From an uncultured bacterium (GTDB lineage Bacteria; Bacillota; Clostridia; Oscillospirales; Oscillospiraceae), in the NCBI GenBank assembly GCA_947176765.1, contig CAMWRX010000011.1, positions 1 to 52,238 of the forward strand: a stretch of DNA of 52,238 nt, in the 5' to 3' direction. Each line of letters opens with the position of its first letter. Within the stretch, counting starts at the first letter, position 1. Positions 1-52,238 of the stretch are shown piece by piece. The notes beneath the pieces were generated by a model. It did no database searches. It saw nothing but the letters and a program-made list of their open reading frames with translations, and was not told where the DNA came from. The translations under genes and the position numbers were made by a program.

Positions 1-52
1 AAAAACTACAAAATTTCTTCGGCGTTTTCTTACAATTTTAGATTGGCGTTGA

Positions 53-658
53 CAGCCCGCCGGGAACGCCAACTTCGCGTGGCTCCAGCACATGATCTGG
101 CACCTGGCCCCCAACGGGCGGATCGGCATGGTGCTGGCCAACGGGTCGCTGTCCTCCCAGTCCGGGGGAGAGGGGGACATCCGCAAAAAGATCATTGAAG
201 CCGACCTGGTGGACTGCATTGTGGCCATGCCCACCCAGCTTTTCTACACCACGCAGATCCCGGTGTCCCTCTGGTTCTTGGCGAAGGACAAAAAGCAGAA
301 GGGGAAGACCCTGTTCGTCGACGCCCGGAAGCTGGGCACGATGGTCACGCGGAAGCTGCGGGAGCTGACCGATGAGGACATCCAAAAGATTGCCGGGGCC
401 TACAACGCCTTTGCGGACGGGACGCTGGAGGACGTGAAAGGTTTTTGTGCCGTGGCCGATCTCCAGGAGATTGCAAAGCAGGACTACATCCTCACGCCGG
501 GGCGGTATGTGGGCATTGAGGAGCAGGAGGATGACGGGGAGCCCTTCGAGGAGAAGATGGGGCGGCTGACCGCCGAGTTGGGGGAGCTGTTCGCCAAGTC
601 CCATGAGTTGGAAGAAGAGATCAGGCGGCAGTTGGGGGCGATTGGGTATGGAATTTGA
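53..658 (+). CDS. hsdM: Type I restriction-modification DNA methyltransferase subunit HsdM, C-terminal part
   Basis: This is the C-terminal third or so of an N6-adenine methyltransferase that partners HsdS and HsdR. The reading frame is open from 53, just after an in-frame stop at 50-52. It begins in the conserved PAGNANFAWLQH stretch that follows the catalytic NPPF motif in HsdM proteins, and continues through GRIGMVLANGSLSS to a helical C-terminus. The S-adenosylmethionine-binding and NPPF regions are missing. The first 52 bases look unrelated (AT-rich), so the gene is broken here or the contig joins wrongly. An internal ATG at 92 could not give an active enzyme. The stop overlaps the hsdS start. 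Identity is fairly certain; function of the fragment is doubtful. Confidence 0.88.
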   Translation, partial: QPAGNANFAWLQHMIWHLAPNGRIGMVLANGSLSSQSGGEGDIRKKIIEADLVDCIVAMPTQLFYTTQIPVSLWFLAKDKKQKGKTLFVDARKLGTMVTRKLRELTDEDIQKIAGAYNAFADGTLEDVKGFCAVADLQEIAKQDYILTPGRYVGIEEQEDDGEPFEEKMGRLTAELGELFAKSHELEEEIRRQLGAIGYGI

Positions 659-1799
659 TACAACGACTTTGGGGCAGTTATCAGTTGACGGCAAAGGCAG
701 CTATGGAATTGCTGCACCTGCTGTTCCGTATTCTGACGAACTGTACACTTATCTCCGCATCACAGATATTTGTGATGGTGGGACATTGAATAAGTCTGGT
801 TTGATGTCTGTAAATGCCGATGGAGCAGAAAAGTATTTATTAGAAGAAAATGACATTGTTTTTGCAAGAACAGGAAACAGCACTGGCCGAAATTATTTTT
901 ATGATGGCTCTGATGGAAGATTCGTTTATGCAGGATTCCTTATCAAATTTAGCTTGGATTCACAGAAAGTCAATCCCAGATTTATAAAATATTATTGTCA
1001 ATCAAAGAATTACTGGGGGTGGGTGCAGTCATTTAATACTGGAAGCACTCGCGGAAATATAAATGCAAAAGATTTTGCCAATATGGAAATAGTCATTCCA
1101 TCAAGAGAACAGCAAGATTTTTTAGTGAATATTCTGAAACCAATCGATGAAAAGATTAAACTGAATCAGCGGATAAATGATAATTTGCGGCAGCAGGCGC
1201 AGGAAATCTATATGTCCCGCTTTACCGATACTAACGGTTGTTTGGCCAACATATGCCAATACTCAAAGGAAAAAACGCTTGTTTCTCAGCTCACCTTAGA
1301 TAACTACTATTCAACAGAAAATATGTTGCCCGAAAAAGGCGGCTCTGTTCAAGCGGCAAGTCTGCCAACAACAGTACAGACAACCTATTGTGGTCCCGGT
1401 GATGTTTTGGTGTCAAATATCCGCCCATATTTTAAGAAAATTGTCTATTGCTCGTCAGAGGGCGGATGCTCAACCGATGTATTATGCTTTACCCCGAAAG
1501 AGGAAAAACTGTCTGCATATCTCTTTTATACGCTATATGCTGACAAATTTTTTGATTATATGCTTGCGGGTTCTAAAGGAACGAAGATGCCCCGTGGTGA
1601 TAAACAGCAGATTATGACTTATCCGATCCATGTACCATCAGATACGGAATTGACAGATTACAATTCTATTGCGCAACCAATTCTAACAAAAATCGAGAAA
1701 AACAGAGAGGAAAATCTGCATCTAACAGCATTGAGAGATACCCTTCTCCCCAAACTCATGTCTGGCGAGATTGATGTATCATCACTGAAAACAAGCTAA
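648..1799 (+). CDS. hsdS: Type I restriction-modification specificity subunit HsdS
   Basis: This 383-residue subunit would choose the DNA target for the methylase and nuclease. I start it at ATG 648, which overlaps the hsdM stop by 11 bases; an upstream GTG-type extension would lie entirely inside hsdM. Two target-recognition regions are visible. The first runs to about residue 165 and is followed by a helical spacer around IVIPSREQQDFLVNIL; the second ends near residue 340 before the terminal helix with LRDTLLPKLMSGEI. Both are typical of HsdS. The gene is much richer in A/T than hsdM upstream and hsdR downstream, which suggests this part of the operon was exchanged. Confidence 0.93.
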   Translation: MEFDTTTLGQLSVDGKGSYGIAAPAVPYSDELYTYLRITDICDGGTLNKSGLMSVNADGAEKYLLEENDIVFARTGNSTGRNYFYDGSDGRFVYAGFLIKFSLDSQKVNPRFIKYYCQSKNYWGWVQSFNTGSTRGNINAKDFANMEIVIPSREQQDFLVNILKPIDEKIKLNQRINDNLRQQAQEIYMSRFTDTNGCLANICQYSKEKTLVSQLTLDNYYSTENMLPEKGGSVQAASLPTTVQTTYCGPGDVLVSNIRPYFKKIVYCSSEGGCSTDVLCFTPKEEKLSAYLFYTLYADKFFDYMLAGSKGTKMPRGDKQQIMTYPIHVPSDTELTDYNSIAQPILTKIEKNREENLHLTALRDTLLPKLMSGEIDVSSLKTS

Positions 1800-1827
1800 T
1801 AAATTTCGTAAAGGAGTATCAATAATT

Positions 1828-2415
1828 ATGTGTAGTATGTTGTCAGCTTTCCCCACAGAAAAGGTAAACATTATCAAACGAGATTCGAGTATTATTGAAA
1901 GCATTGATGCGTTAGTAGATCGAAAAATCGTGCATATTGAGGATGTTTCGATAGATATTGAAGAAGGTGACATTATCGAAAGAACGTTGCCGACAGGTTC
2001 TAAAGAACAATACCTTGTGATTGATAGGGGCTTTTTTAGAGGAATACCTGGAGGAATACCATCCCATTATGAAGTTAAGGTAGAAAAGCAGACAGCTTAT
2101 ACCAAGGTTAGTCGCGGCTCAGTTATTAATCAATACCATATTAATAATGCAGAAAAGGTCAATATCCAATCAACAGATAATTCAACAACGTATAATATTA
2201 CTGCTAATGATATTTCCCTTATGGACACCTTGAGAAAACTTGCAGATGGCTTAGAGGATAAAGAAGAAATTATCTTGAATATTGATTCCATGCAGGATAA
2301 TATTGGGAAGAAAAGCTTTGCTGAGAAATATAATGCCTTTGTTCAAAGTGTTGCTAATCATATGACTATTTTTGCTCCATTTATTCCGGCGTTGACAAAT
2401 CTCTTAATGAAATAA
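1828..2415 (+). CDS. Unrecognised 195-aa protein inside the type I R-M operon
   Basis: I do not recognise a named family. The gene has a good ribosome site (AAAGGAG) and lies 28 bases after hsdS and 13 bases before hsdR, so it is part of the operon. The first half is beta-rich and charged (VSIDIEEGDIIERTL, then IDRGFFRGIPGG). The middle has Asn/Thr-rich short strands (QYHINNAEKVNIQSTDNST). The last 50 residues are helical and end in a hydrophobic stretch, HMTIFAPFIPALTNLL, which could touch a membrane or form a protein contact. It is AT-rich like hsdS, unlike hsdM and hsdR. A role as accessory or effector of the restriction locus is inference from position only. Confidence 0.8.
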   Translation: MCSMLSAFPTEKVNIIKRDSSIIESIDALVDRKIVHIEDVSIDIEEGDIIERTLPTGSKEQYLVIDRGFFRGIPGGIPSHYEVKVEKQTAYTKVSRGSVINQYHINNAEKVNIQSTDNSTTYNITANDISLMDTLRKLADGLEDKEEIILNIDSMQDNIGKKSFAEKYNAFVQSVANHMTIFAPFIPALTNLLMK

Positions 2416-2428
2416 CCGAGGTGGTTCC

Positions 2429-5400
2429 ATGACATTTACCGAATCCCACTACGAAAACGCCGTGCTCCAGCTGTTCCAGGAGCGGCTGGGCTATACCTAC
2501 ATATACGGCCCCGACGTGGACCGGGACTATCACTCTCCGCTGTACGAGGACGCGCTCCTGCCCGCCCTGCGCCGTATCAACCGCGGACTGCCGGAAGAAG
2601 CCATCACCGAAGCGGTATACAAGCTCCAAAACTTCGAGAGCGGGTCCCTGCTGCAAAAGAACATGGCGTTCACGGACTACCTGCAAAACGGTGTCCCCGT
2701 CCGCTTTTTCGAGAACGGCCAGGAGCGGAACGCCCTGGTCTATCTGGTGGATTACACCGACCCCGCCAACAACGACTTCACCGTGGCCAACCAGTGGACC
2801 GTCGTGGAAAACTCGGAGAAGCGCCCGGACGTGCTCCTGTTCGTCAACGGCCTGCCTCTGGTGGTAATGGAGCTGAAATCCCCCTCCCGGGAGGAGACGG
2901 ACGCCTCCGCCGCCTACCGCCAGCTCCGGAACTATATGGGCGAGATCCCGTCGCTGTTTATCTACAACTCCGTATGCGTCATGAGCGACCTGACCACCTC
3001 CAAAGCCGGAACCATTACCTCCGGAGAGGACCGCTTCATGGAGTGGAAAACCGCCGACGGGAGCTATGAGAACACGGCCTACGCCCAGTTTGACACCTTC
3101 TTTGAGGGGCTTTTTGACAAGGCGCGGTTTCTGGACATTCTGAAAAACTTCGTATGCTTCAACGTTGACGGCGAAAAGACCTTCAAAATCCTGGCCGGGT
3201 ATCACCAGTATTTTGCTGTGAAAAAAGCCGTGACCTCCACCCAGCGAGCCACAGCCACGGATGGAAAGGGCGGCGTGTTCTGGCACACTCAGGGCAGCGG
3301 GAAATCGCTGTCCATGGTATTCTACGCCCACGCGCTCCAAACGGCGCTGGAAAGTCCCACCATTGTGGTACTCACCGACCGGAACGACTTGGACGACCAG
3401 CTTTACGGCCAGTTTTCCCGGTGCCGGGAGTTCCTGCGCCAGACGCCACAGCAGGCTCAGAGCCGGAAGCACCTAAAGGAGCTGCTGGCGGGCCGTCAGG
3501 CCAACGGGATCATCTTCACCACCATGCAGAAATTTGAGGAAGGGGACGATCCCCTCTCCGAGCGGCGAAACATTGTGGTCATGGCGGACGAGGCCCACCG
3601 GGGGCAATACGGCCTAAATGAAAAGGTTGTGGTCAGGCAGAAGGAGAACGGGGAGGTGGAAGCCCGCACCGTCATTGGCGCGGCCCGCATTATCCGAGAC
3701 AGCCTGCCCAACGCTACCTACATCGGCTTCACCGGCACGCCCATTTCCTCCAAGGACCGCAGCACTCGTGAAGTGTTCGGGGATTACATCGACGTATACG
3801 ACATGACCCAGGCCGTGGAGGACGGGGCCACCCGCCCGGTGTATTACGAGAGCCGTGTGATCCACCTCAAGCTGGACGAAACCACCCTGCGCCTGATTGA
3901 CACGGAATATGACCTGATGGCCCAGAATGCCGACCCCTATGTGATCGAAAAGAGCAAAAAAGAACTGGGGCAGATGGATGCCATCTTGGGCGCGGATACC
4001 ACTGTTGAGTCGCTGGTCAACGATATTCTGGATCACTATGAGAACTACCGGGCGAATCTGCTCACAGGAAAGGCTATGATCGTGGCCTACTCCCGACCCA
4101 TCGCCATGAAAATCTACAAGCGCATTTTGGAGCTGCGGCCTTCCTGGACGGAGAAAGTGGGCGTGGTCATGACCCAGGGCAATAATGACCCGGAGGAATG
4201 GCGGCAGATCATCGGCAACAAGGCCCACAAGGAGGAACTGGCCCGGAAGTTCAAGGATAACACCTCGCCCATGAAGATTGCCATTGTGGTGGATATGTGG
4301 CTGACGGGCTTTGATGTGCCGTCGCTGGCCACCATGTATGTATACAAGCCCATGGCGGGGCACAATCTGATGCAGGCCATTGCCCGTGTCAACCGGGTTT
4401 TTGGGGACAAAGAGGGCGGGCTTGTGGTGGACTATGTGGGCATCGCCCAGGCGCTGAAACAGGCCATGAACGACTACACAGGCCGGGATAAGAAGAACTA
4501 TGGCGACACCGACGTGAGCCGCGTGGCCTATCCGAAGTTCCAGGAGAAGCTGTCCATCTGTCGGGACTTGTTCCATGGGTTCGATTACTCGGCTTTTATC
4601 TCCGGGACGGATTTGGAGCGGGCAAAGGCCGTCAGCGGCGGGGCCAACTTCCTGCTGGGCAAACGGGTTTTGGAAAATGATTTGCCGGACAATGAGAAAA
4701 CCCACAATGTCTACATCAAAGAAGCGCTGCTGCTCCGGCAGGCGCTGTCGCTGTGCGCCAGCCTGGTGGACGAAAAGACGCGGTTGGAGTGCGCGTTCTT
4801 TGAGGCGGTCAGGACGATGATTGTGCGCCTGACCATGGGAGGGACCGGCGAAAAATTCACCTTACCTGAGGTCAACGAGCGGATCAACGAGCTGCTGAAG
4901 CAGAGCGTCAAAAGCGAGGGTGTCATCAATCTGTTTTCCGATGTGGGGACGGAGTTCTCCCTGTTTGACCCAAAGTTTCTTGATGAAATCGCCAATATGA
5001 AGGAGAAGAATCTGGCGGTTGAGTTGCTGAAAAAGCTGATTGCCGAGCAGGTTTCCATCTATCGGCGCAGTAACGTAGTCAAGTCGGAAAAGTTCAGTGA
5101 AATCATCCAGAGCGCCATGAACCGCTATCTCAATGGGATGCTGACCAATGAGGAAGTGATTCAGGAGCTGCTGAAGCTGGCGAAGGACATTGCCGCTGCA
5201 AACGCAGAAGGTGAGGCTCTGGGACTAAACGCCGAGGAATTGGCTTTTTATGATGCCCTCACTAAACCCCAGGCCATCAAGGACTTCTACGAGCACGAGG
5301 AACTGATTGCCATTACGAAGGAACTGACAGATCTTCTCCGGCAAAACCGCACCATTGACTGGCAGAAGAAGGAGAGCGCCCGGGCTGGGATGCGTCGGCT

Positions 5401-5515
5401 GGTAAAGCGCCTTTTGAAAAAACACAAGTATCCGCCGGAAGGGATGGAGGATGCTGTGCAGACAGTGATGAGCCAGTGTGAAATGTGGACTGACAATATG
5501 ATGATTGATGTTTGA
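2429..5515 (+). CDS. hsdR: Type I restriction endonuclease subunit HsdR
   Basis: This is the ATP-driven translocase and nuclease of the system, 1028 aa, a normal length. The PD-ExK-type nuclease site is visible as D134 followed by E148-L-K150 in VVMELKSP. Superfamily 2 helicase motifs follow: TQGSGKS at about 287-293 (Walker A), ADEAHR near 386-391 (Walker B), and GFTGTPI near 431-437. A helicase C domain and a long helical C-terminus complete it. The start ATG follows AACCGAGG. Codon use and GC match hsdM, not the intervening hsdS and 195-aa gene. The gene looks intact, but the system lacks a complete hsdM in this window. Confidence 0.96.
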   Translation: MTFTESHYENAVLQLFQERLGYTYIYGPDVDRDYHSPLYEDALLPALRRINRGLPEEAITEAVYKLQNFESGSLLQKNMAFTDYLQNGVPVRFFENGQERNALVYLVDYTDPANNDFTVANQWTVVENSEKRPDVLLFVNGLPLVVMELKSPSREETDASAAYRQLRNYMGEIPSLFIYNSVCVMSDLTTSKAGTITSGEDRFMEWKTADGSYENTAYAQFDTFFEGLFDKARFLDILKNFVCFNVDGEKTFKILAGYHQYFAVKKAVTSTQRATATDGKGGVFWHTQGSGKSLSMVFYAHALQTALESPTIVVLTDRNDLDDQLYGQFSRCREFLRQTPQQAQSRKHLKELLAGRQANGIIFTTMQKFEEGDDPLSERRNIVVMADEAHRGQYGLNEKVVVRQKENGEVEARTVIGAARIIRDSLPNATYIGFTGTPISSKDRSTREVFGDYIDVYDMTQAVEDGATRPVYYESRVIHLKLDETTLRLIDTEYDLMAQNADPYVIEKSKKELGQMDAILGADTTVESLVNDILDHYENYRANLLTGKAMIVAYSRPIAMKIYKRILELRPSWTEKVGVVMTQGNNDPEEWRQIIGNKAHKEELARKFKDNTSPMKIAIVVDMWLTGFDVPSLATMYVYKPMAGHNLMQAIARVNRVFGDKEGGLVVDYVGIAQALKQAMNDYTGRDKKNYGDTDVSRVAYPKFQEKLSICRDLFHGFDYSAFISGTDLERAKAVSGGANFLLGKRVLENDLPDNEKTHNVYIKEALLLRQALSLCASLVDEKTRLECAFFEAVRTMIVRLTMGGTGEKFTLPEVNERINELLKQSVKSEGVINLFSDVGTEFSLFDPKFLDEIANMKEKNLAVELLKKLIAEQVSIYRRSNVVKSEKFSEIIQSAMNRYLNGMLTNEEVIQELLKLAKDIAAANAEGEALGLNAEELAFYDALTKPQAIKDFYEHEELIAITKELTDLLRQNRTIDWQKKESARAGMRRLVKRLLKKHKYPPEGMEDAVQTVMSQCEMWTDNMMIDV

Positions 5516-5654
5516 GAGCTTCACTTGACCACCCCACCCCAAAATCTACGGAGGAACTATATCAACAAGACGCATCAAGCAAAAAAAGCATTCTCTGATA
5601 AATTTTAGCAGAGTTACGGTTACGATATGACTAAAATGAAAGAGGCTCCATCAT
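5516..5654 (+). other. Intergenic spacer with a degenerate small reading frame
   Basis: After hsdR there is no clear terminator. A Shine-Dalgarno-like GGAGGAA (about 5552) precedes a 15-codon frame INKTHQAKKAFSDKF that begins at ATC rather than ATG (5563) and ends at TAG. A similar arrangement occurs near 46655-46700. It may be the relic of the same mobile-element gene, or chance. Confidence 0.3.
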
Positions 5655-6086
5655 ATGGATAAGGAGATCGCTGCTGCTGGTTGGTCCCAAATATTGTTCT
5701 ACCTTCTTCAATTTACTTGGGGGTTGCCAGTCAATCTTATCGGCTTGATTGCATTCCTCTGCTGCCGCAGACAATTTCCCAGTGAAAGATTTCACAACAG
5801 CATTGTTACCTATTTGCCGGGAAACCGCGGTGGGCTGTCGTTGGGAATCTTTATTTTCCTCAGCGTCCATAGCAGAGATAAAAGCGGCGGCCTTTGTGCC
5901 CACGAATATGGGCACACGATCCAGTGCCTTTTCCTCGGCCCCTTATACTGGATTGTGATTGCTGTCCCAAGCGTCATCTGGTGTTATTGCTTTGCAGGTT
6001 ATAGAAAAAAGCATGGCGTTTCATACGATGCCCTTTATTGTGAGCGCTGGGCCACAGCCTGGGGTAAAAAGTGGAGCGCAGCATGA
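5655..6086 (+). CDS. Small membrane protein with HExxH metalloprotease-like motif
   Basis: This 143-aa protein has about three hydrophobic segments (roughly residues 12-36, 60-71 and 92-115). Between the second and third lies CAHEYGHTIQ at 81-90, the HExxH pattern of zinc metalloproteases, followed at once by a membrane helix. That placement resembles site-2-type or other intramembrane zincins. No third zinc ligand is obvious, and Asp-rich motifs of classical S2P enzymes are absent, so catalysis is uncertain. The start is ATG after GAAAGAGG. It stands alone on the plus strand ahead of the AlkZ-like gene, with no overlap with that gene's chosen start at 6172. Confidence 0.75.
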   Translation: MDKEIAAAGWSQILFYLLQFTWGLPVNLIGLIAFLCCRRQFPSERFHNSIVTYLPGNRGGLSLGIFIFLSVHSRDKSGGLCAHEYGHTIQCLFLGPLYWIVIAVPSVIWCYCFAGYRKKHGVSYDALYCERWATAWGKKWSAA

Positions 6087-6171
6087 ACTATGGGCGGCGG
6101 GATATTCACGCAGGTATCTGGGATCTGGCTGCCATGCCTTTCACCGTAACTTTATTGTAGGAGATACATAT

Positions 6172-7182
6172 ATGGATACCATTGCCGAACAGATTCAACG
6201 AAGACGTATGCATGGGCTGTATCTTTCTCGTAAATGCGAGGATATTACCCAGCTCTCCCGGGATTTGATGGGACTGCATTGCTGGTTTCATCGGAACGTG
6301 GCTTTTTCTGCGGTGATCCGCGGCGCGGACCTGATGAACTGGAAGCACGCGCTCACCAAAACCTGGCTTTATCGGGGTACGCTGCATGGCGTGGCCTATG
6401 ACGATCTGCCGCTGCTGCTGGCGCCGCACGCGGGAGATCAATCTTTTGAGCAGTGGATGCTCCGGGATATTCTCAGCGAAACGCAGCTGCGGGAAGCCGT
6501 GGACAGAGTCATAAGTCTCATGGAGGACGGCGTGTACTCCCGCACGGAAATGCGGAAGATCTTTGCTGATGACTACGATCCGAAGGTGATCGACTATCTG
6601 TTTTCCTCTTGGGGCGGCATTTTTGTCTCTCTGGCCTGTCAGGGGAAGGTTGCGTTTCGGAATATGACAAGCCGGGATTTTGATCTGATTGACGCCCAGC
6701 CGCTGCAAATGAACGACCAGGTGCTGTTGGAGCTGCTGCGCCGTTTTTTCACGGCTTACGGACCGGCGACCATTGCGGATGCGATGTGGTTTTTGGGGTT
6801 GGATAAAAAGGTGGTTCAAGGGCTGCCGGAGCTGGAGATGTTCTCCCGGCTGGAATATCAGCGCAATGTTTACTATTATGTGGATGATGGCGCAGAGATC
6901 GGCGATATCCCGGAGCTGACGCTGTTGTCCGGCTTTGATCCCCTGATCGTGTCCTACAAGGAGCGGGAGGCAGTCCTGCCCACGGAGTACAAGCGCGCAG
7001 TGATCCTGAAATCCGGCATCTGCCTTCCTACGATTGCTGTCAACGGACAGGTGGCGGGAATCTGGAACCTCAAAAGCGGCAAGCCCACGGTGGAGTTTTT
7101 TGACTCCCAGCCTAAACGGCTCCGAAAGGCTGCGGAGGAACTGGTGGACGAGATGCAGTGGAGGGTAGCAGGTAAGATATAA
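6172..7182 (+). CDS. Winged-helix DNA-binding protein, AlkZ/YcaQ-like family
   Basis: The 336-aa product fits the HTH_42 family, which includes the DNA glycosylases AlkZ and YcaQ that remove bulky or crosslinked bases. Visible features are an N-terminal winged-helix region (QLSRDLMGLHCWFHRNVAFSAVIRG), a middle HGVAYDDLPLLLAPH segment, and a C-terminal beta region with LLSGFDPLIVSYKERE and VNGQVAGIWN, all typical of the family. I choose ATG 6172 because GTAGGAG lies 7-12 bases upstream; a longer frame from 5959 overlaps the preceding gene. Whether it has glycosylase activity cannot be judged here. A second AlkZ-related gene lies at 26047. Confidence 0.88.
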   Translation: MDTIAEQIQRRRMHGLYLSRKCEDITQLSRDLMGLHCWFHRNVAFSAVIRGADLMNWKHALTKTWLYRGTLHGVAYDDLPLLLAPHAGDQSFEQWMLRDILSETQLREAVDRVISLMEDGVYSRTEMRKIFADDYDPKVIDYLFSSWGGIFVSLACQGKVAFRNMTSRDFDLIDAQPLQMNDQVLLELLRRFFTAYGPATIADAMWFLGLDKKVVQGLPELEMFSRLEYQRNVYYYVDDGAEIGDIPELTLLSGFDPLIVSYKEREAVLPTEYKRAVILKSGICLPTIAVNGQVAGIWNLKSGKPTVEFFDSQPKRLRKAAEELVDEMQWRVAGKI

Positions 7183-7184
7183 CT

Positions 7185-7658
7185 TTACTTTGAAAAATGC
7201 TCCAATATTTCTTCCGCTGTTTCCTGCATCCCTCGGCGCATCCATTCTTCGACTACTCCATAAAGACCTCCGGCATACCAGTTAAGAAAGTAGATCTCAG
7301 CGTCAGATTTACCATCAAAATCCATGCAGTCTAAAATGGCATCCAACAAAGAGTGGCTCAATCCAGAGCGATGCAGCAGCAGGTAGGATTTGCGATGTTT
7401 ATAAAAATGCCGCAGTAGGCTGGGAGTAAGTTCTTCAAATTTGCCAAGGCTCTCAAACTCCTGCCCCCATTCGCGAAGAAGATCTGCCAGATGCTGGCGT
7501 ATCACTTCCTCTTTACTGCTGAAATGGCGATAGAAAGAGGCGCGTCCTACTTGTGCTTGTCGAGCGATCTGGCTCACTGTAATTTCCTCAAAGGGCACTT
7601 TTTCCATCAATTCCAGCAGTCCATATGTGATTTGTTGAGACACGTAGCTCTTATTCAT
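7185..7658 (-). CDS. TetR-family transcriptional regulator
   Basis: A 157-aa TetR-type repressor. The N-terminal helix-turn-helix is clear: ITVSQIARQAQVGRASFYRHFSSKEE at about residues 25-50, followed by a helical ligand domain with the YLLLHRSGLSHSLLD and WYAGGLYGVVEEWMRRG pattern common in short TetR regulators. I place the start at ATG 7658 (MNKSYVSQQ); an upstream extension lacks homology. It is convergent with the AlkZ-like gene (2-base gap) and divergent from the hydrolase at 7785, so it probably controls that promoter. GATACACTT occurs twice in the divergent region (7659 and 7720) and might be part of the operator. Confidence 0.92.
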   Translation of the reverse strand: MNKSYVSQQITYGLLELMEKVPFEEITVSQIARQAQVGRASFYRHFSSKEEVIRQHLADLLREWGQEFESLGKFEELTPSLLRHFYKHRKSYLLLHRSGLSHSLLDAILDCMDFDGKSDAEIYFLNWYAGGLYGVVEEWMRRGMQETAEEILEHFSK

Positions 7659-7784
7659 GATACACTTTCCCCATAACTGTCTTATTTTCTCAGAAAGCCT
7701 TGCAAAAGGAAATTTCTTGCGATACACTTGCCTCAATCATAATAGGTTTACAATATTGGGATGTCAAGGGAGAGATAGACAGTT

Positions 7785-8714
7785 ATGAAAAAAGTATTAA
7801 AAATGATTGGCGCTGTGCTGTTGATCGCCATCATTGCCGTCATTGGCGTGCTGGTATACGTGGGGAACAGGCCCGCAGCCCTGACAGATTATCAACAAAG
7901 CGTAGAAACCGGCGGTGAAATAGAGGCAAAGTATATGTCCAATGGGGAGTTTGAGGTATCCGTTTATGAGGAACAAGCATTGCAGGTGTTCAAAAAATAT
8001 GTGATCTACTATCCGGCTGAACTTGAAACATCAGATAAGCAATACCCTGTTATCGTAATCTGTAATGGGAGCGGGACACCGATTTCAAAATACCCTGCTG
8101 TTCCAGAACACTATGCGTCATGGGGATTTATTGTCATAGGAACGGAAGAAGAAAACGCATGGAACGGCTTTGGCGCAGAAATGAGCATCCGGCATCTGCA
8201 AAGGCTGAACGATAACGAGCAGATCGAAGCGGGTAAAACAAATATCTTTTATCAGAAAGTCGATCTATCCAATGTAGGTATTGTCGGGCATTCCCAAGGC
8301 GGGGTTGGTGTGCTTAACGCGATTACGGCTCAGACGCACAAAGACATCTATAAAGCCGCCGTGTCGCTATCACCGACCAATAAGGAAATGGCGCATGGCC
8401 TTGAGTGGGATTATGACGCCACGCTTGTTGATATTCCAATCATGCTGATTTCCGGAGCAGGCGGCGGCGATGATTGGGTCGTGACAGGAGAACAGTTGGA
8501 AAGTATCTACAATGATGTCGCTGATAACAAAATCATGATGCGCAGAAACGACACACCACATGGTGAGGTTCTTTACTCTGAGGACGGCTATGTGACGGCA
8601 TGGTTTATGTGGCAGCTCCAGGGCGACCAAAATGCAGCAAAAGCGTTTGTTGGCGATCATGCGGAGATTCTGATCAATCCGCTTTACCAAGACCAGCAAA
8701 TCGCAATAAAATGA
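7785..8714 (+). CDS. Membrane-anchored alpha/beta hydrolase
   Basis: This 309-aa protein begins with a membrane segment (about residues 5-27, IGAVLLIAIIAVIGVLVYV) and so is likely anchored with the enzyme outside. The nucleophile elbow GHSQGG appears at about 167-172, and a likely acid and histidine follow (ISGAGGGDDW and NDTPHGEV). It resembles the chlorophyllase/PET-hydrolase-like group of alpha/beta hydrolases; the substrate is unknown. It starts at ATG after GGGAGAG and is divergent from the TetR gene, which suggests regulation by it. It is somewhat richer in A/T than the following region. The end is sharp, with an unrelated minus-strand relic beginning directly after. Confidence 0.9.
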   Translation: MKKVLKMIGAVLLIAIIAVIGVLVYVGNRPAALTDYQQSVETGGEIEAKYMSNGEFEVSVYEEQALQVFKKYVIYYPAELETSDKQYPVIVICNGSGTPISKYPAVPEHYASWGFIVIGTEEENAWNGFGAEMSIRHLQRLNDNEQIEAGKTNIFYQKVDLSNVGIVGHSQGGVGVLNAITAQTHKDIYKAAVSLSPTNKEMAHGLEWDYDATLVDIPIMLISGAGGGDDWVVTGEQLESIYNDVADNKIMMRRNDTPHGEVLYSEDGYVTAWFMWQLQGDQNAAKAFVGDHAEILINPLYQDQQIAIK

Positions 8715-9225
8715 TTTGAACCTTTGAGTACCCTGTTGAAAAATGCCTTGAGTTTCGCGGCGTGGGTGGGCTCGTACCAGGCCCGCCGGGTGGAGGCGTG
8801 CTCCGCCAGGTATTTGTACTGCAAAAACGGCGTCCGCTTTACCATCCGCTGGCCCAGAAATCCCTCCAGGTCGGGCCGCACGCCGCTTTTGGCCGAGTCG
8901 ATCTCCAGCCCGGTGAGGATAGCCAGCAGCTCCGTCTCCTCCCGGCACTCCTCGGCGTCGGAGTTCTCGTTGTAGGCGATGATGCTGCGGTCCAACGCGG
9001 CGTTGCAGATCTGTCCCACCCGGGAGGAGAAGGTGTCCCGCACCGCCTCGAACCGGGCCGCCCAGACGCTCCGCCGCCAGCATATTGGAATTGAGCATCA
9101 CCACGTCGGTGAACTGGTGGAAATAGTAGTGGCGCATATTGTCCTTGTCGTTGAAGAAGGACAGCTGGATCTCCTTGTTGCGGGCGATGTGCGGGTTGCG
9201 CAGAAGGGTGCATACCTCCTGCCGA
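8715..9225 (-). pseudogene. Frameshifted gene fragment of unknown function
   Basis: The minus strand encodes a coherent protein in two frames. The upstream part reads through ARNKEIQLSFFNDKDNMRHY and HQFTDVVMLNSNMLAAERL. The downstream part reads RFEAVRDTFSSRVGQICNAA to KYLAEHASTRRAWYEP. The two join well as AERLAARFEAV if one G is removed near 9055-9065, so I infer a single-base insertion. No start codon is evident, and the 3' end runs into the hydrolase gene's end. I do not recognise the family. At its upstream edge (about 9225) it abuts an integrase fragment on the other strand, so both were cut there. Confidence 0.6.
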
Positions 9226-9393
9226 GGATACACCCATGTGACCGCGCAGATGCAGCAGGCAGCGGCGGACAAGATGGGCGGGTTTATGGAGAACGCCCTG
9301 CCGGGTGAAAGCGCGCCGGAGCCTGAACCTGAGCCTGAACCTGAGCCTGAGCCGTCGAAGGGGAAGATCATCCCGTTCGAGCGGGTGGGGTGA
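9226..9393 (+). pseudogene. C-terminal fragment of a tyrosine recombinase (integrase)
   Basis: The last 55 codons read GYTHVTAQMQQAAADKMGG, then an acidic Pro-Glu repeat and GKIIPFERVG. The YTHVT...M..AA.KM pattern is the usual C-terminus of phage or ICE tyrosine integrases, where the YTHV segment directly follows the catalytic tyrosine region. Everything upstream, including the Arg-His-Arg-Tyr catalytic residues, is missing: the sequence before 9226 belongs to an unrelated minus-strand gene relic. It marks an old integrative element or an assembly join. Confidence 0.72.
9317..9353 (+). repeat. Short in-frame Pro-Glu tandem repeat
   Basis: Six PE dipeptides are encoded by alternating GAGCCTGAACCT-type 12-base units inside the integrase fragment. 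Such a repeat is prone to slippage but probably only forms a flexible tail. Confidence 0.7.
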
Positions 9394-9406
9394 GCTGGAC
9401 TGACGA

Positions 9407-9441
9407 ACAGAGGGCCGCTTCCTGGTGAAGCGGCCCTCTGT
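9407..9441. terminator. Strong bidirectional hairpin terminator
   Basis: A perfect 14-bp stem (ACAGAGGGCCGCTT with its complement) closes a 7-base loop. It lies between the integrase fragment on the plus strand and the AraC-type gene ending at 9489 on the minus strand, so it could end both transcripts. Confidence 0.75.
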
Positions 9442-9488
9442 CTTAAATCATGTGATTCTTTGCCAAAATATCCTCACGGGACATATGC

Positions 9489-10328
9489 TTATTTTTTCGT
9501 GACCGGGATCCAAACCTCATATTGCGCATTTTGCGGGTCTGGATTCAAGTAGACTTCAATATCGGGGGCATTTCCATATTCGTATCCCGAAGTCGGAAGC
9601 CACTCCGTTACAATGCGCCGCTCCAATTCCTGGATAGATTGATTGGCGCCCGCTCCGGAGAAAACCGCCCATGTAGCCGCCGGAACGATGTATTCTTCCA
9701 GTCCGTCCGCATCCCGCGAAGTCGCTACCGCGATATAATACCGCCAAGCCTCCGCGTTATTGCACGTGCTGACGCCAAGCACACCCGGTGCTTCCATCAT
9801 GCCGATCAACTTCTGCAATGTCCCGTCCATGGAAATCTCCTGCCACTTCTGGGGAATGACCGCAAAATTTTTCTCGATGTCTTTATCCAGCGGGACCGAT
9901 ACGCCTACGATACGGAAAGCTCCCTTTGTTTCAATGCGATACTCCATTTCTTCCGCCCCTTTGATCATGATTTGAAATTTGATCGGCGGGAAGGTTTTTA
10001 CGGTAACACCTCCGCTTTTCAGAGCGGAAGGGGCGACGCCATGAATGGATTGGAACGCCCGGTTAAATGCGGTTGGAGAACTGTATCCATATTTTCCTGC
10101 CACATCGATAACTTGAATCCCTTTGCCCTGTAAATCAACAGCGGCAAGGGACATCCTTCTCCTGCGGATATACTCGGACAAAGGAACTCCCGCCATATAA
10201 GCGAACATTCGCTGAAAGTGGTAGGAGGAACAGCAGGCGATCTGCCCAAGCTGTTCATAATCGATTTTCTCTGTCAAATGTTCCTCAATATAAGCAATCG
10301 TGTCATTTAAGCGGTCAATCCATTCCAT
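9489..10328 (-). CDS. AraC-family regulator with GyrI-like effector-binding domain
   Basis: A 279-aa two-domain regulator. Residues 1-105 form the double helix-turn-helix DNA-binding domain (YEQLGQIACCSSYHFQRMFA and VIDVAGKYGYSSPTAFNRAF). From about 120 onward is a GyrI/SOUL-like small-molecule-binding domain (YRIETKGAFRIVGVSVP to YEVWIPVTKK), like that of Rob and many multidrug-responsive AraC proteins. The N-terminal position of the DNA-binding domain is typical of this subgroup. The start is ATG after GGGAGG. It is divergent from the RibD-type reductase at 10608, and likely controls nearby genes or an unlinked efflux function. No effector can be named. Confidence 0.94.
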   Translation of the reverse strand: MEWIDRLNDTIAYIEEHLTEKIDYEQLGQIACCSSYHFQRMFAYMAGVPLSEYIRRRRMSLAAVDLQGKGIQVIDVAGKYGYSSPTAFNRAFQSIHGVAPSALKSGGVTVKTFPPIKFQIMIKGAEEMEYRIETKGAFRIVGVSVPLDKDIEKNFAVIPQKWQEISMDGTLQKLIGMMEAPGVLGVSTCNNAEAWRYYIAVATSRDADGLEEYIVPAATWAVFSGAGANQSIQELERRIVTEWLPTSGYEYGNAPDIEVYLNPDPQNAQYEVWIPVTKK

Positions 10329-10431
10329 TGCAAAAACCTCCCGGCAATTTTTAATGTACCATACAAATCAATTCTTTTCCTCGCAGTTTCTGCACAAAAA
10401 AGAGAGATGAATTTACCGAACTGTTTCAAGG

Positions 10432-10460
10432 TTGAATGCTGTTTGCATTGGTGATATACT
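10432..10460 (+). promoter_or_regulatory. Sigma-70-type promoter for the RibD-C reductase gene
   Basis: TTGAAT (10432-10437) and TATACT (10455-10460) are spaced by exactly 17 bases. The leader to the ATG at 10608 is about 140 bases and contains no obvious gene; the ribosome site AAGGAGG is close to the start. Confidence 0.6.
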
Positions 10461-10607
10461 TTGGCTGCAACGATTCGACAGCTTGATTTGTCCCTATTGT
10501 GACGATCGGAAAGAAGTGGACACACGGTATTTTGGTGAATTTCTTGTTATGCTGAAATACCGAAGAATGGGGATCGGTAAAGACGAATCACGAAGGAGGA
10601 TGCTGCT

Positions 10608-11288
10608 ATGGGCCGGCCTATCACGACCCTGTTTATGCTGATGTCGGTGGACGGAAAGATCAGCACTGGTGCCACCGATGAATTGGATTTTGACCAGGAT
10701 TTCCCCCGCGTCGAAGGGGTGCGGGAGGGCCTTCAACAATATTATGACATTGAGCAAACTACCGACCTGTGGTCGCTGAACTCCGGCAGAGTACAGGCCA
10801 AACTGGGCGTGAATGAGAAAGCGGCGCCTGCCCAAACGCCGGTGTCCTTTGTGCTGATCGACAACCACCATCTGGCGGAAACGGGTGTACGGTATTTTTG
10901 CGCCCACTCCAAGCAGCTGGTAATCGCGACCTCCAACCGGTCGCACCCGGCGTTCCAAGTAGACGAACCAAACCTGCATATCATCTACCAAAGCAAGCTG
11001 GATCTCCGCGATCTGCTGGAGCAGTTGGGCGAACGGTTCGGCTGTGAGCGGATCACCATACAGACGGGAGGCACGCTCAACGGGCTGTTCCTGCGGGAAA
11101 AGCTGCTTGACTACGTGGATATCGTCGTCGCCCCGGTGCTGGTTGGCGGGAGGGAGACGTCAACGCTGATCGATGGAGAGGCGCTGACCGATGCCGGAGA
11201 GCTTTCCAAGTTGGGCGTATTGAAGTTGGAGGACATTCAGCGGCTTGATGGTTCCTATATCCGGCTGAGGTATCAAGTGATATCTTGA
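10608..11288 (+). CDS. RibD C-terminal domain (dihydrofolate reductase-like) NADPH reductase
   Basis: The 226-aa protein matches the RibD C-terminal family, an NAD(P)H-dependent reductase fold shared with dihydrofolate reductase. Visible signatures are the N-terminal TTLFMLMSVDGKIS (substrate strand and loop), the ITIQTGGTLNGLFLREKLLDYV nucleotide-binding region at about 145-167, and VVAPVLVGGRETSTLIDG. The deaminase domain of true RibD is absent and no other riboflavin genes are nearby, so a stand-alone reductase with unknown substrate is more likely than riboflavin synthesis. The start is ATG with AAGGAGG upstream. A promoter lies at 10432-10460. Confidence 0.9.
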   Translation: MGRPITTLFMLMSVDGKISTGATDELDFDQDFPRVEGVREGLQQYYDIEQTTDLWSLNSGRVQAKLGVNEKAAPAQTPVSFVLIDNHHLAETGVRYFCAHSKQLVIATSNRSHPAFQVDEPNLHIIYQSKLDLRDLLEQLGERFGCERITIQTGGTLNGLFLREKLLDYVDIVVAPVLVGGRETSTLIDGEALTDAGELSKLGVLKLEDIQRLDGSYIRLRYQVIS

Positions 11289-11380
11289 AATGAGGCTGTT
11301 ATTTATCTCCCAATTCGGCTTTGTGTTTCCAGTAAAATCGAATGAATCAGCGTATCAGAAAGAAAATTTCCGGAAACCCC

Positions 11381-11411
11381 TTGACCTTACACCTGGTGGA
11401 AGGAGTATAGT
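11381..11411 (+). promoter_or_regulatory. MerR-type promoter with 19-bp spacer and dyad operator
   Basis: TTGACC (11381-11386) and TATAGT (11406-11411) are separated by 19 bases, longer than the optimal 17. The spacer carries a near-perfect dyad, CCTTACACC-T-GGTGGAAGG (11385-11403). This is the architecture that MerR-family activators untwist to switch on transcription. It drives the YhfC gene at 11465. No MerR gene is visible in this window. Confidence 0.78.
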
Positions 11412-11464
11412 CGCCTTATCAATCAGGCCGCAGCCATCCGCGGCCAGGACAGGAGGACTATATT

Positions 11465-12229
11465 ATGCCAATCGGAACCATCGCCGCCATGGTCGCGGTA
11501 ATCATCCTCGTCACCGCAGGCCCGCTGGGAATTATGTATTTTCTGCATAAACGGGGCGGGGCCTGGACCACCTTCCTGATCGGCGCGGGGACCTTCATCC
11601 TTTTTGCATTCGTTCTGGAAAACCTTTTCCATGCCCTGGTCTTGTTGGTCTTGTTCCCCAACGCCGAAACGGTGATCCGGGGGAACATCTGGCTCTATGG
11701 CCTCTACGGCGGTCTGGCAGCGGGCCTGTTTGAGGAGACCGGCCGCCTTCTGACCTTCCGGTTTGTGCTGCGCCGCCGGCAGGATCGGATCACATCGCTT
11801 GCCTATGGCATCGGACATGGCGGCATTGAAGCCTTCCTGACTGCTGGTCTGACAATGGTCAACAACCTGATCCTGGGCCTGACCTACGCCAACGTCGAAA
11901 CGCTTCCGCCGGAAATCGCCCCACTGGTGGAAACGTTGCTTACCACCCCGGCAGATGTGTTCCTGTGGAGCGGCTTCGAGCGGCTGTACGCCGTGGCGGC
12001 GCACATGGCGCTGTCCGTGTTGGTATTCGCTTCTGTGCGAACAAACCGCCGATGGCTGTACCCCGCCGCTATCCTGATCCACGCGGGGATAAATTGCACA
12101 GCGGTGGTGTTAAACGCCTACCTGCCTATCGCGGCCACAGAACTTCTGGTGCTGACGCTCACAGCCGCATCGGTTCTCTGGGCGGCGCGAATTTACAAAA
12201 ACCTTTACCCGTATACATCAGGAACATGA
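11465..12229 (+). CDS. YhfC-family glutamic-type intramembrane protease
   Basis: A 254-aa integral membrane protein with about seven hydrophobic segments. It contains the family motifs FEETGR (about residues 83-88) and GHGGIEA (about 118-124), where the Glu and His residues are thought to form the active site of this CPBP-related group. A further His near AILIHAGINC (about 203-212) fits the pattern. YhfC proteins of Firmicutes are named for the Bacillus protein of unknown role; proteolysis or CAAX-type processing is inferred for the family. The start is ATG after GGAGGAC. The MerR-type promoter upstream implies induction by a small molecule or stress signal. Confidence 0.9.
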   Translation: MPIGTIAAMVAVIILVTAGPLGIMYFLHKRGGAWTTFLIGAGTFILFAFVLENLFHALVLLVLFPNAETVIRGNIWLYGLYGGLAAGLFEETGRLLTFRFVLRRRQDRITSLAYGIGHGGIEAFLTAGLTMVNNLILGLTYANVETLPPEIAPLVETLLTTPADVFLWSGFERLYAVAAHMALSVLVFASVRTNRRWLYPAAILIHAGINCTAVVLNAYLPIAATELLVLTLTAASVLWAARIYKNLYPYTSGT

Positions 12230-12243
12230 AAGCGAATTGGGAT

Positions 12244-12711
12244 TTATTTGCGGTTGCTGACCCTGATAAACGGCGGCTCTATTTTCGGATTGAGCAGGAG
12301 CCCATACTTCTGCGGCCGCCGGAACGCGTTGCCGTGCACCTCGTGCTCCACATCAAAGTCGCAGGTGTGAACCTTGGCATAGGTGATTTTCCGCTGGCCG
12401 AATCGGTCAAACAGAACCATCGAATTGCGGGGACCGCCCTCGTACTGCTCCAAAAAGGTGATCCCAATGGCCATATCCAGCGCCCTGGCGAGCTGTCCGA
12501 AAGCGTTGACGAACTCGCTGCCGGTGGGAATTGCCTCCGCCTTCCACTGGTCGACGGGTCGGTCATAAATGTTATAGCCATTGTGCCACATCTCGGGGAA
12601 CAGTGCGATGTCAGCGCCCAGCTCCTTTGCCTTCCGGCAGGACGCGATCCCTTTTTCGAGATTTCCTTCCAGTGTATCGCAAGGCGCGATCTGGAGCAGG
12701 GCGATTTTCAA
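12244..12711 (-). pseudogene. Truncated carbon-nitrogen hydrolase (nitrilase superfamily)
   Basis: The 155-aa frame starts well (MKIALLQIAPCD, ribosome site AAAGGAA). It shows the first two residues of the nitrilase triad: the Glu in ALFPEMWHNGY (about residue 40) and the Lys in ITYAKVHTCDFD (about 112). Homology then ends near residue 120, and the tail (HGNAFRRPQKYG onward) does not look like the family. The catalytic Cys and the whole second half are absent; family members run to 260 residues or more. It is therefore a remnant cut by a deletion close to the end of the YhfC gene, which is convergent and only 14 bases away. Confidence 0.85.
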
Positions 12712-12755
12712 AGTTCCTTTCCTGCGAGAGAGCTGGTTGCCTGTCCTTGCCGCCC

Positions 12756-13520
12756 TTATTGGGTAAGCAGCCCCATCATTCGGGCAATCTCCTCGGCTGT
12801 TCGGTCGATCTGTTCGTCACTGGAAATAGTGGGCGTTCCGTCTCCGTCCTGGGCGCCGTAGCGGCCAAACCCGGCGTGACAGCCGCCGTCGATCACCACT
12901 TCCGATGTGCCCACTGGCAAGTTGGAGCGGTACTGCTCGTATTTTCCCATATCCAGCACACCGTCCTCCGAGCCGTACACGGATAACACTGTCAGCCCGG
13001 AGCCGGTCAGATTTTGGGTGGAATAGGCGGCCAACAGCACCAGCCCATCCAGTTCGCCGGTGTGGCCCGCCGCATAGGAAGCCGCCATCGCGCCGCCCAG
13101 AGAGTGGCCGCCCAGGTACCAATGCTCAATATCCGGGAACTGCTCCCGGATGCCGTCCGCGCCATTGACGTTGAACACCGCCAGATTGCAGGGCATACGG
13201 ATCAACACACACAGCATCCCCCGCTCCGCGCAGGCGCGCAGCAGCGGTGCGTAAGCGGTGTGCTCCACCTTGCCGCCAGGGTAGAAGATGAAGCCCGCCA
13301 AGGGCTCCTCCGGGGCAAATACGGTGACGCCATCCCTTAATTCATACACGGAAACCGTGTCGTCCGAAGCCATGGCCTGGACAGCGGCGGGTTCCCCGTG
13401 ATAATAGATGTTCACATATACAGCAAACGCGGTGCAGGCCAGGACAACGACGAGAAGGACCGCCAGCGCGATGCGGAACTTTGAATGGGGGCGGCGGGAT
13501 TGTTTCATCCCCGAACTCAT
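12756..13520 (-). CDS. Secreted or anchored alpha/beta hydrolase
   Basis: A 254-aa protein with a single N-terminal membrane or signal segment (about residues 16-38, RIALAVLLVVVLACTAFAVYV). The alpha/beta hydrolase domain follows, with nucleophile elbow GGHSLGG at about 137-143, a likely acid in SVYGSEDGVLD, and the histidine in DGGCHAGFG. This is the Abhydrolase_5-type arrangement; substrate unknown. Its ATG overlaps the stop of the upstream metallo-beta-lactamase-fold gene by four bases (13517-13520), so the two are translated together. Confidence 0.92.
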   Translation of the reverse strand: MSSGMKQSRRPHSKFRIALAVLLVVVLACTAFAVYVNIYYHGEPAAVQAMASDDTVSVYELRDGVTVFAPEEPLAGFIFYPGGKVEHTAYAPLLRACAERGMLCVLIRMPCNLAVFNVNGADGIREQFPDIEHWYLGGHSLGGAMAASYAAGHTGELDGLVLLAAYSTQNLTGSGLTVLSVYGSEDGVLDMGKYEQYRSNLPVGTSEVVIDGGCHAGFGRYGAQDGDGTPTISSDEQIDRTAEEIARMMGLLTQ

Positions 13521-14134
13521 GCGTTTTGAGGCTTCAGCACGGCGGTTTGCCTGCTGATCTGAGGGGTGAGTTCCAGCTCGGAGGCGGGATAGACGGCCAC
13601 GTCGTCACACAGCTTTGTGAACTGCTCCACCGTGCCGATCACGTCATAGCCCGCGCCTGCCTGCCGGTAATGCATGGGTACCACCACTGCAGGGGAGAGT
13701 TCATCGGCCAACTGCTTCGCCTGGGCGGCGTCGATGGTAAAGTGTCCGCCCACGGGAATCAGCAGGGCGGTGAGGTTGCGCAGTTTCTCCTTTTGCTCCA
13801 GGGTCAGGTCGCAGCCCAGGTCACCAAGGTGGGCGACACGGCACTGCCCGTCGCTCAGGACGTGGATGGTATTGGGGCCGCGCAGCGCACCCTCTTTGTC
13901 GTCGTGCCAGGTGTCGATGGTCTCCACCGTGAACGGGGACGGCTTGCCCTGACGCAGGGATACACCCTCGATCCCGCAGTGGTCGCCATGGCCGTGGCTG
14001 CACAGGACTTGATCGGCTTCCTCCCGTACCGGCGTAAGCCCCGGTACACTGCCGTCCTTGTACGGATCCAGCACGATCCGATAGCCTTGAGATTCGACTG
14101 TGAAACAGGAATGGCCCAGCCAGGTAATTTTCAT
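13517..14134 (-). CDS. Metallo-beta-lactamase-fold hydrolase (UlaG-like)
   Basis: A 205-aa protein of the MBL-fold group related to UlaG and other Zn-dependent hydrolases. The N-terminus MKITWLGHSCFTVES is characteristic, and the metal-binding motif appears as SHGHGDHCG (about residues 45-53). Further ligands are likely in HLGDLGCDL and PMHYRQ. I start at ATG 14134, which has AAGGAGG at a good distance; a longer frame up to 14254 lacks support. It is the first gene of a pair with the alpha/beta hydrolase (4-base overlap). The substrate is unknown. Confidence 0.92.
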   Translation of the reverse strand: MKITWLGHSCFTVESQGYRIVLDPYKDGSVPGLTPVREEADQVLCSHGHGDHCGIEGVSLRQGKPSPFTVETIDTWHDDKEGALRGPNTIHVLSDGQCRVAHLGDLGCDLTLEQKEKLRNLTALLIPVGGHFTIDAAQAKQLADELSPAVVVPMHYRQAGAGYDVIGTVEQFTKLCDDVAVYPASELELTPQISRQTAVLKPQNA

Positions 14135-14170
14135 GATAGCGCCCCTCCTTGATGATGTAAAATTATGATA

Positions 14171-14196
14171 GCAAAACCACCGCTGATTTTCAAGCG
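14171..14196 (-). terminator. Hairpin upstream of the MBL-fold gene
   Basis: ACCACCGCT and its complement form a 9-bp stem, followed on the minus strand by TTTTGC. It would end transcripts coming from the 14.3-14.5 kb region before the MBL-fold gene. Confidence 0.5.
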
Positions 14197-14255
14197 GTGG
14201 TGCCCCAATCTGAGAAACTATTCGGTAGTGGGTCAGATAGAGGGTCAACGCCATC

Positions 14256-14292
14256 CCGGCGGTGAGCAGCGCTCGCCGCCGGTTATTTTTTT
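14256..14292 (+). terminator. Orphan plus-strand intrinsic terminator
   Basis: CCGGCGGTGAGC pairs with GCTCGCCGCCGG (one G-U) and is followed by TTATTTTTTT. No plus-strand gene ends here; the nearest genes are on the minus strand. It probably belonged to a gene since lost. Confidence 0.65.
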
Positions 14293-14551
14293 GCCCACAA
14301 ACACAAAAAAGTTAGAGGGTCACCCGAGCTAAAAACCAGGAACAAAAAGAGACGGAAAACCGCTTAAAACAAGCGATTTTCCACCCCGGTGGCTCAATGT
14401 GGCAAAAATGCTTTTTGGGAAAGTGCTGCAGCGCAACGTTTTCTAAGGCCATGCCCATACATAGCGGGCATAACTGCGGTTCAGATTCAAACAATGTTTT
14501 GCGCCTATTCCGCAACCGTTCCTCGCTGAATGTCTGCAAGTTTCCTTTATG
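14293..14551 (-). other. Region with a weak minus-strand ORF, unrecognised
   Basis: A 75-codon minus-strand frame (14312-14539) contains CPLCMGMALENVALQHF, a possible zinc knuckle. It has no ribosome site and its C-terminus (FSVSFCSWFLARVTL) looks like non-coding sequence. It may be the 3' end of an insertion element abutting the glucosidase fragment. I cannot assign it. Confidence 0.25.
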
Positions 14552-15223
14552 CTAGAGGATGTGCTTGATAGCCTGACGGGAGAAGTACCGGGAGGCCGGG
14601 GCAGAGATATCCAGCGGTGCATCCACCCGAAATCCCGTCAGTTTGAGGTCGCCGCCTGCGCGGATACACTGTTCGGTGTCCATAACGCCGCCGCCATCAT
14701 AGTCGGTAATAACGGTGCCCTTGAAACCCCATTCATTGCGCAGGACACCGGTGATGAGGTTATAGTTGCCGTCTGCCCAGGTGCAGCCGATGCGGTTGAA
14801 GGAGGACATGACCGCTATGACGGCGGGAATTTCCACCTGGGTCTCGGTGAAGGAGCCGTTCTCATACTTCTGCACCATGATGGAGGTGGTGCCCCGCTCC
14901 TCAATGCAGGTCTGGAACGGTTTGAGGTAGATCTCACGGATGGCCTGCTCGTTGGCAAAGGTGGCCACATGGCTGCGATGGTTCTCCTGATCCTTCAGGA
15001 CGAAGTGCTTGATGTAGGCGTACACGCCCTTCTCCGAGCAGGCTGCCGAAGCCTCCCGGGCAAACTCGCCGGAGATGAAGCCGTCCTCGGAGTAGTACTC
15101 AAAGTTACGTCCCGCAAAGGGGGTGCGGTGGATGTTCATGGCGGGAGCGTACCAGCCGGAGATGATGCCAGTGTAGGTGTGGTTGCCCCAGTTACCGTCC
15201 GCCGCCAGGGCGTCCTCGCCCAC
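14552..15223 (-). pseudogene. Beta-glucosidase (GH3) middle fragment
   Basis: This 223-codon stretch is clearly from a glycoside hydrolase family 3 catalytic domain: APAMNIHRTPFAGRNFEYYS, then YIKHFVLKDQENHR, and GTVITDYDGG, whose Asp in TDY is the expected nucleophile. It stops at TAG right after RQAIKHIL, where intact enzymes continue for several hundred residues. Its 5' side is out of frame with the preceding part of the same gene (in 15192-15986), with the shift near 15225-15232. The gene is therefore dead: N-terminus replaced, one frameshift, C-terminus lost at about 14550. Confidence 0.85.
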
Positions 15224-15986
15224 GTAGTACGCCCGCCTTGGACGCCGCTTCCTCCTCGGTCATAGGATTCATGGACGCGCCCACGCCCTTGGCGCGGATG
15301 GCATCCCGGATGGCGTCGGACACCTCAATCTCCCAGGTGTAGCCGTTCTTTTCGCTGAATGGTCTCTCCCGCCTGCCGTCCTGACTGCCATGGGTTACGG
15401 GGAAAGTGCCCTCCCAGTCCTGGCGAGTCAGGAACCGGTCCCTGGAGGTGAACTCGTCGTAATAGTCGCCAAAGCAGTTGTCGGACAGCCAGCGGTTGAT
15501 GTGCCGGTTCTCCTCTGGGCCGGACTGGGCGAAGCCCCGCATCCCCTCACCAAATATGTCGATCTGGGTCTGCTCCTCCGCCACCAGACGGTTTCCCGTG
15601 ATGGTAGTCCCCTGGGGCTCCAGGGGGAGCGCCACGCCGCGCTGGGTCAGCACATCGTTCACCACGTGGAGGAAGGGGAACACCCGGCCAATACCCAGAT
15701 AGGCCACCGCCTGATAGACGATCTCCTTCACCTCCACCGGGGTGACGCCGAAGTTCAGCGCCGCAGGGAGCATGGCCCGGAACTCGTCAACACCCTGGCA
15801 TCCCAGGAGGTACGCCAGATGGGACATCATGGTAGTGCGGTCGTCCAGCCGCACCTGGCTGACCACCTCGTCAAAGGCAAAGTTGTCGAACCGCTCTATG
15901 AACTCCGGGTCGGTCTCCAGAAATTTGGACTGGTAGCCGGGGAACATTTTCTCGTGGTAGTCCAGGGCCACGTTTGAAATAGCCAT
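15192..15986 (-). pseudogene. Carboxymuconolactone decarboxylase fused to a GH3 fragment
   Basis: Residues 1 to about 175 are a carboxymuconolactone decarboxylase-family protein: a complete first domain (SHLAYLLGCQGVDEFRAML) and the beginning of a second (RHINRWLSDNCFGDYY). From about 177 the frame becomes GH3 glucosidase (DEFTSRDRFLTRQDWEGTFP to GVGASMNPMTEEEAAS), and it runs out of frame at the end. The join sits at GDYYD, a motif that could occur in both parents, pointing to a deletion through short homology. The start is ATG after AGGAGCG. It follows the aldo/keto reductase stub, a common partner of this family in gut Firmicutes. Activity is unlikely. Confidence 0.85.
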
Positions 15987-15999
15987 AGCGTAACGCTCC

Positions 16000-16599
16000 T
16001 TACTTTCTGGTGGGAAAGCTGCTGCCCGCCTCGAACCTCGCCGCCACCGCCTTCAGATGCTCAGTGATGGGCAGGTGCTGGGGACAGGCTTTTTCGCACT
16101 GCCCGCATCCGATGCACTCGCTGGCCTTGCCGTGGGTCAGGGCGGTGTTGTCCAGCACCTGCTCCATGGTGTTCATGCCGGACAGCACCCTCGTTACCTC
16201 GGGCTGGCTGGCGGCAAACCGCAGGGCCCAGGAAGCATTGGAAGCGTTGGGGGCATAAGCGCGCAGCAGCTTTTCCGCTTCATCCGGCAGATTCACCAGC
16301 GTGCCGCCCTTGCAGGGCTCCATGACGGTTACCGGCTTGCCGTACTTGCGGGCGATTTCCAGACAGCGGCGGGACTGGACGTTGGGCTGCTCCCAGTCGG
16401 CGTAATTGACCTGGAGCTGGATGAAATCGAAGATACCGGCGTACTGCCCCAAAATCTCGTCCAGCAGCTCCGGCGTGTCGTGAAAGGATATGCCCAGCTG
16501 TCTGATTTTTCCCTCCGCCTTTTCCCGGGCGGCAAAGCCGAAGGCATCGTATTTCCGGCACTTCTCGTACACGTTGGTGCCCATGTTGTGGAGCAGGTA
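16000..16599 (-). pseudogene. Aldo/keto reductase with ferredoxin-like tail, N-terminus missing
   Basis: The frame reads YLLHNMG at its upstream limit and then ISFHDTPELLDEIL, VMEPCKGGTLVNLP, and a C-terminal iron-sulfur motif CIGCGQCEKACPQHLP. This matches the 4Fe-4S-containing aldo/keto reductases found complete at 32860 in this window, from about residue 100 onward. The first part, with the catalytic Tyr and Asp, is gone: at about 16600 the sequence changes to a conjugation gene fragment on the other strand. An internal ATG at 16584 is not a real start. It precedes the decarboxylase gene by 13 bases, so it was the first gene of that operon. Confidence 0.88.
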
Positions 16600-16722
16600 A
16601 AGGCCATCTATAAGGACAACGCAGACACCATCGTGGGTAACTGCGACTGCTCCATCTTCCTGGGCGGCAAAGAGCCATCCACGCTCAAAGACCTGTCCGC
16701 CGCCCTGGGGAAAGAGACGATA
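16600..16722 (+). pseudogene. Fragment of conjugative coupling protein VirD4/TraG
   Basis: The plus strand encodes KAIYKDNADTIVGNCDCSI and FLGGKEPSTLKDLSAALGK, the conserved C-terminal segment of VirD4/TraG-type coupling ATPases of Firmicute integrative conjugative elements. Both ends are cut: an aldo/keto reductase starts at one side and the tRNA terminator region at the other. It is a 41-codon relic with no function, but it shows that an ICE once lay here. Confidence 0.8.
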
Positions 16723-16776
16723 CCGAATGTGAAGAACAGGGCAAGAATAAACAGCCCCTTGTGTACGTCACAGCAT

Positions 16777-16808
16777 AAAAAGGCAGACTTGCAAATGCAA
16801 GCCTGCCT
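16777..16808 (-). terminator. Intrinsic terminator after the tRNA-Ala remnant
   Basis: On the minus strand GGCAGGCTTGCA pairs with TGCAAGTCTGCC and is followed by TTTTT. It is the natural terminator of the tRNA directly upstream. Confidence 0.85.
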
Positions 16809-16809
16809 C

Positions 16810-16872
16810 TGGTGGACGATATGGGGATCGAACCCTCGACCTCTGCGTTGCGAACGCAGCGCTCTCCCGAGT
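16810..16872 (-). tRNA. tRNA-Ala (CGC) 3' fragment
   Basis: The minus strand carries the second half of the D-arm (GGGAGAGC), the anticodon stem-loop CTGCG-TTCGCAA-CGCAG with anticodon CGC, the T-loop TTCGATC and an encoded CCA end. The 5' acceptor strand (expected GGACGAT) and the first D-stem strand are missing, replaced by unrelated sequence from about 16873. About 63 of 76 bases remain. The T-stem also seems to have one mismatch. tRNA 3' ends are favoured integration sites, so this could be an attachment-site duplicate, or simply a tRNA cut by rearrangement. Confidence 0.78.
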
Positions 16873-16976
16873 GGTTCACAAAGCATTGCTATCTCCAGAT
16901 AACCCAGGATGTCAGGCAGAAGAAACAAAACCCAAAATTATCGAAGGGTTCACAGACATAAAAGCGGTTCGGGCAG

Positions 16977-17786
16977 TTATCTCGTGCCACCGCCTGCTGC
17001 GCAAAGTTTCGATTTGATGCAGAATTCGTCAATGCTCAACTGGCATTTCAGGCCAAGGCGCTCCACAAGGGCCAGAGCATACCGTTCACTCTCCGGATCA
17101 ACAACATGCTGCGGGCTATGGGCGTCGCTGCCGAGGATCACTGTGCTGCCTTCCTCTGCTGCGATCTGCCAGAATTGCTCATTGGGGTAGTGGCGGTTTT
17201 CACGGATGCCAAGGAGGTTGATTTCCAGAGGCGTTCCCGTTCTTTTTGCCGCTTGGCAGAGCTTTCGCATTTCTCGCTCATACACCGAGCTGCTCCCCAC
17301 AAAATGGATCAGATCCGGATGGGCAAAGTACAGGAACAGTCCTGTATCCAGCGCCTCAATCGTCTGGGCGACATAGCGCTCCAGCATCTTGCGGTCCGAG
17401 CATGGCCTGCCGCAGTATGGCTCTCCGATCTCATTGCCGAGAAAATGCTGTCCGAGGATCATGTACTGGATACCGTTTTCTTTCAGCATCTCCAGCGTAC
17501 GAGGGAAATATTTCGGGTAATACTCCGCCTCTACCCCAGTAAAAATCTGAATCTGATCCCGGTACTCATTGGCAAATTTGCGGATCGCTGCAGCATATTC
17601 CGGCAGCTCCTCCGGCTTCATGCGTATGGAGGGGTTTCTTGGCTCCGCATCAAAAAAATCATAGGGCGTATGATCTGAAAACCCCAGAGTCTTCAGGCCG
17701 GCGTTAACCGCTTGTTGAACATAATCCTGTTCGCTGCCCTCGGCATGGCCGCAGCGCCAGGTATGGGTGTGATAGTTTGCAATCAT
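16977..17786 (-). CDS. PHP-domain phosphatase, histidinol-phosphatase-like
   Basis: This 269-aa protein begins MIANYHTHTWRCGHAEGS, the HxH motif that opens PHP domains. It continues with GFSDHTPYDFF, FTGVEAEYYP, GQHFLG, FAHPDLI and VILGSDAHSPQHV, which supply the remaining metal ligands in order. It resembles histidinol-phosphatases of the HisK type, which hydrolyse L-histidinol phosphate in histidine synthesis; related PHP proteins act on other phosphates. I start at ATG 17786 with AGGGGG upstream. No other histidine genes are near. The sequence just upstream is the remnant of a cysteine hydrolase. Confidence 0.92.
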   Translation of the reverse strand: MIANYHTHTWRCGHAEGSEQDYVQQAVNAGLKTLGFSDHTPYDFFDAEPRNPSIRMKPEELPEYAAAIRKFANEYRDQIQIFTGVEAEYYPKYFPRTLEMLKENGIQYMILGQHFLGNEIGEPYCGRPCSDRKMLERYVAQTIEALDTGLFLYFAHPDLIHFVGSSSVYEREMRKLCQAAKRTGTPLEINLLGIRENRHYPNEQFWQIAAEEGSTVILGSDAHSPQHVVDPESERYALALVERLGLKCQLSIDEFCIKSKLCAAGGGTR

Positions 17787-17814
17787 ATGTATTTGCCCCC
17801 TGTTTGATCTTTTG

Positions 17815-17874
17815 AGCCAGAGCACCGTCAATAAAATCGTTTTGCATATCAATGACCAGCAGAATTTTTCGCAT
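17815..17874 (-). pseudogene. N-terminal remnant of an isochorismatase-like cysteine hydrolase
   Basis: An ATG at 17874 starts MRKILLVIDMQNDFIDGAL, the signature N-terminus of isochorismatase/nicotinamidase proteins, with the catalytic Asp in IDMQNDF. After about 19 codons the homology stops and PHP-gene leader sequence begins. It lies 26 bases behind the iron alcohol dehydrogenase, so the two probably formed an operon before a deletion. Confidence 0.82.
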
Positions 17875-17899
17875 GGTTTGCGCCACTTTCCAGTTAGCC

Positions 17900-19081
17900 T
17901 CACCGGGCCAAACGATAAATTTCCGCCATATCTGCCTCATATAAAATCTTGGCCGTTCCCTTCTTGCCCCCGGCCCCTTTGGCACAGGAGGCCGCCATGG
18001 CCAAGATCTGATCTTCAGTAGGCTCTACCCCCAGCTCTTTCAAGGTGACAGGCATATGGATGGAGCGGAAGAAATCTTCCAAGGCCGAGATGCCCCTGAG
18101 CGCTGTCTCCTCGTCAGATGTCCCCGGCTCAACCTCCATCACATTGCAGGCAAACTTGACAAACCGGGGCAGGCAGTCCCGGCAGACATACCGTGCCCAG
18201 CTGGGCCAAACGGCGGACAGCCCCGCGCCGTGGGTTACGTCGAACATCCCGCCCAGCTCATGCTCCAGGCCGTGGGATACAAAATCCATGCCGTCGGCCC
18301 CCAAGCCGGTCAGGTCATTGTGGGACAGGGAGCTGGCCCACATCACCTCTGCGCGGGCGTCGTAATCAGAGGGATGATCCCGGAGGATGAGGGCGTTTTT
18401 CATCACAGTCCGCATCAAACCCTCAGCAATCTGGTCGGTCAGTTCCATGTTGCCGCCTTGGGTAAAATAGCGCTCCAGCGTATGCATGAGAATGTCGGTG
18501 CAGCCCGCTGCTGTCTGGTAAGCGGGCAAGGTGACGGTGAGCTCAGGGTTCATAATGGCCAGCTTGGGACGGCACAGGTCATTGCGGTAGCCCCGTTTCT
18601 CCCCGGTTTCCTCATTGGTGATGACGCTGCTGTTGCTCATCTCACTGCCCGCGGCGGCAATCGTGAGCACGCACGCCACAGGGAAGCAGCCGCGGGGCTT
18701 GCGCTTGCGGGCATATAAGTCCCAGACATCCTCCTCCGGTTCAGCCAACGAATATGCGATGGCCTTGGACGAATCGATCACCGAACCGCCGCCTACTGCC
18801 AGAACCAGCTCCGCGCCGAACTGGCGGGCCAGCAGTGCGCCTTCCCGGACTTTGGCCAGCCGGGGGTTTGGCACCACGCCGCCCAGTTGAATGTGGGCAA
18901 TGCCCGCCTCATCCAGGGAGGCGGCTATCCGGCCCAGCAGGCCGGAGCGCACAGCGCTCTGTCCGCCATAGTGGATGAGCACCCGGCTGACGCCCAGCTC
19001 CCGAATGAGCTGACCGGTGCGGGTCTCCACGCCCCTGCCAAAAACCACATGGGTGGGGGCAAAGTATTGGAAATCAAACAT
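17900..19081 (-). CDS. Iron-containing (class III) alcohol dehydrogenase
   Basis: A 393-aa NAD(P)H-dependent alcohol dehydrogenase of the BdhA/YqhD type, which reduces aldehydes such as butanal in fermentation. The nucleotide-binding GGGSVIDSSKAIAY is at about 97-110. The iron or zinc ligands are visible as D195 in AGCTDILMHTLE with its His, the SHGLEHELG segment and THGAGLS. Length and order match the family. The start ATG has AGGAGGAG upstream. It is followed by the remnant of a cysteine hydrolase gene. The exact substrate cannot be read from sequence. Confidence 0.95.
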   Translation of the reverse strand: MFDFQYFAPTHVVFGRGVETRTGQLIRELGVSRVLIHYGGQSAVRSGLLGRIAASLDEAGIAHIQLGGVVPNPRLAKVREGALLARQFGAELVLAVGGGSVIDSSKAIAYSLAEPEEDVWDLYARKRKPRGCFPVACVLTIAAAGSEMSNSSVITNEETGEKRGYRNDLCRPKLAIMNPELTVTLPAYQTAAGCTDILMHTLERYFTQGGNMELTDQIAEGLMRTVMKNALILRDHPSDYDARAEVMWASSLSHNDLTGLGADGMDFVSHGLEHELGGMFDVTHGAGLSAVWPSWARYVCRDCLPRFVKFACNVMEVEPGTSDEETALRGISALEDFFRSIHMPVTLKELGVEPTEDQILAMAASCAKGAGGKKGTAKILYEADMAEIYRLAR

Positions 19082-19102
19082 AAAAACTCCTCCTGTCGGA
19101 CA

Positions 19103-20326
19103 TCATAGTCCCTCCATTGAATAGTTCCGCATGAGATTGGATTCTACATCTTGATCCAGCTTGTCTTCCTGCTCCTGCCTTTGGGACAATTCCATGAGCC
19201 GCTGCAGCCGGGAAGCATACGCAGACAGGATAGCATCCTTCCGGGCCTTGTCCATATACTCTCCGGCCTGGTCGAGTATCGCCTGGATCTCCTGCTCCGA
19301 TCCGGACAGCCGGTCAAAATCAATCCAGTCAAAAGAGGACACCAGCTTCAGCTGTTCTGCGTGGGTCTTTTTGAACGGCTTGCACTCTATGCCCTGCCCG
19401 GATAAAATCTGCCCCGGCAGCTTGTCATAACCGAGGGAGGAGCCGCTGTCAAAAATGGGGGCAGCCCCAAGCCATTCCAGCGTATTGGCATCCCGGATCA
19501 ACCCAAAGTTGTTCTGGTGCCGATCCTCGTTGGCGATAAGATAATCCAGCACAATCATCTGGTCCACAGCGTGCTGGATGCCGGAAACCCCAAGGGCCTC
19601 GCAGCAGTTCAGGTAGTGCTGATAGACGGAGACGCTGTTTCCCTTTTTCATGGACTGCATCACCCGCCACGCGCTGACCAGTTCCGTATCCGGCGTGATG
19701 AAGTCTTCGCACACGCTATAAGGAACGCCGCTGTCCCAAAGCAGCGTATATGGAGTACGGGGTATCTCCAGCCGTTCCGCCACCAACGAGGCGATTACCT
19801 CATTGAAGGGCTGCTGCATGAACGGGTTGCTTCCCGCTTTGAGCAGGCAGCGTTTTCCGTCGATGATCTTCCACCGTTTTTTCAAAAAGCCGTCTGAGGT
19901 ATTATCCGGGGAGCGGAAATCGAAACCGGTGGTTTTGGATGCCTTACCCAGCAGGACGTCACCAATATCCTCGGAGAATGGATGGTCGAAAAAGTTGATT
20001 TCCTCCCATTGCAAATCGCTGTCTCGAAGCCTTACCCAGTATTGGTCAGAAAGGCTTAGGCCAAAGCACCGCGCCAGGAGAAGCTGAGGGGTGGGGATGC
20101 CCAATGTTTCCAGCGCTTGCTGAACGCCGGAGCGGCTGGCTGGGATACAGCGGTCGATCCACCACGTGTTCAGCGCTGTGCGATCCACGATCCCGTGCCT
20201 ATCCACTGTCCCCAGGGGAAGATGCTCAATTTGATGAACCATCCCCAGCTTTTGCACAGAGCCGGTCGCCTCGTCCAACTCTATGTCGAGAACAGGGATG
20301 CTTTTGTGCATCAGCGTGTATTCCAT
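19103..20326 (-). CDS. HipA-like kinase-fold protein
   Basis: A 407-aa protein with the HipA-type kinase C-terminal fold. The catalytic loop reads IANEDRHQNNFGLIRD (about residues 254-269; Asp and Asn are the expected catalytic and magnesium residues). The metal-binding motif is PIFDSGSSLG (about 280-289). The N-terminal half, with RCLLKAGSNPFMQQPFNE (about 167-184, probable ATP-binding lysine and glutamate), is divergent from classical HipA. There is no HipB-like helix-turn-helix partner next to it, unlike toxin-antitoxin HipBA loci, so a stand-alone kinase or scaffold is equally possible. The start ATG follows AAAGGGGAA. The gene is flanked by the alcohol dehydrogenase and a transposase fragment. 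Confidence 0.85.
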   Translation of the reverse strand: MEYTLMHKSIPVLDIELDEATGSVQKLGMVHQIEHLPLGTVDRHGIVDRTALNTWWIDRCIPASRSGVQQALETLGIPTPQLLLARCFGLSLSDQYWVRLRDSDLQWEEINFFDHPFSEDIGDVLLGKASKTTGFDFRSPDNTSDGFLKKRWKIIDGKRCLLKAGSNPFMQQPFNEVIASLVAERLEIPRTPYTLLWDSGVPYSVCEDFITPDTELVSAWRVMQSMKKGNSVSVYQHYLNCCEALGVSGIQHAVDQMIVLDYLIANEDRHQNNFGLIRDANTLEWLGAAPIFDSGSSLGYDKLPGQILSGQGIECKPFKKTHAEQLKLVSSFDWIDFDRLSGSEQEIQAILDQAGEYMDKARKDAILSAYASRLQRLMELSQRQEQEDKLDQDVESNLMRNYSMEGL

Positions 20327-20515
20327 CGGAATTTCCCCTTTCCCTATGCTTACTTAGCCATTTTACCCTATTTGAGCCCAAATAGCAACTCTTGATTACC
20401 GCAGTCGAAGTTCTATCCCATCTCCATCCCGCCCAGGACAGCAGCCGGTCGTTGGGAAAATCAGAAGGCGCAGTGATCCAACTCACCCGCCATGGATCAT
20501 CCAATTTGGCTGTTT
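20327..20515. other. Intergenic sequence without a recognised gene
   Basis: This stretch holds the probable promoter region of the HipA-like gene on the minus strand. No conserved coding frame or RNA was seen. Its right edge is the start of the transposase fragment. Confidence 0.5.
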
Positions 20516-20662
20516 CAAACCAGTTTAGTTACTCCCGGCAATGTCCATGACAGCGTGGCCATCGATGATGTTTATGACAAAGTGACACAGACTTTCCCGG
20601 AAATTGAGACCATCGTGGCGGACTCCGCCTATAAAACTCCGCATATCTGCAAAAAGGTCTTT
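20516..20662 (+). mobile_element. Fragment of an IS1182-like DDE transposase
   Basis: The plus strand encodes VTPGNVHDSVAIDDVYDKV and FPEIETIVADSAYKTPHICK, the central region around the second catalytic Asp (in VADSAYKTP) of IS1182/IS5-type transposases. Only about 49 codons remain, with no start, no end and no inverted repeats seen. It is a dead remnant. Confidence 0.78.
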
Positions 20663-20690
20663 GTCGGGATAGTTCCCGCTATTTATTTCA

Positions 20691-20725
20691 CGGCCTGCCT
20701 GGTTCAATCCAGACAGGCCGTTTTT
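20691..20725 (+). terminator. Intrinsic terminator hairpin
   Basis: CGGCCTG and CTGG arms pair with CCAG and CAGGCCG around a short loop, followed by TTTTT on the plus strand. It faces the transposase fragment and also sits just beyond the stop of the minus-strand tex gene. Confidence 0.7.
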
Positions 20726-20748
20726 CGACAGGCTGGGTCCAAAGGAAC

Positions 20749-22908
20749 TTACAGCCTGTCCTTCCGCATGGTCAGGGAGATGCGCTTCTTTTTCTCGTCC
20801 ACTTCCTTCACCCACACCGTCACCACATCCCCCACACTGAGTACCTCGGAGGGGTGCTTTAGATAGCGGTCGCAAATCTGGCTGATATGCACCAGACCGT
20901 CCTGGTGGACGCCAATGTCCACGAAGGCCCCGAAGTCGATGACGTTGCGCACGGTGCCCTTCAGCTCCATGCCGGGCTTCAGGTCCTTCATATCCATCAC
21001 GTCGGTGCGCAGCACGGGGGCGGGCAGCTCGTCCCGGGGGTCCCGGCCCGGCTTGACCAGTTCGGCAGCCACGTCCAGCAGAGTGGGCACGCCCACGCCG
21101 CACTCCGCGGCCGCCTTGTCCAGGCCGTAGGCGGCAAGACGGCCTTTGAGGTCGCCCAGCCTGCCCGCCTTCACATCCGCCATGTTCTGGCCGCACAGAG
21201 CCAGCAGCTTTTCCGCCGCGGCGTAGCTCTCCGGGTGGACGGCGGTGTTGTCCAGGGGAGATTTGCTCTCCGGCACCCGCAGGAAGCCCGCCGACTGCTG
21301 AAACGCCTTGGGTCCCAGCTTGGGCACCTTCAAAATCTGCTTTCGGGTGGTAAAGGGACCGTTTTCCTCACGGTATTTCACAATATTTTTGGCCGTGGTG
21401 CCGTTCAGCCCCGCCACCCGGGTGAGCAGAGGCGCGGAGGCGGTGTTCACATCCACCCCCACGGCGTTGACGCAGTCCTCCACCACGCCGTCCAGGGCCT
21501 CTCCCAGCCGGGCCTGGGGCATATCGTGCTGATACTGACCTACACCGATGGACTTGGGGTCGATCTTCACCAGCTCCGCCAGCGGGTCCTGGAGGCGCCG
21601 GGCAATGGACACGGCGGAGCGCAGATTCACGTCGAACTCCGGGAACTCCTCCGCCGCCAGCTTGGAGGCGGAATAAACCGACGCCCCCGCCTCGTTGACA
21701 ATGGCATAGCTGACTCCGCCGCCCACCTTGCGGATGAGCTCCACCGTCATCTGCTCGGTCTCCCGGCTGGCGGTGCCGTTGCCGATGGCAATGTGGGCAA
21801 CCTTGTGCTTTTTGATGAGAACGGCCAGCTTTTCGATGGCCTCGTTCTTTCCCCGTTCGCCGTGGGTGGGGTAGACCACCGTGGTATCCAGCACTTTGCC
21901 GGTTGGATCAACCACCGCCACCTTACAGCCCATGCGGTATCCGGGGTCAAGGCCCATGGTGACGAACCCCTTCACTGGCGGCTGCATCAGCAGGGGCTTT
22001 AAGTTCAGCGCAAACTGGCCAATGGCTCCCTCGCTGGCCCTGTCTGTCAGCTCGGAGCGCACCTCCCGCTCCAGGGACGGGGCAATGAGCCGGTCATAGG
22101 CGTCCTCGGCGGCGGCTTTGACAAACTCCATGGCTGCCCGCCCCGGCACCACCTTCCGGCACAGAGCCGCCAGAGCGGTTTCCCGGTCCATCTCCGCAGA
22201 GACCTTCAAAATCTCCTCTCGTTCACCCCGGTTCATGGCCAGCACCTGGTACCCCTGTGTTTTCGATAAAGCACTTGAAAACTCATAGTAAAGGCGGTAC
22301 ACGCTGTCCTCCGGCTCCTTGGCCGCCGCTTTAGAGGTAATGCTGCCCCGCCGCCAGTACAGCTCTCGGAGCATTTTCCTCACGTCGGCATCATCGGAGA
22401 TGATCTCCGCCACAATGTCGGACGCCCCCTGTAAAGCGTCCTCCGCCGTCTCCACACCCTTTTCCGTGTCAATATAGTTCGCCGCCTCGGCCAGCGGGTC
22501 GGGACAGGGAGCGCCCTTTGCAAACAACAGCTCTGCCAGGGGCTCCAGCCCCTTCTCGCGTGCCTGCGTGGCGCGGGTGCGGCGCTTTTGCTTGTAGGGT
22601 CTGTAAAGGTCCTCCACTTCTGCCAGGGTGGAGGCGGCGTCGATGGCGGCGGACAGCTCATCGGTCAGCTTGCCCTGGCCCTCGATGGATTGCTTCACCT
22701 CATCCCGGCGGGTCTGCAAATTGCGCAGATACTGTAAGCGGTCCGCCAGCTGACGGATCAGCTGGTCGTCCATGGCCCCGTGCAGCTCCTTGCGGTAGCG
22801 GGCGATGAAGGGCACCGTATTCCCCTCGTCCAGCAGGGTGATGATGTTTTCGATGTGCTGCTCCGGGCGTTCCAGTTCCCGGGCCAGAATCTGTATAATC
22901 GTCTCCAT
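20749..22908 (-). CDS. tex: Tex-family S1 RNA-binding transcription accessory protein
   Basis: A 719-aa Tex protein, a conserved cytoplasmic RNA-binding factor linked to transcription and stress. Domains in order are the N-terminal helical region (FIARYRKELHGAMDDQLIRQ), a YqgF-like RNase H fold with MGLDPGYRMGCKVAVVD at about 320-336, a helix-hairpin-helix region around VGVDVNTASAPLLTRVAGLN and KVPKLGPKAFQQSAGFLRV, and a C-terminal S1 domain (LKGTVRNVIDFGAFVDIGVH to RISLTMRK). All are present and the length is normal. The start ATG follows AAGGAGAT. A small C_GCAxxG gene lies directly upstream on the same strand, 22 bases away, and may be cotranscribed. Confidence 0.97.
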   Translation of the reverse strand: METIIQILARELERPEQHIENIITLLDEGNTVPFIARYRKELHGAMDDQLIRQLADRLQYLRNLQTRRDEVKQSIEGQGKLTDELSAAIDAASTLAEVEDLYRPYKQKRRTRATQAREKGLEPLAELLFAKGAPCPDPLAEAANYIDTEKGVETAEDALQGASDIVAEIISDDADVRKMLRELYWRRGSITSKAAAKEPEDSVYRLYYEFSSALSKTQGYQVLAMNRGEREEILKVSAEMDRETALAALCRKVVPGRAAMEFVKAAAEDAYDRLIAPSLEREVRSELTDRASEGAIGQFALNLKPLLMQPPVKGFVTMGLDPGYRMGCKVAVVDPTGKVLDTTVVYPTHGERGKNEAIEKLAVLIKKHKVAHIAIGNGTASRETEQMTVELIRKVGGGVSYAIVNEAGASVYSASKLAAEEFPEFDVNLRSAVSIARRLQDPLAELVKIDPKSIGVGQYQHDMPQARLGEALDGVVEDCVNAVGVDVNTASAPLLTRVAGLNGTTAKNIVKYREENGPFTTRKQILKVPKLGPKAFQQSAGFLRVPESKSPLDNTAVHPESYAAAEKLLALCGQNMADVKAGRLGDLKGRLAAYGLDKAAAECGVGVPTLLDVAAELVKPGRDPRDELPAPVLRTDVMDMKDLKPGMELKGTVRNVIDFGAFVDIGVHQDGLVHISQICDRYLKHPSEVLSVGDVVTVWVKEVDEKKKRISLTMRKDRL

Positions 22909-22930
22909 TTATATCTCCTTGTTATCGGTT

Positions 22931-23317
22931 TTACTCCAAGCCTGTCTCTTGACAGACAAAATCTACACACTGCCGCACCATACGGTCGCAGTGGGGCTTC
23001 TTTTCCTCGCCCCGCTCAAAGGCCGCCTTCAACAGCGCGGCGCAGTCGATGGCCCCATTTTCCGCGCGGAACTGCCGGATCAGCTCCAGACGCTTCTCTT
23101 GAGGCAGGCCCAGTCCGCCCAGGGCGGTGAGGGCCCCCACCAGCGCTCCGCAGGTGGCGCCGCAGCCCATGCCGCCGCCAAAGTTCAGGGCCATGTCATA
23201 GGCCTGCTCCCGGCTGATGCCCATGTCACGGGCGAAGGGGACCACCACCGCCTGGGCGCAGTTATAGTGGACCTGGGTATCCGCCCGCAGGGCGGCCATA
23301 TCTTCTCTTCTCGTCAT
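22931..23317 (-). CDS. C_GCAxxG_C_C family (probable redox) protein
   Basis: A 128-aa protein of the C_GCAxxG_C_C family. The cysteine pattern that names it is visible: HYNCAQAV, GGGMGCGATCGALVGA, and later DCAALLKAAFERGEEKKPHC. Members are thought to be redox-active or metal-binding, often in anaerobes; the reaction is unknown. I start at ATG 23317 with AAGGAGCG upstream; longer frames upstream read into non-coding sequence. It is the first gene of a likely pair with tex. Confidence 0.9.
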   Translation of the reverse strand: MTRREDMAALRADTQVHYNCAQAVVVPFARDMGISREQAYDMALNFGGGMGCGATCGALVGALTALGGLGLPQEKRLELIRQFRAENGAIDCAALLKAAFERGEEKKPHCDRMVRQCVDFVCQETGLE

Positions 23318-23439
23318 TGTGATCGCTCCTTGTTTTGATGGCAGAGCGCACCTGGCGGCGCTCTGCCTGAGCTTAAAGTATATCACAGTTTTGCCCGCTT
23401 GAAAAGCAATAGCGGCAGAAGCCGACAAAGAACGCTGGT

Positions 23440-23611
23440 ATTGACCCTGGGGTATCAGCCGGACAAGCTGACGGACTTCCTGGAAACGGTGCGGCAGCGG
23501 TGCCGGTTCAGCCAGTGGTTCTGCGGCCACTACCACATCAACCAGGTGATCGATGAGCGGTTTGTGATCCAGTGGGAGCAGATCTCCAAGATAGAAGCAG
23601 CCAGCATCTGA
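23440..23611 (+). pseudogene. C-terminal fragment of a metallophosphoesterase
   Basis: The plus strand reads LGYQPDKLTDFLETVRQRC, then FSQWFCGHYHINQVIDERF and ends at TGA. The GHYH motif with preceding WFCG is the last metal-binding motif of calcineurin-like phosphoesterases. The upstream two thirds are missing, so this is a dead fragment near the divergent C_GCAxxG gene. Confidence 0.75.
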
Positions 23612-23881
23612 ACATAGCACTGCGGCGTCCCTTCTGCCTGAAGGGGCGCCGCATCACATAGAAAGTGAGCCGGAGCGTCGCCGCTCCGGCTCTTGAGGAT
23701 GGAGGATAGAATGAAAAAGAAAGAGTATCTCTTGCAAGTCTTATGATAGAGGTTCTCTGTTACGAAAGTTCGCACACAGGTGTTACAAAAGCATTAAACT
23801 TCATTCCATTGGAGCGCAGCGGCGAAAACGCCGCCAACAACGAGGAACAAACATTTGACGGCATTTCCATACTCGAACATA
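23612..23881. other. Intergenic region with two hairpins
   Basis: Two stable hairpins lie after the phosphoesterase fragment: GCGGCGTCCCTTC with its near complement (23620-23650), and a perfect 11-bp GAGCCGGAGCG stem (23667-23692). Neither has a long T-run. From 23700 the sequence is AT-richer and leads into the polymerase promoter. No gene was seen. Confidence 0.5.
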
Positions 23882-23910
23882 TGGACAAATTGCTTTTCGT
23901 AGTGTATACT
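23882..23910 (+). promoter_or_regulatory. Promoter of the Y-family polymerase operon, possible LexA site
   Basis: TGGACA (23882-23887) and TATACT (23905-23910) are 17 bases apart. Overlapping the -35 is CGAACATATGGACA (about 23874-23887), which matches one half of the Gram-positive LexA box CGAAC-N4-GTTCG but only part of the other half. SOS control is plausible for a lesion-bypass polymerase but not shown. Confidence 0.5.
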
Positions 23911-23948
23911 GAGATCAGTTCACACCGATGCAGAAAGGAGGAGGACTT

Positions 23949-25277
23949 ATGCTGGACAGGGTCTATATTGCCTGTGACTTGAAAAGCTTTTACGCTTCGG
24001 TGGAATGCATCGAGCGCGGTTTGGATCCCCTGACCACCAACCTGGTGGTGGCGGACAAGAGCCGGACGGAAAAGACCATCTGTCTGGCGGTCTCCCCTTC
24101 ACTGAAAGCCTATGGTGTTTCCGGGCGGGCGCGGCTGTTTGAGGTGGTGCAGAAGGTGGCGGAGGTGAATGCCCAGCGGCGGCAGAAAGCTCCGAAACGG
24201 CAGTTCACCGGCTCATCCTGGAACGACCCGGAGGTGAAACAGCACCCCGAACTGGCGCTGGACTACCTGGCAGCCCCGCCCCGGATGGCCCATTACATTG
24301 AGTGGAGCACCAAGATCTACAACGTATATCTGAAGTACGTGGCCCCCAGTGACATCCACGTGTACAGCATCGACGAGGTGCTCATGGATGTGACCAACTA
24401 CCTGCCCACCTACAAGCTCACGCCCAAGGAACTGGCCCGGAAGATCGTGCTGGACGTGCTAAACACCACCGGCATCACCGCCACAGCGGGCATTGGCCCC
24501 AACCTCTATCTGGCGAAGGTGGCCATGGACATCTGGGCCAAGCACACCAGGCCGGACAAAAGCGGTGTGCGTATTGCTGAGCTGGACGAGCTGAGTTATC
24601 GTAAGCTGCTGTGGGAACATCGTCCTCTCACCGACTTCTGGCGGGTGGGCCGGGGATACGCCAAAAAGCTGGAGGGCCAGGTGCTCACCTCTCCCTATGA
24701 CTTCGATAAAGCCCGGATGGTGGCCTGGGAAATGGCGGATCAGCTGGCATTGGATCTGGTGGGCCAGCGGCTGGTGACTGACCAACTCACCCTCACCGTG
24801 GGGTACGACATCGACAACCTGCGGGATCCTGACCGCAGGAAGCAATACAAGGGCGCGGTGACCACCGACCGCTACGGGCGGCAAATCCCCAAGCATGCCC
24901 ATGGTACCGCCAATCTGGACGAGTACACCGCCTCCGCAAAGCGCATCACCGCGGCAATACTGGAGCTGTTTGACCGCATCGTAAACAAGGATCTGCTGGT
25001 GCGGCGGCTGTACCTCACCGCCAACCGGGTGGCGGAGGAGGGTTCAGTCTCCCCCTCGCCCATCATGGAGCAACTGGATTTGCTCACCGATGAAAAGGCC
25101 ATCCAGGCAAAGAAGGCTGCGGATGAAGCGGCGCTGGCCCGGGAGAAAAAGCTCCAGGAGACTATGCTGGGCATCAAGAGCAAATTCGGCAAGAACGCTA
25201 TCCTGAAGGGAACCAACCTGATGGATGGCGCTACAGCTGCCGACCGCAATGGAAGGATCGGAGGTCACAAAGCATAA
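23949..25277 (+). CDS. Y-family DNA polymerase (UmuC/DinB-type, lesion bypass)
   Basis: A 442-aa translesion polymerase. The palm motif VYIACDLKSFYASVECIERG begins at residue 5, carrying the first catalytic Asp. HVYSIDEVLMDVT at about 136-148 supplies the second acidic pair (SIDE). TATAGIGPNLYLAKVAMDI follows, and the little-finger region lies near the C-terminus. I start at ATG 23949 with AAAGGAGGAGG. It resembles the UV-damage repair polymerases carried by conjugative elements and prophages of Firmicutes, which are followed by a YolD-like gene as here. The stop overlaps the next start (TAATG). Confidence 0.95.
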   Translation: MLDRVYIACDLKSFYASVECIERGLDPLTTNLVVADKSRTEKTICLAVSPSLKAYGVSGRARLFEVVQKVAEVNAQRRQKAPKRQFTGSSWNDPEVKQHPELALDYLAAPPRMAHYIEWSTKIYNVYLKYVAPSDIHVYSIDEVLMDVTNYLPTYKLTPKELARKIVLDVLNTTGITATAGIGPNLYLAKVAMDIWAKHTRPDKSGVRIAELDELSYRKLLWEHRPLTDFWRVGRGYAKKLEGQVLTSPYDFDKARMVAWEMADQLALDLVGQRLVTDQLTLTVGYDIDNLRDPDRRKQYKGAVTTDRYGRQIPKHAHGTANLDEYTASAKRITAAILELFDRIVNKDLLVRRLYLTANRVAEEGSVSPSPIMEQLDLLTDEKAIQAKKAADEAALAREKKLQETMLGIKSKFGKNAILKGTNLMDGATAADRNGRIGGHKA

Positions 25278-25705
25278 TGGGCGCCTACGACGACATCATC
25301 CACCTGCCCCACCCTATATCTGCCAGACATCCCCGTATGCCTATGATCGACCGGGCAGCTCAGTTTACCCCGTTCCAAGCCCTGACGGGCTATGGGGAAG
25401 CTATCCAGGAAACAGCCCGGATCACCGGGGAAAAGGCGGAGCTCACCGAGGAGGAAAAAGCGGTGCTGGACGATAATCTGCATTTTCTGGCAGCTACCGG
25501 CAACAAAGCAGCCTTCACTTACTTCCTGCCGGACGGCAGAAAGAGCGGCGGGGCTTATGTCACGGCCCTGGGGGCGGTGAAGAAACTGAACCCGTTGGAA
25601 GGGCGGCTAATTCTTACCGATGGCACTGACATCCCGATTGACAACATTTTGGAGATTGAGGACGGAGTATCTATGGATCACCTATTCGGAGAGGAGATAT
25701 CATGA
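25277..25705 (+). CDS. YolD-like protein
   Basis: A 142-aa protein. Its N-terminal region (MPMIDRAAQFTPFQALTGYGE, about residues 20-40) is the conserved signature of the YolD-like family, found next to Y-family polymerases in Bacillus and in mobile elements. YolD-like proteins are thought to modulate the polymerase in a UmuD-like way; this is inference from context. It overlaps the polymerase gene by one base and the next gene by four, so it is tightly coupled. Confidence 0.9.
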   Translation: MGAYDDIIHLPHPISARHPRMPMIDRAAQFTPFQALTGYGEAIQETARITGEKAELTEEEKAVLDDNLHFLAATGNKAAFTYFLPDGRKSGGAYVTALGAVKKLNPLEGRLILTDGTDIPIDNILEIEDGVSMDHLFGEEIS

Positions 25706-25935
25706 ATCAAGCGGAACGCAAAGCAATCATGGATCGTATATACGCCTCCCTGACAGAACGGGGCTATCGGCCCATAGATCAGCTCATCGGCTACATCCTA
25801 ACAGGCGACCCCACATATATCACCAACCACAGCGGCGCGAGACAGCTGGCGGCGGATGTTGACCGGTATGACCTGCTGCAAGATATGCTCCGGGCGTATT
25901 TATTAGCAGACGAAACAGTGGAACGATCCGCATGA
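25702..25935 (+). CDS. IreB-family regulatory phosphoprotein
   Basis: A 77-aa protein that follows the IreB (UPF0297) pattern: MDRIYASLTERGYRPIDQLI, GYILTGDPTYITNHSGAR, and a helical end YDLLQDMLRAYLL. In enterococci IreB is a small dimer phosphorylated by the Ser/Thr kinase IreK and affects cephalosporin resistance. The usual gene sits beside alaS and ruvX-like genes; here a copy is third in a polymerase-YolD operon, overlapping YolD by four bases. It may be a paralogue that moved with a mobile element. Confidence 0.85.
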   Translation: MNQAERKAIMDRIYASLTERGYRPIDQLIGYILTGDPTYITNHSGARQLAADVDRYDLLQDMLRAYLLADETVERSA

Positions 25936-25984
25936 TTGGGCACCTTTACTTGTTTTTTCTTCCATCTTCCGCTGAACCCGTCTC

Positions 25985-26013
25985 TCGACAGCGGAAGCAA
26001 TGTGTGCTATAGT
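25985..26013 (+). promoter_or_regulatory. Promoter of the AlkZ-related gene
   Basis: TCGACA (25985-25990) and TATAGT (26008-26013) are spaced by 17 bases, 33 bases before the ATG at 26047. Confidence 0.6.
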
Positions 26014-26046
26014 AAAAAAGAAATTGCGCTGTGGGAGGAATCTCGG

Positions 26047-26715
26047 ATGGATAACGTTCAATCCGCCCAGGCTTTGGCGGAGCTGGTGGAGACGTGGGGC
26101 ATCGTCCCCTTTTTCCGAAACAGCATCCCCGGCTTCTCGATTGAGGAGCATACGCCGCCCGACCTGTGGTTTTCCGATGCACAAGACGGCCCATGGGAGT
26201 GGAAAGGGCCTGTTATTCGGCAGACCGGCTGCGCCTACGGCAAGTTTTTTCAAAATAAGGCCGCGTTCATTAGCCGGACATGGTTCCCGGACTTTGCCAA
26301 CTGGCGCAGGGACGGCTATGACTTCGACGCCCGCTACGATGACGGTCTGGCCAAAAGCGCGGACAAATACGTCTTTGACCTGCTGGATGGGCAGGACAGC
26401 CTGCTGTCCAAGGACTTAAAACGGCTGGGCGGTTTTGGGAAGAAGGGCCGGAAGGGCTTCGATACCATCATCACCCGGCTGCAAATGCAGGGCTACATCA
26501 CTACTACAGATTTTGAATACCAGATGGACAAGAGCGGCAGGGTTTACGGCTGGGGTGTGGCCCGGTACGCCACCCCGGAGCGGTATTTTGGGGCGGAGTT
26601 CACCGATGCCGTCTACCGCCGGGAGCCGGAGGAATCCAAGGCACGTCTCCTGACCCACCTGTCGGCGCTTCTGCCAGAGATACCGAAGCAGGAAATTTTA
26701 CACTGGATGGGATGA
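26047..26715 (+). CDS. AlkZ-related protein
   Basis: A 222-aa protein of the AlkZ-related type. Recognisable stretches are VETWGIVPFFRNSIPGFSIE, the WFSDAQDGPWEWKG segment, YGKFFQNKAAFISRTWFPDF, and RRDGYDFDARYDDGLA at about 95-110. The central part KRLGGFGKKGRKGFDTIITR resembles a winged helix. Members are distantly related to the DNA glycosylase AlkZ, but activity has not been shown for this group as far as I know. I start at ATG 26047 (GGAGGAA upstream, own promoter). It is separate from the polymerase operon but close to it, and could share a DNA-damage role. Confidence 0.85.
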   Translation: MDNVQSAQALAELVETWGIVPFFRNSIPGFSIEEHTPPDLWFSDAQDGPWEWKGPVIRQTGCAYGKFFQNKAAFISRTWFPDFANWRRDGYDFDARYDDGLAKSADKYVFDLLDGQDSLLSKDLKRLGGFGKKGRKGFDTIITRLQMQGYITTTDFEYQMDKSGRVYGWGVARYATPERYFGAEFTDAVYRREPEESKARLLTHLSALLPEIPKQEILHWMG

Positions 26716-26722
26716 TATCACC

Positions 26723-26938
26723 ATGATAAAAGCGGTTTTTATCGACTATATGGGTACCACCGTGGATGAGCGCAGCTCAGAAATGGCGGAGATCGTCCGG
26801 CGCATCTGCAAGCGCAGCGGTGTTCCCGACCCCAGGCAGGTGCAGCGGTTCATCCTGGATACACGCCGCCGCTATGAGATGGGCAGCTATTTGGACGCCT
26901 ATCTGACTGAGGACAAGATTGCGGATCGGCTGGTCGGG
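26723..26938 (+). pseudogene. N-terminal fragment of a HAD-family hydrolase
   Basis: The frame starts MIKAVFIDYMGTTVDERSSE, with the HAD motif I DYMGT (the nucleophile Asp at residue 8), and remains convincing to about residue 72 (EDKIADRLV). The rest of the same frame is nonsense to 27163, because another gene fragment in a different frame begins. The core domain with motifs II-IV is missing. Confidence 0.82.
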
Positions 26939-27153
26939 GATATGCCGAAACTGTCACCTCGGAGCAAGCTGGCCAGGTCTATTATTCCGAGCCGAACCGG
27001 ATCGTGCTGTTTTACCACGATAGGGAGATCACCGGAGAGTACACGCCGGTGGGGGATTTTGAGGTCACGGAGTACTTCACCTCCGCAGTGGAAAGCAACC
27101 CCGTGCCGGCAGGATGGGGAAACAAGATCGACAATATCAGTCCAGGAGAGTGA
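26938..27153 (+). pseudogene. C-terminal fragment of a cyclophilin-like fold protein
   Basis: In another frame the sequence reads GYAETVTSEQAGQVYYSEPN, RIVLFYHDREITGEYTPVGD and ends NKIDNISPGE before TGA. IVLFY followed by a Gly/Tyr loop and a VG-D or IG-D turn matches the C-terminal half of the cyclophilin-like family seen complete at 31089. It has no start and begins directly where the HAD fragment ends. Confidence 0.65.
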
Positions 27154-27159
27154 TGCTTC

Positions 27160-27828
27160 ATGAGTGAACGCCTATGGGGAATCCTGATCGATTCCTTCCC
27201 TAAAATCCTCATCCCCGGCCTCACCGCCACCATCCCCCTCACGGTTATCGCCTTCAGTCTGGCCATGGTCATCGCCGTGGCGGCGGCGATGGCGCAGTTC
27301 GCCCATGTGCCGGTGGTCACGCAGCTGTGCCGGTTCTATATCTGGATCTTCCGGGGGACGCCCCTTCTGGTGCAGCTATTCGTCGTGTTCTACGGCCTGG
27401 CCAAGGTGGGCATCCGCATTGACCCCTTTCCTTCGGCGGTGATTGTATTCTCCCTCAATGAGGGCGCCTACTGTGCCGAGACCGTCCGGGCGGCGCTGGA
27501 GGCTGTACCCAGCGGCCAGCTGGAAGCGGGGTACTGCGCCGGGATGTCCTACTTACAGACCATGCGCCGCATCATCCTGCCCCAGGCCATGCGCACCGCT
27601 TTTCCCTCCCTGTCCAACTCCCTCATCGCCATGGTGAAGGATACCTCCCTGGCCGCCAACATCACGGTGGTGGAAATGTTTCGGGCCACGCAGAAGATCG
27701 ACGCCAGGGTCTATGAACCCCTGGCGCTGTACATTGAGGTCGGTCTCATCTACCTGCTGTTTTCCACCGTGCTGACCTGGCTCCAGGGGATCGGGGAGAA
27801 AAAGCTGGGCGCCTACGAGGAGGGCTGA
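27160..27828 (+). CDS. Polar amino-acid ABC transporter permease
   Basis: A 222-aa inner-membrane permease of the HisM/GlnP family with about five membrane segments. The binding-protein-dependent permease loop is seen as EAGYCAGMSYLQTMRRIILPQA at about 126-147, the EAA motif that contacts the ATPase. FRGTPLLVQLFVVFYGL near the N-terminus is typical of amino-acid importers. It starts at ATG 27160, seven bases after the cyclophilin-like fragment, and is followed three bases on by the ATPase gene. The operon imports a polar amino acid or cystine-like substrate; the exact one is not determinable. Confidence 0.95.
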   Translation: MSERLWGILIDSFPKILIPGLTATIPLTVIAFSLAMVIAVAAAMAQFAHVPVVTQLCRFYIWIFRGTPLLVQLFVVFYGLAKVGIRIDPFPSAVIVFSLNEGAYCAETVRAALEAVPSGQLEAGYCAGMSYLQTMRRIILPQAMRTAFPSLSNSLIAMVKDTSLAANITVVEMFRATQKIDARVYEPLALYIEVGLIYLLFSTVLTWLQGIGEKKLGAYEEG

Positions 27829-27831
27829 CCT

Positions 27832-28584
27832 ATGCTGGAAGTCCAAAATATCAAAAAATCCTTCGGCCGCCTGGAGGTGCTCAAGGGCATCAGCCTGCGG
27901 GTGGAAAAGGGGGATGTGGTGGCCATCATCGGCCCCAGCGGCTCCGGCAAGACCACCCTCCTGCGGTGCATGAACTTTTTGGAGCGCGCCGATGGGGGCA
28001 CCCTGGTTTTTGACCAGGACAGCTTTGACCTGGCCCATATCTCCAAAAAGGAAATTGCCCGGATTCGGAGAAAGACGGCTTTTGTGTTCCAAAACTACAA
28101 CCTGTTCCTCAACAAAACCGCCCTGCAAAACGTCATGGAGGGCTTGATCGTTGCCAGAAAGCTCCCCCGCAGCGAGGCGGAGGGGATTGCCCGCCAGGCG
28201 CTGGAAAAGGTGGGGATGCTGGACCGGGAAAACCACTATCCCCGCCAGCTGTCCGGCGGGCAGCAGCAGCGGGTGGCTATCGCCCGGGCCATCGCCGCGC
28301 AGCCGGAGATCATCTACTTTGACGAGCCCACCTCGGCGCTGGACCCCGAACTCACCGAGGAGGTGCTGGCCGTCATGCGGCAGCTGGCGGACGAGGGCAT
28401 GACCATGCTGGTGGTCACGCATGAAATGGGCTTTGCCAGGAATGTCTCCAGCAAGGTTATATTTATGGAAAACGGCGTTGTGGTGGAGGCGAGCGGCTCC
28501 AAGGACTTTTTCCAGCGCCCCCGCCAGGAACGTACCAAAGAGTTCCTGCGGAATATCAGCAAAAGCCCCCAGAAGGAAAACTGA
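27832..28584 (+). CDS. Polar amino-acid ABC transporter ATP-binding protein
   Basis: A 250-aa ABC ATPase of the GlnQ/HisP type. Walker A GPSGSGKTT is at about 34-42, the Q-loop VFQNYNLF near 84-91, the signature LSGGQQQRVAIARA at about 139-152, and Walker B IIYFDEPTSALDPE near 160-173. The H-loop reads VVTHEMGFA. All motifs are intact. It is the middle gene of the three-gene importer and is separated from the permease by three bases. Confidence 0.97.
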   Translation: MLEVQNIKKSFGRLEVLKGISLRVEKGDVVAIIGPSGSGKTTLLRCMNFLERADGGTLVFDQDSFDLAHISKKEIARIRRKTAFVFQNYNLFLNKTALQNVMEGLIVARKLPRSEAEGIARQALEKVGMLDRENHYPRQLSGGQQQRVAIARAIAAQPEIIYFDEPTSALDPELTEEVLAVMRQLADEGMTMLVVTHEMGFARNVSSKVIFMENGVVVEASGSKDFFQRPRQERTKEFLRNISKSPQKEN

Positions 28585-28622
28585 AAAAAGATGTTCAATC
28601 ACACCAAAAAGGAGTTTTTATC

Positions 28623-29477
28623 ATGAAGAAGATCCGTTTCACAGCCCTGCTGACTGCCATGCTCCTGTGCCTCTCTTCCCTGGCCGCCTGCTCCCAGAGC
28701 GCCGGGCAGCAGTCCAGCAGCCCGTCCCCCGCCGGGGACACCGTCCAGAGCGAGGCCCCCGCCGATCTGCTGGCCCAAATCCGTGAGCGCGGCGAGATCG
28801 TCATCGCCCTGGAGGGCACCTGGGCCCCCTGGGGTTATCATGACGAGAGCGACACCCTGGTGGGCTACGATGTGGAAATCGCTCAGGCCATCGCAGACAA
28901 GCTGGGGGTCAAGGCCACCTTCGCCGAGGGTGAATGGAGCGGCCTGCTGGCTGGCCTGGACAGCGGGCGCTACGACATCATGGTCAATGGCGTGGACATC
29001 GATGAGGATCGCAAACTGAAATACGATTTCTCCACCCCCTATGCCTACAACCGCACCGCCGTCATTGTCAGCGGGGACAACGAGGATATCCACTCCATGG
29101 AGGATCTGGACGGGAAGCAGACCGCCAACACCCTGAGCAGCACCTATGCCAACGTGGCGGAATCCTATGGGGCTGAGGTCATCGGCGTAGACGACTTCAT
29201 CCAGACGATTGAGCTGCTCCACAGCGGGCGCATCGACGCTACCCTCAACGCCGAGGTCAGCTACTACGACTACCTGGCCCAGCATCCCGAGGACACGATC
29301 AAGATTGCCTGCATTGACCCGGCAACCACCCAGGTGGCCATCCCCCTGCGCAAGGGCGAGGAGAGCGCCGCTCTGCTGACCGCCATCAATGAGGCCCTGG
29401 CTGAGCTGGCGGAGGACGGCACCCTGACTGACCTGTCCATCAAGTATTTCGGGACAGACATTTCCAAGGATCAGTAA
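28623..29477 (+). CDS. Amino-acid ABC transporter substrate-binding lipoprotein
   Basis: A 284-aa extracellular solute-binding protein of family 3. The signal peptide ends in a lipobox LAAC (Cys at about residue 22) followed by a Ser/Pro/Gln-rich linker, so it is a lipoprotein. The binding fold starts at IRERGEIVIALEGTWAPWGY (a family-3 opening). The GYDVEIAQAIADKLGVKATF and YDIMVNGVDI segments, and the later DLDGKQTANTLSSTY hinge, are typical. The arginine that usually holds the amino-acid carboxylate is likely in the YNRTAVIV strand. It follows the ATPase gene by 38 bases and completes the importer. Confidence 0.95.
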   Translation: MKKIRFTALLTAMLLCLSSLAACSQSAGQQSSSPSPAGDTVQSEAPADLLAQIRERGEIVIALEGTWAPWGYHDESDTLVGYDVEIAQAIADKLGVKATFAEGEWSGLLAGLDSGRYDIMVNGVDIDEDRKLKYDFSTPYAYNRTAVIVSGDNEDIHSMEDLDGKQTANTLSSTYANVAESYGAEVIGVDDFIQTIELLHSGRIDATLNAEVSYYDYLAQHPEDTIKIACIDPATTQVAIPLRKGEESAALLTAINEALAELAEDGTLTDLSIKYFGTDISKDQ

Positions 29478-29542
29478 ATCAAATCTGGAACCCATTTGAT
29501 AAATTGCAGGAGCTCTTAATATGGAAGGAGCTTGGGGAGACG

Positions 29543-30193
29543 ATGAGAAAACGGCTTTTGTCATTGTTGGTCGGGCTGAGCGTTATTTTTGGTCTGGTGC
29601 TTCCTGTTGGCGCGGCGCAGGCAGGCCTTTCCGATGTGGAGGCTAACGCCTGGTACGCCCAGGATGTGTCCTGGTGCGTGGAGCACGGTCTGATGGATGG
29701 CACATCCGGTCAGACGTTCTCCCCGGATCAACCCGCTGTTCGGGCAGTGCTGGTGGAGGCCCTTTACTGTCAAGCAGGAAGTCCTGAGCCGGAACAATCT
29801 GCCACGTTCTCTGACGTTGCCCCGGATTCCCCGTATTACCGCGCAGTATCCTGGGCCGCTGAAAAAAGAATCACTACAGGCTACGGTGGTGGCCGCTTTG
29901 GGGGCGGTGACCCGGTGACCCGGGAGCAGTTTGCCGCATTCCTGTGGCGCGCTGCCGGAGAACCAAATCCCGGAGAATCGGAGTCCTTTGCGGATCAGGC
30001 CAGAATCTCCGGCTACGCGGTCAGCGCCGTGGTCTGGGCCAGAAGCCAGGGTATCATCAAGGGGAAAGCCAGAAACCAATTCGACCCCCAGGCCCGCATC
30101 AGCCGGGCGGAGGCCGCCGCCATGTTCCACCGTTGGCTTGAACAAAACACAGACAACGAAAACAAGGGGGACCCTGCCAAAGCTGCGCGTTGA
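29543..30193 (+). CDS. SLH-domain protein, N-terminal part of a frameshifted gene
   Basis: A 216-aa exported protein. The signal peptide is clear (RKRLLSLLVGLSVIFGLVLP, cleavage near GAAQA). Three S-layer-homology repeats follow: DVEANAWYAQDVSWCVEHGL, DVAPDSPYYRAVSWAAEKRI and ISGYAVSAVVWARSQGIIKG. Each ends in the F-x-P or F-G-G turn and R-E/R-A helix, and they should bind secondary cell-wall polymers. The frame ends at 30193, but the natural continuation lies in another frame: at a run of five G (30169-30173) removing one base gives NKGTLPKLRVEIGG, linking to a cyclophilin-like domain. So the full gene is 29543-30524 with one extra base. Confidence 0.88.
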   Translation: MRKRLLSLLVGLSVIFGLVLPVGAAQAGLSDVEANAWYAQDVSWCVEHGLMDGTSGQTFSPDQPAVRAVLVEALYCQAGSPEPEQSATFSDVAPDSPYYRAVSWAAEKRITTGYGGGRFGGGDPVTREQFAAFLWRAAGEPNPGESESFADQARISGYAVSAVVWARSQGIIKGKARNQFDPQARISRAEAAAMFHRWLEQNTDNENKGDPAKAAR

Positions 30194-30524
30194 AATCGGC
30201 GGTCAGACCTTTACCGCCACCCTGGCCGACAACTCCGCCGCCCGTGCCCTTGTGGAGCGTCTGCCGCTGACGCTGAGCATGAGTGAGCTCAACGGCAACG
30301 AGAAGTATTTCTATCTGGACAGCGGCCTGCCCGCCAATGCCAGCCGTCCGGGGCAGATCAAGGCCGGAGATCTGATGCTGTTCGGATCGGACTGCATGGT
30401 GCTGTTCTATAAGAGCTTTTCCTCTGGCTACAGCTACACTCCTCTGAGCAGTGTGGACGACCCGACCGGCTTGGCCTCTGCCCTGGGTCATGGAAGCGTT
30501 CAGGTAACATTTCAGGTGGAATGA
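30170..30524 (+). pseudogene. Cyclophilin-like domain, C-terminal part of the frameshifted SLH gene
   Basis: The frame reads TLPKLRVEIGGQTFTATLAD and DLMLFGSDCMVLFYKSFSSG, then YSYTPLSSVDDPTGLASALG and ends FQVE. This is the cyclophilin-like fold (PF18050-type) also present in the next gene. It has no start of its own and joins the SLH part if one G is dropped from the GGGGG run. Slippage, phase switching, mutation or a sequencing error are all possible. A fusion of SLH repeats with this domain would place it on the cell surface. Confidence 0.8.
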
Positions 30525-30577
30525 CCTGCTTGCAAAAATATGGCGAAAAGCATAAGAACATACGAAAAAGAGGATAG

Positions 30578-30667
30578 ATCCGCACCTTCCTCATGGCCGA
30601 CATCGCCATCGCTGTGGAGGCACTGGTGGTGGTAAACTTCCTGCGAAAGCGCAAGGACGAAAAATAA
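30578..30667 (+). pseudogene. C-terminal membrane-anchor fragment
   Basis: A 29-codon frame reads IRTFLMADIAIAVEALVVVN and ends FLRKRKDEK before TAA. A hydrophobic stretch followed by a basic tail is typical of the end of a membrane or cell-wall protein. Nothing upstream in this frame is coding. Confidence 0.4.
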
Positions 30668-30691
30668 TCCTGCTGCACTAGAGTAAAAACT

Positions 30692-30720
30692 GCCCCGGCG
30701 GTCAGAACGGCCGCCGGGGC
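30692..30720. terminator. GC-rich hairpin
   Basis: GCCCCGGCGG pairs perfectly with CCGCCGGGGC around a 9-base loop. Flanking A-runs give a T-run only in the minus direction, yet it sits after plus-strand genes. Confidence 0.6.
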
Positions 30721-31005
30721 AAAATAATAGGCGCGTTTACTGTAAAGCATAAAGATGCTCAATGTGCTGTAATCCCTCAATATAAGCCCTTGCGGCGCAA
30801 TGGATATATATCAGCCACACCGTCATCCCCGGCGTATTTCAAAAGCTGTAAATTGTACAGCATTCCCACGATACTCATGGAAATATTACAACATTGAGCC
30901 ACGACAAAAATCGACAGGTTTCAACAAAGAAGCCTGTCAATTTAACTTTTTTACCACCATTCAATATATGCCTGTCAAGCATAGCTAAATATAAAGTGTA
31001 AGTAT
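30721..31005. other. AT-rich intergenic region with one terminator
   Basis: No gene is seen. GACAGGTTTC and GAAGCCTGTC (30913-30938) form a hairpin followed by AATTTAACTTTTTT, a probable plus-strand terminator. The region is AT-rich compared with its surroundings. Confidence 0.55.
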
Positions 31006-31034
31006 TTGCTTTATTGGCCCGACTCCATTATAAT
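31006..31034 (+). promoter_or_regulatory. Promoter of the cyclophilin-like lipoprotein gene
   Basis: TTGCTT (31006-31011) and a perfect TATAAT (31029-31034) with a 17-base spacer, 54 bases before the chosen ATG. Confidence 0.7.
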
Positions 31035-31088
31035 AGGGTCATAATCAATAAGCAGTGGAAACACAAAAAGCAAAAGGGGTTCGGTGCC

Positions 31089-31670
31089 ATGAAAAAATAT
31101 CTGGCTTTAGCCGCAGTGGTCTTATATATGTCCCTCATACTTACATCATGCGGCACAAACGAAATTTCGGACAGCATCGCCCAGACAGACAATCCTTCCG
31201 CTTCCTACTCCATCAAGGCGAATACAGAAAGCCAACAGCCGGAAGTTAGTGCGACAGATGCCGGAGCAGACGATGTTTCCACTGTGGCAGACGAAAAAAG
31301 CGAAAAGGAACAAACTGCTATGAAAATGAATGTCCAAATCGGGGCATACACCTTCACCGCGACCCTGGAGGACAATGATGCCGTCCGGGAATTAGTCGAG
31401 ATGATGCGTCAGGAACCTGTTACCATCGCTATGGACGACTACGCCGGATTTGAAAAGGTGGGGCCGCTTGGCAGGAGCCTTACCACCAGCAACAGCCAGA
31501 CGACCACGACGGCGGGAGACATCGTGCTCTACAACGGCAACAACATCGTCATGTTTTACGGCAACAATTCCTGGAGCTATACCCGTATTGGCAAGATCGA
31601 TGATCTTACCAACTGGAAGGAGGCCCTTGGAAGCGCAAGCGTCACCGCGGTCTTTGCCCTGGCAGAATGA
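31089..31670 (+). CDS. Cyclophilin-like fold lipoprotein
   Basis: A 193-aa lipoprotein. The signal peptide ends in the lipobox LTSC (Cys at about residue 21), followed by an 80-residue acidic Ser/Thr/Asp-rich linker. The cyclophilin-like domain begins at MNVQIGAYTFTATLEDNDAV (about 80) and continues through PVTIAMDDYAGFEKVGPLG, NNIVMFYGNNSWSYTRIGKI. The family has a cyclophilin-like barrel but no shown isomerase activity. I start at ATG 31089; the longer frame from 31014 begins upstream of the -10. It is followed 26 bases on by an aldo/keto reductase, a pairing repeated in part elsewhere in the window. Confidence 0.88.
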   Translation: MKKYLALAAVVLYMSLILTSCGTNEISDSIAQTDNPSASYSIKANTESQQPEVSATDAGADDVSTVADEKSEKEQTAMKMNVQIGAYTFTATLEDNDAVRELVEMMRQEPVTIAMDDYAGFEKVGPLGRSLTTSNSQTTTTAGDIVLYNGNNIVMFYGNNSWSYTRIGKIDDLTNWKEALGSASVTAVFALAE

Positions 31671-31696
31671 AACAAATCCAAAAAGGAGTGTTCAAT

Positions 31697-32791
31697 ATGG
31701 AATATCGAATCAACCGCCGGACGGGCGACAGGATCAGCGTCATCGGCCTGGGTGCCAGCTCCATCGGCGCTGCCGGAGAGAAGGATGGCATAGCGGCCCT
31801 GGAACTGGCCTTTGAAAACGGAGTGAACTACTACGACCTCGCCGCCGGGGAGGCCGCCTGTTTCCCCCTGTACGGAAAGGCTTTCTCCAGCGTGCGGGAC
31901 AAGGTGCTGTATCAAATCCATTTCGGAGCGGACTACACCTCCGGCAAATATGGCTGGACTACTGCGCTGGACGATGTAAAAAAGGCTGTGGCCTGGCAGC
32001 TTGAACAGCTGAATACCGACTATATCGACTACGGCTTTATCCACTGCCTGGATGAGGCTTCCGACTGGGATTCCTATCTGGAAAACGGCGTATTGGACTA
32101 CCTCCAGGCGCTGAAAGCACAGGGCGTGGTGCGGCACATCGGCATGTCCTCCCACACCCCGGCCCTGGCCCAGACCGCGCTGGACACGGGCCTTGTGGAT
32201 ATGCTCATGTTCAGCATCAACCCCGGCTACGACTACCACCACGGAGAATACGCCAAGGGCAGCAGCGATGAGCGGGAAGCCCTGTACCTCCGCTGTGAAA
32301 GGGATGGCGTGGGCATCTCTGTGATGAAAGCCTTTTCCGGCGGGCAGCTGCTGGACGGGAAGTCATCCCCCTTTGGAAAAGCGCTGACAAAATCCCAATG
32401 CATTCAGTATGCTCTGGATAAGCCCGGTGTGCTCACCGTTTTGCCGGGAATTCGGAACAGACAGGATATGGAGGACGTTTTGAGCTTCCTCAAGGCGTCC
32501 GAGGAGGAAAAGGATTACTCTGTCCTCGGCTCCTTTACTCCAGCAGATACGGAGGGAAAGTGCGTCTACTGCCACCACTGCCAGCCCTGTCCGGTGGGGC
32601 TGGATATCGGGCTCATCAATAAGTATTACGACCTGGCCAAAGCAGGGGACACTTTGGCGGCGGGCCACTATCAGAAGCTGGAGAAAAAGGCGGGCGACTG
32701 TGTCCAATGCGGGCACTGTGACAAGCGGTGCCCCTTCCACGTTGATCAGAGTGGCAGAATGAAGGAGATCGCGGCATACTTTTCCTGCTAA
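31697..32791 (+). CDS. Aldo/keto reductase with C-terminal iron-sulfur motifs
   Basis: A 364-aa oxidoreductase. The aldo/keto reductase barrel is seen from VIGLGASSIGAAGEKDGIAA and NGVNYYDLAAGE to GVVRHIGMSSHTPALAQ and SVMKAFSGGQLL. After about residue 285 are two cysteine clusters, CVYCHHCQPCPVGLDI and CVQCGHCDKRCPFHVD, that should bind 4Fe-4S centres. Such enzymes in anaerobes may link NAD(P)H or ferredoxin to carbonyl reduction; substrate unknown. The start ATG follows AAAGGAG, and it is downstream of the cyclophilin-like lipoprotein gene. Confidence 0.93.
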   Translation: MEYRINRRTGDRISVIGLGASSIGAAGEKDGIAALELAFENGVNYYDLAAGEAACFPLYGKAFSSVRDKVLYQIHFGADYTSGKYGWTTALDDVKKAVAWQLEQLNTDYIDYGFIHCLDEASDWDSYLENGVLDYLQALKAQGVVRHIGMSSHTPALAQTALDTGLVDMLMFSINPGYDYHHGEYAKGSSDEREALYLRCERDGVGISVMKAFSGGQLLDGKSSPFGKALTKSQCIQYALDKPGVLTVLPGIRNRQDMEDVLSFLKASEEEKDYSVLGSFTPADTEGKCVYCHHCQPCPVGLDIGLINKYYDLAKAGDTLAAGHYQKLEKKAGDCVQCGHCDKRCPFHVDQSGRMKEIAAYFSC

Positions 32792-32859
32792 AGCATCATA
32801 GTAAACTTACTACAGCCGTTTAAGCATTGGCTGTAACAGCAAGTGAAGGAGGATACGTC

Positions 32860-33981
32860 ATGAAAAAACTTGGTTTCGGGCTGATGAGGATGCCGACGCT
32901 TGACAAGGCAAACGCGGCCGATGTGGATCTGGAGCAGGTCAAGCAGATGGTGGACCTGTTTATGGATAAGGGGTTCACTTATTTCGACACCGCGTGGATG
33001 TACAACGGCTTTGCCAGCGAGGGCACGGCGAAAGCCGCTCTGGTGGACCGTTATCCCAGGGACAGCTTTACCTTGGCCACCAAGCTCCATGGGGCGTTTT
33101 TTAACTCTCTGGAAGATCGGGACAAGGTGTTTCACGCCCAGCTGGAGAAAACCGGCGCCGGCTACTTCGACTACTACTTGCTCCACGGCATTGAGGCCGC
33201 CATGTATCCGAAGTACGAACAGTTCGACTGCTTCAACTGGCTGCTGGACAAGAAGGCCCAGGGGCTGGTGAAGCACGCGGGCTTCTCCTTCCATGACACC
33301 CCGGAGCTGCTGGATGAGATCCTGACGAAGCACCCCGAGATGGAGTTCGTCCAGCTTCAGATCAACTATCTGGATTGGGAGAGCCAGTGGATTCGGTCCC
33401 GCGCCTGCTACGAGGTTGCCGTCAAGCACAACAAGCCTGTCATCGTCATGGAGCCGGTGAAGGGCGGTACGCTGGCCAAGGTCCCCGAAGCGGCGGAGAA
33501 GCTGTTCCGGGAGCACGATCCCAAGATGTCCGCGCCCAGCTGGGCCATCCGCTTTGCCGCCAGTCTTCCCAATGTGATGATGGTGCTCTCCGGTATGTCC
33601 AGTGTGGAGCAGATGGAGGACAATCTCAGCTATATGGAGGACTTCAAGCCTTTGACCGAGGAGGAAAAGGCGCTGTGTTATCAGGCGGCGGACATCATCA
33701 ACGGACAGATCGCCGTGCCCTGCACCGGCTGCTCCTACTGCACCGAAGGCTGCCCCATGCGTATTGCCATCCCTCAGTATTTTTCCCTTTACAACGAGGA
33801 TATGCGGGAGGATCTGGCGGAAAAGGGCTGGACGGTCAACTTCACCAATTATGAGATCCTGAGCGGTAAGTTCGGCAAGGCCAAGGACTGTATCGAATGC
33901 GGGCAATGCGAGGGTGTGTGCCCCCAGCACCTGCCCATTATGGAGCACCTGAAAGCGGTGTCAAAGCACTATGACCAATAA
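32860..33981 (+). CDS. Aldo/keto reductase with ferredoxin-like tail
   Basis: A 373-aa enzyme complete from MKKLGFGLMRMPTLD to the C-terminus. The barrel shows FTYFDTAWMYNGFASE (catalytic Asp and Tyr), KLHGAFF, and HAGFSFHDTPELLDEIL. Two cysteine clusters follow: CTGCSYCTEGCPMRIA and CIECGQCEGVCPQHLP. It is closely similar in layout to the truncated copy at 16000-16599, so two related genes exist in the window. The start ATG has AAGGAGG upstream. It follows the preceding reductase by 68 bases, probably in one transcript, and is terminated by the hairpin at 34051. Confidence 0.95.
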   Translation: MKKLGFGLMRMPTLDKANAADVDLEQVKQMVDLFMDKGFTYFDTAWMYNGFASEGTAKAALVDRYPRDSFTLATKLHGAFFNSLEDRDKVFHAQLEKTGAGYFDYYLLHGIEAAMYPKYEQFDCFNWLLDKKAQGLVKHAGFSFHDTPELLDEILTKHPEMEFVQLQINYLDWESQWIRSRACYEVAVKHNKPVIVMEPVKGGTLAKVPEAAEKLFREHDPKMSAPSWAIRFAASLPNVMMVLSGMSSVEQMEDNLSYMEDFKPLTEEEKALCYQAADIINGQIAVPCTGCSYCTEGCPMRIAIPQYFSLYNEDMREDLAEKGWTVNFTNYEILSGKFGKAKDCIECGQCEGVCPQHLPIMEHLKAVSKHYDQ

Positions 33982-34050
33982 CATGATATTTTAGCATTCA
34001 ACGTTTATTGCTGCAAAGTGCCCAAATATACATCGAAATGAGCAAAAGCA

Positions 34051-34087
34051 AGGGAAGGTGTCTCTTTTTGGGTGAGGCGCCTTCCCT
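34051..34087 (+). terminator. Terminator hairpin after the aldo/keto reductase genes
   Basis: AGGGAAGGTGTCTC pairs with GAGGCGCCTTCCCT (two G-U pairs) around TTTTTGGGT. T-run after the stem is weak. Confidence 0.6.
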
Positions 34088-34174
34088 GCGTCTTTGATCC
34101 ATGCTCAATTACTGATCTTGGAATAAGCTCTAATATACTGATTTATTAGAAAATTAGATGGAGGTAAAGAGACG

Positions 34175-34208
34175 CTGTCGGATTAAAACAATGTGTCTTT
34201 ACCGACAG
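34175..34208 (-). terminator. Hairpin beyond the metY stop
   Basis: CTGTCGG (34175-34181) and CCGACAG (34202-34208) form a 7-bp stem; on the minus strand it is followed by CGTCTCTTT. GGTAAAGA/TCTTTACC nearby could form an alternative pairing. It lies about 50 bases past the metY stop. Confidence 0.5.
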
Positions 34209-34257
34209 TGCCTCTGCTCCCTATAGTCAGTACATGACTCATAAATCGGTGAGAGCT

Positions 34258-35541
34258 TTACTTTACTGCCGCGAAGCCCTTCTCCAAATCGGCAATGATG
34301 TCGTCGATGTGCTCCGTGCCGATGGACAGCCGGATGGTATTGGGCTTGATGCCCTGATCGGCCAGTTCCTCGGGGGTGAGCTGGGAGTGGGTGGTGGTGG
34401 CCGGGTGGATGACCAGAGATTTCACGTCCGCCACGTTGGCCAGCAGGGAGAAGATCTCCAGACTGTCGATGAACTTGTGGGCCTCCTCCTGGCCGCCCTT
34501 AATCTCAAAGGTGAAGATGGATGCGCCGCCGTTGGGGAAGTACTTCTCATACAGGGCGTGGTCGGGGTGGTCGGGCAGAGAGGGGTGGTTGACCTTCTCC
34601 ACCTGGGGGTGCTTTGCCAGGAACTCCACCACCTTCTTGGTGTTCTCGGCGTGGCGGTCCAGGCGGAGGGAAAGGGTCTCCACCCCCTGGAGCAGCAGGA
34701 ACGCGTTGAACGGGGAAAGGGTCGCGCCCATATCCCGCAGCAGGATGGCCCGGATATAGGTGACAAAGGCGGCGGGGCCGGCGGCGTCCACGAAGGACAC
34801 GCCGTGGTAGCTGGGGTTGGCCTCGGCAATGGGTGCGTACTTGCCGGACGCTTTCCAGTCAAACTTGCCGCTGTCCACGACGATGCCGCCCAGGGTGGTG
34901 CCGTGTCCGCCGATGAACTTGGTGGCGGAGTGGACCACAATGTCCGCGCCGTGTTCGATGGGCCGGATCAGGTAGGGGGTGCCGAAGGTGTTGTCGATGA
35001 CCAGAGGCAGGCCGTGGCTGTGGGCGATGGCCGCGATGGCGTCAATGTCGGGGATGTCGGAGTTGGGGTTGCCCAGGGTCTCCAGATAGACGGCCTTGGT
35101 GTTGGGCCGGATGGCGGCGGTGACCGCGTCCAGATCGTGGGCGTCCACAAAGGTGGTGGAGACGCCGAACTGGCTCAGGGTGTGGGCCAGCAGGTTGTAG
35201 CTGCCGCCGTAAATGGTCTTTTGGGCCACGATGTGATCCCCGGCCTGGGCCAGGGCCTGGATGGTGTAGGTGATAGCCGCCGCGCCGGAGGCGGTGGCCA
35301 GGGCCGCCACGCCGCCCTCCAGGGCCGCGATGCGCTTTTCCAGCACGTCCTGGGTGGAGTTGGTCAGCCGCCCGTAGATATTGCCGGCATCCGCCAGGCC
35401 GAACCGGGCAGCGGCATGGGCGGAGTTGCGGAACACATAGCTGGTGGTCTGGTAGATAGGGACGGCCCGGGCGTCGGTGGCGGGATCGGGCTGCTCTTGG
35501 CCCACATGGAGCTGAAGGGTTTCAAATTTATAATTGTTCAT
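34258..35541 (-). CDS. metY: O-acetylhomoserine sulfhydrylase (aminocarboxypropyltransferase)
   Basis: A 427-aa pyridoxal-phosphate enzyme that makes homocysteine from O-acetylhomoserine and sulfide (it may also make cysteine). The family start is FETLQLHVGQEQPDPATDAR. AALATASGAAAITYTI, the Asp of LVIDNTFGTPYLIRPIEHGA, and the PLP-binding lysine in VVHSATKFIGGHGTTLGG at about 203-220 are present. Length is normal. I start at ATG 35541; a longer frame from 35598 falls inside the terminator of the leader. It is preceded by a 270-base leader with a consensus promoter, an AACC-N13-GGTT operator and an attenuator-like structure. Confidence 0.95.
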   Translation of the reverse strand: MNNYKFETLQLHVGQEQPDPATDARAVPIYQTTSYVFRNSAHAAARFGLADAGNIYGRLTNSTQDVLEKRIAALEGGVAALATASGAAAITYTIQALAQAGDHIVAQKTIYGGSYNLLAHTLSQFGVSTTFVDAHDLDAVTAAIRPNTKAVYLETLGNPNSDIPDIDAIAAIAHSHGLPLVIDNTFGTPYLIRPIEHGADIVVHSATKFIGGHGTTLGGIVVDSGKFDWKASGKYAPIAEANPSYHGVSFVDAAGPAAFVTYIRAILLRDMGATLSPFNAFLLLQGVETLSLRLDRHAENTKKVVEFLAKHPQVEKVNHPSLPDHPDHALYEKYFPNGGASIFTFEIKGGQEEAHKFIDSLEIFSLLANVADVKSLVIHPATTTHSQLTPEELADQGIKPNTIRLSIGTEHIDDIIADLEKGFAAVK

Positions 35542-35580
35542 GATATGTACCTCTTTCTGTTGTTTTTTTGAAGATGGGCA

Positions 35581-35613
35581 CAAAAAAGCCCGGGGCAACG
35601 AAATTGCTCCCGG
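35581..35613 (-). terminator. Attenuator terminator in the metY leader
   Basis: On the minus strand CCGGGAGCAA pairs with TTGCCCCGGG around TTTCG and is followed by CTTTTTTG. It ends 40 bases before the metY start, so full-length metY RNA requires it to be avoided. Confidence 0.85.
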
Positions 35614-35704
35614 ACTGCGTATGGCATACCGGCTCCCGCCTTATAGAATAGCGGGAAAAACCGCAGGCGCGCCAAAACGCCCGGCCACAGGGGCAGTCCG
35701 GGAG
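35607..35704 (-). promoter_or_regulatory. Probable antiterminator pairing in the metY leader
   Basis: GCAGTCCGGGAG (35693-35704) and CTCCCGGACTGC (35607-35618) on the plus strand are perfect 12-base complements. The second arm overlaps the ascending stem of the terminator at 35581-35613, so the two structures exclude each other. Each arm is next to the same GTATGGCAT direct repeat, suggesting an old duplication. Confidence 0.75.
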
Positions 35705-35763
35705 TATGGCATTCGTCCACAGCGGAAATTGCTCCGCAAAAGCCTCAGAAACTGATTCCTCAT
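35641..35763 (-). CDS. Possible 40-aa metY leader peptide
   Basis: An ATG at 35763 with GAAGGTGG upstream opens a 40-codon frame ending at TAA. It begins MRNQFLRLLRSNFRCGRMPY and has seven Arg and one Cys (codon 15, about 35719-35721). The Cys codon lies about 15 bases ahead of the antiterminator arm at 35693-35704, so ribosome stalling there could expose the arm. This fits cysteine-sensing attenuation, but codon use and translation are unproved. A GTG start at 35773 in another frame is an alternative. Confidence 0.45.
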   Translation of the reverse strand: MRNQFLRLLRSNFRCGRMPYSRTAPVAGRFGAPAVFPAIL

Positions 35764-35791
35764 TCCGGCCCACCTTCTTTTTTGAATGATT

Positions 35792-35812
35792 AACCTATTA
35801 CAATACTCGGTT
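35792..35812. promoter_or_regulatory. Rrf2-type operator at the metY start site
   Basis: AACC-N13-GGTT with AT-rich centre, just downstream of the metY -10. The same layout occurs at 38009-38029 (cysK) and 38102-38122 (rrf2 gene). Confidence 0.75.
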
Positions 35813-35819
35813 GATTGGA

Positions 35820-35848
35820 ATTATAGCGTCTGCCGTAGAATTTGTCAA
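35820..35848 (-). promoter_or_regulatory. Consensus metY promoter
   Basis: On the minus strand TTGACA (35848-35843) and TATAAT (35825-35820) are both perfect and 17 bases apart. Transcription should start near 35813, at the operator. Confidence 0.88.
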
Positions 35849-35893
35849 TAGGAAAACCGAAATTTATTACCTATCATCCTACTATTTTTGTGG

Positions 35894-35922
35894 TTGACTT
35901 TTGGGGCGCATTGGAATATAAT
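35894..35922 (+). promoter_or_regulatory. Orphan near-consensus promoter on the plus strand
   Basis: TTGACT (35894-35899) and TATAAT (35917-35922) are 17 bases apart. It points into the truncated ATP-grasp gene on the opposite strand. No plus-strand gene follows, so its own gene was probably lost at the breakpoint. Confidence 0.7.
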
Positions 35923-35945
35923 AAGCGAAGCTTAATTAAACAACG

Positions 35946-36185
35946 TCAAATGCAATGAAGGAAAGAGTACTTGAAGGTGAAGAACGCCGCCGCCCGGTAC
36001 ACACCGTCATAGTCCTCCAGGGAGGGGACGTAGTAGTATTCCGTCAGCGCGCTCCGGCACTGTTCACTGAGACCGTCCCAGGGGCAGTCGCCGATGCCCA
36101 GGACATTGGCGCCCAGCCGCTTCAGCCGGTCGCAGAAATTGTAAAACTGCTCCGGAAAATGGGGCGAGAGAAAGATCACATTCAT
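35946..36185 (-). pseudogene. N-terminal fragment of an ATP-grasp family protein
   Basis: The 79-codon frame begins MNVIFLSPHFPEQFYNFCDR and continues LGANVLGIGDCPWDGLSEQC to EYYYVPSLEDYDGVYRAAAF. This is the pre-ATP-grasp N-terminal domain of a carboxylate-amine ligase family common in gut Firmicutes. After about residue 70 it runs into FLHCI and stops; the ATP-binding domain (some 300 residues) is missing. It follows the esterase gene by 12 bases on the same strand. The cut is close to 35950-35970, near the orphan promoter. Confidence 0.82.
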
Positions 36186-36197
36186 GTTGGCGCCTCC

Positions 36198-36953
36198 TCA
36201 ATACCATAAAAATTCCATCCAGGTGGGAACCTGCTGTTCCCAGCTTCCCTCGTTGTGCTGCCCGCCGGGCTGGCAGTACAGATAGGTCCGGGCCCCGTGC
36301 TGCTGGACATTGTATTCCAGCTCCCGGATGGAGTTGGCAACCAGCTCGTTGTAGCCCGGGTCGTATTCCCCTGTGCCCCAACTGAAAAAGACCCGGGTAT
36401 CCGCTTCGATGGGGGCCCGTACCTCCCGCCGGAAGCTGTCCATGGCGGGCACGATGGACGGGGAGATTACTGCCGCCTTGGAGAACCACTGGTTATACCG
36501 CAGCACGCCGAACAGGGCCATCATGCCGCCCATGCTGTACCCGGCGATGGCGGTGGCCTCTCGGTGGGGCCAGGTGCGGTAAGTGCTGTCGATGTGGGGT
36601 TTCAACTCGCGGACGATCCAATCCATGGTGGCAGAGCCCCGGCCGTCCACATCGCCATAGATGGCGCTGTGGATGTGGTAGGGGCAGTATTCATGGACTC
36701 TTTGCAGATCCTCCTTGGAACACTCCATCCCCACCACGATGAGCCGCTTGCCCCAGCGGTCCAGGAAATCCTTCAACCCCAGGCATTTCCCAAAGGTGGC
36801 GTCGCCGTCAAAAAACAGGTTGTGCCCGTCAAACATATAGAGCACGGGGTAGCGCTCCTGCGTCCAATCATAGTCATCGGGCAGGTACAGATGGACGCGC
36901 CGGTTTTCCCCCGCGGGGGAAAACCAGAAATCAAATTTGTGGACCATATTCAT
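36198..36953 (-). CDS. Alpha/beta hydrolase, esterase (PF00756) family
   Basis: A 251-aa esterase-family enzyme related to enterochelin esterase and S-formylglutathione hydrolase. The opening VHLYLPDDYDWTQERYPVLY is typical, MFDGHNLFFDG follows, and the nucleophile motif AGYSMGGMMALFG sits at about 138-150. A likely acid and His are in GTGEYDPGYN and CQPGGQHNEGSW. No signal peptide is visible, so it is cytoplasmic. The start ATG has GAGGGATG upstream. It formed an operon with the truncated ATP-grasp gene downstream; the substrate is unknown. Confidence 0.92.
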   Translation of the reverse strand: MNMVHKFDFWFSPAGENRRVHLYLPDDYDWTQERYPVLYMFDGHNLFFDGDATFGKCLGLKDFLDRWGKRLIVVGMECSKEDLQRVHEYCPYHIHSAIYGDVDGRGSATMDWIVRELKPHIDSTYRTWPHREATAIAGYSMGGMMALFGVLRYNQWFSKAAVISPSIVPAMDSFRREVRAPIEADTRVFFSWGTGEYDPGYNELVANSIRELEYNVQQHGARTYLYCQPGGQHNEGSWEQQVPTWMEFLWY

Positions 36954-36996
36954 CCCTCACTTGTCCGCGGACATTTGTGCCGCAAAGCAACGCAAA

Positions 36997-37026
36997 GGGG
37001 AGGCCGCGTAGACCTGCGGCCTCCCC
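36997..37026 (-). terminator. cysK terminator
   Basis: GGGGAGGCCGC pairs with GCGGCCTCCCC around an 8-base loop and is followed on the minus strand by TTTGCG. It lies about 30 bases past the cysK stop. Confidence 0.8.
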
Positions 37027-37057
37027 GGATGTGCTTGGAAGCGATACCTGCGGAGCG

Positions 37058-37993
37058 TCAATCGGCAAACAACGGAGTGGAGAGGTAACGGTCGCCGGTG
37101 TCGGGCAGGAGGGCCACGATGGTCTTGCCCTTGTTCTCAGGGCGCTTGGCCAGCTGGACGGCGGCCCACACCGCCGCGCCGGAGGAGATGCCCACCAGCA
37201 CACCCTCGGAGCGGCCCACCAGCTTGCCGGTGGCAAAGGCGTCCTCGTTCTCCACGGTGATGATCTCGTCGTAAATGGCGGTGTTAAGCACGTCGGGTAC
37301 AAAGCCCGCGCCGATGCCCTGGATCTTGTGAGCCCCGGCGGTCCCTTTGCTCAGCACGGGGGAGGCGGAGGGCTCCACCGCCACCACCTTCACGTCCGGG
37401 TTCTGGCTTTTCAGGTACTCGCCCACGCCGGTGACGGTGCCGCCGGTGCCCACGCCGGCTACGAAGATGTCCACCTGGCCGTCGGTGTCGTTCCAGATCT
37501 CCGGACCGGTGGTAGCCTTGTGAACAGCCGGGTTGGCGGGGTTGACGAACTGGCCGGGGATGAAGCTGTCCGGGATCTCCTTTGCCAGCTCGTCGGCCTT
37601 GGCAATTGCCCCCTTCATGCCTTTGGCACCCTCGGTGATCACCAGTTCGGCCCCGTAGGCTTTCATCAGCTGTCGGCGCTCCACGCTCATGGTCTCGGGC
37701 ATGACGATGACGATCCGGTAGCCCTTGGCAGCGGCCACGGAGGCCAGGCCGATGCCCGTGTTGCCGGAGGTAGGTTCGATGATGACCGAACCGGGTTTCA
37801 GCAGCCCCTTGGCCTCGGCGTCGTCGATCATGGCCTTGGCGATGCGGTCTTTTACGCTGCCGGCGGGGTTGAAGTACTCCAGCTTGGCCAGGACGCGGGC
37901 CTCAAGCTTCTCGGCCTGTTCAATATGGGTGAGCTCCAGCAGGGGGGTATGGCCGATCAGCTGGTCGGCGGATGTATAAATAGCGCTCATCAT
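37058..37993 (-). CDS. cysK: Cysteine synthase A (O-acetylserine sulfhydrylase)
   Basis: A 311-aa PLP enzyme that makes cysteine from O-acetylserine and sulfide. The N-terminus has [14 protein letters not shown] and the PLP lysine in [13 protein letters not shown] (about residue 47). [21 protein letters not shown] (about 69-89) binds substrate and cofactor, and [16 protein letters not shown] contacts phosphate. [12 protein letters not shown] also matches CysK. Length is normal. The start ATG has AAGGAGG. Its promoter carries an Rrf2-type operator and is divergent from the rrf2 gene, pointing to cysteine-dependent control like that of CymR. Confidence 0.97.
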
Positions 37994-38008
37994 GATTCCT
38001 CCTTAATA

Positions 38009-38029
38009 AACCAATTTACTTACTTGGTT
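38009..38029. promoter_or_regulatory. Rrf2-type operator at the cysK start site
   Basis: AACC-N13-GGTT inside a larger perfect dyad, AATAAACCAA with TTGGTTTATT. It lies between the cysK -10 (38037-38042) and the ribosome site, where a bound repressor would block transcription. Confidence 0.82.
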
Positions 38030-38036
38030 TATTAGT

Positions 38037-38065
38037 ATTATATGAGGTGAGCGCCCAGTTGTCAA
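38037..38065 (-). promoter_or_regulatory. Consensus cysK promoter
   Basis: On the minus strand TTGACA (38065-38060) and TATAAT (38042-38037) with a 17-base spacer. Confidence 0.88.
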
Positions 38066-38088
38066 TGGTCAATCTGTAAAAACCACCA

Positions 38089-38117
38089 TTGATTTCCTAT
38101 TAACCGTGTTGTATAAT
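38089..38117 (+). promoter_or_regulatory. Promoter of the Rrf2 regulator gene
   Basis: TTGATT (38089-38094) and TATAAT (38112-38117) with a 17-base spacer, divergent from the cysK promoter. Confidence 0.82.
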
Positions 38118-38122
38118 AGGTT
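38102..38122. promoter_or_regulatory. Rrf2-type operator overlapping the regulator's own -10
   Basis: AACC-N13-GGTT covers the -10 of the rrf2 gene, indicating autoregulation. It matches the metY operator at 17 of 21 positions. Confidence 0.78.
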
Positions 38123-38144
38123 GAAGAAAAGGAGGGGTCATCCC

Positions 38145-38576
38145 ATGCTGATTTCAACAAAAGGACGATACGCGCTGCGGGTCATGATCGATCTGGCGGA
38201 ACATCAAGGGGATGGCTTCATCCCTCTCAAGGTGATCGCCGAGCGCCAGGAAATCTCGGAAAAGTATCTGGAGAGCATCATCAAGCTGCTGGTCAAGGCC
38301 CGGATGCTCAGCGGCGTGCGCGGCAAAGGCGGCGGCTATCAGCTGACCCGCTCGCCGGAGCAATACACTGCGGGAGAAGTCCTGCGGCTGACAGAGGAAT
38401 CCTTGGCTCCCGTATCATGTCTGGAACAGGACGCTGAGGCTTGCCACAGGGCGGCCTTCTGTCGGACGCTTCCGTTGTGGAAGGGTCTGAGCGGTGTGAT
38501 CAATGACTATCTTGATCACATTACCATTGAGGATCTGATGCAGCGGGGGGACGCCGGAAATGATTATGTGATTTGA
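38145..38576 (+). CDS. Rrf2-family regulator, CymR/IscR-like
   Basis: A 143-aa winged-helix regulator. It opens MLISTKGRYALRVMIDLAEH, and the recognition region AERQEISEKYLESIIKLLVK is followed by the wing RGKGGGYQLTRSPEQYTAGE. The C-terminal part has three Cys in SCLEQDAEACHRAAFC (spacing 7 and 5), similar in position to the iron-sulfur ligands of IscR though not identical. CymR proteins lacking a cluster respond to cysteine synthase; those with one sense iron-sulfur status. Beside cysK and near metY, control of sulfur metabolism is the best inference. The start ATG follows AAAGGAGG. Confidence 0.93.
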   Translation: MLISTKGRYALRVMIDLAEHQGDGFIPLKVIAERQEISEKYLESIIKLLVKARMLSGVRGKGGGYQLTRSPEQYTAGEVLRLTEESLAPVSCLEQDAEACHRAAFCRTLPLWKGLSGVINDYLDHITIEDLMQRGDAGNDYVI

Positions 38577-38589
38577 GACGGAAACAGGA

Positions 38590-38628
38590 AAGACACGCTT
38601 ACACTCACAGGTGCAGGCGTGTCTTTTA
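38590..38628 (+). terminator. Terminator of the Rrf2 gene
   Basis: AAGACACGC pairs with GCGTGTCTT around an 18-base loop, followed by TTATA. Confidence 0.75.
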
Positions 38629-38655
38629 TATTGACCACTGATGGTTGGAAGGGGA

Positions 38656-39417
38656 TCACCGCTGAAATCCGCTCAAATCCTTGATTACCTCTCCGGCGAG
38701 GATCAGCCCGGCCACAGACGGTACAAAGGCATTGCTTCCAGGCACCTGACGCCGCTGGGTGCATTTCCTGGCCGTCCCCGGAGGGCAGATACAGTGGGCG
38801 TGGCAGCTGATGCTCATATCCTCAATGGGTTTTAACGGCTGCTCCTTGGAATAGACCACTTTCAGCTTTTTGATCCCTCGCTTTTTCAGCTCCTGCCGCA
38901 TGATCCGGGCCAGAGGACACATCGAGGTTTCAAAAATATCCGCAACCTCAAAGGCTGTGGGATCGATCTTGTTTCCCGCGCCCATACAGCTGATGATAGG
39001 TGTACCGGCTTTGTCTGCCTGTTCCACAAGCTCCAATTTCCCTGTGACCGTATCGATTGCATCCACAATATAGTCGTATTGCGTAAAGTCGAATTGATCC
39101 GCCGTCTGGGGAGTGTAAAACTTTTTGTAGGTGTTGACCGTAATATCCGGGTCAATGTCCAGAACACGCTGTTCCGCCACGTCTACTTTGAACTGTCCTA
39201 CGGTTTTCCGGGTGGCAAAGATTTGGCGGTTGATATTGGTGAGACAGACCCGGTCGTCGTCGATGAGGTCCAATGCACCGATAACGCTCCGGGCAAGCGC
39301 TTCCACCGTGTATCCCCCCACGCCGCCGATCCCAAATACAGCCACCCGTGCCTGGTGCAGCTTTTCCATGGCTTCGGCACCAAATAGAAGCTGCGTTCTC
39401 GAAAATTGGTTCAGCAT
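38656..39417 (-). CDS. tcdA: tRNA threonylcarbamoyladenosine dehydratase
   Basis: A 253-aa E1-like enzyme that converts t6A at position 37 of tRNAs to its cyclic form using ATP. The N-terminus has FSRTQLLFGAEAMEKLHQAR. The adenylation fold is seen as VAVFGIGGVGGYTVEALARS at about 26-45, and LTNINRQI (about 59-66) binds ATP. IDPDITVN and YIVDAIDTVTGKLELVEQA follow. The catalytic Cys region is ETSMCPLARIMRQELKKRGI. Length and order are normal. The start ATG has AAGGAAT upstream. It converges with the Rrf2 gene. Confidence 0.93.
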   Translation of the reverse strand: MLNQFSRTQLLFGAEAMEKLHQARVAVFGIGGVGGYTVEALARSVIGALDLIDDDRVCLTNINRQIFATRKTVGQFKVDVAEQRVLDIDPDITVNTYKKFYTPQTADQFDFTQYDYIVDAIDTVTGKLELVEQADKAGTPIISCMGAGNKIDPTAFEVADIFETSMCPLARIMRQELKKRGIKKLKVVYSKEQPLKPIEDMSISCHAHCICPPGTARKCTQRRQVPGSNAFVPSVAGLILAGEVIKDLSGFQR

Positions 39418-39531
39418 GATTCCTTGCTCCTTTGTCAGCCTGGTGCTGCCAGGTGTGATTTTACAAAATCCTTCATCAAAATATTCAAGTGAGCGGCCGC
39501 CTGCACAGACAACCGCTCGATAAGCTGGAAT
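39418..39531. other. Short intergenic stretch, nothing recognised
   Basis: Sequence upstream of tcdA on the minus strand; no promoter stood out clearly and no gene was seen. Confidence 0.4.
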
Positions 39532-39723
39532 TCAGCTATTCCATTCATACTCTGACTGCCAGCCATTTGGAATTTCAGTAACATCTGTTTCTCTATATAA
39601 CATGGCCGCATCATGAGGAAGAGCAGTTACGATCCATTCGTCAGAGGAATATCCTTTACATTCATAGACCTTATCTGGTTTTATAACCACGTCCGGATTC
39701 AGACAGCTGCTGGTATGCCGCCC
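39532..39723 (-). pseudogene. C-terminal fragment of an unrecognised protein
   Basis: A 63-codon open frame reads GRHTSSCLNPDVVIKPDKVY, ECKGYSSDEWIVTALPHDAA, then a Glu/Trp-rich end EIPNGWQSEYEWNS before TGA. It has the feel of real protein but no ATG start near its beginning and no ribosome site. It is AT-richer than neighbours. It is probably the end of a gene cut at about 39724. Confidence 0.45.
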
Positions 39724-39878
39724 TTAGAAAAGCGGGCCCTTGCTGCTTCCTGACCTTTTCTTGCCCCTTTAGTACTGTTCACTAATTTTGGGGCAGTTCA
39801 CACAGTCGTACTGCGCTGTCTGAAATTCCGTGTATACAGGCAGCAAAATGCCATGCCGATATTTGCCTCATGTTCTCG
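39724..39878. other. Intergenic sequence with a hairpin
   Basis: AGAAAAG and CTTTTCT (on the minus strand) enclose GTCAGGAAGCAGCAAGGG, which superficially recalls the apical loop of signal-recognition-particle RNA but lacks its GGAAG tetraloop part. The rest shows nothing. Confidence 0.3.
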
Positions 39879-41195
39879 TTATACCTTCATGACTACATCC
39901 ACGAAAAATTCCGCGTCGCTGTGGGAAAAACGAACCGATCCGCCGTATTTTTCCGCCACGGCGGCAATGGACTTCAGCCCAATTCCGTGGCCATCGTGCC
40001 TTATGGAGTAATATCCGCCTTTCCTCTTGCATACATGGCCATCAAAGGTGTTGGTGGACACGATATACAGGCTGTCTCCCTGCCGCAGCTCGGTGGTCAG
40101 GCTGAACCGTCGTTCCCCTTCCGGCAGCGTTTGGCAGCCCTTTATTCCGTTTTCCAATAGGTTCCCAAACAGACCGGCCAGATCAAGCTCGGACACGGTA
40201 AGCGGATCGGGAAGCTCAATCCTCCAATCGGTGTCTACCCCGGCGGAGACCGCCATTTCATAATAATACCCAAACAGGGCGTTCAGCGCGGCGTTGGCAC
40301 AGAAAACTGCGGGCGTGTACTCCGCCAAACTGCGTTCGTATTCCGCCAAGTGGGTTCGGACGCCTGCCAGATCTTCCTCCGCTGCCAGCGCAGACAGAAG
40401 CCGAATCGAGTGCCGGAAGTCATGGCGCAGCCGCGCCGTCTGACGCATATGCTCCTGCAGAGCCCAGTACTGGCGGGACTGTATCTCAAGGAGTTGGGTG
40501 CGTTCTTTCAGCTCGGCGTGTTCCAGTATGACCGATGTGGCCCAGAAGAAAAGCAAGTAGATCGATGTAAGGATTGCCAGCAGGCATCCCTCCAGCAGGA
40601 GGAAAAGGAAAAACATACGTCCTGTATGGAGGGTGCTGTAGGATTGGGGGACAGACACCACGTTGAAGATAAGGAATACCGAGGACAAAGCGACTGTCGC
40701 GTACCATATCCTTGGACTGTCCACGCGGTCCACGATCCGGAAAAAATACTGGTAGGCGGGCCATGCGAAGACGGCCGCGACCAAGCAGGTGAGTCCAAGC
40801 TGGAAAAAAGCAGCTTCTACGGAAAGGTTGGCCGCACCCGATTCCGGATGCAGGAAAGCATCAAAGGAATAGGCAAACTGCGCTGGGAAGCTCTGGACGG
40901 CACAGACGCCAATGTAGATGGCAAGGCATTTTGGCAGGCTGGCTGTCACGGTGCGGCAGTAAAGGAAAAAGAACAGGACAAATAAGGGAAGGAGGATGAT
41001 ATTTATATCGGTCCGCAGCACAGCGTAGAGGCACGAGCATATGAGGGAGCACGGGAGCAGGACAGCCGCGCATAGCACGGCCGTTTTAAGCGGTGTGCGT
41101 CTCATCTGGTTCTTCATCGTATAATAGCAGGATGCCATTTGAGGCAGCAGCGCCAAAAAACGCGGCAGTGCCGACAGCCATCTGGTCATATTCAT
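39879..41195 (-). CDS. AgrC-type sensor histidine kinase (GHKL ATPase)
   Basis: A 438-aa membrane kinase. The first 215 residues hold about six membrane helices, typical of peptide or surface sensors of the AgrC/VirS class. The kinase core follows: phospho-acceptor His in ARLRHDFRHSIRLL (about 254-267), an N-box LFGNLLENGIKGCQ near 344-357 and a G-box RHDGHGIGLKSIAAVAEKYG near 397-416. The gene's ATG overlaps the response-regulator stop by four bases (41192-41195), so they act as a pair. No AgrD or AgrB-like peptide gene is seen nearby, so the signal is unknown. Confidence 0.93.
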   Translation of the reverse strand: MNMTRWLSALPRFLALLPQMASCYYTMKNQMRRTPLKTAVLCAAVLLPCSLICSCLYAVLRTDINIILLPLFVLFFFLYCRTVTASLPKCLAIYIGVCAVQSFPAQFAYSFDAFLHPESGAANLSVEAAFFQLGLTCLVAAVFAWPAYQYFFRIVDRVDSPRIWYATVALSSVFLIFNVVSVPQSYSTLHTGRMFFLFLLLEGCLLAILTSIYLLFFWATSVILEHAELKERTQLLEIQSRQYWALQEHMRQTARLRHDFRHSIRLLSALAAEEDLAGVRTHLAEYERSLAEYTPAVFCANAALNALFGYYYEMAVSAGVDTDWRIELPDPLTVSELDLAGLFGNLLENGIKGCQTLPEGERRFSLTTELRQGDSLYIVSTNTFDGHVCKRKGGYYSIRHDGHGIGLKSIAAVAEKYGGSVRFSHSDAEFFVDVVMKV

Positions 41196-41941
41196 GTTTG
41201 ATCCCCCCGCCCATGCCGCTGGCGGCTGCGTATCTTCTCAAAATTGTAATCCCTTGCCGCCTGTTCAATTTTCAGACGGTCCCGCACGCGGACCGGGAAC
41301 CGTGCGCCGTTTTCCGTGACACAGCAGTTATCCTCAAAGCGGGCGATATAGTCGGCGTTCAGAACGATGCCCTTGTTGACCGTGATAAAATTCAGCTCAC
41401 CCTCCACCAGCCGCAAAAAATCCAAGATGGTCATGCGGCTGCGGACCACGGGGCCGTCCGACAAACCGATATTCACATAGTGGGCGTCGGTGACGGCGGA
41501 GACGATGTTTGGAAGCGGAATCCGCACGGTTCTGCGCTCGCTGGCCACCTCAATGTACCGGGGGGTGGACGGCAGCACCACCAGCGCGTCCCGGAGGACG
41601 GCATACACCCGCTCGGGGGTGAAGGGCTTGAGGATATACTCAAAGGCATGGACAGAAAAAGCGTTTGGGTGATAGTCCGCGCTGGAGGTGAGGAAGATCA
41701 GTATACACCGCTTGTCCAGCTCCCGCAGACGGGTGGCGGCGTCCAGGCCGTCTATGCCCTCCATGAAAATGTCCATGAACACGATGTCGAACCGTTCCCG
41801 CTCTGCGGCCTCCAAAAACGCTTCTGCGCTGGGAAAGGGGACCGGGACAAGCTGGCAGCGGTGGACCCCGCTGAAGGACAGCAGCTGGCGGGACAGTTCG
41901 TCCCGGCAGTTTTTCTCATCGTCCACAATAGCGACCTTCAT
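41192..41941 (-). CDS. LytTR-family response regulator
   Basis: A 249-aa regulator. The receiver domain begins MKVAIVDDEKNCRDELS (acidic pair D8-D9); the phosphorylated Asp is in DIVFMDIFMEGIDG (about D57), with conserved Thr and Lys in FLTSSADYH and EYILKPF. The LytTR DNA-binding domain begins near residue 125 (YIEVASERRTVRIPLPNIVS) and ends VRDRLKIEQAARDYNFEKIR. I start at ATG 41941, which has GGGGGCGGG upstream; longer frames upstream run through the operator region. It is divergent from the 1447-aa SLH gene, with two perfect repeats between them. Confidence 0.95.
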   Translation of the reverse strand: MKVAIVDDEKNCRDELSRQLLSFSGVHRCQLVPVPFPSAEAFLEAAERERFDIVFMDIFMEGIDGLDAATRLRELDKRCILIFLTSSADYHPNAFSVHAFEYILKPFTPERVYAVLRDALVVLPSTPRYIEVASERRTVRIPLPNIVSAVTDAHYVNIGLSDGPVVRSRMTILDFLRLVEGELNFITVNKGIVLNADYIARFEDNCCVTENGARFPVRVRDRLKIEQAARDYNFEKIRSRQRHGRGDQT

Positions 41942-41966
41942 CCGCGTTCCCGCCCCCTTTGATGGT

Positions 41967-41995
41967 ATTGTAACATGAAACCCGACCATTTTCCA
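41967..41995 (-). promoter_or_regulatory. Promoter of the two-component operon
   Basis: On the minus strand TGGAAA (41995-41990) and TACAAT (41972-41967) with a 17-base spacer. The -35 is weak, as expected for an activated promoter. Confidence 0.55.
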
Positions 41996-42004
41996 TGCCC
42001 ACCT

Positions 42005-42041
42005 TTGACGTTCCTGCCAGAAAATTGACGTTCCTGCCAGA
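42005..42041 (+). repeat. Perfect tandem repeat, likely LytTR binding site
   Basis: TTGACGTTCCTGCCAGA occurs twice, start-to-start 20 bases apart (42005 and 42025), about two helical turns. LytTR regulators bind paired direct repeats spaced like this. The repeats are about 10 bases from the -35 of the two-component operon and 5 bases from the -35 of the SLH gene. Confidence 0.82.
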
Positions 42042-42045
42042 TGGC

Positions 42046-42073
42046 TTGCTTTTTGGCGGGGGGCTTGTATAGT
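42046..42073 (+). promoter_or_regulatory. Promoter of the 1447-aa SLH protein
   Basis: TTGCTT (42046-42051) and TATAGT (42068-42073) with a 16-base spacer and a G-rich centre. The 110-base leader ends in GGAGGGGG before the GTG start. Confidence 0.6.
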
Positions 42074-42181
42074 GTAAAATAGGAAATTGCGACAAATAGA
42101 TATGAGAAACGGGCGCGCCCGTTTCTCCGTCTCCCCAATGGAGACGGAATCCGCGTTGGACAACATGGAGGGGGATGCCTT

Positions 42182-45100
42182 GTGAAGAAAAAATGGTTTG
42201 GTATGGTGATTGCCCTGGCCCTGTGCCTGGGGCTCTGTCCCATTGGGGTGTTTGCCACGGAGGGTGAGCCGGACGAGGCCAACGTACCCGCACCCATCGA
42301 CGAGCCGACCGAGGGAGCGGTGGCGCAGGTGGAAATAGACGGTAGTATCACCGGCTACAACACCATTGAGGAGGCATGGACGGCGGCGAATGGGAACACC
42401 GCAACGATCACCCTGCTGGCGGATGTGACGGCCAACGACACACTGACCGTACCCAATGACAGTTCGATTACCTTTGACGGCGGGGATCATACCCTGACCA
42501 GTGGGCAACAAATCGCAATCCAGGTCAATGGTACGTTCAAACTTGTAAGCGGTACGATTAAATCTACTTACTCCAACCTAAACGCCAGAGGCATAATTGT
42601 GAACGGTACGCTGGAGATGACAGGCGGTGCGGTTACCACGAGCAACAGTCGAACATCTGGCTCAAGGGCCGTGCACACCGATTCAAACAGCAGTATTACC
42701 ATTTCCGGCGGGAAAATTTTTGGAGTTCGTGGCATCAGTACGGCTGGCGGCACAGTCACAATCCAAAACGGGGAGATTTCCGGCAGTACGGCCGCAGTGG
42801 ACATCAATGGTGGCACCGTGACGATTGAGGGAGGAACCTTCACCAGCTCCGGCTCCTATGGAATGAACATTGAAAGTGGCACAGTTGTCCTTCGCGGCGG
42901 CACTTTCACGGGTGGGAGCTACGCAGTCAACAGTCAAAATGATGTCTCCGACTTGCTGAACACAACGAAACCCTATGTCTATTTTGACGCGAACGGCCAG
43001 CCGGTGGCCTTGGAGGATGGTCAAACCACATTGCCCGAAGGCACTTACACGGTGGGGGAGTGTACCCATCCGGAGGTCCTCAAGGACCTGGGCAACGGCA
43101 CCCACGGCGGCGAATGCCCCTATTGCGGAACGGAAATTGCGGCGGCACCCCACACCCTTGGCGCGGACAAGAAGTGCGAGGGCTGCAAAGCGGAGCTGAG
43201 GGTCCAGGTGCAGATCGGCAACGCCACCACCTACTACGGCGGCATCGGCCCGGCCTGGACGGCTGTGCAAGGCAAGACTGCCACTGTCACCCTGCTGGCC
43301 AATGTGACGGCAAGCAGTAGTCTGACCGTATCAAGCGGCAATATCACCTTTGACGGCGGGGAGTTTACCCTTACCGGACCGTCCAATAATAATAAAATTA
43401 TTGATATCTCCGGCGGCAAACTGACCGTCACCGGCGGCACGTTGAAATCTGGGGAAAACACTTCCTGGCCTCAATCTTTCGATATAAGTATTAGTGGCGG
43501 AGAGCTTGTGGTCACAGGCGGCAGTCTGGAAGCGGGAACGGGCTGCGTTGGGCTATCTGTTGGGCCGAATGCCTCAGTCAAACTCAGCGGCGGAACCTTC
43601 TCCGGAGGACAGAGTGCCATAGTAGATGCTGATTCTGGCAGCGGTAATGTAGGCCGTTTCCTGCTGAACTACGACAGTACAAATGCCGCAGAAAAACATT
43701 ACGCCTATTATCAGGGTGGCCAGCCTGTCAACCTGATCAGCCTGGATGCCCCGTCAAGACTGACCGGCACGGTCACAGTGGGCGAGTGCGAACACAAGGG
43801 CGTTACCCCCACCCCCAACAACAACGGCACCCACAGCCTGAACTGCCCCTATTGCGGCTATACCGAGACGGCGGCGGACTGCACCTACGGCACCGAGTGC
43901 AAGCACGACGATGCCAACCATTGGCTGACCTGTACGGTCTGCGGGTATGAAAATAAGGAGGCGCATAACTGGGAGTTTGATTCGAAACAAAGCGGCAATG
44001 TCATAGAGAATTATTGGGTATGTTTTGGCTGCGGGCGCACGAAGGACCACCTCACCTTGACAATCACAGTCCCGACCGGCCTGACCTACGGCAACACCGA
44101 GGGCAAACAGGTGACCTGTACGGTCAGTCCGGAAACGACGTGCGACAAGGTAAGGTGGAGATTTACAGGCGGGAGTTGGCCCGAATTTGCTGACGGCGTC
44201 CTGCCCGCCAACCTACCCGTGGGAGAGCATTGGTTCCGTGTTGAGGGGCTTATGTCAGATGACACGATTGTCTTCTCAGGCTCCTACTACATCACCGTCG
44301 CCCCCAAGCCCCTCACCGTCACCGGCGTGACCGCCGCAAGCCGGGACTATGACGGCACCAATGAGGTGGCGATCACCGCCGTGGCATTGGACGGCGTGGT
44401 GGCAGGCGATACCGTTTCGGTGGACCTCACCGGTCTTAAGGGGACGATCCCCGGTCCTGACGCGGGAACGTACACCTCCGTCACCCTGCCCAAAACGCTG
44501 AAGCTTACTGGGGCGGCGGCGGGGAACTACACCCTCACCCAGCCCACCGGGGCGCTTGCGGCCAGCGTGACCATTGCCAAGACGGAGTGGCCCGGTAATA
44601 CATATGTTGGCTCATATGCGAACCCCGGCGGATCCGGGACGGTGGATCTCTCGTCGCTGATCCCCAGCGACGCCAAGCTGGGGGAACCCTACCTGGCCGA
44701 CCAGCTCGTCTCGGAGTCCGTCTTCAAGAAAATGCCCGCCGTCAGCGGTAAATCCGTGTCCTATACGCTCAGCGAAGACGCTGAAGGACAGCTCCAATTT
44801 AACGTACCCGTGACGGCTCTTACCAACTATCACGATTTCGAAATCTCCATTATCGTCAACGTGACCGACAAAGAGATCCCTGTGCTGTCCGTCAGCCCCA
44901 TCACGCGCATCTATGACGGAAACCCTGTCCCCAATAGTGCCATCAAGGGCACGGCCACTGTGAACGGGGTTGCTGTGAAGGGCGAATGGATGCTCGTTGA
45001 CTATGATGATAGCTTGACCCAGGTGAAGGACAGCGGCGCGAAATTTGTGCGCTTCATCCCCGAGGATACAGAAAAATATCAAGTAGTCGGAACTTACATT

Positions 45101-46525
45101 ACCGTGACCATTAACAAGGCCACGCCCAGCGGGACGCCCACATATACCGCCATTTCCACCAGCGGGAAAACGCTGACCGATGCGGCGCTGACCGCGCCGG
45201 CGGGCTGGCCTGCCGGCACCCTCACTTGGGAACTGCCCGGCACAACGGAGGTCGCGGCCAACACCGCCTATCGGTGGACATTTACCCCGAACAATGCCAA
45301 CTATAACACGCTGAGCGGCTCCATCACCCTGTGGCAGCGCTCCACAGGCGGCGGTTCCGGCAGCGGCGGCAGCTCCGGCGGGGGCGGCGGCTCCTCCGGC
45401 ACATCCCTGTCCGTGACCACCACCGGGCAGAATAGCTCCTACCTGACCACCACGACCACCGCCACCCCCACCGCCAGCACCAGGGGCGGCAAGGCTGCCG
45501 CCACCGTAGACACGGCCATGGGCAATGAGATCGTCAAGCAGGCCGTGGCGAACAAGAGCGAGACCGTGGTGATCGCGCCCAAAGTCACCGGGAGCGTGAT
45601 CCGGACCGAGGTTTCCATCCCCGCCGCCACCGTTTGGCAGATCAGGAGCCAGACCAACGCCAGCTTGACCATTGCCACCCCTGTGGCTAACGTGACCATC
45701 CCCAACGGCGGGCTGGGCAGCTTGTCCGGCACGAGCGGCATCGTCACCGTCACCGCTGAAAAGACGGGCAATATTGTGGAGCTGTCCGTGACGGTGGGCG
45801 GCAGAATCGTGACAAGCATTCCCGGGGGGCTGACCCTCACCGTGCCTGTGTCCTACACCACCCCCGGCACTGTGGCTGTGCTGATCCATAATAACGGCAC
45901 ACGGGAGGTCGTGCGGAAGTCTGTGGCGGACAACGGCAGCATGACCATCCCGCTGAACGGTTCCGCCAAGTTGGAAATCGTGGACAACAGCAGGTATTTC
46001 TACGATGTGCCCGCCACGAGCTGGGCGGCGGACGCTGTGGCCTTCGCCAGCGCTCATGAGCTGTTTAACGGCACCGGGGCGAATCAGTTCAGCCCCAACC
46101 GCCCAATGAGCCGGGGTATGCTGGCCACCGTTCTGCATAACCTGGAGAGCAATCCATACCAACCAATCACCGGCGTATTTGCCGATGTGGACAACGGCGC
46201 ATGGTACGCCGAGGGTGTGGCCTGGGCCACAGCCAATGGCATTGTGAACGGCTACGGCAGGGGGCAGTTCGGCCCCAACGATAATATCACCCGTGAGCAG
46301 TTGGCGGTCATGCTGTGGCGGTACGCCGGAAGCCCTGCCGCCGTGAACAGAGAGCTGCGCTTTGCCGACGCATACAAGGCCAGTGATTGGGCACTGGAGG
46401 CCCTGCGCTGGGCTACAGAGTGCGGTGTAATTAACGGCAAAGATAACGGTATCTTGGATCCCAGAGGGTATGCCACCCGTGCAGAAACAGCACAGATGTT
46501 GAAAAATTTTATGGAGAGGCGATAA
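42182..46525 (+). CDS. Large S-layer-homology surface protein with beta-helix and Ig-like regions
   Basis: A 1447-aa exported protein starting at GTG 42182 with GGAGGGGG upstream. A signal peptide covers about residues 1-28 (WFGMVIALALCLGLCPIGVF). Two repeat blocks resembling right-handed beta-helix regions follow, each opening with a TIEEAWTAANGNTATITLLA-type unit (about 55 and 350). After each is a Cys/His-rich ribbon (CPYCGTEI, CPYCGYTE, CTVCGYEN, CFGCGRTK). A YDG-type domain (TAASRDYDGTNEVAITAVAL) and other beta modules fill 700-1050. A Gly/Ser linker comes near 1055-1080, then a beta domain, and three SLH repeats after about 1270 (SWAADAVAFASAHELFNGTG, AWYAEGVAWATANGIVNGYG, DWALEALRWATECGVINGKD) anchor it to the cell wall. 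It is likely controlled by the LytTR pair. Confidence 0.94.
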   Translation: MKKKWFGMVIALALCLGLCPIGVFATEGEPDEANVPAPIDEPTEGAVAQVEIDGSITGYNTIEEAWTAANGNTATITLLADVTANDTLTVPNDSSITFDGGDHTLTSGQQIAIQVNGTFKLVSGTIKSTYSNLNARGIIVNGTLEMTGGAVTTSNSRTSGSRAVHTDSNSSITISGGKIFGVRGISTAGGTVTIQNGEISGSTAAVDINGGTVTIEGGTFTSSGSYGMNIESGTVVLRGGTFTGGSYAVNSQNDVSDLLNTTKPYVYFDANGQPVALEDGQTTLPEGTYTVGECTHPEVLKDLGNGTHGGECPYCGTEIAAAPHTLGADKKCEGCKAELRVQVQIGNATTYYGGIGPAWTAVQGKTATVTLLANVTASSSLTVSSGNITFDGGEFTLTGPSNNNKIIDISGGKLTVTGGTLKSGENTSWPQSFDISISGGELVVTGGSLEAGTGCVGLSVGPNASVKLSGGTFSGGQSAIVDADSGSGNVGRFLLNYDSTNAAEKHYAYYQGGQPVNLISLDAPSRLTGTVTVGECEHKGVTPTPNNNGTHSLNCPYCGYTETAADCTYGTECKHDDANHWLTCTVCGYENKEAHNWEFDSKQSGNVIENYWVCFGCGRTKDHLTLTITVPTGLTYGNTEGKQVTCTVSPETTCDKVRWRFTGGSWPEFADGVLPANLPVGEHWFRVEGLMSDDTIVFSGSYYITVAPKPLTVTGVTAASRDYDGTNEVAITAVALDGVVAGDTVSVDLTGLKGTIPGPDAGTYTSVTLPKTLKLTGAAAGNYTLTQPTGALAASVTIAKTEWPGNTYVGSYANPGGSGTVDLSSLIPSDAKLGEPYLADQLVSESVFKKMPAVSGKSVSYTLSEDAEGQLQFNVPVTALTNYHDFEISIIVNVTDKEIPVLSVSPITRIYDGNPVPNSAIKGTATVNGVAVKGEWMLVDYDDSLTQVKDSGAKFVRFIPEDTEKYQVVGTYITVTINKATPSGTPTYTAISTSGKTLTDAALTAPAGWPAGTLTWELPGTTEVAANTAYRWTFTPNNANYNTLSGSITLWQRSTGGGSGSGGSSGGGGGSSGTSLSVTTTGQNSSYLTTTTTATPTASTRGGKAAATVDTAMGNEIVKQAVANKSETVVIAPKVTGSVIRTEVSIPAATVWQIRSQTNASLTIATPVANVTIPNGGLGSLSGTSGIVTVTAEKTGNIVELSVTVGGRIVTSIPGGLTLTVPVSYTTPGTVAVLIHNNGTREVVRKSVADNGSMTIPLNGSAKLEIVDNSRYFYDVPATSWAADAVAFASAHELFNGTGANQFSPNRPMSRGMLATVLHNLESNPYQPITGVFADVDNGAWYAEGVAWATANGIVNGYGRGQFGPNDNITREQLAVMLWRYAGSPAAVNRELRFADAYKASDWALEALRWATECGVINGKDNGILDPRGYATRAETAQMLKNFMERR

Positions 46526-46532
46526 ATAATGG

Positions 46533-46572
46533 CAGCAGGACGGTGTGGAGGTAAGCTCCCGCCGTCCTGCTG
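46533..46572 (+). terminator. Terminator hairpin after the SLH gene
   Basis: CAGCAGGACGG pairs perfectly with CCGTCCTGCTG. The T-run is poor (TCAATT), so efficiency is uncertain. Confidence 0.65.
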
Positions 46573-46790
46573 TCAATTGATACTTTAGAAAAACCATCCG
46601 ATGCAGTTCACCCCGCCCATCATCTGATAGAGGGGTCCCCTCCAGGATTTGGGGAGGAAATATATAAACAAGACGAATAACAACAAGAAAAAGACCTTTT
46701 CACGAAAATGAAAATACTCTGAAAAAGTTCAAATTTTGGGGGTGGAGAAGGAAAAATCTGCCCCGCTGTAATCAAAGAGACGCTCTCCGT
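46573..46790. other. Intergenic region with a relic similar to that at 5.5 kb
   Basis: GGAGGAAATATAT followed by codons INKTNNNKKKTFSRK and TGA (46662-46709) resembles 5552-5608. In both, the expected ATG is replaced (ATA here, ATC there). The rest is AT-rich without a gene. Confidence 0.35.
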
Positions 46791-47516
46791 TCAGAGGATA
46801 AGATTAAGCCGCTCCATCAGCGTGTCGATGGAACGGCCTGTGGAGATGGTATTCGGTTTTTCGATGCGGCACTTGGCGGTGATCTTGCCCATGAGGGAAT
46901 TGACCACCGCTGCCGGAGAGTACAGCATGGAGCCAGCGGGCGGGGCCTCATTCTCCGCCTAGGCGCGGGACAGGATGCCGTCCGCAAAGCCCAGCTCCAC
47001 CGCCTTGTTCGCGTCCATCCAGGTCTCACTGTCCATGAGGTGGGACAGCTTGGCGCGAGACAGGCCGCTCTTGATCTCGTAGGCGTTGATGATGGAGTCC
47101 TTCACAGCGTCCAGCATGGCGATTGCTTTCTCCATGTCCTTGGCATCGCCCCAGGCGATGGTGGCGGGGTTGTGGATCATCATGGTGGACACCGGGGACA
47201 TGAGGACCTTGGTGCCCGCCATAGCGATGACCGAGGCGGCGCTGGCGGCGATGCCGTCGATTTTCACGGTCACATCATGGGGATAGTCCATGAGCATATT
47301 GTAGATTTGCGCCGCCGCCACGCAGTCACCGCCGGGGCTGTTGATCCAGACCGTGATGTTGCCGGAGCCACCCATCAGCTCGTCCTTGAAAAGCTGCGGG
47401 GTCACGTCATCGTCATACCAGCTATCCTCGGCGATGGTGCCGTTGAGGAACAGCGTCCGCTCCTCCGGGGCCGTCTCCGTCGCCGCCTTCACTTTCCAGT
47501 TCCAGAATTTTTTCAT
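46791..47516 (-). pseudogene. Prophage ClpP-like head maturation protease with internal amber stop
   Basis: The frame starts at ATG 47516 (GGAGAGGAGG upstream). The ClpP-like motifs are clear: ITVWINSPGGDCVAAAQIYN, the serine in IDGIAASAASVIAMAG (about 96-111) and MMIHNPATIAWGDA with the His. It processes the phage capsid in HK97-type prophages. Translation should stop at TAG 46959-46961 after GFADGILSRA. Downstream the same frame continues convincingly (AENEAPPAGSMLYSPAAVVN to TLMERLNLIL) to TGA at 46791, so the TAG is probably a mutated CAG. The active domain lies upstream of the TAG and could still work. Confidence 0.85.
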
Positions 47517-48328
47517 CGGAATCCTCCTCTCCTGTCGTGGTTTTATCTGCAAAAGCCCCGGCCTGGTGCAGCGGGAGCATATTGCCATTGATGAGGTACA
47601 GGTCGCCGCCCTCCTTGGCGGGGATGCGGTCCAGATTTTCCAGCTCCCGGATGTCGTTGGCGGACATCCAGCCGTTCTGACGGGCGGTGGCATAGCCGTT
47701 CATCCGGCTCTGGTAGTCGCCCCGGAGCAGCCCCTCCAAGTTGAATTTGACAAAATAACGGGATTTCTCGCCCGTGGATAACAGGGAGCGTTGGATGGTC
47801 TGCTCCCAGCGGGTCACCCAAGGCTCCAGCGTGTATTTCACGAACTCAAGGGACTGCTGCTCAATATTAGAAAAGCTCGACTTTTCCAGGTTGCCCACCA
47901 TGTGGGGCGGCACTCGGAAAATTCGAGCGATCTCATTGATTTGGAATTTCCTCGTTTCGAGGAACTGCGCCTGTTCCGGCGAAATGCCGATAGGCGTATA
48001 TTTCATGCCCTCCTCCAGAACGGCGATCTTGTTGGCGTTGCCGCTGCCACCGAAGGTAGACTGCCAGCTCTCCCGCACACGCTGGGGGTCTTTGATGGTG
48101 CCGGGGTGTTCCAGCACGCCGCCCGGAGCGGCGCCGTTGGCGAAGAACTTAGCGCCATACTCCTCGCAGGCGATTGCCATGCCGATGGCGTTCTTCGCCA
48201 TAGCGATAGGCGAGTAGCCTACCAAGCCGTCGAAACCCAGACCGGGGATGTGCAGCACATCCGAGGGGCGGAGAGTGACGGTCTGGTTCTTATCCCGGAT
48301 GGCCCCATCCGTTCCCCGCTGGTACCCT
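47422..48328 (-). pseudogene. Phage portal protein (HK97 type), N-terminus missing
   Basis: About 300 codons of a portal protein, the ring through which DNA enters the capsid. The frame reads YQRGTDGAIRDKNQTVTLRP, VLHIPGLGFDGLVGYSPIAM and FRVPPHMVGNLEKSSFSNIE, all typical. It ends in frame 94 bases inside the protease gene; such overlaps are common in phages, though the tail may also be spurious. The first 100 or so residues are missing: near 48328 the sequence changes to phoU on the opposite strand. No terminase, capsid or other phage gene is in the window, so this is a prophage remnant. Confidence 0.88.
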
Positions 48329-48329
48329 G

Positions 48330-48944
48330 ATGAAAAATGAACTGATCCAGATGGGCGCTCTGTGCGAGGAAGCAATCTCTCTGGCGGCAAAAGCTTTGAC
48401 GGATGGGGAATTTGACCTGGCAGAGAAAGCCGTATTGCTGGACAAAGAGATCGACCAGATGGAGCGGGACATCGAAACCCTGTGTCTGAAGCTGCTGCTC
48501 CAGCAGCAGCCGGTGGCCTGCGACCTGCGGCAGATTTCTGCTGCGCTGAAAATCATCACAGATATGGAGCGGATCGGAGATCAAGCAGCAGATATTGCGG
48601 AAATCATTCTGACCATACGGTGGGCGCACTATGTCCCGGAGGATGTGGGACACATCCGCGAAATGGCACAGGAAACCATCAAAATGGTCAGGTCAAGCGT
48701 GGATTCTTACGTCCACCAGGATATTGAACGGGCCAGAGCGGTCATTTCCAGTGATGACATCATTGACCGCTATTTTATCCAAGTGAGGAAGGTACTGATT
48801 AAAAAAATTGTGGATGATCCCACAGCGGGAGAACACATCCTTGATTTGCTGATGATTGACAAGTATCTGGAGCGTATCGGCGATCATGCTGTCAACATTG
48901 CGAAATGGGTCATTTTCTCTGTTACTGGAACAAAAGGGGGATAG
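48330..48944 (+). CDS. phoU: Phosphate signalling protein PhoU, extreme N-terminus probably lost
   Basis: A 204-aa product with both PhoU three-helix repeats: ELIQMGALCEEAISLAAKAL with VLLDKEIDQMERDIETLCLK, and MVRSSVDSYVHQDIERARAV with LLMIDKYLERIGDHAVNIAK. PhoU represses phosphate uptake through the PhoR kinase and Pst transporter. Typical proteins begin about 12 residues earlier, and here sequence before 48330 belongs to the phage portal gene on the other strand. The ATG at 48330 lacks a good ribosome site. No pst genes are present. It may have been expressed from an upstream operon that the breakpoint removed. Confidence 0.85.
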   Translation: MKNELIQMGALCEEAISLAAKALTDGEFDLAEKAVLLDKEIDQMERDIETLCLKLLLQQQPVACDLRQISAALKIITDMERIGDQAADIAEIILTIRWAHYVPEDVGHIREMAQETIKMVRSSVDSYVHQDIERARAVISSDDIIDRYFIQVRKVLIKKIVDDPTAGEHILDLLMIDKYLERIGDHAVNIAKWVIFSVTGTKGG

Positions 48945-48951
48945 CTCAGCG

Positions 48952-48980
48952 TTGTCAGCGGACAGCCTGCGTGATATGAT
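48952..48980 (+). promoter_or_regulatory. Promoter of the EamA transporter gene
   Basis: TTGTCA (48952-48957) and TATGAT (48975-48980) with a 17-base spacer, 33 bases before the ATG. Confidence 0.6.
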
Positions 48981-49012
48981 AGAGCCGATTATAGAAAAGG
49001 GAGGCCAAACTC

Positions 49013-49426
49013 ATGTGGCTTATATTTGCATCTCTGTCCGCAGTATTCGCGGCGCTTACTTCCATTTTGGCGAAAATTGGCATTGATGGTGTCAATTCCA
49101 ACCTTGCTACCGCTATCAGGACAATGGTGGTAGTGGTCATGGCTTGGGGAATGGTATTTCTGACGGACGCGCAGCACGGACTTTCCGGGATTAGTCAGAG
49201 AAGCTGGCTCTTTTTGATCTTATCTGGACTTGCCACAGGAGCGTCCTGGCTGTGCTTTTATCGGGCGCTACAGATCGGGGAGGCATCCAAAGTCGTACCG
49301 ATTGACAAGCTGAGCATAGTCATCACGCTGGTTCTGGCCTTTGTATTTCTGCACGAGAAGTTTACAGTAAAATCCTTGGCAGGATGTGTGCTGATTGGAG
49401 CGGGCACCCTGCTCATGGTACTGTAA
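49013..49426 (+). CDS. EamA/DMT family small membrane transporter
   Basis: A 137-aa protein with four or five membrane helices, one EamA repeat in length, so it should work as a dimer. Typical stretches are FAALTSILAKIGIDGVNSNL at the start, SWLCFYRALQIGEASKVVPI near 85-104, and FLHEKFTVKSLAGCVLIGAG near the end. Drug/metabolite transporters of this type move small metabolites or drugs; the substrate is unknown. The start ATG has AAAGGGAGG upstream and it has its own promoter. Confidence 0.92.
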   Translation: MWLIFASLSAVFAALTSILAKIGIDGVNSNLATAIRTMVVVVMAWGMVFLTDAQHGLSGISQRSWLFLILSGLATGASWLCFYRALQIGEASKVVPIDKLSIVITLVLAFVFLHEKFTVKSLAGCVLIGAGTLLMVL

Positions 49427-49462
49427 ACACAATATTTTGAACTGTTTTGAGGTAATTGCGGT

Positions 49463-49918
49463 ATGATTTTCTGTGTAGAGGATGACGAGAGCATCCAGAG
49501 CCTGGAGCTCTATGCGCTCCGCTCCGCGGGCTTTGAGGTTCGGGGATTTGTGGACGGTGACGCTTTCTTAGAGGCGCTGCGCGCGGAAACACCGGAGCTG
49601 GTAATCCTGGATGTTATGCTGCCTGGAAAAAGCGGCGTGGAGCTTCTGAAACAGATGAAAGCCTCCGGCAGTACCTGCGAGATCCCGATCATCATGGCTA
49701 CGGCCAAGGGAGCGGAGTACGATAAGATCCAGAGCCTGGGTCTGGGAGCGGACGACTATCTGGTAAAGCCCTTTGGCATGATGGAAATGGTGTCGCGGGT
49801 CAAGGCGGTGCTGCGCCGGTGTTATCCCAGGCAAAACCAGGAAATATTGGCGGCGAACGATTTAGTGATTGATTTGGTTGAGCATACTGTTATGGCGGGT
49901 GGTGAGAGGATTTCCCTT
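49463..49918 (+). pseudogene. OmpR/PhoB-type response regulator, C-terminus missing
   Basis: The receiver domain is complete: MIFCVEDDESIQSLELYALR, phospho-Asp in LVILDVMLPGKSGVELL (about D50), Thr in IIMATAKG and Lys in DYLVKPFGMMEMVSRVKAVL. The linker goes on to VMAGGERISLTY, where OmpR-type proteins begin their winged-helix domain, and then changes abruptly near 49918 into the antisense of another gene. The DNA-binding domain is lost. Together with phoU, 500 bases upstream, it suggests a former phosphate-control cluster. Confidence 0.85.
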
Positions 49919-50662
49919 ACCTATAGGCTCAATGGAAATACTATCTGCATAGGGCAGCACAATAATAGCACAAGTGGCAGTAACTCCATTGGCAGATTTT
50001 GCGGTAAGGGTGGCGGTTCCCTCGGAAACCCCTGTAACGGTTCCTGCATTGTCTACAGTGGCAATGCTCGTTTGGTCTATGGAATAAGTGAGGGCGCGAT
50101 CAGACGTGTTTTCCGGGGTAAATATGGCTTCCAACGATACCGTCTGGGTAGGTGCTACTATCAACTCAGCATTGGAAAATTTGATTGCCGAAGGTTGAAC
50201 ATGGGAAACCTCTATGGAGCATTTTGCGGTGCGGCCTTTGGCGTTGGTGGCCGTGATAGTGGTTGACCCGACATTGATGGCTGTGACCGTTCCATTGCCA
50301 TTTACGGTGGCGATAGCGGTATCGGCGGATTCATATGTAACAGGGGAATAGTCTGTAGCAATGTCAAGCTGGGAGGTTTCCCCAACTTTCAGACTGATGC
50401 TGTCGGAGTTGATAGTGATTCCAGATTTGAGAAAATAGACAACGCCAGCAGATACAGCGCCAACAATGGCAAGGATAACGAGCAACGAGATTATAACGGG
50501 GGCTTTGGATTTTTTCTTTTTGGGTGTTACAGTTGCTTTAGCAACGGCTGCTGCACTCGAAGCCGGAACATTTGCAAGCACTAATTTTGTATTGCCACAT
50601 ATTGGGCACTTTTGGGCTATTTCTGGCACAAATTTTTTGCAAGTTGGGCAAATTTTGACCAC
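49862..50662 (-). pseudogene. Zinc-ribbon membrane protein with Ig-like (BIG2) repeats, C-terminus missing
   Basis: The protein begins CPTCKKFVPEIAQKCPICG, a zinc ribbon, followed by a Lys-rich turn and one membrane helix (about residues 55-76, VIISLLVILAIVGAVSAGVV). Two Ig-like BIG2 repeats follow (SLKVGETSQLDIATDYSPVT with VTAINVGSTTITATNAKG, and VSLEAIFTPENTSDRALTYS with VTGVSEGTATLTAKSANG). Homology stops near residue 248 at ADSISIEPI; the last codons are the antisense of the response-regulator fragment. True coding probably covers 49920-50662. The start ATG follows GGAGGAAAC. Zinc-ribbon-plus-BIG2 surface proteins are common in gut Firmicutes; role unknown. Confidence 0.8.
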
Positions 50663-50801
50663 GGTGGTTTCCTCCTTCTGTGTTTGGATGCCCTCATTTT
50701 ACATTATATTATAAAGATATTCAAGATATAATTATAACTAAATATAAAAAGGATATATATGGAAATCAGGATATAAGATATACTTAATCAGAGGTGATAC
50801 C

Positions 50802-50990
50802 ATGGAGCGCCGGAAAATCACAATTTCAAAAAAGGGTGACGATGGGTATAAAGTTATTTCTGTACGGCTTAAAGAAAAGACCCTTGAAGCCATTGAGGAT
50901 ATTTCAGCGCAGACCAACAGGTCACGGAATGAAGTTATCAATATTTTGTTAGATTCTGCCGTTGTAGATGCAGAAATTGAAGAAGAATAG
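50802..50990 (+). CDS. Small ribbon-helix-helix DNA-binding protein
   Basis: A 62-aa protein of the CopG/Arc type: a strand KVISVRLKEKTLEAIEDISA followed by NRSRNEVINILLDSAV, the expected strand-helix-helix with the NRSRNE turn between helices. It may be an antitoxin-like or autoregulatory protein. The start ATG has AGAGGTG. The neighbour downstream is the DUF3800 gene, 260 bases away with its own promoter, so pairing of the two is unproved. Confidence 0.85.
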   Translation: MERRKITISKKGDDGYKVISVRLKEKTLEAIEDISAQTNRSRNEVINILLDSAVVDAEIEEE

Positions 50991-51071
50991 GCAAAAAATG
51001 CAGTAAAACGTACAACGTAAGAAGCGTTTGACCGTGCTATAAAGAAATATTGTTTGTCATAGGGGAGAATA

Positions 51072-51100
51072 TTGACAAGCTGTTTAGAATATGCTATTAT
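51072..51100 (+). promoter_or_regulatory. Promoter of the DUF3800 leader RNA
   Basis: TTGACA (51072-51077, perfect) and TATTAT (51095-51100) with a 17-base spacer. Transcription should start near 51107. Confidence 0.8.
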
Positions 51101-51188
51101 AGTGGTGCCAACGGTAAGTCTTGCGTAAACGCCATTATCCAGGTAAGGGTCGTTGTTCCGGCCTCGTCCGCAAGCTATTGGCATCACT
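51101..51188 (+). ncRNA. Structured leader RNA upstream of the DUF3800 gene
   Basis: AGTGGTGCCAA (51101-51111) pairs with TTGGCATCACT (51178-51188) with one G-U, though the first few bases may lie before the start site. CTTGCG (51120-51125) pairs with CGCAAG (51169-51174) inside it. Conserved DUF3800 RNA motifs have been described upstream of DUF3800 genes by comparative genomics; this leader fits that position. I cannot say which motif it is. Confidence 0.7.
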
Positions 51189-51197
51189 TGATAGAGG

Positions 51198-51229
51198 CGG
51201 GGATGGGTTATGAAACCCGTCCCCGTTTT
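51198..51229 (+). terminator. Terminator between the leader RNA and the DUF3800 gene
   Basis: CGGGGATGGGTT pairs with AACCCGTCCCCG (one G-U) around ATGA and is followed by TTTT. It ends 19 bases before the ATG, so it can act as an attenuator. Confidence 0.82.
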
Positions 51230-51248
51230 CTCTTGCTTGGAGGGTATT

Positions 51249-51938
51249 ATGCAGTATCTATACATAGACGAATCTGGTTCAATGACAGATCAATACGTAG
51301 ATGATTGGCCCTATTTTGTCGTTGCCATTGTACGGGCAGAAAATCCTCAAAGACTTCGGAATGTACGAAAGCGTTTTATTCGGAAATATATGGAAGAATT
51401 AAAAGCTGCGGATAAGGATGAACGGATGTTTAATGGTGGTGCCTTTAAGGAATTAAAGGGACAAGCATTTACACCAGAGTTGAAGCGGAAATTTGCAGAA
51501 TATTTCTTCCGTGAAGGAACGCTGGACGTTTTTTATATAATAATTGACAACAAGAAGGCTTTGAGCAATTTTTACACGAACAAAGCACGAGCGTTCAATT
51601 ATGTATTTAAACTGGCGTTTGAATACTTCGTTAGAAATAAACAATTGCCAGATGATGAATATGCTATTCAATTTGATGAACGAAATGAACGACCAGATGC
51701 TCGACACTTCCTACAAAACTATTTGAATACTGAATTGCGAATGGAAGGAGTTTTGTCCAAAGACGTCCATGTGAAATACTTTGATTCCTCCCAAAATCAT
51801 ATCATCCAAATTGCAGATGTTTTGGCAAATCTATATTTTTCCCATTTGCGTACAGGAGCGTATGAAAAAGAATTTCTGCAAATGCGGGAAAGCGGGTGCT
51901 TAAAGTTTGAATTCAAATTTCCTCTTTCGCGGGGATAA
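51249..51938 (+). CDS. DUF3800 domain protein
   Basis: A 229-aa protein beginning MQYLYIDESGSMTDQYVDDW, the signature DESG motif of the DUF3800 family, whose fold is RNase H-like. A second acidic site is likely in HIIQIADVLANLYFSHL (about 195-211), with conserved charged residues in between. The family is widespread in bacteria and often lies in mobile regions; nuclease activity is suggested, not proved. The start ATG has TTGGAGGG upstream. The gene is AT-rich like other mobile or defence genes in the window. It has a perfect 13-bp terminator after it. Confidence 0.92.
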   Translation: MQYLYIDESGSMTDQYVDDWPYFVVAIVRAENPQRLRNVRKRFIRKYMEELKAADKDERMFNGGAFKELKGQAFTPELKRKFAEYFFREGTLDVFYIIIDNKKALSNFYTNKARAFNYVFKLAFEYFVRNKQLPDDEYAIQFDERNERPDARHFLQNYLNTELRMEGVLSKDVHVKYFDSSQNHIIQIADVLANLYFSHLRTGAYEKEFLQMRESGCLKFEFKFPLSRG

Positions 51939-51952
51939 GTTAAAACAATGTA

Positions 51953-51986
51953 AAGAACGCCACGGAATAATCCGTGGCGTTCTTTT
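51953..51986 (+). terminator. DUF3800 gene terminator
   Basis: AAGAACGCCACGG and CCGTGGCGTTCTT form a perfect 13-bp stem with a 6-base loop, followed by TT. Confidence 0.85.
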
Positions 51987-52032
51987 GCGTTGGTAACACT
52001 TTTTCAGTGGTAACTGATAACGAGGGATGGGT

Positions 52033-52058
52033 GGTGCTGTCAAGGATTATGCGCAAAA
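52033..52058. repeat. Probable terminal inverted repeat of an IS256-type element
   Basis: GGTGCTGTCAAGGATTATG followed by CGCAAAA resembles the TGTCAA-containing ends of IS256 elements. It lies about 30 bases beyond the transposase stop, as expected for the right end. The other end is outside the window. Confidence 0.6.
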
Positions 52059-52086
52059 AGGTTTGCAGGCTCAGGTTAGAATGAAA

Positions 52087-52238
52087 TCAGCCGGCAATGG
52101 AGGTGTCGTCGAAGGCCGCCTCCAGATGCTTCATGTTCATATATTTCTTGTTGCCCCATTGGGTGCCGGCCACATGGCGGAGTCTGGCACAGACCAGCAT
52201 AAGGGCAGAGTTGCCATCCGGGAAAGTGCCCACCACCC
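52087..52238 (-). mobile_element. IS256-family transposase, C-terminal part, cut by window edge
   Basis: The minus strand encodes VVGTFPDGNSALMLVCARLR, then HVAGTQWGNKKYMNMKHLE and ends IAG before TGA. This is the C-terminus of an IS256 (mutator-type) transposase. Most of the gene lies beyond the window, so whether the element is intact is unknown. Its probable end is at 52033. Confidence 0.85.

Follow-up and report, generated by a model that had tools for sequence, protein, structure and literature searches.

Transcription of metY in the window, the whole 52,238-nucleotide stretch of DNA analysed here, is probably decided by translation of a short leader peptide, one of a family of leaders found in Clostridia before methionine and sulfur genes. 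By computation we defined this family, its conserved peptide, a CGA codon fixed at one site, covariation between two RNA arms (A and C) and a modelled switch point at which the fold changes with the position of the ribosome.

The leader before metY

Judged by sequence, the leader frame upstream of metY (Table 1) is translatable with a ribosome-binding site; a Shine-Dalgarno-like run, AAGGTGG, was read upstream of it, and its sole Cys codon is codon 15 (TGT). The metY product matches NCBIfam TIGR01326 with 633.9 bits (cut-off 495.1). The preliminary description had placed a strong terminator just ahead of metY, a perfect 12-base complement upstream of it, and a 40-codon frame whose only Cys codon lies just before the rival arm. 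All three were borne out: a hairpin and T-run at 35616-35582 were read from the sequence and recovered again by helix search, the complement (arms A and C) is an exact inverted repeat, and the frame and its Cys codon are as described. A consensus terminator scan, covering loops of 3-8 only, listed one other site and not this terminator. The leader strand folds at -101.8 kcal/mol (z -4.17), with 0 of 200 shuffles equally stable, and the leader peptide together with the arms recurs in other genomes beyond chance.

Table 1. Features of the metY leader locus, in positions of the window
Feature	Position	Strand	Remark
Leader peptide ORF, 40 codons + TAA	35641..35763	(-)	P0001, MRNQFLRLLRSNFRCGRMPYSRTAPVAGRFGAPAVFPAIL
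Sigma-70-type promoter, TTGACA-17-TATAAT	35820..35848	(-)	12/12 consensus bases
Conserved core R-S-N-F-R-C-G-R-M, leader codons 10-18	35710..35736	(-)	family comparison
Cys codon 15 (TGT)	35719..35721	(-)	in the model, a ribosome waiting there would leave arm A free
Arg codon 17 (CGA), proposed brake	35713..35715	(-)	CGA in 225/225 kept leaders
Codon 18 (ATG), directly after CGA	35710..35712	(-)	
Arm A, CTCCCGGACTGC	35693..35704	(-)	covaries with arm C
Arm B, CCGGG, possible local partner of arm A	35680..35684	(-)	
Arm C, GCAGTCCGGGAG	35607..35618	(-)	pairs with A (antiterminator) or D (terminator)
Arm D, CCCGGGCT	35582..35594	(-)	read from sequence and ribosome-mask folding
T-run of terminator	35587-35582	(-)	read from sequence
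metY, O-acetylhomoserine sulfhydrylase	34258..35541	(-)	start taken as ATG 35541

An Rfam search of the whole window at the gathering score gave 0 matches, and a relaxed threshold gave four sub-threshold matches, none of them in the metY leader; the leaders of 18 other loci of the family likewise had no Rfam match. This agrees with the earlier statement that hallmarks of a SAM-box or T-box are lacking, and no named family was found. Pfam and NCBIfam profiles run on four leader peptides returned nothing above threshold and one sub-threshold match (DUF3368, E 0.23). Core peptide strings (RSNFRCGRM and shorter) were absent from the literature searched, in which subscription journals lay mostly beyond reach, and none of the titles or abstract openings found there describes an R-x-N-F-R-x-G-R-M leader.

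Other control elements were also found. Of 224 leaders, 57 have in the 130 nt before them a box of the form CCTA-N8..11-TAGG, which we take to resemble those of CymR-type Rrf2 regulators; mononucleotide shuffles give an expectation of 0.7. Near metY, an Rrf2 regulator gene (38106-38576; Pfam Rrf2, 123 bits) adjoins a divergent cysK (37058-37993). A SAM-I riboswitch precedes metK in the window's genome (L326, contig C40); the same genome therefore has a riboswitch for SAM synthesis and a peptide leader for metY. A 79-codon ORF (35946-36185) adjoins the metY promoter; by eye it resembles the truncated start of a larger protein, and a Pfam search at E 0.01 gave no match to it.

A leader family with a conserved peptide and a fixed CGA codon

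A protein search of 400 genomes of the window's family gave matches at many loci, and the core was common to 27 of the 30 returned. Scanning genome contigs with the pattern RxNFRCGRM located 79 loci, whose titles name Oscillospiraceae, Gemmiger, Faecalibacterium, Agathobaculum and Lachnospiraceae; the carriers include Flavonifractor plautii ATCC 29863 (L048) and Oscillibacter valericigenes (L036, L039), and further carriers are Gemmiger formicilis ATCC 27749 (L092) and Evtepia gabavorous (L104). Profile searches matched 87/394 genomes of the order, 34/247 of one sister family and 43/391 of the class (E limit 0.05 for each), and 14/155 of another family (E limit 0.01). The core motif was present in 84/86, 31/33, 32/37 and 11/14 of the respective loci fetched; most order-profile matches above E 0.005 lie outside the fetched loci, as do most weak matches of the same-family protein search. 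A narrower profile matched 3 of 398 genomes in a phylum sample, one being the window's own genome; the two remaining matches were rejected.

From 288 loci scanned we kept 225 distinct leaders in Clostridia. The motif filter, R-x-[NG]-[FYWC]-[RKC]-x-[GQ]-R with any codons, fixes R10 and R17 as residues and leaves their codons free; 18 of the 288 loci failed this or the start filter, among them L111 (AGA before ATG) and L228 (CGC), both without CGA, L229 (no Arg at the place of CGA) and L202 (His at position 10), which has CGA. One genome (G160) holds three leader copies (L009, L230 and L231), with L230 before metY and no downstream gene assigned to the other two.

The family core is R-x-N-F-R-x-G-R-M. 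Position 12 is Asn in 223/225 leaders and position 13 aromatic in 224/225, so residues are conserved before a fixed site throughout the 225, a conservation partly imposed by the motif filter. Given that the codons of R10, N12, F13, R14 and G16 vary synonymously across the 225 leaders while the residues stay, selection acts on the peptide. Codon 17 departs from this pattern and is CGA in every kept leader. CGA encodes R10 in only 13/225 and R14 in 36/225 and makes up 5.1% of 1353 Arg codons in the downstream ORFs. Other Arg codons would have been detectable by the residue pattern, because AGA occurs at R10 and R14 among the matches.

The tRNA-Arg genes of the window's genome, which is 96% complete, have anticodons ACG, CCG, TCT and CCT and none has TCG; CGA is therefore probably read only via I34 wobble. 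In most bacteria inosine tRNA decodes CGU, CGC and CGA, according to the text of PMC3711424 available to us, and the accessible part of PMC4046918 reports that in Salmonella the same tRNAs read CGA more slowly than CGU and CGC. A slow codon kept at a single site would point to control of ribosome speed. The complement of CGAATG, CATTCG, was not enriched upstream (2/225, expected 4.6) or downstream (3/224, expected 5.0) of the leaders. The G-U variant CATTTG occurs downstream of 15/224 against 5.7 expected, too few loci to account for a CGA fixed in all. With the complements tried showing no enrichment around most leaders, we found no conserved helix that would explain the fixed CGA. An RNA hairpin over the core, drawn by eye as AUU-UCCG-nnn-CGGA, was rejected, being broken by AGA or AGG at codon 14 in 60/225 leaders.

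Targets were taken as ORFs starting within 420 nt, assigned by best match among 16 reference proteins, and 215/225 leaders have such a downstream gene; the other 10 include four contig ends. The targets (n=225) comprise metY (161), metN (13), two metQ types (21), M20 amidohydrolase (3), sulfate-binding protein (3), SDF symporter (2), sulfonate-type binding proteins (4) and family 3 binding proteins (4), with YeiH-like, gamma-synthase-like, nitrogenase-like and UroD-like proteins once each. The MetN reference (L066) gave its best NCBIfam match below the cut-off (362.7 vs 499.7), and not all of the targets are established sulfur genes. At two loci (L198, L232) the leader is followed by a protein of ~50-60 residues (QALTxxQI...GSxTLxFQDGIL.QI) that resembles YezD/DUF2292, and then by further genes.

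Codon 18, directly after CGA, is ATG in 214 of the 225 leaders, TGT in eight, and ATT, ATA and ACG in one each. Three TGT leaders precede sulfate-binding proteins, two of them by profile (L240, 469 bits; L241, 472 bits; cut-off 288) and L246 by comparison with L241. A fourth, L295, counted among the 161 metY targets, precedes an ORF that joins the start of a sulfate-binding protein to the end of metY and is apparently a deletion fusion. L193 (PF00375, 250 bits) and L217 precede SDF-family symporters, whose substrate is not assigned; the remaining two precede an amidohydrolase (L040) and, as a counterexample, metY (L313). Sulfate-binding proteins or SDF symporters thus follow 5/8 TGT leaders against 0/214 ATG leaders (Fisher p 1.3e-8, relatedness uncorrected, the TGT loci being few and partly related). 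Two genomes (G1221, G1318) carry ATG- and TGT-type leaders before different genes. At L040:473-763 the two types stand in tandem, a Met-type leader and terminator followed by a CGA-TGT leader and then the M20 amidohydrolase gene. These data agree with a role of the codon after CGA as the sensor next to the proposed brake, in class II at any rate; in the class I model, waiting at that codon would give OFF.

By our own rule, 63 leaders fall in class I (arms and terminator) and 125 in class II, with 37 unclassed. Class II frames end at or shortly past the core and have no strong terminator; at the class II metY loci (n=92) the median distance from CGA to the gene start is ~84 nt. Class II tails contain Cys in 69/72 cases, and Cys accounts for 37% of their 318 residues. 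The 53 leaders that end right after codon 18 do so with TGA (43) or TAA (9, four of them Cys-type), one being cut off by its contig. In Met-type leaders the stop directly after GRM is TGA in 42, TAA in 5 and TAG in 0, a bias that may have arisen because these stops descend from TGT or TGC codons.

Codon 15 is variable (Phe 93, Cys 92, Asn 29, Tyr 6, others 5; n=225), and 45/225 leaders have no Cys at all. In class I it is Cys in 61/63, many of them from the scan whose pattern required Cys, the exceptions with Phe being L027 and L161. Among the later loci Cys15 was found in 11/12 terminator leaders against 13/143 others (Fisher p 1.3e-9, kinship uncorrected), or in 9/10 once L230 and L231, retrieved with a Cys-containing query, are left out. 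The window leader itself holds one Cys codon, not several control codons for a regulated amino acid. The preliminary description drew attention to the Cys codon just ahead of the rival arm, and conservation of the frame and of this codon was the proposed check. The frame is conserved, and the Cys is conserved in terminator-bearing leaders (61/63), although it finds no support as a rule for the family. The fixed CGA, the conserved core and the presence of the leader before many genes had gone unnoticed there.

Covariation of the arms and the modelled switch point

Counted from the first base of CGA, arm A of class I leaders mostly starts ~11 nt on and arm C ~85-105 nt on; their terminators were located independently of arm A. 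The terminator and antiterminator are mutually exclusive, with support from A:C covariation. In a permutation test on 45 leaders, the leaders' own A:C helices averaged 24.4 and the re-dealt ones 20.3 (0/2000 as high), and the own helix exceeded the median of the re-dealt ones in 35/45; the 3' part of arm A alone gave the same result with C (0/2000). Pairing of A with B, an arm found in the same place in many relatives, was not significant in this test (516/2000).

For folding, the 72 loci with an independent terminator, minus eight without a fitting A:C, were thinned to 41 leaders, and 34 of these plus the window form a 35-row alignment (A6), L073, L106 and four others (format) having been dropped. 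RNAalifold recovered A:C only, as nine pairs, four of them with double changes. Pair counting gave 88.8% paired cells against 80.7 in shuffles, 45 double-changed cells against 20.3, and a covariation score of 0.296 against 0.166 (0/500 for each). Two weaker measures, pairs with a double change (6 vs 4.4; 18/500 shuffles) and further pair types (68/500 shuffles), gave less separation, and the signal was lost on sliding by 1 to 3 columns. Neither permutations nor shuffles keep the phylogeny. The covariation among homologous leaders that had been proposed as a check was thus found, in the antiterminator.

We then folded the 41 leaders while masking the RNA up to a ribosome edge that was advanced stepwise, taking the ribosome footprint as 15 nt from the P-site codon and a terminator probability above 0.5 as favoured; the calculation is one of equilibrium and ignores kinetics and the coupling of transcription to translation. 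In this model the terminator is favoured in 4/41 leaders at edge +6, where the ribosome waits at Cys15 (that is, not favoured in 37), in 4/41 at +9, 11/41 at +12, 33/41 at +13, 38/41 at +15 (CGA in the P-site) and 41/41 at +18. The fold therefore flips, in the model, no more than about one codon from the step that brings CGA into the P-site. The window leader is predicted to flip one codon before the family, between +9 and +12 and with CGA still in the A-site (terminator probability 0.03 at +9, 0.91 at +12, 0.99 at +15). Naked RNA favours the modelled terminator in 11/41 leaders, and a ribosome at the stop codon does so in 15/41.

The position of the flip suggests a brake at CGA as the OFF state and waiting at Cys15 as the ON state. 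Given that a ribosome at the stop codon favours the terminator in only 15/41, OFF would need a lasting brake. Together with the A:C covariation, this modelled switch supports the logic of ribosome-mediated attenuation first put forward for the metY leader.

Possible mechanisms and their relation to known systems

From these results we infer ribosome braking, its signal and the direction of the switch in the cell. The reading that we prefer, and to which we give an even chance, is an attenuator that is governed by ribosome position and carries its own brake at CGA-AUG, and in which an earlier stall under Cys shortage would turn the gene on. A ribosome translating the leader would be slowed or arrested at R-x-N-F-R-x-G-R(CGA)|Met, both by its nascent chain and by the poorly decoded CGA. 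At this position its leading edge would, in the folding model, lie over the 5' part of arm A; arm C would then pair with D, forming the terminator and leaving metY off. A ribosome held before the brake, above all at Cys15 when charged tRNA-Cys is scarce, would leave arm A free to pair with C, so that metY would be transcribed. Charged tRNA-Cys, charged tRNA-Met or a metabolite might act as the signal. This reading covers class I and leaves the 125 class II leaders, which by our rule have no terminator, outside; such relatives keep the core, with Met (rarely Cys) behind CGA, and then either stop at once or continue into a Cys-rich tail. Against it, the metN and metQ targets fit a Cys signal poorly and two terminator leaders have Phe15.

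Several of the same observations could be accounted for by an effector-induced arrest peptide, which would stop the ribosome at CGA-AUG only in the presence of Met, SAM or Cys and so turn the gene off; without the effector the ribosome would move on and the gene would be on. The conserved peptide with its fixed CGA codon suits such a peptide, as do the modelled preference for the terminator with a ribosome at CGA (38/41) or AUG (41/41) and not at the stop codon (26/41), the 45 leaders without Cys, and the tendency of the residue after CGA to follow the pathway. However, it leaves the association of Cys15 with terminators and the 37% Cys of the class II tails unexplained, no effector is known, and the route to lower expression in class II is not evident; we consider it rather unlikely. 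We hold it less probable still that the codon after CGA is itself the hungry codon, scarce Met-tRNA (or its Cys counterpart) holding the ribosome there and turning the gene on. It draws on the split of codon 18 into ATG (214) and TGT (8), on the restriction of sulfate-binding and SDF targets to TGT leaders (5/8 vs 0/214), and on the two genomes that hold both kinds before different genes and the tandem at L040. It was demoted because ribosome-mask folding gave the wrong sign in the terminator class, where the terminator is favoured in 38/41 once CGA occupies the P-site, the opposite of what starvation should do; moreover, a TGT leader (L313) precedes metY, single ATA, ACG and ATT variants exist, and the TGT loci are few and partly related.

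If the leader were a ligand-binding structured RNA with an incidental ORF, its stable fold (z -4.17) and the base-level invariance of CGAATG in the 35-row alignment would follow, yet core residues stay while codons vary synonymously, both the start codon and a purine-rich stretch upstream of it persist in the listed loci, class II leaders end shortly past the core and have no arms, and Rfam matched neither the window leader nor the 18 others; we give this very little credence. A peptide acting in trans as a small functional protein seems equally improbable. It would agree with the conserved peptide and with class II loci having no visible cis element, but in 215/225 cases the gene behind the leader matches one of the 16 reference proteins, the class I arms keep a nearly fixed distance from the core, and a fixed synonymous codon is not expected of it.

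Beyond the preferred reading of a brake and terminator in class I, we tentatively suggest, at somewhat less than an even chance, that R-x-N-F-R-x-G-R(CGA) is a portable ribosome-braking module, in which a nascent chain and an inosine-read codon would together hold the ribosome at a single spot and an exchangeable codon beside it would set the signal. That codon would be Met in leaders of methionine genes, Cys in those of sulfate uptake genes, or else Cys15, ahead of the brake, and the module would be used by Clostridia with and without the terminator switch, in tandem in at least one locus.

In mycobacteria, poly-Cys leader ORFs precede sulfur genes. The leaders described here resemble them in having Cys codons before sulfur genes and Cys-rich class II tails, and differ in that the window leader contains a single Cys, is preceded by a Shine-Dalgarno-like run and carries the R-x-N-F-R-x-G-R core. 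In other Firmicutes methionine genes are under the control of SAM riboswitches and T-boxes; unlike these, neither the metY leader nor the 18 others has an Rfam match. TnaC, which ends at UGA as many of the short leaders here also do, arrests with Trp, and plant CGS1, which controls methionine synthesis, arrests with SAM. As in TnaC (PMC8429421, in the portion available) and plant CGS1/MTO1, conserved residues lie just ahead of a defined site. In contrast to both, the leaders here have a single synonymous codon fixed, those of class I go on to a terminator switch, and the arrest is putative. The short leader ORF, the exclusive terminator and antiterminator, and the decision by ribosome position are shared with his/trp-type attenuators, as these are described in the available text of PMC2965389. 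Unlike those, the present leader has one control codon in place of a run, a conserved peptide and a fixed CGA, and OFF would come from the proposed brake inside the ORF, not from a ribosome at the stop codon.

The same 2010 paper, in the text available, considered that, with the exception of ermC, leader-peptide systems had been shown only in Proteobacteria and Actinobacteria, and itself described one for His in Bacilli (PMC2965389). If the proposed mechanism is true, this sulfur and methionine leader family of Clostridia shows a single codon serving as a sensor. The family offers a directly testable case of codon-dependent braking by a nascent chain, and named gut strains carry the leader, including Flavonifractor plautii ATCC 29863 and Gemmiger formicilis ATCC 27749.
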